This document shows positions 1 through 33,449 of a stretch of 33,449 bases of DNA, in pieces. The notes under the pieces were generated by a model. The model worked only from the letters and a program-made list of their open reading frames with translations, ran no database searches and had not been told where the DNA came from. Position numbers and translations under genes: made by a program. Source of the DNA: an uncultured Agathobaculum sp. (GTDB taxonomy: Bacteria > Bacillota > Clostridia > Oscillospirales > Butyricicoccaceae); contig NZ_CALWJK010000024.1 of NCBI RefSeq assembly GCF_944380975.1, positions 1-33,449 of the forward strand. The letters run 5' to 3'. How positions within the stretch are numbered: the first letter of the stretch is position 1; every line of letters starts with the position of its first letter.

Positions 1-1097
<1,097 letters not shown>

Positions 1098-1139
1098 CCC
1101 GAAAGCTCCTTATCTGTTCCATAATAGCAATATGAAAAT

Positions 1140-1168
1140 ATTATAACACGTTCCCGTCCGTCTCACAA
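1140..1168 (-). promoter_or_regulatory. Sigma-A promoter of lepA
   Basis: On the minus strand TTGTGA (1168-1163) is followed after 17 bases by TATAAT (1145-1140). The start would fall about 35 bases upstream of the lepA GTG. Assigned from consensus and spacing only. Confidence 0.6.
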
Positions 1169-1316
1169 GCGTTCTTTTCCGGTTTACCCTCTCCCCTGCC
1201 CTTGTTCTGTTTTTTGCACAAATTTTATTTGGTTTTGCTTCGGATTTGATGTGACTGCGCTATGATAGTACCGTCATCAAGCCATCTTCTTTTCTCTTTT
1301 CTTATACTCTTCCCAA

Positions 1317-1353
1317 ATGCGGAGGCGGCCAAGGCCGCCTCTGCATATTTTTT
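1317..1353 (+). terminator. Strong intrinsic terminator with no + strand gene in front of it
   Basis: A 14-pair stem (1317-1330 with 1333-1346, one G-T pair, GC-rich core GAGGCGGCC/GGCCGCCTC) is followed by a run of six T (1348-1353). It points along the + strand. The nearest upstream gene, lepA, lies on the other strand and begins at 1097, so the transcript being ended here is unknown. On the minus strand the T-run is poor. It lies just upstream of the rib promoter and may insulate it, or it may end a small RNA. The rest of 1098-1360 is pyrimidine-rich with no reading frame I can support. Confidence 0.7.
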
Positions 1354-1363
1354 CACAAAGTAC

Positions 1364-1392
1364 TTGCATTCTCCTTCAGACGGGTATATACT
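1364..1392 (+). promoter_or_regulatory. Sigma-A promoter of the rib operon
   Basis: TTGCAT (1364-1369), 17-base spacer, TATACT (1387-1392). Transcription would start near 1398, about 40 bases before the FMN aptamer, giving a leader of about 330 bases before ribD. Confidence 0.75.
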
Positions 1393-1438
1393 GTGTTCAG
1401 CAAAGCAGTAGACTGCTGTGCTAAAACCGAATATCAGG

Positions 1439-1562
1439 ATTCTTCAGGGCAGGGTGCAATTCCCTACCGGCGGTATAGCCCGCGAGCGGACGCTTTTTTC
1501 GAGCGAATGCATGATTCGGTGAAACTCCGAGGCCGACAGTATAGTCTGGATGAAAGAAGAAT
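1439..1562 (+). promoter_or_regulatory. FMN riboswitch (RFN element) aptamer
   Basis: The conserved RFN blocks are all present in order: CAGGGCAGGGTGCAATTCCC-type block near 1446-1464, CCGGCGGTATAGCCCGCGAG near 1468-1486, then CCGAGGCCGACAGTATAGTC near 1527-1547 and GGATGAAAGAAGA. Closing stem P1 pairs ATTCTTC (1439-1445) with GAAGAAT (1556-1562). In this family FMN binding turns the downstream rib genes off by favouring a terminator or hiding the ribosome site. Here terminator-like hairpins follow at 1605 and 1652, so control of transcription is the likely mode. Confidence 0.96.
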
Positions 1563-1604
1563 GTGCGGAAAACGGATCGACTTCCGTTTCCGTTTGTTTG
1601 CTGT

Positions 1605-1636
1605 TCTGAAACGCATGATTGTGTTTCAGATTTTTT
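1605..1636 (+). terminator. First terminator-like hairpin after the FMN aptamer
   Basis: An 11-pair stem (1605-1615 with 1620-1630; TCTGAAACGCA/TGTGTTTCAGA, one G-T pair) with a four-base loop, followed by TTTTTT (1631-1636) and ATTTT. It has the shape of an intrinsic terminator but a weaker, AT-richer stem than the next one. Either of the two could be the FMN-controlled element. A further hairpin (1566-1592, GGA/TCC-rich, one bulge) sits between aptamer and terminator. Confidence 0.6.
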
Positions 1637-1651
1637 ATTTTCTGCGTCTAT

Positions 1652-1685
1652 ACGCCCCGAAGCATCCGCTTTCGGGGCGTTTTTT
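1652..1685 (+). terminator. GC-rich intrinsic terminator in the rib leader
   Basis: The stem ACGCCCCGAA (1652-1661)/TTCGGGGCGT (1671-1680) with a nine-base loop is followed by a T-run through 1685. It lies between the FMN aptamer and ribD, and is the most likely expression-platform terminator that forms when FMN is bound. Confidence 0.85.
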
Positions 1686-1727
1686 ATCTTACAGCCTCAG
1701 AAAGGCTGTTCTGAAGAGGTGATCCGG

Positions 1728-2813
1728 TTGCAAAACCAAACGGAAACTTATATGCGCCGCGCCCTTGCGCTGGCTGCACGCGGTGCGGGGCATGTCAGCC
1801 CCAACCCGATGGTCGGCTGCGTGATCGTCAAGGACGGACGCATCATCGGTGAGGGCTGGCACGAATACTGCGGCGGCCTACATGCCGAGCGAAACGCGCT
1901 GAAAAACTGCGCGGAAGACCCCGCGGGCGCAGATTTATACGTCACGCTCGAGCCGTGCTGCCATTGGGGGCGCACCCCGCCCTGCACAGATGCCATTATC
2001 GAACACCACATCGGACGCGTGTTCGTTGGCTGTCTGGACGCGAACCCACTGGTCGCGGGCAAAGGCGCGGAAATCCTGCGGAGCGCGAGCATCCCGGTCG
2101 AAACCGGCATCTGTGAAGACGAGTGCCGCCGGCTCAACGAGGTATTCTTCCACTACATCACAAACAGAACACCCTATGTTGTACTCAAATATGCCATGAC
2201 GCTGGACGGCAAGATTGCCGCCGCGTCCGGAGACAGCCGCTGGGTGACAGGCGAAGCCGCCCGCCGTCATGTGCACGAAACGCGCGCGCACCTGTCCGGC
2301 ATCATGGTCGGCGTGGGTACTGTGCTGGCCGACGATCCGCTGCTCACCTGCCGTATTGAAGGCGGACGCAACCCGTACCGCATCGTTTGCGACAGCCACG
2401 CGCGCACACCTCTGGACTGTCAACTCATCCTCACCGCGCAGGAAATCGACACCGTCATCGCCGTGACCGAATGGAACGAGCGTGCTGCGGCACTCAAAAA
2501 AGCGGGCGCGCATCTGGTATTGTGCCAATCACAAAACGGCAAGGTGGACTTAAATGACCTGATGCATCAACTTGGCGCGCACGGACTGGACAGTATTCTG
2601 CTCGAAGGCGGCGCGGCACTGGCATTCGCGGCACTTGAAACAGGCATTGTACATAAGGTGCAGGCGTACATCGCACCCAAGCTGATTGGCGGCAGCACCG
2701 CTAAAACACCGCTCGGCGGCGCGGGCTTTACCCGCATAGCAGATGCGGCAACGTTGAAAAATGTTACTGTTACGCCACTGGGCGAGGATTTTCTCATCGA
2801 GGGGGTGCTGTGA
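1728..2813 (+). CDS. ribD: Bifunctional diaminohydroxyphosphoribosylaminopyrimidine deaminase / 5-amino-6-(5-phosphoribosylamino)uracil reductase
   Basis: Catalyses the second and third steps of riboflavin synthesis from GTP: deamination of the pyrimidine ring, then reduction of the ribosyl chain. Residues 1-145 are a cytidine-deaminase-like zinc domain with HAE at 52-54 and PCCHWGRTPPC, whose cysteines 77 and 86 complete the zinc site. The rest is a DHFR-like reductase domain, with VGVGTVLADDPLLT and the C-terminal LLEGGAAL typical of RibD. I chose the TTG at 1728 because GAGGTGAT (1716-1723) sits correctly before it and the protein then begins like other RibD proteins; 361 residues is normal. 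The longer frame opening at 1563 runs through the terminator and is not credible. First gene of ribD-ribE-ribBA-ribH. Confidence 0.95.
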   Translation: MQNQTETYMRRALALAARGAGHVSPNPMVGCVIVKDGRIIGEGWHEYCGGLHAERNALKNCAEDPAGADLYVTLEPCCHWGRTPPCTDAIIEHHIGRVFVGCLDANPLVAGKGAEILRSASIPVETGICEDECRRLNEVFFHYITNRTPYVVLKYAMTLDGKIAAASGDSRWVTGEAARRHVHETRAHLSGIMVGVGTVLADDPLLTCRIEGGRNPYRIVCDSHARTPLDCQLILTAQEIDTVIAVTEWNERAAALKKAGAHLVLCQSQNGKVDLNDLMHQLGAHGLDSILLEGGAALAFAALETGIVHKVQAYIAPKLIGGSTAKTPLGGAGFTRIADAATLKNVTVTPLGEDFLIEGVL

Positions 2814-2814
2814 A

Positions 2815-3468
2815 ATGTTTACCGGCATCATTGAAGAGATCGGCACCGTGCGCCGCATCGAACGCGGCGCGGCGGGTGCACGGCTGACGATCGGCGCGAA
2901 AACCGTGCTGGAAGGCACCAAACTCGGCGACAGCATTGCAACCAACGGTGTATGTCTGACCGTTGTTTCCATGACAGCAGACAGTTTCTCGGCCGACGTC
3001 ATGGCGGAATCGCTGCGACGCTCGAGTTTGGGCGCACTGCAAAGCGGCTCTCCGGTCAATCTCGAGCGCGCCATGCCTGCAAACGGCCGATTCGGCGGTC
3101 ATATTGTTTCCGGTCACATAGACGGCACAGGCACGGTTTCATCCCAAAAGCGCGAGGACAACGCGGTCTGGGTGACCGTGCGCACCCCTGCTTCCCTGCT
3201 GCGGTACATCGTGGAGAAAGGCTCGATCGCCATTGACGGCGTCAGCCTAACGGTCGCGGCGGTGGACGAAACCAGCTTTGCCGTTTCGATCATCCCGCAC
3301 ACGGGTGCGCAGACCATCCTGCTCGGCAAAAAGCCGGGCGAGACAGTCAATCTGGAATGCGACGTAATCGGAAAATATGTTGAAAAGCTGCTTACGCCGT
3401 ATGCAGCTGCTGAAAAACCAACCACAAGCGGCATCACCATGGAATTTTTAGCCCAAAACGGGTTTTAA
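2815..3468 (+). CDS. ribE: Riboflavin synthase, alpha chain
   Basis: Converts two 6,7-dimethyl-8-ribityllumazine molecules to riboflavin and the pyrimidinedione; works as a trimer, often with the RibH shell. It has the usual two tandem lumazine-binding barrels: the first from [10 protein letters not shown] to about residue 97, the second from [12 protein letters not shown] to about 190, and a short C-terminal helix. The length of 217 residues is typical. The start is the ATG at 2815, one base past the ribD stop, with GAGGGGG upstream. A longer frame opening at 2761 lies inside ribD and would add 18 non-homologous residues. Translational coupling to ribD is likely. Confidence 0.95.
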
Positions 3469-3490
3469 GAACAAAGGAGGACAAACCGAT

Positions 3491-4699
3491 ATGGAACAGC
3501 AATACTGCACGGTCGAAGAGGCGCTGGAGGAGCTGCGCGCCGGCCACATCATCGTTACAATCGACGACCCCGACCGTGAAAACGAAGGCGATATGATTTG
3601 CGCCGCCCAGTTCGCCACGACTGAAAATGTCAACTTTATGGCAGTCCATGCCAAGGGGCTGATTTGCACGCCGATGAGCGAAGCGGTCGCCCAGCGGCTC
3701 GGCCTTGAGCAGATGGTCAAGGTCAACACCGACAACCATCAGACCGCATTCACGGTGTCGGTCGACCACGTCAATACCACCACCGGCATTTCTGCCGAGG
3801 AGCGCGGCTACACCTGCCGCATGTGCGCTGACCCGAACACCAAGCCCACCGATCTGCGCCGCCCCGGCCATGTGTTCCCGCTGATTGCACGCCGCGGCGG
3901 CGTGCTCACCCGCAACGGTCACACCGAGGCGACCGTTGACCTGTGCCGCCTAGCCGGACTGGAAGAGTGTGGTCTGTGCTGCGAGATCATGCGCGACGAC
4001 GGCACGATGATGCGCACGACCGAGCTGCTCGAACACGCCAAAGAGTGGGGCCTAAAAGCGATCACGATCAAAGATTTACAGGACTACTGCCGCCGCCATG
4101 ACAAACACGTTGTGCGCGAGGCATGCGCCAAGCTGCCCACCCGCTTTGGTGAATTCCAAATCTACGGCTACATCAACGACCTGACTAGCGAACATCATGT
4201 CGCACTGGTCAAAGGCGATATTGGAGACGGCAAAAACCTGCTGTGCCGCGTACATTCCGAATGTCTGACCGGCGACGTATTCGGTTCGCGCCGCTGCGAC
4301 TGCGGCCAGCAGCTCGCAGCCGCCATGCAGCAGATCGAGCGTGAAGGCCGCGGCGTGCTGCTTTACATGCGGCAGGAAGGCCGCGGTATTGGTCTGATTA
4401 ACAAGCTCAAAGCATATGAGTTGCAGGAACAAGGCTTGGATACGGTTGAAGCCAACGTCAAGCTGGGCTTTGCCCCCGACCTTCGCGAATACTGGATCGG
4501 CGCACAGATTTTGCAGGACCTCGGCGCAAAGGAGCTGCGCCTTTTGACCAATAATCCGGAAAAAATTTATGGTTTGGACGGCTTCGGTGTGGAAATCGTC
4601 GAGCGCGTTCCGATCGAGATCGCGCCGCAGGAGGATGATGCCTTTTATCTGCGCACCAAGCAGATCAAAATGGGCCATCTGTTCAAGCATGTACTGTAA
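3491..4699 (+). CDS. ribBA: Bifunctional 3,4-dihydroxy-2-butanone-4-phosphate synthase / GTP cyclohydrolase II
   Basis: Supplies both precursors of riboflavin: the N-terminal domain (about 1-200) makes dihydroxybutanone phosphate from ribulose 5-phosphate, and the C-terminal domain (about 205-400) opens GTP. Visible landmarks are the acidic loop [10 protein letters not shown] and RPGHVFPL with [12 protein letters not shown] in the RibB half. In the RibA half they are the zinc site [18 protein letters not shown] and the catalytic region [14 protein letters not shown]. The motifs of both halves look intact, so both activities are expected. The ATG at 3491 follows AAAGGAGGAC by a good distance. 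Length 402 matches Bacillota RibBA. Third gene of the operon, 22 bases after ribE. Confidence 0.96.
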
Positions 4700-4729
4700 A
4701 CAAATCTATCAACATGGGAGGAACATAAA

Positions 4730-5191
4730 ATGAAAGTACTCGAAGGAAAACTGGTTGCCGGTCAGGGGAAATTTGCCATCGTTGCGTCGCGCTTTAATGA
4801 GTTCATCGTTTCCAAGCTGATCTCGGGTGCAGAGGACACACTCGTGCGCCACGGTGTCGACACGGACGATATCACGCTCGTCTGGGTGCCGGGCGCGTTT
4901 GAGATCCCGCTTGCAGCGCTCAAGCTCGCGCAGTCGGGCAAGTATTGCGCCGTTCTCTGCCTCGGTGCGGTGATCCGCGGCTCGACCTCGCACTATGACT
5001 ATGTCTGCAATGAGGTTTCCAAGGGCGTGGCGCAGGTCAACCTGCAAACCGGCGTGCCGACTACGTTCGGCGTGCTGACCACGGAGAACATTGAACAGGC
5101 CATCGAGCGCGCCGGCACCAAGGCGGGCAACAAGGGTGCGGATGCTGCCCTTGCTGCGCTTGAGCTTGCCAATTTGATGCCGCAGCTTTAA
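4730..5191 (+). CDS. ribH: 6,7-Dimethyl-8-ribityllumazine synthase
   Basis: Condenses the ribitylamino-pyrimidinedione with dihydroxybutanone phosphate to give the substrate of RibE; assembles as a 60-mer shell in Bacillus relatives. The sequence shows [13 protein letters not shown] at the substrate pocket, PGAFEIP, the phosphate-binding [17 protein letters not shown] with the catalytic histidine, and [17 protein letters not shown]. The 153-residue length is standard. GGGAGG lies about 8 bases upstream of the ATG. Last gene of the rib operon, followed by a terminator at 5217. Confidence 0.97.
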
Positions 5192-5216
5192 GCACTGCAT
5201 CATCCAAAAGACTACA

Positions 5217-5257
5217 AAAGGACTTGCCGCCTGCAAACCGCAGACGGCAAGTCCTTT
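5217..5257. terminator. Terminator between ribH and the convergent DUF4340 remnant
   Basis: A perfect 13-pair stem (5217-5229 AAAGGACTTGCCG with 5245-5257) and a 15-base loop. T-richness is modest on both sides, so it probably works in both directions for the converging transcripts. Confidence 0.75.
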
Positions 5258-5281
5258 GTCTGTTATACGCAATAAAATAGA

Positions 5282-5802
5282 TTAGTTCAAAACAATCGCA
5301 TTGACCGCCTCAATCAGATGGACCGTCAGGCTGATTTCCTCCTTCTGATCGGGCTGCTCATCGGTAAAGCTGTTTGCGCGCAGCGCTGTCAGCGCATCCC
5401 GGAAGGATGTGATGTCGATCTCTTCGTCCTCATACGCATAGGTTCGATCATCCGCATCACCGTCTGTCGTAATGGTATAGGTTTCACCCTCCAGCGTAAT
5501 ATCTATCTGGTTGATGTCGTTAAAGTCCGCAGACAGCACTTCCTGATGCCGCAGGTCGTTATAGGTCGCTGCAATCAGTGCATAGTATTCCTCTTGGGTG
5601 ATCTTATACAGGATCGGGGACTCTCCCACACGGGCATAAGCGATGATTTCTTCGTCCTCGTCTGTATCGCCCTCCTGCACCTTTTCCCGCTGCCCCGGGT
5701 CTCGGCTGATGTGCAGCACGAAGCTGTTCTGGGTTTGGTTCCCGTCGTCATCCTCTTCGGTGTAATCCAGCTGCACCGTCAGTTCAGGATCATCCAGACC
5801 AT
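5282..5802 (-). pseudogene. DUF4340-protein C-terminal remnant, 5' part deleted
   Basis: The minus-strand frame reads GLDDPELTVQLDYTEEDD from about 5800, then SPILYKITQEEYYALIAATY and FNDINQIDITLEGETYTIT, ending AVNAIVLN. This pattern (GLD-P-lead-in, Y-V/I-dipole strand, then 'LLSAD-F-DI-I'-like stretch) is the second half of DUF4340 proteins, extracytoplasmic proteins of unknown role. The first half, including signal peptide and start codon, is missing, because the frame runs straight out of the truncated histidine kinase in another frame. A GTG at 5776 could nominally start a 164-residue product but has no convincing ribosome site. The junction TVHL/IEAVNAIVLN near the end also looks shortened, suggesting a second, in-frame deletion (inference). 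Probably not functional. Confidence 0.65.
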
Positions 5803-6513
5803 TTGCCCGATCAGCCGTTTCATCTGTTCGGACATCGTCTGGATGCTGTGCAGAAACGTTTCCCGCTTACCTGCGTCATACGTCGGGTTTTGCAGCAGTT
5901 CTGTATTGGTCATGATCACAGTCAGCGGGGTTTTCAGCTCATGCGATGCCGCCGCGACAAATTGGCGCTGCTGTTTCCATGCCTGCTCCACCGGACGCAC
6001 TGCCCACTTGGACAGCAATATACTAACCCATAAAAAAAGCAAAAAGCCAACTACACCAATGATGCAGCAGGTTTTGACCAGACCATTCAGCGTGGCACGT
6101 TCACTCGAAATATCCGCAAACACCAGACATTGGCTAAGCGGCATATCCACGCGATAGTATCGCAAATTATATTCCGAAAGCACGCCAAACTGCTTGGGCG
6201 TGGAAAAAGCCGCGTCGATCAGGCTGTCCAGAAAAGCGGCATCCGACAGGTCGTAGTACCCGCCGCCCTTCGCCAGCAAATCACCGTCCGGTCCCAGCTG
6301 CAGCGCAAAAAACGGCAGACGCACATCCTCCCCGCGTTCCTCCGGTGTGTCCAACCGGAATGGCTGCGCGGCAATATTCCGCATCATGCTCAGGCTTTCC
6401 TGCTCCAGATTGGCGCTGGTAAAATAAAATACCAGCCCCAAAATGATACAAAGCAGAAGCGTAACGATTGACATATTGATTAAAATGAATTTCAGCCGCA
6501 GCTTTTTAATCAT
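5779..6513 (-). CDS. Sensor histidine kinase truncated after the DHp helix (no ATPase domain)
   Basis: The N-terminus has TM1 (about residues 8-30), an extracytoplasmic loop of about 115 residues and TM2 (about 150-168). A DHp helix follows with the phospho-acceptor motif AASHELKTPLTVI (His191) and its second half SEQMKRLIGQM. The protein then ends within five residues (VWMILN): the HATPase_c domain with N, G1 and G2 boxes, about 110 residues, is absent. The frame instead reads into the DUF4340 remnant in a different frame. The start is the ATG at 6513, overlapping the end of the response regulator by 8 bases; the longer frame from 6576 lies inside that gene. It cannot autophosphorylate in cis, so it is either dead or only a sensor or substrate. 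Partner regulator: the gene at 6506. Confidence 0.85.
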   Translation of the reverse strand: MIKKLRLKFILINMSIVTLLLCIILGLVFYFTSANLEQESLSMMRNIAAQPFRLDTPEERGEDVRLPFFALQLGPDGDLLAKGGGYYDLSDAAFLDSLIDAAFSTPKQFGVLSEYNLRYYRVDMPLSQCLVFADISSERATLNGLVKTCCIIGVVGFLLFLWVSILLSKWAVRPVEQAWKQQRQFVAAASHELKTPLTVIMTNTELLQNPTYDAGKRETFLHSIQTMSEQMKRLIGQMVWMILN

Positions 6514-7189
6514 CCCCGCGCACCTCCAGATGGTATCCCAGCCTGCGGATGGCCTCAATGCGGATATTGGAACCAATGCCCGCCAGCTTTTTCCGCAAAA
6601 AGCCGATATAGACCTCTACATTGTTTTCCACCGCGTCCGAATCAAATCCCCATACCCTCGCCAGAATCACTTCTTTGGACAAGTTTCGCTCCCCTGCCTG
6701 CAGCAAAAAGCGCATGATGTCAAATTCTTTTGCAGACAAACGGATGCTGTTGCTTCCGCAAACCAACATGGCCGAATCCAGATCCAGTGATGTATTTCCG
6801 AAGGTGATTTCATCCACCTGCGCGCCCTGTCTGCGCAGCAGTGCATTGATACAGGCCAGCAGTTCTCTGGTATCAAATGGTTTGATGAGGTAATAATCCG
6901 CCCCGGCATTTAACCCCATGATCCGATCCTCCAGCCCGGATCGTGCCGTCAGCATCAGGATCGGCGTGCCAAGCCGCTTGGCGCGCACCTGCCGTGCCAC
7001 TTCATACCCATTCATCTTCGGCATCATCACATCCAGAATCAGCAGGTCATAAACGCCCAGTTCTGCATACTGGGCGCCGCTTTCTCCGTCGTAAACGATC
7101 TCCACGCCAAAGCCCTTGCCCCGCAAAAGCTCCCCGATGGAATCCGCGAGCAGCTTTTCATCTTCGATAATCAGGATTTTCAACGCCAT
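6506..7189 (-). CDS. OmpR/PhoB-family response regulator
   Basis: Two-component DNA-binding regulator, 227 residues, full length. The receiver domain (1-120) has the acidic pair ED at 9-10, phospho-acceptor Asp53 in LLILDVMMPKMNG, Thr81 in MLTARSG and Lys103 in LIKPFD. The winged-helix output domain (about 128-222) has RLSAKEFDIMRFLL and VEVYIGFLRKKL. The gene overlaps the downstream kinase by 8 bases, the usual coupled arrangement. Because that kinase lacks its ATPase domain, phosphorylation must come from another kinase or from acetyl phosphate, if it still occurs. Targets are unknown. Confidence 0.94.
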   Translation of the reverse strand: MALKILIIEDEKLLADSIGELLRGKGFGVEIVYDGESGAQYAELGVYDLLILDVMMPKMNGYEVARQVRAKRLGTPILMLTARSGLEDRIMGLNAGADYYLIKPFDTRELLACINALLRRQGAQVDEITFGNTSLDLDSAMLVCGSNSIRLSAKEFDIMRFLLQAGERNLSKEVILARVWGFDSDAVENNVEVYIGFLRKKLAGIGSNIRIEAIRRLGYHLEVRGDD

Positions 7190-7340
7190 TCACCACACTT
7201 TTGTATTACCTCTATCATAATATAAAATTTTGCTGAAATGAAGCTGAAAAAGCAGATAGGCTGCTAACGCTCTTTTCTGCATTGCAAAGAAGCTTTTCTT
7301 TGTCTATGCGCGCGGCCGTGTCATAGCCATAATTTCCGAT

Positions 7341-7381
7341 AAAGCCGCAAACCGCAGCATATTGTTGCAGTTTGCGGCTTT
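7341..7381. terminator. Terminator hairpin 3' of the LacI-type regulator
   Basis: AAAGCCGCAAAC (7341-7352) pairs perfectly with GTTTGCGGCTTT (7370-7381), loop 17 bases. It lies about 35 bases past the stop of the minus-strand regulator at 7417; the T-run is short. No gene is seen between 7190 and 7416. Confidence 0.65.
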
Positions 7382-7416
7382 GCTTTCTTCGATTCGTGCT
7401 CCGGTGTATCCTTGCG

Positions 7417-8460
7417 CTACTCAATATTTTGCGAGCAAATAATCGAAATACTGGTTGCGATCTGATCCTCTTGCGGGCGGACACCCTTGTGCAGCAGCTC
7501 ACGCAGCAACATCAGCGGCAGATATCCCTGCCGATACATATCTTGCGTAATAGTAAAATCCAAGCTGCCCTCTTGAAGCAAGCTCTTGGTACGTGCCGAC
7601 AGGTCATGCGCAACCACGCGAATTTGATCGGTCATACCCGCCTGCCGCAGCGCGTCCGTACAGCCCGTCACACTGCGATTGACCATATAGATTGCTGCCA
7701 AATCTGGTGTGCCCTGCAGCGCTTGGCGCACCTTATCGCATGTCAAGCGATAGTTGTTGTAAGTTTCTGTGATCTCAATCTGCGCAGAAGAGAAACCCAG
7801 TTCATGCATGCGTGCACAAAAGCCGTCCAATCTTGTGCGATGTCCGTGATACTCCAAATTTCCCACCATCGCCAGAATATGCGCATCCCTCGGCACGCAC
7901 TTGCTGAGTAGTTCGGCAGCAATCCGACCGCTTTTGGTATAATCCTGCCCCACAAAGCACAGGCGCCGACTGTTCGGCAAATCAGAATTCAGCGTGATGC
8001 ATGGAATGCCGCGATCCGCCAATTCGCCCACTTTGGTTTCAATCAAAATATCATTGAGCGCACACAGCGCAATCCCTTGCGCCCCCCATTCCACAAGCGC
8101 ATCCAAATGCTCAATGCATTCCACCGGAAGATCGGTCTCACACACGCAGACACGAATTTCCACATGATAATCCGCTAACTTCCGTCGCGCCGCCTCAATA
8201 CCGCTGGAGACTTCCGTCTTAAAGGGTCCGGTCCAGTTGGGCAGCAAAACGCCCAATCGAAGCGGCGGATAATTCTTTGTTTCCTCCACAGGCCGTGCCT
8301 GACGCGGTGCCACATATCCGGTTTCCTCGATTGCTCGTAAAATACGCTCCCTCACTTCCGCACTGACATAGGAACGATTATTCAATACACGATCTACGGT
8401 TCCGCGTGAAACTCCCGCTTGCTCCGCTACGGTTTGTATGGTTGGACGATTCCTCTTCAT
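7417..8460 (-). CDS. LacI-family transcriptional regulator with sugar-binding domain
   Basis: A 347-residue repressor-type protein. The N-terminal helix-turn-helix (about 6-50) reads TIQTVAEQAGVSRGTVDRVL followed by the hinge region. Residues 65-340 form a Peripla_BP/RbsB-like sensor domain (LRLGVLLPNWTGPFKTEVSS, FVGQDYTKSGRIAAELL). It is transcribed divergently from a binding-protein gene of related fold, so the likely role is ligand-responsive control of the 8933-11961 operon. The ligand is not predictable from sequence; an inositol-like polyol or sugar would fit the neighbours. The ATG at 8460 is preceded by GGTGAGG. Confidence 0.93.
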   Translation of the reverse strand: MKRNRPTIQTVAEQAGVSRGTVDRVLNNRSYVSAEVRERILRAIEETGYVAPRQARPVEETKNYPPLRLGVLLPNWTGPFKTEVSSGIEAARRKLADYHVEIRVCVCETDLPVECIEHLDALVEWGAQGIALCALNDILIETKVGELADRGIPCITLNSDLPNSRRLCFVGQDYTKSGRIAAELLSKCVPRDAHILAMVGNLEYHGHRTRLDGFCARMHELGFSSAQIEITETYNNYRLTCDKVRQALQGTPDLAAIYMVNRSVTGCTDALRQAGMTDQIRVVAHDLSARTKSLLQEGSLDFTITQDMYRQGYLPLMLLRELLHKGVRPQEDQIATSISIICSQNIE

Positions 8461-8496
8461 GCCGCCTCACCTGTTGCCAAAAATTTCAGTGGATTC

Positions 8497-8526
8497 ATTA
8501 TAGCACACACCCTGTGCATGCGGCAA
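8497..8526 (-). promoter_or_regulatory. Promoter of the LacI-type regulator, with inverted repeat in the spacer
   Basis: Minus-strand TTGCCG (8526-8521), 18-base spacer, TATAAT (8502-8497). The spacer holds GCACA (8503-8507) and TGTGC (8513-8517) as an inverted repeat. This is a candidate self-operator, but the arms are short. Confidence 0.55.
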
Positions 8527-8845
8527 AGAAAATTGTTTTTTCACACATATTTCAGCCCTTTGTGTGCGAAAGCACATATTCCATTATGTCACTATTTCAA
8601 CACACTTTATCTTCTTTTTCATCCAAATAAATGTATTTTTGTAACTTATTTTGCAGAAAAGCATTTTTTCAAAATATCAACTCGTTGTCGAGAATCAACA
8701 ATAGCACTCCCCCAAATCTCTCCACACTTAAATTTGTGCACTTTGAAAGGCAAATTTTATCTCACTACTTACATTTTCCTATTCCATTTTGCTAAATTTG
8801 TTCTGATTTTTTCTTTCTGTAAAAACGTTTCCTCCAAAGTATTCA

Positions 8846-8874
8846 TTGACTTTCTTTCTTGCCGCTCCTACAAT
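8846..8874 (+). promoter_or_regulatory. Sigma-A promoter of the binding-protein operon
   Basis: TTGACT (8846-8851), 17-base spacer, TACAAT (8869-8874). The transcription start would be near 8881, about 50 bases before the ATG at 8933. Confidence 0.8.
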
Positions 8875-8932
8875 AAGCACATAAACAGCACACAGCACAC
8901 AAACGCACACACAGAAAGAAAGGATGAAAGAC

Positions 8933-9940
8933 ATGACGAAGAAAAACTGGTTTGCAGCCTTGCTGGCAGGTTCGCTCGCTTTGACCATGACCGCTTGCGG
9001 CGGCGACACCAACACCAGCACGACCGAGAGCGGCGATTCCTCCGCGGAAACGCCGTACGAGATCAGCATGATCCTCAAAACCAACGCATCCGAGTTCTGG
9101 CAAATCATTCAGGCCGGTGCGGAAGCCTATGAGGAAGAACATCCCGATCTGGTCAAGCTGTCCATCAAGGGCCCTCCGGGAGAGACTTACTACGAAGAGC
9201 AGCTCAACTCCCTGACCACCGATCTGGCCAATGAATCCTTTGACGGCTATCTGATCGCACCGTTGCAGTCCGAAGCCGTTGCCACCGCAATCGCCAATAC
9301 CGACAAGCCGGTTGTTGCCTTTGACACCAACATCGACTCAGACAAATGTTTGTCCTTCGTCGGCACTGGCAATAAGGAAGCCGCAAAGCAAGGCGCGATA
9401 GCCGCAGTGGAGGCCGCAAAAGCAGCCGGCTGGGAAGAGATCAAGTGCATTGAGATCGCCGGTGTGCAGGGCGATGCTACCAACACCGCACGCATGGAAG
9501 GCTACCGCGAAGGCATCACCGAAGCCGGCGGCGAGTTTCTGGATGACGAAGTGCAGTACGCCAATGCTACCGCAGATCAGGCGGTCACCTGCATGGAAGC
9601 GATCATGAACAAGTTCCCGGATGGCGTTGCAATCATCTGCTCGAACAACGATGATATGGCGCTGGCTGCCGCCCGCACCGCAGCGGAAAATCCGGCTTAT
9701 GCCAACACCATTTTCCTTGGCTTTGACGGTCAGAAATCCGCAGTAGAGGCAGTCCTCAACGGTGAACTGACCATGACCGCTGCACAGAACAACTATGACA
9801 TCGGTTACAAGGCTGTGGAAACCATGGTCAAGATTCTGCAGGGTGAAGAATACGACGCCGTCGTGGATACCGGCACCGAAATCATCACCAAGGACAATGC
9901 GCAGGATCGCCTTGACCGTTTTACGGAATGGATGTCTTAA
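8933..9940 (+). CDS. Sugar ABC-transporter substrate-binding lipoprotein (RbsB-like)
   Basis: A 335-residue periplasmic-binding protein of the ribose/galactose type (Peripla_BP_4). A lipoprotein signal peptide ends at LTMTACGG with the lipidated cysteine near residue 23, then a Ser/Thr-rich linker and two Rossmann-like lobes (YEISMILKTNASEFWQIIQA; ICSNNDDMALAAARTA; FLGFDG). AAAGGA eight bases upstream favours the ATG at 8933 over the one at 8924. It would sit on the outer face of the membrane and deliver a sugar or polyol to an ABC permease. No ATPase or permease gene accompanies it here, so it either shares a transporter encoded elsewhere or acts as a sensor. It is followed by an inositol-dehydrogenase-like gene. 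Confidence 0.92.
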   Translation: MTKKNWFAALLAGSLALTMTACGGDTNTSTTESGDSSAETPYEISMILKTNASEFWQIIQAGAEAYEEEHPDLVKLSIKGPPGETYYEEQLNSLTTDLANESFDGYLIAPLQSEAVATAIANTDKPVVAFDTNIDSDKCLSFVGTGNKEAAKQGAIAAVEAAKAAGWEEIKCIEIAGVQGDATNTARMEGYREGITEAGGEFLDDEVQYANATADQAVTCMEAIMNKFPDGVAIICSNNDDMALAAARTAAENPAYANTIFLGFDGQKSAVEAVLNGELTMTAAQNNYDIGYKAVETMVKILQGEEYDAVVDTGTEIITKDNAQDRLDRFTEWMS

Positions 9941-10084
9941 CCATTCAATCCCTATTGTAAACTTCTCAATCCTTTTCCTTCATAAAACGCTCCACTCTCT
10001 TTTTTACCAGAACGCTCCTACGTTCTAAACTTCCATTACATTCTTCATGATAACTGTATTGTATTTCCCAAAGGAGGATTCTCC

Positions 10085-11092
10085 ATGAAAGTTGGTATTA
10101 TCGGCGCGGGCCGTATCGGCAAGGTTCACGCCAAGAATATTTCCATGTTTGTGCCGGAGATGGAAATCAAGACCATCGCTGATCCCTTTATGAACGAGCA
10201 GACCGAAGCGTTCGCCAAGCAGTGCGGTATCCCGAACTGCACCAAGGATGCAAACGACATCTTAAACGACCCGGAAATCGAAGCTGTACTGATTTGTTCC
10301 TCGACCGACACGCACTCCAAGTACATCATCGAGGCTGCACATGCCGGCAAACACATCTTCTGCGAAAAGCCGATCGACTATGACCTGTCCAAGGTGCATG
10401 CAGCCATCAATGCCGCTAAGGAAGCGGGCGTCAAGCTGCAAATCGGCTTCTGCCGACGCTTCGATCACAACCATCGCGCCGTATATGACATGGTGCGGGA
10501 TGGCAAGGTTGGCAAAGTGAACATCATCAAGATCTCTTCGCGCGACCCTGAGCCGCCCCCGGTGTCCTATGTGAAGGTTTCCGGCGGTATTTTCTACGAC
10601 ATGATGATCCACGACTTCGACATGGCTCGCTTCCTGGCAGGCAGCGAAGTCACCGAAGTCCACGCGATCGGCTCTGTGCTGGTCGATCCCGACATCGGCG
10701 AGGCGGGCGACGTCGATACCGCACTGGTCACCCTCAAATTTGAAAACGGTGCCATCGGCGTGATTGACAACAGCCGCAAGGCGGTTTACGGCTACGACCA
10801 GCGCGTTGAAGTATTCGGTTCAGAGGGCTGTGCCGAGGATCAGAACGACACCCCCAATACCGCCGTTCTTTCCACCGCAGACGGCGCAGTACATGGCGTG
10901 GCCTACAAAGTCATGTGGGATCGCTACACTGGCGCATTTGTTGCCGAGATGCAGGCGTTCGCCGATGCAGTGCTCCATAACAAGGAAACGCCGGTTACCG
11001 GCGAGGATGGCCTGTATCCGGTTCTGATGGCGGCTGCCGCCACCAAATCGCTGCACGAAGGACGTCCGGTCAAGATTTCCGAGATTGAATAA
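10085..11092 (+). CDS. iolG: Gfo/Idh/MocA-family NAD-dependent oxidoreductase, inositol 2-dehydrogenase-like
   Basis: A 335-residue dehydrogenase of the inositol 2-dehydrogenase type. The N-terminal Rossmann domain starts KVGIIGAGRIGKVHAKNI; the signature EKPID supplies Lys95. The C-terminal sheet domain has GGIFYDMMIHDFDMARFL, giving Asp172 and His176, the catalytic pair of IolG enzymes. The substrate is myo-inositol or a related cyclic polyol or sugar; the family is broad, so the exact substrate is open. AAAGGAGG stands 9 bases before the ATG. It lies 144 bases after the binding-protein gene with no terminator seen between them, and before a TIM-barrel isomerase; a catabolic operon controlled by the divergent LacI-type gene is likely. 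Confidence 0.88.
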   Translation: MKVGIIGAGRIGKVHAKNISMFVPEMEIKTIADPFMNEQTEAFAKQCGIPNCTKDANDILNDPEIEAVLICSSTDTHSKYIIEAAHAGKHIFCEKPIDYDLSKVHAAINAAKEAGVKLQIGFCRRFDHNHRAVYDMVRDGKVGKVNIIKISSRDPEPPPVSYVKVSGGIFYDMMIHDFDMARFLAGSEVTEVHAIGSVLVDPDIGEAGDVDTALVTLKFENGAIGVIDNSRKAVYGYDQRVEVFGSEGCAEDQNDTPNTAVLSTADGAVHGVAYKVMWDRYTGAFVAEMQAFADAVLHNKETPVTGEDGLYPVLMAAAATKSLHEGRPVKISEIE

Positions 11093-11172
11093 TACGCCGC
11101 AGGGTGGTATCATGGCAGCAAAGTGGTGATACCACCCACTTCACAAAAACCCGATAAAGGAGACCCGACAAA

Positions 11173-11961
11173 ATGGCACTGAGAAAATGCGCGTGCATCG
11201 ACACGCTGTATACCGAGCTGGACTGGCTCGATCGCTTTGAGGCAGCTAAAAACGACGGTTTTGAGGCTGTAGAATTCTGGGACTGGCGCATCCGCGATCT
11301 GGATGCCACCCGCGCAGCAGCGGAAAAGGCTGGCATCGCCATTTCCGGCTTTAATGGAGACGCAGACTTTTCGCTCGTCGACCCCACTCACAAGAAAAAA
11401 TACCTCGACTATTTGAAGCAGTCGATCGCTGCGGCGAAAAAGGTAGGCGCTTCCAGCGTGACCATTCATTCCAACGCGCTCGGCGAAGGCGGCATCGTTG
11501 TCAATCACTATGACGACTTGTCGCACACGGTCAAGCTGTGCTCGATGTATGACATGCTGCTCGATTGTGCCAAGCTGGCAGAGGCTGAAGGGATCAATCT
11601 GAATCTGGAAGCCCTCAATATCACGACCGATCACGTCGGCAATTTCCTTGCCACGACACAGATGGGCGCAGAAATTGTCCGCCTGATCGGCTCGCCGCGG
11701 CTCAAGCTCCTGTATGACGTGTATCACATGCAGATCAACGAAGGCTGCATCTGCGACACGATCACCAAATACGGCGACACCTTCGGCCACATCCACGTAG
11801 CAGACGCGCCGGGCCGCCACGAACCCGGTACAGGTGAAATCAACTACAAAAAGGTGATCTCGCATCTGGAAGCCTGCGGCTATACCGGCCGTGTGGGCTA
11901 CGAACTGTTCCCGCTGACCGACACCAAGACCGCAGTCAAAGCCATCATGGAAAACTGCTGA
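11173..11961 (+). CDS. Hydroxypyruvate isomerase-family TIM-barrel protein
   Basis: A 262-residue xylose-isomerase-like TIM barrel (AP endonuclease 2 superfamily). The metal- and substrate-binding landmarks of the Hyi/OtnI group are present: the glutamate in INLNLEALN, HIHVADAPGRHEPGTGEINY and the C-terminal glutamate in VGYELFPL. Known relatives isomerise hydroxypyruvate/tartronate semialdehyde or 2-oxo-tetronates, and distant ones act on inositol intermediates. Following iolG it could work on the keto product of that enzyme (inference). AAGGAG is at 11157-11162, ahead of the ATG. Last gene of the operon before the terminator at 11967. Confidence 0.85.
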   Translation: MALRKCACIDTLYTELDWLDRFEAAKNDGFEAVEFWDWRIRDLDATRAAAEKAGIAISGFNGDADFSLVDPTHKKKYLDYLKQSIAAAKKVGASSVTIHSNALGEGGIVVNHYDDLSHTVKLCSMYDMLLDCAKLAEAEGINLNLEALNITTDHVGNFLATTQMGAEIVRLIGSPRLKLLYDVYHMQINEGCICDTITKYGDTFGHIHVADAPGRHEPGTGEINYKKVISHLEACGYTGRVGYELFPLTDTKTAVKAIMENC

Positions 11962-11966
11962 TACAA

Positions 11967-11997
11967 AAAGGCTCCACATCAAGTGGAGCCTTTCTTA
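11967..11997 (+). terminator. Terminator of the binding protein-iolG-isomerase operon
   Basis: The perfect stem AAAGGCTCCAC (11967-11977)/GTGGAGCCTTT (11983-11993), five-base loop, then CTTATT. It starts six bases past the stop of the isomerase gene. Confidence 0.85.
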
Positions 11998-12034
11998 TTC
12001 TTCTGAGCCGCGGTTTCCTCTTCTTTTTCCGCGC

Positions 12035-12484
12035 CTACATCTGCCCTTTCCAGACGCGGGCCAAAATATCCTTGAGCACCAGAAGCGCATTGGTGTTGTT
12101 ATAACCGTATTCGACCCGCAGCCGGGTGAGCATCTCCCGAAAAACAGGCGCATAATCGTCAATACGCACCTTTTGGTGATAAGTTGACAACACCGGATAT
12201 TTCTTGCTCCACACCTTGTTCCAGTCGATTTTGGCCTGCGCTTCCTCACTGACGCTATCGATCATCTGCTGCGCCTGCTGCTCGTCAAAATCGTACTCGA
12301 TCAACTCGTCCAACGTCATATGATAGAGCACCGCCAACCGTTTGGACTGCCGGATATCCGGCAAAGTGTCATCGGTTTCCCATTTAGAGATGGTCTGCCG
12401 GCTGATACCCAGCTTTTCGGCCACATTCTCTTGTGATAGCCCGCTCTTTTTTCGTGCATGATACAAACTGCTTCCCAAACTCAT
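12035..12484 (-). CDS. Xre-family helix-turn-helix regulator
   Basis: 149 residues. An HTH_3 domain at residues 1-65 reads LGSSLYHARKKSGLSQENVA and GISRQTISKWETDDTLPDI, a strong lambda-Cro/Xre match. The remaining 85 residues are a helical region of no family I recognise (DWNKVWSKKYPVLSTYHQKV). The ATG at 12484 is preceded by AAAAGGAGAG; the frame continues upstream to 12625 but that part overlaps the arsR promoter and has no ribosome site. It is divergent from arsR, but nothing shows it is part of the arsenic module. Regulon unknown. Confidence 0.88.
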   Translation of the reverse strand: MSLGSSLYHARKKSGLSQENVAEKLGISRQTISKWETDDTLPDIRQSKRLAVLYHMTLDELIEYDFDEQQAQQMIDSVSEEAQAKIDWNKVWSKKYPVLSTYHQKVRIDDYAPVFREMLTRLRVEYGYNNTNALLVLKDILARVWKGQM

Positions 12485-12613
12485 CTTTTTCTCTCCTTTT
12501 ACTGTCCTGCTTGTCAGTATACCAGCCCGAACGCAAAAAAGCCACCAGCGAAAACCGGCATTTTTGCCCGTTTTGTTAACGAAATCTGTCGCTTCTTTTT
12601 TGCTTGTCTGCCC

Positions 12614-12642
12614 TTGACAATGCACGCTCGCCCGTATATACT
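12614..12642 (+). promoter_or_regulatory. Sigma-A promoter of arsR
   Basis: TTGACA (12614-12619), exactly 17 bases, TATACT (12637-12642). The start point (about 12649) falls inside the inverted repeat at 12646, so a bound repressor would block polymerase. Confidence 0.88.
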
Positions 12643-12645
12643 AAA

Positions 12646-12667
12646 CACATCAAAATTATTTGATGTG
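12646..12667. promoter_or_regulatory. ArsR-type operator 1
   Basis: The inverted repeat CACATCAAA/TTTGATGTG has nine-base perfect arms and a four-base centre. It overlaps the arsR transcription start. The core ATCAAA-N4-TTTGAT recurs at 13040 upstream of the permease gene. ArsR/SmtB proteins bind such imperfect 12-2-12-like palindromes, so autoregulation is expected. Confidence 0.82.
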
Positions 12668-12677
12668 AGGTGCAGGA

Positions 12678-12986
12678 ATGGAAAACGACTATCAAGCACA
12701 AGCCAAAGTATTCAAAGCGCTGTGCGATCCTAAGCGTCTTGCCATTCTTGCACAGCTGCGCAGCGGCGAAAAGTGCGCCTGCGTGCTGCAAGAGCCGCTT
12801 GACCTGACCCAATCCGGCCTGTCCTACCACATGAAAATCCTGTGCGACTCCGGTATCGTCATCGGCCGCCAGGAAGGGAAATGGACGCACTATCGGCTCA
12901 GTGCCACCGGCCGGGAGCATGCTGTTGCACTGCTGCAAGCGCTGACCACACCAGACGCTGCCGAGCCGAAAAAAGCAGAGTGCTGA
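12678..12986 (+). CDS. arsR: ArsR/SmtB-family metalloregulator
   Basis: 102-residue winged-helix repressor: FKALCDPKRLAILAQLRSGE, recognition helix LTQSGLSYHMKILCDSG and wing VIGRQEGKWTHYRLS. CAC at residues 33-35 lies at the start of the DNA-binding region, in the position of the CxC arsenite site of E. coli-type ArsR (ELCVCDL). A further cysteine, Cys102, ends the protein (AEC). It should leave its operator when As(III) or a similar thiophilic species binds. The ATG at 12678 is preceded by GAGGTG. It has its own promoter, operator and terminator (12998), and the next operon has a second copy of the operator. Confidence 0.92.
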   Translation: MENDYQAQAKVFKALCDPKRLAILAQLRSGEKCACVLQEPLDLTQSGLSYHMKILCDSGIVIGRQEGKWTHYRLSATGREHAVALLQALTTPDAAEPKKAEC

Positions 12987-12997
12987 TACCACATATC

Positions 12998-13027
12998 AAC
13001 GCCATCCATACATCGATGGCGTTTTCT
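12998..13027 (+). terminator. Terminator after arsR
   Basis: AACGCCATC (12998-13006) pairs with GATGGCGTT (13015-13023), eight-base loop, then TTCTT. It separates arsR from the permease unit, although read-through is possible because the T-run is short. Confidence 0.65.
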
Positions 13028-13036
13028 TCGGCAAAA

Positions 13037-13058
13037 CATATCAAATATTTTTGATGTA
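13037..13058. promoter_or_regulatory. ArsR-type operator 2, upstream of the permease gene
   Basis: CATATCAAA-TATT-TTTGATGTA matches operator 1 in all but two arm positions, with the same four-base centre. It lies just upstream of a possible -10 (TATTAT, 13064-13069) and 31 bases before the arsP start, so the permease operon is probably controlled by the same ArsR. Confidence 0.75.
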
Positions 13059-13088
13059 TTGCATATTATCATCAAGTGAGGTGTTTCT

Positions 13089-14090
13089 ATGAGCATATGG
13101 CAATTCATACAGGATCAGGTGCTGGGCATGCAATGGCTCAACGGACTGGTGGGCGCGGGTCTGTCCGCGCTCGGTCTGGATGTGACGAATCGGCTGGGCG
13201 GCAGTATACAGTTTTTTCTCTACGATGTTATCAAAATCACTATCCTTCTGTGCATACTGATTTTCGTGATCTCCTATATCCAGAGCTACTTTCCGCCCGA
13301 GCGCAGCCGCCGCATTTTGGGTCGGTTTCACGGCATCTGGGCCAATCTCATCGCCGCTCTGCTGGGCACAGTCACTCCCTTCTGCTCTTGTTCCTCGATC
13401 CCATTGTTCATCGGCTTTACCAGTGCAGGACTCCCTTTGGGCGTGACATTCTCCTTTTTGATCTCCTCCCCTATGGTGGATCTGGGCAGTCTGGTGCTGC
13501 TGATGAGTATTTTCGGCGCAAAGGTTGCGGTCGTTTATGTCATCCTCGGGCTGCTCATCGCAGTCATCGGCGGCACAGTGATCGAAAAGCTGCGTATGGA
13601 GCGGTATGTTGAGGATTTCATCCTGTCCGCTGGCAGCACAGATATCGAATCACCCAACCTGACCCAGCGCGACCGTTTGCGTTACGCCAAAGAACAAATG
13701 CTCGGCACCTTTCGCAAAGTATTCCCGTATATTCTCATCGGTGTGGGTATCGGCGCGGTCATTCACAACTGGATTCCGGAAAGCTGGATCACCACGGTGC
13801 TGGGCGCAAACAACCCCTTTGGTGTTTTGCTGGCTACGATCGTAGGTGTTCCCATGTATGCAGATATCTTCGGTACTATCCCGGTGGCAGAGGCGCTGCT
13901 CGGCAAAGGCGCACAGTTGGGTACCGTGCTGGCCTTTATGATGGCAGTCACCACGCTTTCTTTGCCCTCTCTGGTCATGCTGCGCAAAGCAGTAAAGCCC
14001 CGGCTGCTGGCGCTGTTCATCGGTATATGTACGCTGGGCATTATTCTGGTCGGCTATCTGTTCAACGGATTGCAATATTTATTACTATAA
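13089..14090 (+). CDS. arsP: ArsP-type permease (organoarsenical/arsenite efflux candidate, PF03773 family)
   Basis: 333-residue integral membrane protein with about eight hydrophobic helices in two bundles, split by a charged cytoplasmic loop near residues 160-210. The family signature TPFCSCSSIPLFIGFTSAG (around residues 96-114), with its cysteine pair, and the mirror-like GVPMYADIFGTIPVAEALL in the second half are both clear. Characterised ArsP proteins export trivalent methyl- and aromatic arsenicals; other members of this permease family have unknown substrates. The arsR operator in front and trx and arsC behind make an arsenic role likely. GTGAGGTG precedes the ATG. The end overlaps the ribosome site of the next gene. 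Confidence 0.87.
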   Translation: MSIWQFIQDQVLGMQWLNGLVGAGLSALGLDVTNRLGGSIQFFLYDVIKITILLCILIFVISYIQSYFPPERSRRILGRFHGIWANLIAALLGTVTPFCSCSSIPLFIGFTSAGLPLGVTFSFLISSPMVDLGSLVLLMSIFGAKVAVVYVILGLLIAVIGGTVIEKLRMERYVEDFILSAGSTDIESPNLTQRDRLRYAKEQMLGTFRKVFPYILIGVGIGAVIHNWIPESWITTVLGANNPFGVLLATIVGVPMYADIFGTIPVAEALLGKGAQLGTVLAFMMAVTTLSLPSLVMLRKAVKPRLLALFIGICTLGIILVGYLFNGLQYLLL

Positions 14091-14104
14091 TGGAGGAAAT
14101 TGAT

Positions 14105-14437
14105 ATGGGATTGTTTGGTAGAAAAAAAGCGGAAACAAGCTGCTGCCCCTGCACCCCAGCGGCTGCCGCTGAAGCAAGTGCAGTAGGAACGACTTCCGGC
14201 ATCAAGGTACTTGGCTCTGGCTGCGCCAAGTGCAATGAGCTGGAAGCCGCCACGAAAGCCGCACTGGCCGAGCTGGGAATGGACACAACCATCGACCATG
14301 TGACCGATTTCGCCCAAATTGCATCATACGGCGTTATGACCACCCCGGCGCTGGTCGTAGATGGCAAGGTCGTGTCCTACGGCAAGGTGCTCAAGCCGGA
14401 GGAAGTCAAGGCACTGCTGCAAAAGGTCAGGGGGTAA
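14105..14437 (+). CDS. Small thioredoxin-like redox-active disulfide protein with Cys-rich N-terminus
   Basis: 110 residues. Residues 32-110 form the small thioredoxin fold of the MTH895/TM0996 family: IKVLGSGCAKCNELEAAT with the active-site Cys40-x-x-Cys43, then GVMTTPALVVDGKVVSYG with the cis-proline. Before it is an unusual head, GLFGRKKAETSCCPC, with cysteines 13, 14 and 16 on a flexible Ala-rich linker, which could bind a thiophilic metal (inference). The natural job would be to reduce ArsC or to hand arsenic to the permease. GGAGG lies eight bases before the ATG; the longer frame from 14027 lies inside arsP. Confidence 0.88.
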   Translation: MGLFGRKKAETSCCPCTPAAAAEASAVGTTSGIKVLGSGCAKCNELEAATKAALAELGMDTTIDHVTDFAQIASYGVMTTPALVVDGKVVSYGKVLKPEEVKALLQKVRG

Positions 14438-14440
14438 TCC

Positions 14441-14857
14441 ATGAAACACAAACCAAGAGTGGCCTTTGTCTGTGTACACAACTCATGCCGCAGCCAAATG
14501 GCAGAAGCGCTTGGCAGACATTTGGCCAGCGACGTTTTCGAAAGCTGCTCGGGCGGCACGGAGACCGTGCCGCAGATCAATCGTGACGCGGTGCGGCTGA
14601 TGCAGACACTGTACGGCATCGACATGACCGTCAGCCAGCACAGCAAGCTGTGGACTGAACTTCCCCCGGTGGATATCGTCGTAACCATGGGATGCAATGT
14701 CAACTGCCCCACCCTGCCCTGCCGGCATCGGGAGGACTGGGGACTGGATGACCCAACAGGGCAAAGCGATGCTGTATTCCGCGAGACCATCCGGCAAATC
14801 TATGCGAATGTACTTTCGCTCCGGGATCGAATTGCCCACGGTCCGCTGGACGGCTGA
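14441..14857 (+). CDS. arsC: Arsenate reductase, low-molecular-weight phosphatase type
   Basis: Reduces arsenate to arsenite by a cysteine relay, coupled to thioredoxin. 138 residues: the P-loop FVCVHNSCRSQMAEA gives nucleophile Cys11 and Arg17. The flap region TMGCNVNCPTLPCRHREDWG brings Cys85, Cys89 and Cys94, followed by the conserved LDDPTG. Spacing of the second and third cysteines differs from Bacillus ArsC (82/89) but matches a clostridial subgroup as I remember it. It begins three bases after the thioredoxin stop, which supports that protein as reductant. Last gene of the arsenic operon. Confidence 0.92.
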   Translation: MKHKPRVAFVCVHNSCRSQMAEALGRHLASDVFESCSGGTETVPQINRDAVRLMQTLYGIDMTVSQHSKLWTELPPVDIVVTMGCNVNCPTLPCRHREDWGLDDPTGQSDAVFRETIRQIYANVLSLRDRIAHGPLDG

Positions 14858-14866
14858 ACACGAAAA

Positions 14867-14903
14867 CGCGTGAGGCGGCATGACCGCCTCACGCGCTCCT
14901 TTT
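14867..14903 (+). terminator. Terminator of the arsenic operon
   Basis: The perfect 12-pair GC-rich stem CGCGTGAGGCGG (14867-14878)/CCGCCTCACGCG (14884-14895), five-base loop, then CTCCTTTT. Confidence 0.88.
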
Positions 14904-14956
14904 ATCTCAGTATGCTGGAGAAACCACTCTCACTGCAACCACTTGCCGCTGTATTC

Positions 14957-14985
14957 TTGCCAAAAATGTAGTTTGCCGATATAAT
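14957..14985 (+). promoter_or_regulatory. Sigma-A promoter of the RpiR-type regulator
   Basis: TTGCCA (14957-14962), 17-base spacer, TATAAT (14980-14985), about 25 bases before the regulator's ribosome site. Confidence 0.8.
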
Positions 14986-15017
14986 AAATAAAGTAAACGG
15001 CAAAAGGGGTGGTAGGG

Positions 15018-15839
15018 ATGGAATTGTTGCGCAAACTGGAACAAAAAGAAAACTTTACCGAACGCGAATGTGAGATTGCCGACTATATTCTGCGCAATTG
15101 CGAATCCGTTCTGAAAATGACAACACGCGAACTGGCAAGCGAGACTTTTACCAGCGCCACAGTCATCGTCCGCTTTGTCAAAAAAATCGGCTATGAGGGA
15201 TTTCAGGATTTTAAGCTTCATCTGCTGGTCGATCTCAAGGAAAGCCAGTTCGAACGGGTGGAGGTCGAACGAAAGGAACACATCCTTTCCCTGATGAACA
15301 AAATCTCCTCGCTGCATGAAAAAAGCCTGTTTGAGACCAAAGAGATGCTGTCCACCGAAACGCTCGAAAAAATACAGGCTGCGTTCCAGAAATATAACGT
15401 AGTGGACTTTTTCGGTTTTGATGCCAACCGTGCCATTGGCGAATATGCCTCGCATAATTTTACACAGGCAGGCGTCAGCTCCAACGTCTATGCAGCGGTC
15501 GACAAAATCCTGTTATATGAATACTATGTGAAACGCTCGGTCGTCATTGTCATCTCCCGCATGGGAACGGATGAACACATCTGCCGCGCACTGAGCAACC
15601 TCCACAAAAAAGACCATTTTATCATTTGCATCACGGGCAACGGCCAAGCTCCAATTGCCAAATATGCGGATGCCGTGCTGCTGTGCGCTTACAAAGAAAA
15701 CGTCATCCAACTCGGGGACGCGATGTTCCACACCTCAGTCTCCTACATCCTCGACTTACTTGTTTCTATTCTGCTGCGCAATAACTATGACCGCGCACTG
15801 CAGCTCTATCAGCGGCATGGCGAGCTTTTCTATGAATAA
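15018..15839 (+). CDS. MurR/RpiR-family transcriptional regulator
   Basis: 273 residues. An N-terminal HTH_6 domain (about 1-75) includes FTERECEIADYILRN and TFTSATVIVRFVKKIGYEGF. A C-terminal SIS sugar-phosphate-binding domain (about 105-240) includes VVDFFGFDANRAIGEYASHN and VVIVISRMGTDEHIC. Such regulators sense a phosphosugar and control its uptake genes. Directly downstream on the same strand are a beta-glucoside PTS and a phospho-beta-glucosidase, so the effector is likely 6-phospho-beta-glucoside or glucose 6-phosphate. The ATG at 15018 has AAAAGGGG six or so bases upstream; a GTG at 15009 overlaps that site and is unlikely. Confidence 0.92.
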   Translation: MELLRKLEQKENFTERECEIADYILRNCESVLKMTTRELASETFTSATVIVRFVKKIGYEGFQDFKLHLLVDLKESQFERVEVERKEHILSLMNKISSLHEKSLFETKEMLSTETLEKIQAAFQKYNVVDFFGFDANRAIGEYASHNFTQAGVSSNVYAAVDKILLYEYYVKRSVVIVISRMGTDEHICRALSNLHKKDHFIICITGNGQAPIAKYADAVLLCAYKENVIQLGDAMFHTSVSYILDLLVSILLRNNYDRALQLYQRHGELFYE

Positions 15840-15852
15840 AACAAACAGGTTT

Positions 15853-15903
15853 ACAGCGTTACACCTTTTCCACTCCCAATGGATGGAAAAAGTGTAACGC
15901 TGT
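15853..15903 (+). terminator. Long near-perfect inverted repeat after the RpiR-type gene
   Basis: Arms of 20 bases (15853-15872 and 15884-15903) match except one C-A pair: ACAGCGTTACAC-C-TTTTCCA against its complement, loop 11 bases. It begins 13 bases past the stop. A T-run is weak (TTGCTTTG), so it may be a terminator, a processing site or an attenuator between regulator and PTS. No BglG-type gene is present to read it as an antiterminator target. Confidence 0.6.
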
Positions 15904-15945
15904 TGCTTTGTGTGCAAAATGTCTCTTCAAACCGCAAAAACACGC

Positions 15946-15975
15946 TATAATGCAAATCAAGAGAGCTCTTAAGAG
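15946..15975 (+). promoter_or_regulatory. Promoter -10 and palindromic operator candidate of the PTS operon
   Basis: TATAAT at 15946-15951 with only a poor -35 (TCTTCA-like at 15924). Just downstream is the perfect palindrome CTCTTAAGAG (15966-15975), overlapping a second one, AGAGCTCT. It covers the expected start region and is the best candidate site for the RpiR-type regulator. A weak -35 fits a promoter that needs activation, which some RpiR proteins provide. Confidence 0.55.
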
Positions 15976-16014
15976 AAAAAGCCGGCTGGGTAAAAAAAGA
16001 AAAGGAGATCAGCC

Positions 16015-17865
16015 ATGCTGGAAAAGGAAGCAAAAGAACTGTTGGCGCTGGTGGGCGGCAAGGAAAACGTCAACCAGCTGGTGCACTGTGCAACTCGTCT
16101 GCGGTTTGAACTCAAGGACGAGACTCTGGCACAGAAAAAAGAGATTGAAGCAAAGCCCTATGTACTGTCGGTCGTCATCAGCGGTGGACAGTATCAAATC
16201 GTCATCGGTCCCAAAGTGACCGAGTATTTTGCAGCACTCATGCAACTGCTCAATTTGGATGAGAGCAAAAAATCCAACGAAGGTAAACAAAAGCTGTCCC
16301 TGCTCAAGGTTATTTCGGGCGCGTTCTCACCCCTGATTCCGTTGCTGGCCGGCGCAGGCATGATCAAGGCGCTGCTGATGGTACTGGTTGAGTTTGGTCT
16401 GTTGTCGGATGCCAGCTCGACCTACGCCATTCTCTCGGCGGCAGGCAACTCGGTCTTTTATTTCATGCCGATCTTTCTGGGCATTACGCTGTCCAAGCAG
16501 TTCGGCGGCAATATGTATGTCGGCGGCGCAATCGGCGCAGCGTTGCTTGAGCCATCTTTCACCAGTCTGATTGGGCAAGAGGGTGTGAACTTCCTCGGCA
16601 TCAGCGTCGTGCCGGTGGACTACGCTACCACCGTGTTCCCGATTTTCATTATCTCGTTTGTCTATGCTTTTCTGGATAAGCAGCTGCGCAAAATCGTCAA
16701 GCAGGAACTGCAAATGTTCCTCGTGCCGATGATCTGCCTGCTGGTGCTTGTTCCGATGGCCATTCTGGTATTCGGCCCATTCGGCACAACCATTGGCAAC
16801 CTGGTATCGAGCTTTATCTCCATGCTGTTTGATTTCAACAATCTGCTGGCCGGTCTGGTGCTGGGCGCCACCTATCCGTTCCTGACCATCCTTGGCCTGC
16901 ACTGGGGCTTCACTCCTATCACGCTGCAAAACCTGAGCCAGTTCGGCGGCGACGTGCTCGAAGGCGCGGCGGTTTGCTGCGTATACGCAGAGATCGGCAT
17001 TGCCATCGGTGCCTATCTGAAGGGCCGAAAAGGCTCCAAAATCCGTGAAATCGCCGGACCGACCATTCTGACCGGTTTCTTGGCCGGTGTCACCGAACCT
17101 ATTCTGTACGGTATTGTCATGCGCTATAAGCGTCTGATGGCGATTGTCGCTATTGCGGGCGGCATTGGCGGTGCGATCAACGGCCTGTGCCATGTCACAA
17201 TGAACGCTTATGTATTCCACAATCTGTTCTCGGTCGCCATGATGACATACTCGCCGTTTGTTCCCTTCCTCATCGGCTGCGCTGCCGCTCTGGCAGCCGG
17301 TCTGCTGCTGACCTATTTCTGGGGCATTCCGGCGGAAGACAGTGCCGATTTTCAGGCGCCGGACGCTGCGCCGCTGCCGCAACCGCAGCAGACTTCACAG
17401 GAAATGCAACCCATGACTATCGCCGCACCGGCAAACGGCATGGTGATCGCGCTCGAACAGGTCGAGGATGAAGCATTTGCACAAGGCGCAGTCGGCAAGG
17501 GCGCGGCCATCCTACCGGCGGACGACAAAATCTATGCACCGGCTGACGGCCAAATCACCATGGTTTTCCCCACCAAACACGCATTGGGCATGCAGTGTGC
17601 CAATGGCTTAGAGCTTCTCATCCATGTCGGCCTGAACACGGTCGAACTCAAAGGAAAATACTTTACCGTGCATGTCAAGGACGGCGACACCGTTAAAAAA
17701 GGGCAGCTGCTTCTGGAATGTGATATCGAGCAGGTACGACAGGCTGGATATCCGCTCACCACGCCGGTACTGGTCACCAATGCCGACCAGCTTGAGGTTA
17801 CTTGCCTGCCGACACCCGGCACACAGGTCACTGTTGGAGACGCCATGCTGGAGGTGAAGGAATAA
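16015..17865 (+). CDS. bglF: Beta-glucoside-specific PTS transporter, EIIBCA
   Basis: Imports and phosphorylates aryl- or alkyl-beta-glucosides, cellobiose or similar at the membrane. 616 residues in the order B-C-A. EIIB (1-85) has phospho-cysteine Cys25 in VNQLVHCATRLRF. EIIC (about 100-445) has many hydrophobic helices, from LLKVISGAFSPLIPLLAGAG through GATYPFLTILGLHWGFTPI to VTEPILYGIVMRYK. A Pro/Gln-rich linker (about 448-472) precedes EIIA, whose active His537 is in LELLIHVGLNTVELKG. All phosphorelay residues are present. AAAGGAG lies nine bases before the ATG. It is four bases ahead of the phospho-beta-glucosidase gene. Confidence 0.95.
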   Translation: MLEKEAKELLALVGGKENVNQLVHCATRLRFELKDETLAQKKEIEAKPYVLSVVISGGQYQIVIGPKVTEYFAALMQLLNLDESKKSNEGKQKLSLLKVISGAFSPLIPLLAGAGMIKALLMVLVEFGLLSDASSTYAILSAAGNSVFYFMPIFLGITLSKQFGGNMYVGGAIGAALLEPSFTSLIGQEGVNFLGISVVPVDYATTVFPIFIISFVYAFLDKQLRKIVKQELQMFLVPMICLLVLVPMAILVFGPFGTTIGNLVSSFISMLFDFNNLLAGLVLGATYPFLTILGLHWGFTPITLQNLSQFGGDVLEGAAVCCVYAEIGIAIGAYLKGRKGSKIREIAGPTILTGFLAGVTEPILYGIVMRYKRLMAIVAIAGGIGGAINGLCHVTMNAYVFHNLFSVAMMTYSPFVPFLIGCAAALAAGLLLTYFWGIPAEDSADFQAPDAAPLPQPQQTSQEMQPMTIAAPANGMVIALEQVEDEAFAQGAVGKGAAILPADDKIYAPADGQITMVFPTKHALGMQCANGLELLIHVGLNTVELKGKYFTVHVKDGDTVKKGQLLLECDIEQVRQAGYPLTTPVLVTNADQLEVTCLPTPGTQVTVGDAMLEVKE

Positions 17866-19317
<1,452 letters not shown>

Positions 19318-19390
19318 GTAGTTCTAGAAAATACCGCATGCGAACACAAAAAACCGAACCATTGCATTCAATTGACTCGATTCATCATGT

Positions 19391-19432
19391 AAAAGAAGGT
19401 CTGCGCATCGTTCTGCGCAGACCTTCTTTTTT
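19391..19432 (+). terminator. Terminator of the beta-glucoside operon
   Basis: A perfect 17-pair stem (19391-19407 with 19414-19430), six-base loop, ending in a run of six T. Also usable from the minus strand, where it would end the DUF4367 gene. Confidence 0.92.
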
Positions 19433-19456
19433 CCGTTCACCTATGCATCTCGCCTG

Positions 19457-20095
19457 TCAATCGGGTGCAGTACCGTCTACCGGTGCAACGCTTTTGATTA
19501 TATCTGACCACAGCTCCTCCTCCAAAGGGACATCCGAAATAATGCAATAGCTATATGCATCATCCTGCCATTCCGCAATGGTATAACCACAATTCGTGTC
19601 GTCATACAACACCGCATGGTTGGAATCCATCGGATATCCACCATCTGTGTGATTATTTCCAATGAGCGCCGCATCCCCTATGCCCATGCAGTACTTGATC
19701 TGCTGCTCTCCATTGGAATAAATCACAACTGCCATGCCAAACTGATTGGCTGCACTTTCAAATACATAGTCATCCGGCAAAACAGTAGGAACCGACAACG
19801 GAAAAGACAAGCTTTCTGCAAGCTGTTTGATCGAGGCATACTCCTGCACCCCGCCAACGGCAACGATGGGCGACTCCAGCGTTCCCTGTCCCCATGGGAT
19901 ATCACTAAGATGGACAATCGTTGTACCGCTGACAACCAATATCAGACAAGCTGCCACTATGCCTGCCACCTTATATCGGCGTACCCGCGCTTGACGAGCC
20001 AAAGAAGCTACAATTTCATTTTGCAAACGGGAAAGCATTTCAGGCGTCACATGGATTTTTTCCATGATCTGATTATATTTCATCATCAAAATCAT
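19457..20095 (-). CDS. Membrane-anchored DUF4367 protein, probable anti-sigma partner
   Basis: Up to 212 residues. A cytoplasmic head of about 40 residues (MEKIHVTPEMLSRLQNEIVA...) precedes one transmembrane helix (about 43-63, VAGIVAACLILVVSGTTIVH). The extracytoplasmic part has the DUF4367 pattern SVPTVLPDDYVFESAANQFG, IYSNGEQQIKYC and DDAYSYCIIS. It overlaps the 3' end of the ECF sigma gene by 23 bases, the usual place of an anti-sigma factor, although I see no zinc-binding HxxxCxxC. The same C-terminal domain occurs in the divergent secreted protein at 20849. The start is uncertain: AGGAGG is only three bases before the ATG at 20095 and 12 before the one at 20086. Confidence 0.82.
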   Translation of the reverse strand: MILMMKYNQIMEKIHVTPEMLSRLQNEIVASLARQARVRRYKVAGIVAACLILVVSGTTIVHLSDIPWGQGTLESPIVAVGGVQEYASIKQLAESLSFPLSVPTVLPDDYVFESAANQFGMAVVIYSNGEQQIKYCMGIGDAALIGNNHTDGGYPMDSNHAVLYDDTNCGYTIAEWQDDAYSYCIISDVPLEEELWSDIIKSVAPVDGTAPD

Positions 20096-20678
20096 ATGCC
20101 TCCTGTAAGATGTCTTTCAGCATCCCGCGGCCGCGATGCAGCAGGGAACGCACGGTTGCTTCCTTCGTCTCCAAAATTCCTGCAATCTCAGCCGTACTGT
20201 AGCCTTCATGGTAAAACAGATGGATCGGCTCACGGTATTTCGGCGGCAATGAACGAACCGCATCCCATACGCAGGCCAGTTCGTCATCCAATTGAGCGCA
20301 GGGATACGCTTCTGTCAGAGCATCCGTCCGCTTGTACCAGACCGAGTTTAATTTGTTCTTGCTCAAGTTGATGGCGACCCGTAAAAGCCACGCTTTTTCA
20401 TGCGCACTGTTTTCAAATATGGGTTCTGCGCGAAGATATTGCACAAACGTATTCTGTAAAACATCCTCGGCATCATCCATATTATGCAGATAAGCGTATG
20501 CAGCGCGCAAGACTGCATCACCATATGTATCAAAAAGATACGATACTTTCTGTTCTGTATATACTTTCGTCTTTTTACCGCTGTGTAAAACCGTCGCCAG
20601 CATATGAACCAGCCGTTTGATTGACGCAAAACAGTTGGGATGCCAATACGGCAATTTGCGTAACATATCGGGATTCAT
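20073..20678 (-). CDS. ECF-type RNA polymerase sigma factor
   Basis: 201 residues. Sigma region 2 (about 45-110) has YGDAVLRAAYAYLHNMDDAEDVLQNTF and KAWLLRVAINLSKN. Region 4 (about 140-195) has LPPKYREPIHLFYHEGYSTAEIAGIL and EATVRSLLHRGR. Regions 1.1 and 3 are absent, as in ECF factors. The ATG at 20678 follows AGGAGG by nine bases; the frame runs on to 20780 but through the promoter. About 40 residues precede region 2, longer than usual. It is co-transcribed with the overlapping DUF4367 gene and preceded by a promoter whose signature also drives the divergent gene, so autoregulation is likely. Confidence 0.92.
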   Translation of the reverse strand: MNPDMLRKLPYWHPNCFASIKRLVHMLATVLHSGKKTKVYTEQKVSYLFDTYGDAVLRAAYAYLHNMDDAEDVLQNTFVQYLRAEPIFENSAHEKAWLLRVAINLSKNKLNSVWYKRTDALTEAYPCAQLDDELACVWDAVRSLPPKYREPIHLFYHEGYSTAEIAGILETKEATVRSLLHRGRGMLKDILQEAYDFDDEI

Positions 20679-20714
20679 TGGAACTATCCTCCTGCATGCA
20701 TTACTTCTATTGTG

Positions 20715-20742
20715 AATACAATTCACACAACGCAAATGTTGC
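20715..20742 (-). promoter_or_regulatory. Putative ECF-sigma promoter of the sigma/anti-sigma pair
   Basis: Minus strand: GCAACA (20742-20737), 14 bases, ATTGTATT (20722-20715). The identical blocks at identical spacing occur on the + strand at 20774. Start would be near 20706, about 28 bases before the sigma ATG. Confidence 0.65.
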
Positions 20743-20773
20743 AGCTGCAAAGAAAAGAAATGAAAAAAATGTC

Positions 20774-20801
20774 GCAACAAATTGAGCCTACTGATTGTAT
20801 T
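20774..20801 (+). promoter_or_regulatory. Putative ECF-sigma promoter of the stalk-domain gene
   Basis: GCAACA (20774-20779), 14 bases, ATTGTATT (20794-20801), a copy of the divergent element at 20715-20742. The intervening bases differ between the two, so conservation is confined to the -35 and -10 positions. The gene's ATG is 48 bases downstream. Confidence 0.65.
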
Positions 20802-20848
20802 AGCTATGAAACCGCCTACCGACGGAAAAAATCGAAAGGATGATTTGT

Positions 20849-21754
20849 ATGCGAAAAACGATTTCTTTATTGACAGCAGTAGCCATCGCGGGTCCGATGG
20901 GCATTACCGCAGTAGCCGCTGACGAAAATGAACCGCTGGTGGCTGTCCCCTCCTCTTTGGTGATTGCAGAGACACCGCTGCAAGTGACGGTGAATGGTGA
21001 ATTTGTAACCGCCGATACCTATGTATCCAACGGCGGTATCATGGTTCCTGTTCGCGCGGTTGCAGAAGCACTGGGTTTCCAAGTGACGTGGCATTCTGAC
21101 CAAACACTCAACCTAAACAATGGCGATATGCAATGCGACTTTGCCATCGGACAAAACAACTATATTGTTTATACCGCAAACCCTGATCTGATCGGCATGA
21201 GCGCTCCTTTCGCATTAGAATCCGCACCCGAGCTGAAAGATGCAACAACGTATGTCCCGGTTTCGCTGTTTGTTCCATTGTTCGGCAATGATCCCGCAGC
21301 CGTTTTGATTGAAGAGAACACTGTAAACATCTCACCAGAAGCTGCGTCCGAAGAAGATATCCAAATCCCCTCTCCGCTGACAGAGCATGCTACGCTTACT
21401 GCATTGGAGCAGGCTGTCGGCTTTCCGATTCAAGAACCCGCCATGCCGGACGGCTATACGGCATCCGAATGGACCGATATCAGCCAATCCATAGCACAGA
21501 TTACCTACCAAAACGGCGATCAAGAAATCATCTATCGTGTCAGCAAAGGCACCGACGATATCAGCGGCAGCTACGAGGATTATTCTAACAAATGTACACT
21601 CGAAATAGAAGGGGTAACCGTGCAGCTACGCGGCGAGGAAGCCTTCCATGTCGCGATATGGAATGACAACGGTCTTGCGTATTCGGTGTACGTCCCCGCA
21701 GGTCTGACCACCGCACAGATTTCACAAATCGTAACCAGTACCCTGCAAGCATGA
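20849..21754 (+). CDS. Secreted stalk-domain (copper amine oxidase N-like) protein with DUF4367 domain
   Basis: 301 residues. A Sec signal peptide (1-24, MRKTISLLTAVAIAGPMG, cleavage after AVA) leads to a copper-amine-oxidase-N-like stalk domain (about 45-165). That domain is recognisable from LQVTVNGEFV, GGIMVPVRAVAEALGFQVTW and TTYVPVSLFVPLFG. The C-terminal DUF4367 domain (about 190-300) reads FPIQEPAMPDGYTASEWTD, ITYQNGDQEIIYRVSKG and YVPAGLTTAQISQIV. No catalytic role is known for either domain; they are common in exported proteins of sporulating Bacillota. AAAGGA sits eight bases before the ATG at 20849. It shares its promoter signature and its second domain with the sigma module across the divergent gap, so it is probably a target, or a competing ligand trap, of that system (inference). 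Confidence 0.88.
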   Translation: MRKTISLLTAVAIAGPMGITAVAADENEPLVAVPSSLVIAETPLQVTVNGEFVTADTYVSNGGIMVPVRAVAEALGFQVTWHSDQTLNLNNGDMQCDFAIGQNNYIVYTANPDLIGMSAPFALESAPELKDATTYVPVSLFVPLFGNDPAAVLIEENTVNISPEAASEEDIQIPSPLTEHATLTALEQAVGFPIQEPAMPDGYTASEWTDISQSIAQITYQNGDQEIIYRVSKGTDDISGSYEDYSNKCTLEIEGVTVQLRGEEAFHVAIWNDNGLAYSVYVPAGLTTAQISQIVTSTLQA

Positions 21755-21759
21755 CAAAG

Positions 21760-21795
21760 CAAAATGCGCCTGAGCATATGCTCAGGCGCATTTTG
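21760..21795. terminator. 36-base perfect palindrome acting as bidirectional terminator
   Basis: Positions 21760-21777 are exactly complementary to 21778-21795 (CAAAATGCGCCTGAGCAT and its mirror), so only the tip cannot pair. Flanking A and T tracts suit termination from both sides. It lies between the + stalk-domain gene and the convergent acid-sugar operon. Confidence 0.88.
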
Positions 21796-21857
21796 TATAT
21801 TAACTAAATTACTCAAACAGATTACATGATCTTGGCTTTTCCAACCTATGTTAATGA

Positions 21858-22631
21858 TTATTTTACCAAATAACCGCCATCGACCGGAATCGTCGCGCCG
21901 TTGAGGTAATCCGACGCTGCGGACGCGAGGAACAGCATCGGACCCTTGAGGTCGTCCGGGGTACCCCAGCGGCCAGCAGGGATACGGACCGTGCACTCGT
22001 CCTTGCGTGCCTGTGTCATGTTGGCGCACATTTCCGTATCCATATAGCCCGGGCAAATGCAGTTGATATTGATATTGCGGCCTGCGCAGTCAACCGCGAG
22101 GCTCTTGGTCAGCTGCGAAACCGCACCCTTAGAGGCGGTGTAAGCCGGTACGGTCGTACCGCCGAACCAGATGACCATCGAACCGATCGTGATGATCTTG
22201 CCGCCGGTCGGCTGCTTGAGCATGATGCGCAGCGCCTTCTGGATCATCAGGAACACGGCATTGAGGTTGATGTTGAGCACCAGATCCCACTCCTCTACTG
22301 GGAACTCCTCGGGCAGGTGGCGACGCTGTACGCCAGCCGCAGGAATCAGGATATCCAGTTTGCCATCCAGAATCTCCATCGCCTTGTCGAAGATGGTGTC
22401 AATCTGTGCACGGTCAGCCAGATTGCCGCATACACCGTACGCTTCATAGCCCATCTTGCGGTATTCTTCGCAGACTGCCTCCAATTTCTCCTGCTGAATG
22501 TCGATCAGCACAACTTTGCAGCCGTTTTCGAGCAGACCTTCCGCCATGCCGCGAGACAAGCCCTGCGCGCCGCCGGTGACGATCGCGTGCTTGCCTGAAA
22601 CATCAAACATTGTTTTGTAATCGTATGCCAT
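21858..22631 (-). CDS. Short-chain dehydrogenase, gluconate/mannonate/2-deoxygluconate dehydrogenase type
   Basis: 257-residue classical SDR. The cofactor motif is TGGAQGLSRGMAEGL (slightly altered TGxxxGxG), then the active-site serine in ITIGSMVIWFGG and YTASKGA with the catalytic Tyr-x-x-x-Lys, and the C-terminal NGATIPVDGGYLV. Close relatives include KduD, gluconate 5-dehydrogenase and the Bacillus-type D-mannonate oxidoreductase; the last would fit the operon. AAGGAG at 22646-22641 selects the ATG at 22631 over the TTG at 22637. Last gene of the acid-sugar operon. Confidence 0.9.
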   Translation of the reverse strand: MAYDYKTMFDVSGKHAIVTGGAQGLSRGMAEGLLENGCKVVLIDIQQEKLEAVCEEYRKMGYEAYGVCGNLADRAQIDTIFDKAMEILDGKLDILIPAAGVQRRHLPEEFPVEEWDLVLNINLNAVFLMIQKALRIMLKQPTGGKIITIGSMVIWFGGTTVPAYTASKGAVSQLTKSLAVDCAGRNININCICPGYMDTEMCANMTQARKDECTVRIPAGRWGTPDDLKGPMLFLASAASDYLNGATIPVDGGYLVK

Positions 22632-22667
22632 TTTCAAACGCTCCTTCTCAATTTATAGTACGGAAAC

Positions 22668-23711
22668 TTATTCATCAAACAGAATGACCATCTTTTTGGA
22701 CTCCGCACAGGGGTGATCCATGTAGTAAAACACCTTTTCGATCTGGCTGAACGGAATAAACATGGTAGCAATGCCCTCGGTGTTAAACTCCTTTTTCTTC
22801 ATGCGCTCAATGGTGGGCTCAAACTGATAGCAGGACATCCGCGAGCCGATCACGTCCAGCTCACGCTGGTTAATCATAGCCTGCGTAATTTCTTCCTTAG
22901 CTGTCGAGAAGCCCATCGGCACCATGCGGCCCGCGTTGCACAGGATGCCCGGCTGCATGCACATGGTCAAAGAGCCAGGGAAGCAGGCGGAATCAAACGC
23001 AACCGTGACGCCATGGCCTTCGGTGATTTCAGAGATGCGAAGCAGCACATCTTCCGTTTTGGAATTGATGACGTAGTCTGCACCGTATTCCTTGGCGCGT
23101 GCCAGAGAAGCATCGTCAATATCACAGCAGATGACCGTCTTGCACCCCTTAGCCTTGCAGGTCTGCAAGATGATCGAGCCGATCGTACCCGTGCCGAGGA
23201 TAAACACCGTATCCTCGGGTACGATACGCGCACGGGCTGTGCAATGCGCACCGATCGCATACGGCTCAACCAGCGCCGCATCCTTCCAGTCTACGCTGTC
23301 GTCGATCTTGTACACCTCGGAGGCCGGAGCGGTGAAATACTCACGCCAGCCGCCATCCGCACCGGAGCCACGCACCGAAACATGCTCGCACACATTCTTG
23401 CGGCCGATGCTGCACTGATAGCAAGTGCCGCAGGTATGGATCAGGTCTACAATGACATGATCACCCACCTTGACATTCTTAACGTTCGCGCCGACCTTGG
23501 CGATTACGCCCGCATTCTCATGGCCGGGAATACGCGGATAGGTCGAGCAGGGGTTGAGGCCATGATAAATGTGATGGTCACTGCCACAGACACCAGCCGA
23601 CTTCATTTGGATGAGCACCTCATCCTCGTTCTGCAGTTCAGGCACCGGCACCTCACGCACTTCAAACTTGTGCGGCTCCGGAATTACGACACAGCGCATG
23701 GTTTCTTTCAT
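22668..23711 (-). CDS. Zinc-dependent alcohol dehydrogenase (RspB / L-gulonate 5-dehydrogenase / L-idonate dehydrogenase type)
   Basis: 347-residue medium-chain dehydrogenase. Catalytic zinc ligands lie in GVCGSDHHIYHG and GHENAG. The structural zinc cysteines are in HTCGTCYQCSIGRKNVC, and the NAD-binding turn reads FILGTGTIGSIILQTCKAKG. In related operons with a ManD/RspA-type dehydratase such enzymes oxidise the C5 hydroxyl of a hexonate, for example L-gulonate to D-fructuronate. AAGGAG stands nine bases before the ATG. It lies between dctM and the SDR gene; the two dehydrogenases together could epimerise a sugar acid at C5. Confidence 0.9.
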   Translation of the reverse strand: MKETMRCVVIPEPHKFEVREVPVPELQNEDEVLIQMKSAGVCGSDHHIYHGLNPCSTYPRIPGHENAGVIAKVGANVKNVKVGDHVIVDLIHTCGTCYQCSIGRKNVCEHVSVRGSGADGGWREYFTAPASEVYKIDDSVDWKDAALVEPYAIGAHCTARARIVPEDTVFILGTGTIGSIILQTCKAKGCKTVICCDIDDASLARAKEYGADYVINSKTEDVLLRISEITEGHGVTVAFDSACFPGSLTMCMQPGILCNAGRMVPMGFSTAKEEITQAMINQRELDVIGSRMSCYQFEPTIERMKKKEFNTEGIATMFIPFSQIEKVFYYMDHPCAESKKMVILFDE

Positions 23712-23742
23712 TATTCATTACTCCTTTTATGTGAACATGCCA

Positions 23743-25026
23743 TCAGGCAATCAGGTTAGGCAGGAAGGTGGACAGGGCAGGAATCATCGCAAACAGAATG
23801 CCACAGCCGATCTCTACCAGAACGAATGGCAGAACCTGTTTGGAAATGCCGCCGACTGTGCGACCGCTCAACCCGCAGGACACGAACAGGCAAGTGCCGA
23901 AAGGCGGTGTCGCCTGTCCCATCGCCAGCAAGAATACGAACACCAGGCCGAACCGAATCGGATCAATGCCGAATGCTACCGCAATCGGGGCAAGGATCGG
24001 AGCGAGGATCAGGTTGGTTGCGCCAACCTCAAGGAACATGCCGCAGATACACAGAAGCACGATGACGATCGCCCAGAACATAGCTACGCTCGACACATCC
24101 GAAACCATGACCTCAGTGACAAACTGCGGAATCTGATAGTAAGAGATCAGCCAGCCGAACATCTGTGCAGTAACGACCAAAATCATCAGGTTAGATGTGC
24201 CGACCGCCGTGGTCTTGATGATCGACCAAACGCTCTTGAGTGTGATCTCCCGGTAGATCGCAAGGCATACGATCACACCGTATACAACCGCGACAACCGC
24301 AGACTCGGTCGGGGTGAAAATGCCGGCATAGATGCCGCCCAGAATGATGATCGGCATGATCAGCGCCCAAATCGCGTCCTTAAACGACATCAGGAAACGC
24401 TTGAACGAAAAGTGATCCGCCTTGGGAAAGTTGCTGCGCTTTGCCTTGATGAATGCCCACAGGCACAGAAATACGCAGCAGATAATGCCGGGAATCATGC
24501 CCGCCATCAGCAGTTCACCGACCGGCACGCCGGTGATATTGCCATAAATGACCATGACAATGCTAGGCGGGATAACGATGCCCAACGTGCCGCCGATCGC
24601 CTGCACCGCCGCGGCATAATCCTCTGGATAGCCGCGCTTGACCATTTCGGGATACATCAGGCCGCCGATGGCCGCAGTCGTTGCGACTGAGGAGCCGGAG
24701 ATCGCAGCAAAAAAGGTACATGCGACAATGGAAACAAGCGAAATACCGCCTGAAATCCAGCCGACCAGCGAGTCCGCAAACGCGACCAAACGCTTTGACA
24801 GGCCGCCTTTACTCATTACATCACCAGCCAGCATAAACGCTGGAATTGCCAGCATAGAGAAACTGTTGGAATTTGCGAAAATACGCTGCGCCAGCACGAC
24901 AAACGTCAGTTTGGGGTCAAGCAGTACAGCCACAGCGCAGGCCAGACCCAGCGACCAGCTGATCTCCAGACCAAGCGCCATCGCAACAATCAGAACAACT
25001 ATCAACGCAACAGCTGCTGTTTCCAT
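23743..25026 (-). CDS. dctM: TRAP transporter large permease (DctM)
   Basis: The 427-residue, 11- to 12-helix ion-coupled subunit of a tripartite ATP-independent transporter. It starts with the typical hydrophobic VALIVVLIVAMALGLEISWS, followed by FSMLAIPAFMLAGDVMSKGG, IVIPPSIVMVIYG and GIYAGIFTPTESAVVAV, all DctM signatures. Length is normal. The ATG at 25026 follows AAGGAGG with an 11-base gap. It pairs with the DctP and DctQ genes just upstream, and the catabolic dehydrogenases follow. Confidence 0.95.
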   Translation of the reverse strand: METAAVALIVVLIVAMALGLEISWSLGLACAVAVLLDPKLTFVVLAQRIFANSNSFSMLAIPAFMLAGDVMSKGGLSKRLVAFADSLVGWISGGISLVSIVACTFFAAISGSSVATTAAIGGLMYPEMVKRGYPEDYAAAVQAIGGTLGIVIPPSIVMVIYGNITGVPVGELLMAGMIPGIICCVFLCLWAFIKAKRSNFPKADHFSFKRFLMSFKDAIWALIMPIIILGGIYAGIFTPTESAVVAVVYGVIVCLAIYREITLKSVWSIIKTTAVGTSNLMILVVTAQMFGWLISYYQIPQFVTEVMVSDVSSVAMFWAIVIVLLCICGMFLEVGATNLILAPILAPIAVAFGIDPIRFGLVFVFLLAMGQATPPFGTCLFVSCGLSGRTVGGISKQVLPFVLVEIGCGILFAMIPALSTFLPNLIA

Positions 25027-25029
25027 AAA

Positions 25030-25513
25030 TCAAGTCGCCTCCTTTTTCTGTTCCGTGCAGAATTCATACACATCGACAATGCTTGCCAGTACGTTCATCA
25101 AGTAACCTACCAGAATCACAGCATACAGCATATCCATCGGGATGCCCATGGCTGGTCTGATAGCTGCCGATCTGCATCAGCTTGTAGCTGCCGTAAACAA
25201 ATACGGTGTTGACAAAAATCGCAACCAACTTACGCGCGAACAGCAGCGCAGTCGCCGCACTCCCCTTGAGATAGTTGTCGATGATCTCAATGCGCACAAA
25301 CATCTTGCGCGTGATCGCCAGATTGGCGCCCAGCACAATAAGCGCAACAAACAGGTAACGCGACAGCTCCTCCGACCACGGCAGGCTGTAAAAAATCACA
25401 AAGCGGCAGAAGGTCTGCAGGAATACCACCGCGATCATGACAATCAGACAGACGCTGACCAGCGCGTCGAACACTTTCTGCACCTTCTGGAATGCATTAC
25501 GAAACGTTTTCAT
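25030..25513 (-). pseudogene. dctQ: TRAP transporter small permease (DctQ) with a frameshift near its C-terminus
   Basis: The small four-helix TRAP subunit. Residues 1-121 read normally: FDALVSVCLIVMIAVVFLQTF, then the family motif LPWSEELSRYLFVALIVLGA and ITRKMFVRIEI. At about 25150 the frame changes: as written it ends HGHPDGYAVCCDSG... and stops near 25064. One base over, the same DNA encodes MGIPMDMLYAVILVGYLMNV...EQKKEAT, the expected fourth helix, stopping at 25030 just before dctM. One extra base, or two missing, around 25150-25153 would explain it. The ATG at 25513 (GAGGGGG six bases upstream) overlaps the end of dctP by 17 bases. It may be a true mutation or a sequencing error. Confidence 0.85.
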
Positions 25514-26528
25514 CTTCATCCCCCTCGACTGCAAGCGCTTCAATGCGACTCATCACATCGCCGAACTGCTTCTCCCACTCAGCGTACAAGTCGGCACCGG
25601 CATCGATAAAGCCCTGCTTATCCGGATAGGTCACAGTCATGCCCTGCTCCTGCAGCTCGGTAATCACTTCCTCGTCCATCTGCCGGTTGACCTCGCGCTC
25701 GTGGATGCCGCACTCCATCGCGGTTTCGGTAAAGATCTGCTTGGTTTCCTCGTCAAAGCTCGCCCAGGTGCGTGGGCTGACAATCAGGAAAACCGTGGAG
25801 TAGGCGTGTTCGGTGATTGCCAAATGATCATTGACCTGCGCGACGTTGTTGGTCAGAATGACCGTACACGGATTTTCCTGTCCGTCAAGCGCGCCCTGCT
25901 GCATGGCGGTGTAAGCCTCGCTCCACGCCATCGGCGTCGCATCCGTGCCCATCGCGCGCCAGAAATCAATATGGATCATGTTTTCCATCGTACGGATCTT
26001 GAGGCCCTGCACGTCGTCGATCGAGTTGACGTCGACCTTGCTGTTGGTCAGGTTGCGGAAGCCGGACTCCCAAATACCCAGACCCTGCAGCTGAACGTCA
26101 GACAGCTTATCGAGGAATTCCTGCCCGATCTCACCCATGAACACCTTGTCGGCCTGCTCGTACGAAGTGATCAGGTAGAGGATGTCGAGCGCCTGAAATT
26201 CCGGGATGAAGTTACCCAGTGTGGACTGGTTAACAACCGAAATATCAATCGAACCCATCTGGCAGCCTTCGATCGTGTCGATTTCTGCGCCCAGCTGACC
26301 ATTATGGTATACCTCGATTTTGTATTTACCGTTGGTTCGTTCATAGATCAAGTCGGCAAATCGGTTCATCTCCTGACCGATCGCACCGGTTTCCGACGAG
26401 GTCTGCGCCATGCGCAGCGTTACCGTACCCTCCGGCCAATCAATGGGTTTTGCGTCCTGCCAGATGCTGCCCGCCGCGCAAACCAGTGCAGCGCAGGTCA
26501 CAATGGCAGCAATGCCTTTTTTACTCAT
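25497..26528 (-). CDS. dctP: TRAP transporter substrate-binding protein (DctP)
   Basis: 343 residues. The N-terminal hydrophobic segment MSKKGIAAIVTCAALVCAAG has no clean lipobox (V at -1), so it is either a Sec signal or a membrane anchor. The DctP domain then has TVTLRMAQTSSETGAIGQEM, the family arginine segment GLKIRTMENMIHIDFWRAMG with TPMAWSEAYTAMQQG, and GALDGQENP. In this family that arginine holds the ligand's carboxylate, consistent with an acid-sugar substrate. The ATG at 26528 has GAAAGGGAG upstream; the longer frame to 26591 overlaps the preceding gene. It overlaps dctQ by 17 bases. Confidence 0.93.
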   Translation of the reverse strand: MSKKGIAAIVTCAALVCAAGSIWQDAKPIDWPEGTVTLRMAQTSSETGAIGQEMNRFADLIYERTNGKYKIEVYHNGQLGAEIDTIEGCQMGSIDISVVNQSTLGNFIPEFQALDILYLITSYEQADKVFMGEIGQEFLDKLSDVQLQGLGIWESGFRNLTNSKVDVNSIDDVQGLKIRTMENMIHIDFWRAMGTDATPMAWSEAYTAMQQGALDGQENPCTVILTNNVAQVNDHLAITEHAYSTVFLIVSPRTWASFDEETKQIFTETAMECGIHEREVNRQMDEEVITELQEQGMTVTYPDKQGFIDAGADLYAEWEKQFGDVMSRIEALAVEGDEDENVS

Positions 26529-26545
26529 CGCAGTCTCCCTTTCTA

Positions 26546-27793
26546 TCAAGGCGTCTGTAAAGAGCCGTCGTGCTTTCGTGTCTGCGTCCAAGTCGTGACG
26601 GTATTCTCACAGGGATACTTTGCCGCTTCTTTTTCATCCAGATCAACGCCCAGACCCGGCTTGTCGTTGGCGTAAACGTAGCCATCGCGGTATTCCGGCA
26701 AGCCCGGGAATACCTCAAGCAGCGCACCATGCGGCCCCTTGAGTTCCTGAATGACGAAATTGGGCGGTTCGATGCCGCTCCACTCCTGCACGCCGAAGTT
26801 CTGTGCAGCCAAGTCGATGTGAATATTGGCGGCATGGGCCAGCGGGGACATATCGCCCGGGCCGTGCCACGCTGTGCGCACGCCGAACTGCTCGGCAAAA
26901 ATCTGCAGCTTGCGCGCGGGCGTGATGCCGCCGATCTGGCTGATATGCACACGGATGAAATCAATCAACTGCTCGGTGATCAGCGTTTTCCACTCAGCCG
27001 GGTTATTGAACAGCTCACCCTCCGCGATCGGGATTGAAGTCTGGTGGCGCAATTCACGCAGCCATGCTGTCTGCTCGATGGAAACCGGATCTTCGAGGAA
27101 AAACAGGTCGTACGGCTCGAGCGCGCGAGCCAAGCGAATCGCCTCCACCGGCGCGATACGCTCGTGTACATCGTGCACCAGATTGATGTCATAACCGATG
27201 CGGCTGCGGATGCCCTCGAACAGCTTGACTGTATCTCGGATATACTGCCGTGCATCCAGATAAATCCCCTTAGGTGCATTTTCCGGCGCAGTAGCCGGAG
27301 TGACGCCGTAGCTATCGCCGCCATAGCCGCCGCATTGACAACGAATGGTCTGCAGCCCCATCTCTTTGAAGCGCAGAATGTTTTCGCACAGTTCCTCCAG
27401 ATCACGGCCATCCGCATGCCGGTAAACCGGCACGCCTTCCCGGCATTTGCCACCGAACAGTTGATACAACGGCATGCCGGCCAGCTTACCCTTGATATCC
27501 CACAGTGCCATATCCACGCCCGAAACGGCGCTGTTGCTGATTGGGCCGTTACGCCAGTAAGCGTTCTGGTGCATCAGCTGCCAGAGCTCCTCAATGGCTT
27601 CCGCATCCCGTCCACGCAGCAACGGATCGAGGTACTCCTCCACCACTGTTTTGACCGCCAGATGACGATATGCGAAGGTCGCACAGCCCAGACCATACAG
27701 ACCTGGCTGGTTGGTCTCCACCTTGACTACGACCAGATTGATACCCTCTGGTGCTGTACAAATCACGCGAACCTTTTCTATTTTGACTGCCAT
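26546..27793 (-). CDS. Enolase-superfamily sugar-acid dehydratase (D-mannonate/D-gluconate dehydratase group, RspA/ManD-like)
   Basis: 415 residues: an enolase N-terminal capping domain, then a TIM barrel with the ManD-subgroup pattern. NLVHDVHERIAP carries a metal-ligand Asp and the general-acid/base His; FFLEDP and PIAEGELFN carry the two metal-ligand glutamates; WHGPGDMSPLAHAAN and FGVQEW complete the site. Characterised members dehydrate D-mannonate and/or D-gluconate to 2-keto-3-deoxygluconate. The residue after HG is proline here; as I recall, proline rather than alanine marks the low-activity or gluconate-accepting members, so the true substrate may be another hexonate. GGAGAGGAG precedes the ATG. 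First gene of the TRAP operon. Confidence 0.9.
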   Translation of the reverse strand: MAVKIEKVRVICTAPEGINLVVVKVETNQPGLYGLGCATFAYRHLAVKTVVEEYLDPLLRGRDAEAIEELWQLMHQNAYWRNGPISNSAVSGVDMALWDIKGKLAGMPLYQLFGGKCREGVPVYRHADGRDLEELCENILRFKEMGLQTIRCQCGGYGGDSYGVTPATAPENAPKGIYLDARQYIRDTVKLFEGIRSRIGYDINLVHDVHERIAPVEAIRLARALEPYDLFFLEDPVSIEQTAWLRELRHQTSIPIAEGELFNNPAEWKTLITEQLIDFIRVHISQIGGITPARKLQIFAEQFGVRTAWHGPGDMSPLAHAANIHIDLAAQNFGVQEWSGIEPPNFVIQELKGPHGALLEVFPGLPEYRDGYVYANDKPGLGVDLDEKEAAKYPCENTVTTWTQTRKHDGSLQTP

Positions 27794-27825
27794 AGTATTC
27801 TCCTCTCCAATCGCAACTTATTTGA

Positions 27826-27841
27826 CGTCTTACAAGTTATG
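27826..27841. promoter_or_regulatory. Second, imperfect GntR half-operator in the operon leader
   Basis: On the minus strand CATAACTTGTAAGAC repeats ten bases (CATAACTTGT, 27841-27832) of the full operator at 27877-27895 and keeps GAC of the other half. The two copies are 54 bases apart, about five helical turns. Confidence 0.5.
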
Positions 27842-27876
27842 CAATTAAAACACAGAAGTCTCTCTTTTCCGCTCAC

Positions 27877-27891
27877 ACTTGTCGGACAAGT
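27877..27891. promoter_or_regulatory. FCD/GntR-type operator of the acid-sugar operon
   Basis: ACTTGTC-G-GACAAGT, perfect seven-base arms around one central base. The core TTGTCnGACAA is typical of FadR/FCD-family sites. It begins right at the predicted transcription start of the operon, so bound repressor would block initiation. The regulator gene is next door at 28063. Confidence 0.82.
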
Positions 27892-27900
27892 TATGTTCTT

Positions 27901-27928
27901 AGTATACTTCTCTTTTTTCTTTTGTCAA
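27901..27928 (-). promoter_or_regulatory. Sigma-A promoter of the acid-sugar/TRAP operon
   Basis: Minus strand: TTGACA (27928-27923), 16-base spacer, TATACT (27906-27901). Start near 27894, overlapping the GntR-type palindrome; leader about 100 bases. Confidence 0.87.
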
Positions 27929-28017
27929 CTCATTTTCAGCAAATAAATCCACAAAAACACATTTTTCTCACTTTTCACAACACTTTGCTAGCACTTATGT
28001 GAAATATGCACAAGAAG

Positions 28018-28058
28018 AGGCACTGCAATGGGGTCCTGCCCCGTTACCTGCAGTGCCT
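28018..28058 (-). terminator. Terminator after the GntR-type regulator
   Basis: AGGCACTGCA (28018-28027) pairs with TGCAGTGCCT (28049-28058), with an inner GGGG/CCCC helix. On the minus strand it is followed by CTTCTTGTG, a weak T-run. It lies a few bases past the regulator's stop, and separates it from the operon promoter at 27928. Confidence 0.6.
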
Positions 28059-28062
28059 TGCC

Positions 28063-28779
28063 TTACTTTTTCGCTGTTTTCTTGTGCGTCTTTGTATTGG
28101 TTCGCGTGTTCAGCTTGTCGATCGCATTCTGCATATGCTCAAACATCAAATCATGCGCGCTATCCGCATCACCCGACCGGATGGCGCTCAGAATCAGTGT
28201 GTGATAGTATACGCCGTCACGATAGCCAAACAGTGAGCGCAGCTGTGAGTGGTTCTTACGCGTCTCGTCAAATACCTTGGAAATGCTTTTCTCCAAAATC
28301 GGATTCTGCGTCGCCGCACAGATGGCTTCGTGAAACTGCATATCGGCTGTAACGAACTCCTCCTGTCCCTCCGGCCCCTTATTGGCCGCCATGACATCCA
28401 GATATTTCTGTAGCTTCTCCAACAGCTCTGGGGTTGCGTTCTGCGTGGCCAGCCGAGCCGCCTCGCTTTCGATGATGCGCCGGAACTCCAACACCTTAAG
28501 GATATCCTTACAATCCTCCGAGGTGATTTTATATTCACTTTCGGTTTTTTCGTCTACCTGATTTTCCAGCAGGAATGTTCCCTTACCGTGCTGGCTCTCC
28601 AGCACACCCAAACCGATCAGATGTTGCAGCGCCGTGCGCACACTGGCTCGGCTGACACCGAGAATTTCAGTCAACTGGTTTTCCGACGGTATCTTCTCGC
28701 CGACTTTCCAGTTTCCCGCATTGATATTGTCTTTGCAATACTGCACGACCTGCTCTGTTACATTGCTGCGCGTGATCAT
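28063..28779 (-). CDS. GntR-family regulator, FadR/FCD subfamily
   Basis: 238 residues. The winged HTH (about 5-70) reads WKVGEKIPSENQLTEILGVS, RASVRTALQHLIGLGVLESQ and GKGTFL. An all-helical FCD ligand domain (about 85-220) follows, with LEFRRIIESEAARLA, the metal-site region DMQFHEAICAATQNP and YHTLILSAIRSGD. FCD regulators commonly sense acid sugars or carboxylates, matching the adjacent TRAP operon. The tail is Lys/Thr-rich (NTRTNTKTHKKTAKK). GGGAGG lies nine bases before the ATG. Its own promoter at 28966 is separated from it by a terminator hairpin (28851), an unusual arrangement. Confidence 0.93.
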   Translation of the reverse strand: MITRSNVTEQVVQYCKDNINAGNWKVGEKIPSENQLTEILGVSRASVRTALQHLIGLGVLESQHGKGTFLLENQVDEKTESEYKITSEDCKDILKVLEFRRIIESEAARLATQNATPELLEKLQKYLDVMAANKGPEGQEEFVTADMQFHEAICAATQNPILEKSISKVFDETRKNHSQLRSLFGYRDGVYYHTLILSAIRSGDADSAHDLMFEHMQNAIDKLNTRTNTKTHKKTAKK

Positions 28780-28847
28780 TTAAAAGCGCCTCCCTGCCTC
28801 GGCATAGCTTTCCCCGTACGCAGTTGGGGTATGGAAACGCCTACCCT

Positions 28848-28895
28848 AAAAACGCGCCGAAGCCCATGCGCAAAGCGCATGAGCTTCGGCGCGTT
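28848..28895 (-). terminator. Intrinsic terminator inside the leader of the GntR-type gene
   Basis: A 13-pair GC-rich stem (28883-28895 with 28851-28863), one C-A mismatch, then seven more pairs (CATGCGC/GCGCATG) and a three-base loop. On the minus strand it ends in TTTTT (28852-28848). It lies between the consensus promoter (28966-28938) and the regulator ATG (28779), so most transcripts should stop after about 80 bases unless something prevents it. It could be an attenuator, or the end of a small RNA. Confidence 0.85.
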
Positions 28896-28937
28896 GAGGC
28901 CGCCTCCAAAATATCTCATTTCGCTACGATGATAATA

Positions 28938-28966
28938 ATTATACGCGGAAACGATTTATTTGTCAA
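28938..28966 (-). promoter_or_regulatory. Perfect consensus sigma-A promoter upstream of the GntR-type gene
   Basis: Minus strand: TTGACA (28966-28961), exactly 17 bases, TATAAT (28943-28938). Every consensus position matches. Expected start near 28931, about 150 bases before the regulator ATG. 28967-29108 holds no gene I can support. Confidence 0.93.
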
Positions 28967-28980
28967 TTTTGGCAGCGCAT

Positions 28981-29000
28981 CTCAAATTCGCTCAAATTCG
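28981..29000. repeat. Tandem 10-base repeat CTCAAATTCG x2
   Basis: Two exact, adjacent copies (28981-28990, 28991-29000), with a related CTCAAATCTG at about 29019. They lie 15 bases upstream of the -35 of the gntR promoter, on the same helical face one turn apart, where an activator could sit. Could also be chance. Confidence 0.5.
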
Positions 29001-29069
29001 CAGCATCTGTCCCGATCCCTCAAATCTGCATGCCTTGGTATTGAAGAATACGAAACACCTGTCATCTTC

Positions 29070-29087
29070 TGACATATTTTTATGTCA
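29070..29087. repeat. Inverted repeat TGACATA-N4-TATGTCA
   Basis: Seven-base perfect arms at 29070-29076 and 29081-29087, 22 bases past the stop of the EAL-domain gene. It lacks a T-run for termination on the minus strand, so it looks more like a protein-binding site than a terminator. Confidence 0.4.
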
Positions 29088-29108
29088 AAGAGAGCTGACG
29101 TTTACAAA

Positions 29109-32003
29109 TCACGGCGAGCTTTCACAGGCTATATGCTTGGAATAAGGCTTTAGAAAATCCCGTTCAAAGTCGACCACAGCCAAAGGTCGGCTGTAATAGT
29201 ACCCTTGTCCATAGTTGCAGGAAAGCTGCGCCATCATCTGTTCATTTTCCCGTGTTTCGACTCCCTCAGCCACGGTGCTGATATTCAGCTGCTTCGCCAG
29301 ATCCAAAATGCAGCCCATGATTTTGCGTTGCGTGCCCTCAGTATCTTTGGCCACTCCCATCAAAAACAAACGATCCAGCTTTAACTCGTCAATCTTCAGC
29401 CGCCCCAAGGTATTGAGAGAGGAATAGCCGCTTCCAAAATCATCCATGGAAATGCGGAATCCGGCCGCCCGCAACTGATCAATGCAGGCATTGACCTGAT
29501 CCATATGCTCCAAAGCCAGACTTTCCAAGATTTCCAGAGTAATATACCGGGGAGATATGTCGTATTTCTCTGTAATGGCCAACAGTTTTTCCACATAACC
29601 CTCGCTGGCAAACAGCAGTCTGGTCTGATTGACCGAGATATTGATAGGCGTCGTTCCTTCATCCATCCACTGCCGCAGCTGCTTACAGACCTGCTCCACC
29701 ATATAGAGATCCAGTTGTACACAGAATCCATTTTCCTCAAATAGCGGAATAAACTGATCCGGAAAGATCAGGCCCCTATCTTGTGTCTGCCAGCGCACCA
29801 AGGCTTCAGCGCCCGTGAGCAGTCCTGTGTTTAGATCCATTTTGGGCTGCAAATACATACGGAATTCCTCTTGCTCCAGCGCATGCTGCATATGGCTTTC
29901 CACATAAAGGCGCATCTGCTCGGCATCGTGAAGAGCCTCATCATAAATACAGATCGACTGCTTTTTATTCTTTTTCCCTTGGGCTAACGCTGCCATCATG
30001 TAGGTATGTTTAGCGGCAGCTGAAAACGGCTCGGGAGCCGCCGCGGTCAGTACACAGCCGCAATATACAGAAACAGAATAATCTCCCAGCAGTTCGAATG
30101 CCTCCTTCTGGATCATATCAAGAAGGGCCTGAATCCGATCAACAGCTGGATCCGCCTGATTTTCCCGCAAGGCCAGATAAAATACATCGGCTGACTGACG
30201 GCAGAAGAATTCCTCCGGTCGGCAAATTTTGTCTAGGCAATACTTGATCCGGCACAAAAACTGATTGGCAATAGAGAGACCATAGGTCTCGTTAATATGC
30301 TTAAAGTTCCTCAGGTTCAGGGCAACCAGCATCAGGGGAATTTTTTGGTCACAAGCCTGACTGAGCAGCAAGCGAAATTCGTCATCGTTGTATGCGCCTG
30401 TCAGATTGTCATACCGGGACAGCTGCTCTAATTGCTGTTGGGTACGGGTCGCCTCTTGGCGGGCTTTTCTAATATTATGGTAAAGAGAACGCAAGCACAA
30501 GCTCAATACCAGAACGATAAGCGTTACCAGCAGGTGAAAGCGATGCACATACAACCACTCAGCAGGTGTGTAGGTAACCTTTACGGACATAGCCTGATAA
30601 AACATATTCTGGCTTTGCGCATCTGAGATAGAACGTATATACCGATTTAAAATCGATAATAAATTTCCTGAGACATGACTTGTTACTCCGATGCAATAAG
30701 ACACATTTTTGTCGCTCGACCAGTCAACGGAAAGATTATCATAGAGCCCTTGCTTTTGCAGGTAATAGTTTATCGAATACATATCCATACGGCCGCAGCC
30801 GATCTTGCCGGACCTCAGATTGTTGAGCATCGATTGCGTGTTGGTATAAAAGCGCTGGATATCCTCATCATCCGATGGAGTATCGCCGGATGGCCCCCAT
30901 ACAAGCAGACTGCTTCCGCTATAATACGGCAAGGTAAATTGGATGCCATCTACAGTAATATAGCTTGAGGTACTGGCGGCACAGGCAATCAAATCCACCT
31001 GCCCCTGTTGGATACGCTGAATACCATCCTCACAGGATTGCACAATGACAGGCTCATACTGCAGACCTGTGGCTTCTGCCAGAGCTTCAAAATAGCTGGC
31101 TGCCATTCCCTGCGCTTGTCCGTCCCGGGCATATTGCAGCGGCGCATTTCCATCACAGAAAGCAACCTTCAGCGTCCCTAAATCCTGAATATATTCTCTG
31201 TCCTGCTCTGACATGACAAAGCGACCATTGGAGTAAAAATACTCATCATAGAGCTCGGTTTGCAAATAAGGATATGCCCGGCTCATCTGGTACATTGCAT
31301 TATTAAGGGGCTGGAGCAAAGACTGATTCCCTTTATACAGCGCAAAGTAATACGGCGTAGGAGCAAATCTCGCTATGGTGCGGAAGTTGTCCTTGATTGC
31401 CATGTCAACCTGCAGGATTGCATCCGCTTCGCCTGTTCGCACCGCTTCCAGTGCATCTGCAATAGTGGGATACTCTATCACTTCGTAAGTAAAATGATTC
31501 AGCTGTGCATACTGCGACAGTTCTTCCATGCGTTGGGATAATTTTGGAGCAGATGCAACTTTTATTCCGTTCCAGGAAGCAAAATCCTCTTCTGCCCACT
31601 GGGTGGAGTCCTCCAAAACGGTCAGAGAAGTATATGTGGTTCCATAACTGTAGCTGGGATAAAGGAAATATTCCTCAAGGCTGGGGAGATAATTCATGGT
31701 CCCCATCATGTCGATCTCACCGTCCATCAGCATCTGCATCAAAGTGCTGATTTGCGTATTCGTGTCCCCTTCGGCCGTTACAAACTCATAGTCCCAGTTC
31801 GTGTATAGACTGAGGTATTCCAAATAGTCTACCATATACCCAGCATATTCCCCATTTTCATCCAGATAGGAAATGCCATGCTGGATGGGAAATCCAACAC
31901 GAACCACGGTATTCTTGTTTGAAGCACCCTGTGCTGCCGGCATCACAGATACCATGATGCATACAGCTATTAGCAGCCATGCCAACTTTCTTACTCGTTT
32001 CAC
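29109..32003 (-). CDS. Membrane sensor with two SBP_bac_3 domains, degenerate GGDEF and intact EAL domain (c-di-GMP phosphodiesterase)
   Basis: About 964 residues. A signal/anchor helix (LAWLLIAVCIMVSV) is followed by two extracytoplasmic solute-binding domains (about 35-260, RVGFPIQHGISYLDENGEYA; 275-490, LKVAFCDGNAPLQYARDG). A second TM helix is near 500-525, then a GGDEF-like domain (from RYDNLTGAYNDDEF) whose signature is replaced by RQSADVF, so it should not make c-di-GMP. The EAL domain has EALVRW, NISVN, LEILES, DDFGSGYSS, KLDR, AEGVET and QGYYYSRPL, all the metal and catalytic positions. Predicted to degrade c-di-GMP on binding an external small molecule. I prefer the GTG at 32003, since GGGGAGG precedes it by 12 bases; the ATG at 32024 contains that site. 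It lies 102 bases after a diguanylate cyclase gene. Confidence 0.9.
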   Translation of the reverse strand: MKRVRKLAWLLIAVCIMVSVMPAAQGASNKNTVVRVGFPIQHGISYLDENGEYAGYMVDYLEYLSLYTNWDYEFVTAEGDTNTQISTLMQMLMDGEIDMMGTMNYLPSLEEYFLYPSYSYGTTYTSLTVLEDSTQWAEEDFASWNGIKVASAPKLSQRMEELSQYAQLNHFTYEVIEYPTIADALEAVRTGEADAILQVDMAIKDNFRTIARFAPTPYYFALYKGNQSLLQPLNNAMYQMSRAYPYLQTELYDEYFYSNGRFVMSEQDREYIQDLGTLKVAFCDGNAPLQYARDGQAQGMAASYFEALAEATGLQYEPVIVQSCEDGIQRIQQGQVDLIACAASTSSYITVDGIQFTLPYYSGSSLLVWGPSGDTPSDDEDIQRFYTNTQSMLNNLRSGKIGCGRMDMYSINYYLQKQGLYDNLSVDWSSDKNVSYCIGVTSHVSGNLLSILNRYIRSISDAQSQNMFYQAMSVKVTYTPAEWLYVHRFHLLVTLIVLVLSLCLRSLYHNIRKARQEATRTQQQLEQLSRYDNLTGAYNDDEFRLLLSQACDQKIPLMLVALNLRNFKHINETYGLSIANQFLCRIKYCLDKICRPEEFFCRQSADVFYLALRENQADPAVDRIQALLDMIQKEAFELLGDYSVSVYCGCVLTAAAPEPFSAAAKHTYMMAALAQGKKNKKQSICIYDEALHDAEQMRLYVESHMQHALEQEEFRMYLQPKMDLNTGLLTGAEALVRWQTQDRGLIFPDQFIPLFEENGFCVQLDLYMVEQVCKQLRQWMDEGTTPINISVNQTRLLFASEGYVEKLLAITEKYDISPRYITLEILESLALEHMDQVNACIDQLRAAGFRISMDDFGSGYSSLNTLGRLKIDELKLDRLFLMGVAKDTEGTQRKIMGCILDLAKQLNISTVAEGVETRENEQMMAQLSCNYGQGYYYSRPLAVVDFERDFLKPYSKHIACESSP

Positions 32004-32105
32004 CGTAACACAGATCCTCCCCATTAACAGCGATATTGCTGTGGTGATCCGCTTATCAAAAAGCAGATAGGTTTTGCTTTCCGCGCACTTATCTCCCAGT
32101 TAAAT

Positions 32106-33056
32106 TTATTCTGATCGAGATTGGCGATTATGCTTCTTATCTTTGTAAAGGTCGATATCTGCTACTTCAATGACCGCTTCCAATTTGTTGTCAGCAGGCA
32201 CAATTGCTTTTCCAACTGAAATACCTGCCCAAGCCCTCTCGTCTTTTCCGGCATCCACCATGGCACTTTTTATTCTTTGGGCAAAAGTATATGCTTGCTC
32301 TTCTGTTTCAAAGCCGCTGCAAAGAAGAATAAACTCGTCGCCCCCCATGCGGCATACAATGTCCGAGGATCGAACGATATTGTTTAGTGTCATAGCCATT
32401 TTTTTGAGCACATGATTTCCCGCCATGTGCCCAAATGTATCATTGACCTCTTTGAATTTATCTACATCAATAATAAAGATCCAACAGGAAGGGTGTGTAT
32501 CCACATAATGCTGATAGCCCTCCTGAAAGGTACGGTAGTTGATTAACCCCGTTAGCCCATCCCGCTCGGCCAGAGTTTGCAGATATTCCATTTTCTCCAG
32601 TTTCTCGTTAAATTGGCTGAGAAGGGTCTTGGGATAATATTCCCCATCGGTCTGCTCAACATTTGGCAGCGAGTGATGAATGTGGATGATTTTCCATCCA
32701 TCCTCTCTGCGCCGATACACCATAGAAAAGCGACTGTCCATATCAATGGTGACTTCCCGGTCTTCGCTTTCCCAGTAGATATAGATCTCGCCATAGACTA
32801 GGCATAGATCTTCCGACAGCAAAACCGGTTCACACCAAAAATCGCGAAACTGAAACTGAATGTCGTTTCGCTCTGCCACTTCTTCATACATGGCCGTTTG
32901 AAATGCTTGTGCTGTTTGATAGATTTCGTGCTTGCCCGTTCCAATGATTGTGCAGGTCGGATCGATCCAATTTTCAATTGGATGACGGCCATTTTCATTC
33001 ACATCCGCAAAATAAGTCTGCCACATCTGCTGGGTAAACTGATAAAAGTCCATCAT
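32106..33056 (-). CDS. Diguanylate cyclase with N-terminal SnoaL/NTF2-like domain
   Basis: 316 residues. Residues 1-130 look like an NTF2/SnoaL-like fold (TFADVNENGRHPIENWIDP-type start, GWKIIHIHHSLP at its end), a probable small-ligand or dimerisation module with no membrane segment. After a coiled linker (about 145-162) comes a GGDEF domain: DGLTGLINYRTF, IIDVDKFKEVNDTFGH and intact MGGDEF at 237-242. RSSD at 229-232 is exactly five residues ahead, the inhibitory I-site. It should make c-di-GMP in the cytoplasm with product inhibition. AAGGAG lies 12 bases before the ATG. It is upstream of, and probably co-transcribed with, the EAL-domain gene, giving an opposing pair. Confidence 0.92.
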   Translation of the reverse strand: MMDFYQFTQQMWQTYFADVNENGRHPIENWIDPTCTIIGTGKHEIYQTAQAFQTAMYEEVAERNDIQFQFRDFWCEPVLLSEDLCLVYGEIYIYWESEDREVTIDMDSRFSMVYRRREDGWKIIHIHHSLPNVEQTDGEYYPKTLLSQFNEKLEKMEYLQTLAERDGLTGLINYRTFQEGYQHYVDTHPSCWIFIIDVDKFKEVNDTFGHMAGNHVLKKMAMTLNNIVRSSDIVCRMGGDEFILLCSGFETEEQAYTFAQRIKSAMVDAGKDERAWAGISVGKAIVPADNKLEAVIEVADIDLYKDKKHNRQSRSE

Positions 33057-33150
33057 ATTTACGCATAACTCCTTTTAGCAAAATGCATGCAATCCATTTT
33101 CTCGCGCTATCATCGGATTCTTGCTTACAGATTGATCCTCCGGTATTGCG

Positions 33151-33258
33151 AATATTGATTTTCCCATTGCGCTTTGCGTCATATGGCGCAATGTCGGCAC
33201 AGTAATAAAGGTCAGCAAATGACGCTCCGTCCTGAGAATAGCACACGATGCTGGCTGC
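33151..33258 (-). pseudogene. Remnant of the C-terminal end of another GGDEF domain
   Basis: The minus-strand frame reads ASIVCYSQDGASFADLYYCA then DIAPYDAKRNGKINI, the typical end of a GGDEF domain (SIG-x-x-x-YP-DG-x-x-F-x-x-L-x-x-x-AD-x-ALY-x-AK-x-x-GKN). It is directly preceded in frame by a TAG (33261-33259), and nothing GGDEF-like precedes that. After the homology the frame runs on to 32995 over the start of the intact cyclase. About 36 residues survive, so this looks like a dead relative of the downstream gene, left by duplication or deletion. A GTG at 33246 could start a small ORF but has no clear ribosome site. Confidence 0.6.
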
Positions 33259-33420
33259 CTATTTGATCTGTATTGCAGCAAGCGTATTCCCGTTTTCCGC
33301 AGTCACAAGAAGCAACCTATCCCCTTCGAGCATAATAATACTAATTTTATATCGTCAGTAGGACACGAAAATTTAACGCAACACCGCACAGAAAAGTAAG
33401 CATGATACAGCCCGACATGA

Positions 33421-33449
33421 TATAATAAAAATATGGATAAACAGATGAC
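33421..33449 (+). other. Possible promoter -10 and start of a + strand gene cut by the window edge
   Basis: TATAAT at 33421-33426, then ATG GAT AAA CAG ATG from 33433. There is no ribosome site, and the -35 is poor, so a leaderless or spurious start are both possible. From 33262 to 33420 I see no supported gene, apart from a short minus-strand frame ending in AENGNTLAAIQIK before the TAG at 33261. Confidence 0.25.

Follow-up and report, generated by a model that had tools for sequence, protein, structure and literature searches.

An ECF sigma factor gene and a divergently transcribed gene for a secreted protein are separated by a short gap in which the same promoter-like sequence occurs once on each strand. 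The question raised by this locus is which RNA polymerase holoenzyme, if any, reads the two copies. The stretch of DNA analysed here, hereafter the window, comprises 33,449 nucleotides of an uncultured Agathobaculum sp. (contig NZ_CALWJK010000024.1, positions 1 to 33,449). A preliminary description had read the pair as an autoregulated ECF promoter together with the promoter of its main target. From sequence comparison, we consider with a probability of roughly 0.8 that the ECF sigma factor encoded at 20678-20073 directs transcription from both sites, within a proposed feedback cycle of sigma factor, anti-sigma factor and secreted protein.

The features of the locus are the following.

20073..20678, minus strand: ECF sigma factor with regions 2 and 4 (Pfam Sigma70_r2, Sigma70_r4_2; NCBIfam sigma70-ECF; start ATG 20678)
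19457..20095, minus strand: likely anti-sigma factor, its gene overlapping the sigma gene (Pfam DUF4367; predicted model; gene order kept in relatives)
20849..21754, plus strand: secreted protein with a Cu_amine_oxidN1 'stalk' domain and a C-terminal domain related to the outer domain of the anti-sigma factor (Pfam; BLASTP; profile comparison)
20716..20743, minus strand: putative promoter of the sigma gene, TGCAACA-N15-TTGTAT from -35 to -10 (exact core; top genome match, at E = 0.003, of a 22-promoter profile built without the window)
20773..20800, plus strand: putative promoter of the secreted stalk/DUF4367-like gene, CGCAACA-N15-TTGTAT (exact core; second in the genome with a profile including the window)
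21766..21789, no strand assigned: perfect inverted repeat 3' of the secreted gene, followed by T-rich sequence (read from the sequence), likely a transcription terminator

The genes and the two sites of the gap

The sigma factor scores 65.3 bits against the NCBIfam sigma70-ECF model (cut-off 42.9). Sigma70_r2 and Sigma70_r4/r4_2 are the only sigma domains found in it by Pfam, with no region 3, and a search of solved structures with its profile returned ECF sigma factors. The likely anti-sigma factor matches Pfam DUF4367 (PF14285) at 22.5 bits for a cut-off of 22.1, and is laid out as a short cytoplasmic N-terminus of about 40 residues, one membrane helix recognized by eye and an outer DUF4367 domain; no zinc-finger anti-sigma domain was found in it by Pfam. 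A predicted model built from 8 aligned sequences has a mean pLDDT of 68.5. Within the outer domain (residues 82-206) most of the model is confident, apart from a drop around 141-170, and pLDDT is below 50 over residues 35-81, which cover the membrane helix and linker; the helices drawn at 2-13 and 18-61 are of low confidence. The DUF4367 profile returned nothing from the solved structures at E up to 1.

For the secreted protein, reading of the ribosome-binding site makes ATG 20849 a more likely start than 20840. The protein aligns with the anti-sigma factor by BLASTP at E = 2e-6 in a single comparison. It has no Pfam DUF4367 match of its own, and its link to DUF4367 runs via the comparison with the anti-sigma factor and with relatives. 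As to the surroundings, window positions 16015-19317 encode a PTS transporter (EIIBCA) and a family 1 glycosidase, and positions 21858-25026 a short-chain dehydrogenase, a zinc alcohol dehydrogenase and a DctM transporter. The closest ortholog of the sigma factor, from the nearest kin (genome G020; L013 / L050), is 96-97% identical over the last 77 residues and is cut off within the sigma gene where its contig stops; the sequence there looks unrelated.

The two matching sites had been described as copies of GCAACA-N14-ATTGTATT, one per strand at 20742-20715 (minus) and 20774-20801 (plus), and both copies are indeed exact. Four further matches in the window each have 3 mismatches. A scan of the whole assembly (2,344,046 bases, or 2.34 Mb, in 88 contigs and 91% complete), as proposed with the pattern, gave 2 exact copies, both in the gap. 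No copy has a single mismatch and 24 have two. In the same genome, the pattern reversed as a control reached 5 matches at two mismatches or fewer, so that the real two-mismatch tail is larger.

This pattern had been picked by eye and the chance test was therefore run on a pair in any form, that is, a 6-base and an 8-base block of any sequence, occurring on both strands at disjoint places with an equal spacer of 10-20. When the gap was shuffled 60,000 times with a first-order Markov model, 12 shuffles held such a pair, and the tiles of the real window holding one (7/3,329) all lay over the gap. An earlier version that also counted hairpins (801/40,000 shuffles; 131/1,665 tiles) was discarded and replaced by this disjoint-pair test. 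It is scarcely credible that the likeness is accidental and that both genes are transcribed from ordinary sigma-A promoters. The post hoc definition of the pattern from the two sites themselves and the 24 two-mismatch matches speak for an accident, but the rarity of comparable pairs in the shuffles and the retention of the motif in all 35 orthologous loci described below speak against it. Moreover, a search of the gap for a sigma-A or sigma-70-type promoter gave no match, in agreement with the non-sigma-A signature initially attributed to it.

The -10 elements end 37 and 48 bases before the gene starts (ATG 20678 and ATG 20849, respectively), and the plus-strand site begins with CGCAACA instead of TGCAACA. 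Two palindromes overlap the minus-strand site, at 20711-20727 (TGTGAAT-TGT-ATTCACA) and 20739-20750 (TTGCAGCTGCAA). Together with the divergent orientation of the two copies, they could suggest that the pair is the operator of a DNA-binding regulator and not a sigma factor promoter. This is very improbable, since relatives carry one copy per operon with a fixed 15-base spacing, usually 25-75 bases before the start, and neither palindrome is seen in their aligned promoters. The palindromes lying over the sigma promoter are probably due to chance.

A candidate promoter code that follows the sigma clade

The genus, family, order and class all contain orthologs of the sigma factor, and so do named genomes such as [Clostridium] aerotolerans DSM 5434 and Butyrivibrio proteoclasticus P6B7. 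With a threshold of E <= 1e-50, 13 of 394 genomes of the order and 23 of 391 genomes of the class have the sigma factor, the window's genome being counted in both. These scans yielded 35 loci outside the window after removal of the duplicates (L055 = L012, L056 = L041), and the promoters of the relatives gave a refined motif, TGCAACA-N15-YTGTAT. Two letters of the pattern first proposed, its last T and the A that precedes TTGTAT, were not kept in relatives.

In 35/35 loci the refined motif precedes the sigma gene or the operon containing it, at two mismatches or fewer (21 exact, 12 with one and 2 with two). It lies within 1.5 kb in 30 of them and farther up, before a long first gene, in the other 5, and the spacer between the blocks is 15 bases in every case. 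In addition, AAC is present in the -35 element of 24/24 aligned promoters, and the -10 element has TGT, not CGT, in the same 24/24; CGT at this position was met only in the sister locus L042. The CGCAACA variant of the plus-strand site also precedes the sigma operon in L065 and L088, and L049 carries a deviating form with TGTTT and a spacer of 16 bases. Upstream DNA was too short to judge the motif in L048 and L050. The divergent gap itself was sought in the other 24 genomes of the genus and found in none, only in the window. Conservation in orthologous gaps, as anticipated in the preliminary description, therefore holds for the promoter before the sigma gene or operon but not for the gap.

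Sister ECF loci were used as controls. None of the 31 carries the motif at one mismatch or fewer, and 6/31 do at two mismatches; among these controls L014 and L021 have short upstream DNA. Markov-shuffled upstream stretches reached one mismatch in 1/370 and 1/310 cases. In a tree built without L067, L014 and L021, 39 sigma rows fall on one side of a branch (support 97/89) and 29 sister rows on the opposite side, the root being a midpoint root only. The genome of the window contains nine ECF-like matches, so that another sigma factor of the same cell could read the sites, with little or no part for the local one. In the same way, two sister ECF genes of the genus (L015, L018) are preceded by a similar yet different element, TGCAACC...TTTGTAGC. 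Recognition by such a paralog is nevertheless quite improbable, as the motif follows the clade of the local sigma factor and the sister loci lack it at one mismatch or fewer.

The specificity of the refined motif was also examined at the genome scale. The exact form occurs at 71 sites in 26 sigma-bearing genomes, 19 of which have at least one, for a single match of the reversed control; these 26 were drawn from 35 sigma-bearing genomes, nine with weaker sigma scores having been left out. In 26 genomes without the sigma factor at the thresholds used, only 4 sites were found, in 4 genomes (control 1), and 3 of these sit inside long open frames. Exact copies were absent from 400 kb of background sequence of two genomes that use the motif. 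An abundance of the motif at random positions, which would have weakened the preliminary description, was consequently not observed.

The window's genome contains three copies of GCAACA-N15-YTGTAT, namely both gap sites and one that overlaps the start of a coding frame. The profile of 22 promoters from other genomes ranks the minus-strand site first (E = 0.003), and the plus-strand site was not returned at E <= 10 (150 of 657 first-look candidates scored). With a profile including both window sites, the minus-strand site comes first (E = 4.5e-5, 24.5 bits) and the plus-strand site second (E = 0.08, 14.3 bits). The plus-strand site is weaker than the minus-strand one.

These scores leave room for an explanation in which only the minus-strand site is a working promoter, the plus-strand site having decayed or arisen by chance and the secreted gene being transcribed otherwise. 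This is unlikely. The GCAACA-N15-TTGTAT core of the plus-strand site is exact and its distance from the start suits a promoter, its CGCAACA beginning recurs at the two sigma operons already mentioned, and homologous secreted genes of relatives sit directly behind the motif. As the profile built without the window misses the site, the case for the candidate plus-strand promoter is made by its core, by where it lies and by the presence of the motif before homologous secreted genes elsewhere. No further convincing site was found in the window's genome, and the regulon may here consist of just these two promoters.

Secreted partners and a predicted lipoprotein regulon in one genus

In relatives the usual order is promoter, secreted protein, sigma factor and anti-sigma factor; in the window the secreted gene is divergent and a promoter copy stands on each side. 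By our own reading of 30 loci outside the genus g225, the motif precedes a secreted protein or lipoprotein gene followed by the sigma gene in 22 and lies directly before the sigma gene in 6, with 2 unclear (L085, L088). It also stands directly before the sigma gene in 7/8 loci of g225. In L072 the sigma gene comes directly behind the motif, and the promoter of L046 is exact. Among the first genes of these operons are those for stalk proteins whose C-terminus is DUF4367 or DUF4367-like, for VWA/YfbK lipoproteins, for one S-layer-homology protein and, in [C.] aerotolerans, for a DUF4367-like lipoprotein. The first-gene lipoprotein of Butyrivibrio resembles DUF4349, by eye only. In family f52 (L223-L226), the first gene of the sigma operon encodes a VWA/YfbK lipoprotein according to a Pfam scan of L225.

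A profile was built from the C-terminal parts of 16 secreted first-gene products, that of the window included. Searched against 21 sequences, the anti-sigma factors recovered by motif search from 40 loci, it matched 19 at E < 1e-7, and it matched the window's own anti-sigma factor at E = 6.5e-13. Judged by their sequences, the secreted protein and the outer domain of the anti-sigma factor are homologous. The matches to 19 of the 21 anti-sigma factors make a domain common to the secreted product and the sensor a recurrent trait of this gene set.

The genus g225 belongs to another family of the class. Exact sites number 54 in six of its sigma-bearing genomes; in the g225 genome G591, the sigma factor is present and an exact site absent. 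Forty-eight sites do not lie directly before a sigma gene, one of them leading a lipoprotein-sigma operon, and for 38 of the 48 the gene behind the site passes a strict lipobox test, versus 14 of 331 background genes (Fisher p = 3e-31). A looser test gave 40/48 versus 32/331. The lipobox test is a simple self-made pattern and not a trained predictor, and the background, which replaces a smaller set (7/29), consists of 331 genes from 400 kb of sequence taken from two of the six genomes. The gene start lies 25-58 bases after the -10 element in 41/48 sites.

A scan of 39 g225 genomes, taken irrespective of the presence of the sigma factor and including 3 of the six, found 229 sites in total against 3 for the reversed control, with 4-20 sites in 25 genomes and none in 14. 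In four unused g225 genomes, 23/36 non-sigma sites pass the strict lipobox test (Fisher p = 4e-18), and 10 of the 13 targets that fail it begin with a hydrophobic stretch, by eye. This held-out set comprises all sites of G814, G838 and G826 and two of G829; one of its 40 regions (L305) repeats the site of another and adds no new one. The target regions of the genus are L125-L172 and L274-L313.

Some predicted targets recur. DUF4349 proteins were identified in L125, L170 and L177, and by similarity in L139, L144, L150 and L159; among the papers covered by the literature search, none names DUF4349 together with a sigma factor. A TIR-domain protein that has a beta-propeller-like part (L133, from 321 on the plus strand, with TIR_2 and ThsB_TIR matches) recurs as well among the predicted targets, and L280 holds a look-alike, by eye. 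An extension of the common sensor domain to the lipoproteins of the wide regulon was also considered and rejected, as 12 queries, with 11 anti-sigma factors recovered, gave only two weak matches (E 0.0015 and 0.0043).

The proposed circuit and known systems

The reading of the gap as an autoregulated ECF promoter facing the promoter of its main target is supported by a motif that is rare at random and kept before the orthologous sigma gene or operon. An autoregulated ECF sigma factor with a defined clostridial promoter thus appears to be a well supported interpretation. The sequences themselves show the pair of motifs and their conservation, the linkage of the genes and the common domain; to these the proposed cycle adds steps that we infer, namely recognition of the sites by the sigma factor, the action of the anti-sigma factor, the signal and the feedback. 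The membrane anti-sigma factor (20095-19457) would keep the sigma factor inactive via its short cytoplasmic N-terminus, until an outside signal sensed by the DUF4367 domain sets it free. RNA polymerase with the sigma factor would then read TGCAACA-N15-YTGTAT on both strands of the gap. Reading of the minus strand would provide more sigma and anti-sigma factor, that is, autoregulation, and reading of the plus strand the secreted stalk/DUF4367-like protein. Since it carries a relative of the sensor domain of the anti-sigma factor, the secreted protein probably binds the same ligand or surface, and could in this manner close the feedback loop.

A broader proposal can be put forward tentatively, with somewhat less than even confidence: a clostridial ECF clade with its own code, TGCAACA-N15-YTGTAT, may govern lipid-anchored and secreted surface proteins, its circuit producing a secreted copy of the sensor domain as a decoy or feedback part, and may have grown into a genome-wide lipoprotein regulon in one genus. 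An autoregulated ECF promoter is of a known kind. What goes beyond routine is the promoter code, the divergent second copy, the common sensor domain and above all the lipoprotein regulon.

SigW and SigM of Bacillus subtilis are examples of autoregulated ECF sigma factors whose membrane anti-sigma factor is co-encoded. Hallmarks of such systems, according to one account (PMC8103513), are AAC in the -35 and CGT in the -10 element, a co-transcribed anti-sigma factor and autoregulation. The present system is similar in having regions 2 and 4 only, an overlapping anti-sigma gene, AAC in the -35 element and a putative promoter of its own before the sigma operon. It differs from what is described there by its YTGTAT -10 element instead of a CGT-type one and the strict 15-base spacing of TGCAACA and YTGTAT, by an anti-sigma factor whose cytoplasmic part is very short and whose outer domain is DUF4367, and by a secreted partner with the domain of the sensor. 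A GC-rich -10 motif has been described for ECF sigma factors in another paper (PMC3397946), versus TGTAT here. With respect to the anti-sigma factor, a further study set aside possible class II anti-sigma factors at a cytoplasmic part of < 50 residues (PMC7406223). The one described here resembles, by description only, the class II anti-sigma factor CnrY of Cupriavidus metallidurans as presented in that study, with a cytoplasmic part of < 50 residues and no zinc-finger domain; unlike CnrY, its outer domain is DUF4367, and the helices predicted in its N-terminus are of low model confidence.

ECF promoter codes in Clostridia are poorly known. A 2020 start-site study of C. difficile gives the consensus for its three ECF sigma factors as still to be identified (PMC7438776). 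A published tool is reported to have predicted targets for nearly 70% of known ECFs (PMC8103513), and the motif of this clade may thus already stand in its output. No description of this sigma clade or system was met among the matches listed in the literature search, most subscription literature being outside its scope. The present analysis offers a testable promoter code for one sigma clade across several families, and a regulon prediction consisting mainly of lipoproteins in one genus.

In the SigI/RsgI systems of cellulolytic clostridia, the outer domain of RsgI resembles a domain found in the target products, and SigI is not known to be an ECF sigma factor. The principle, a sensor-type domain that recurs in a proposed target product, is the same in the locus described here, with an ECF sigma factor and a DUF4367-like domain. 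A target sharing the domain of the sensor is put forward as a candidate feedback design.
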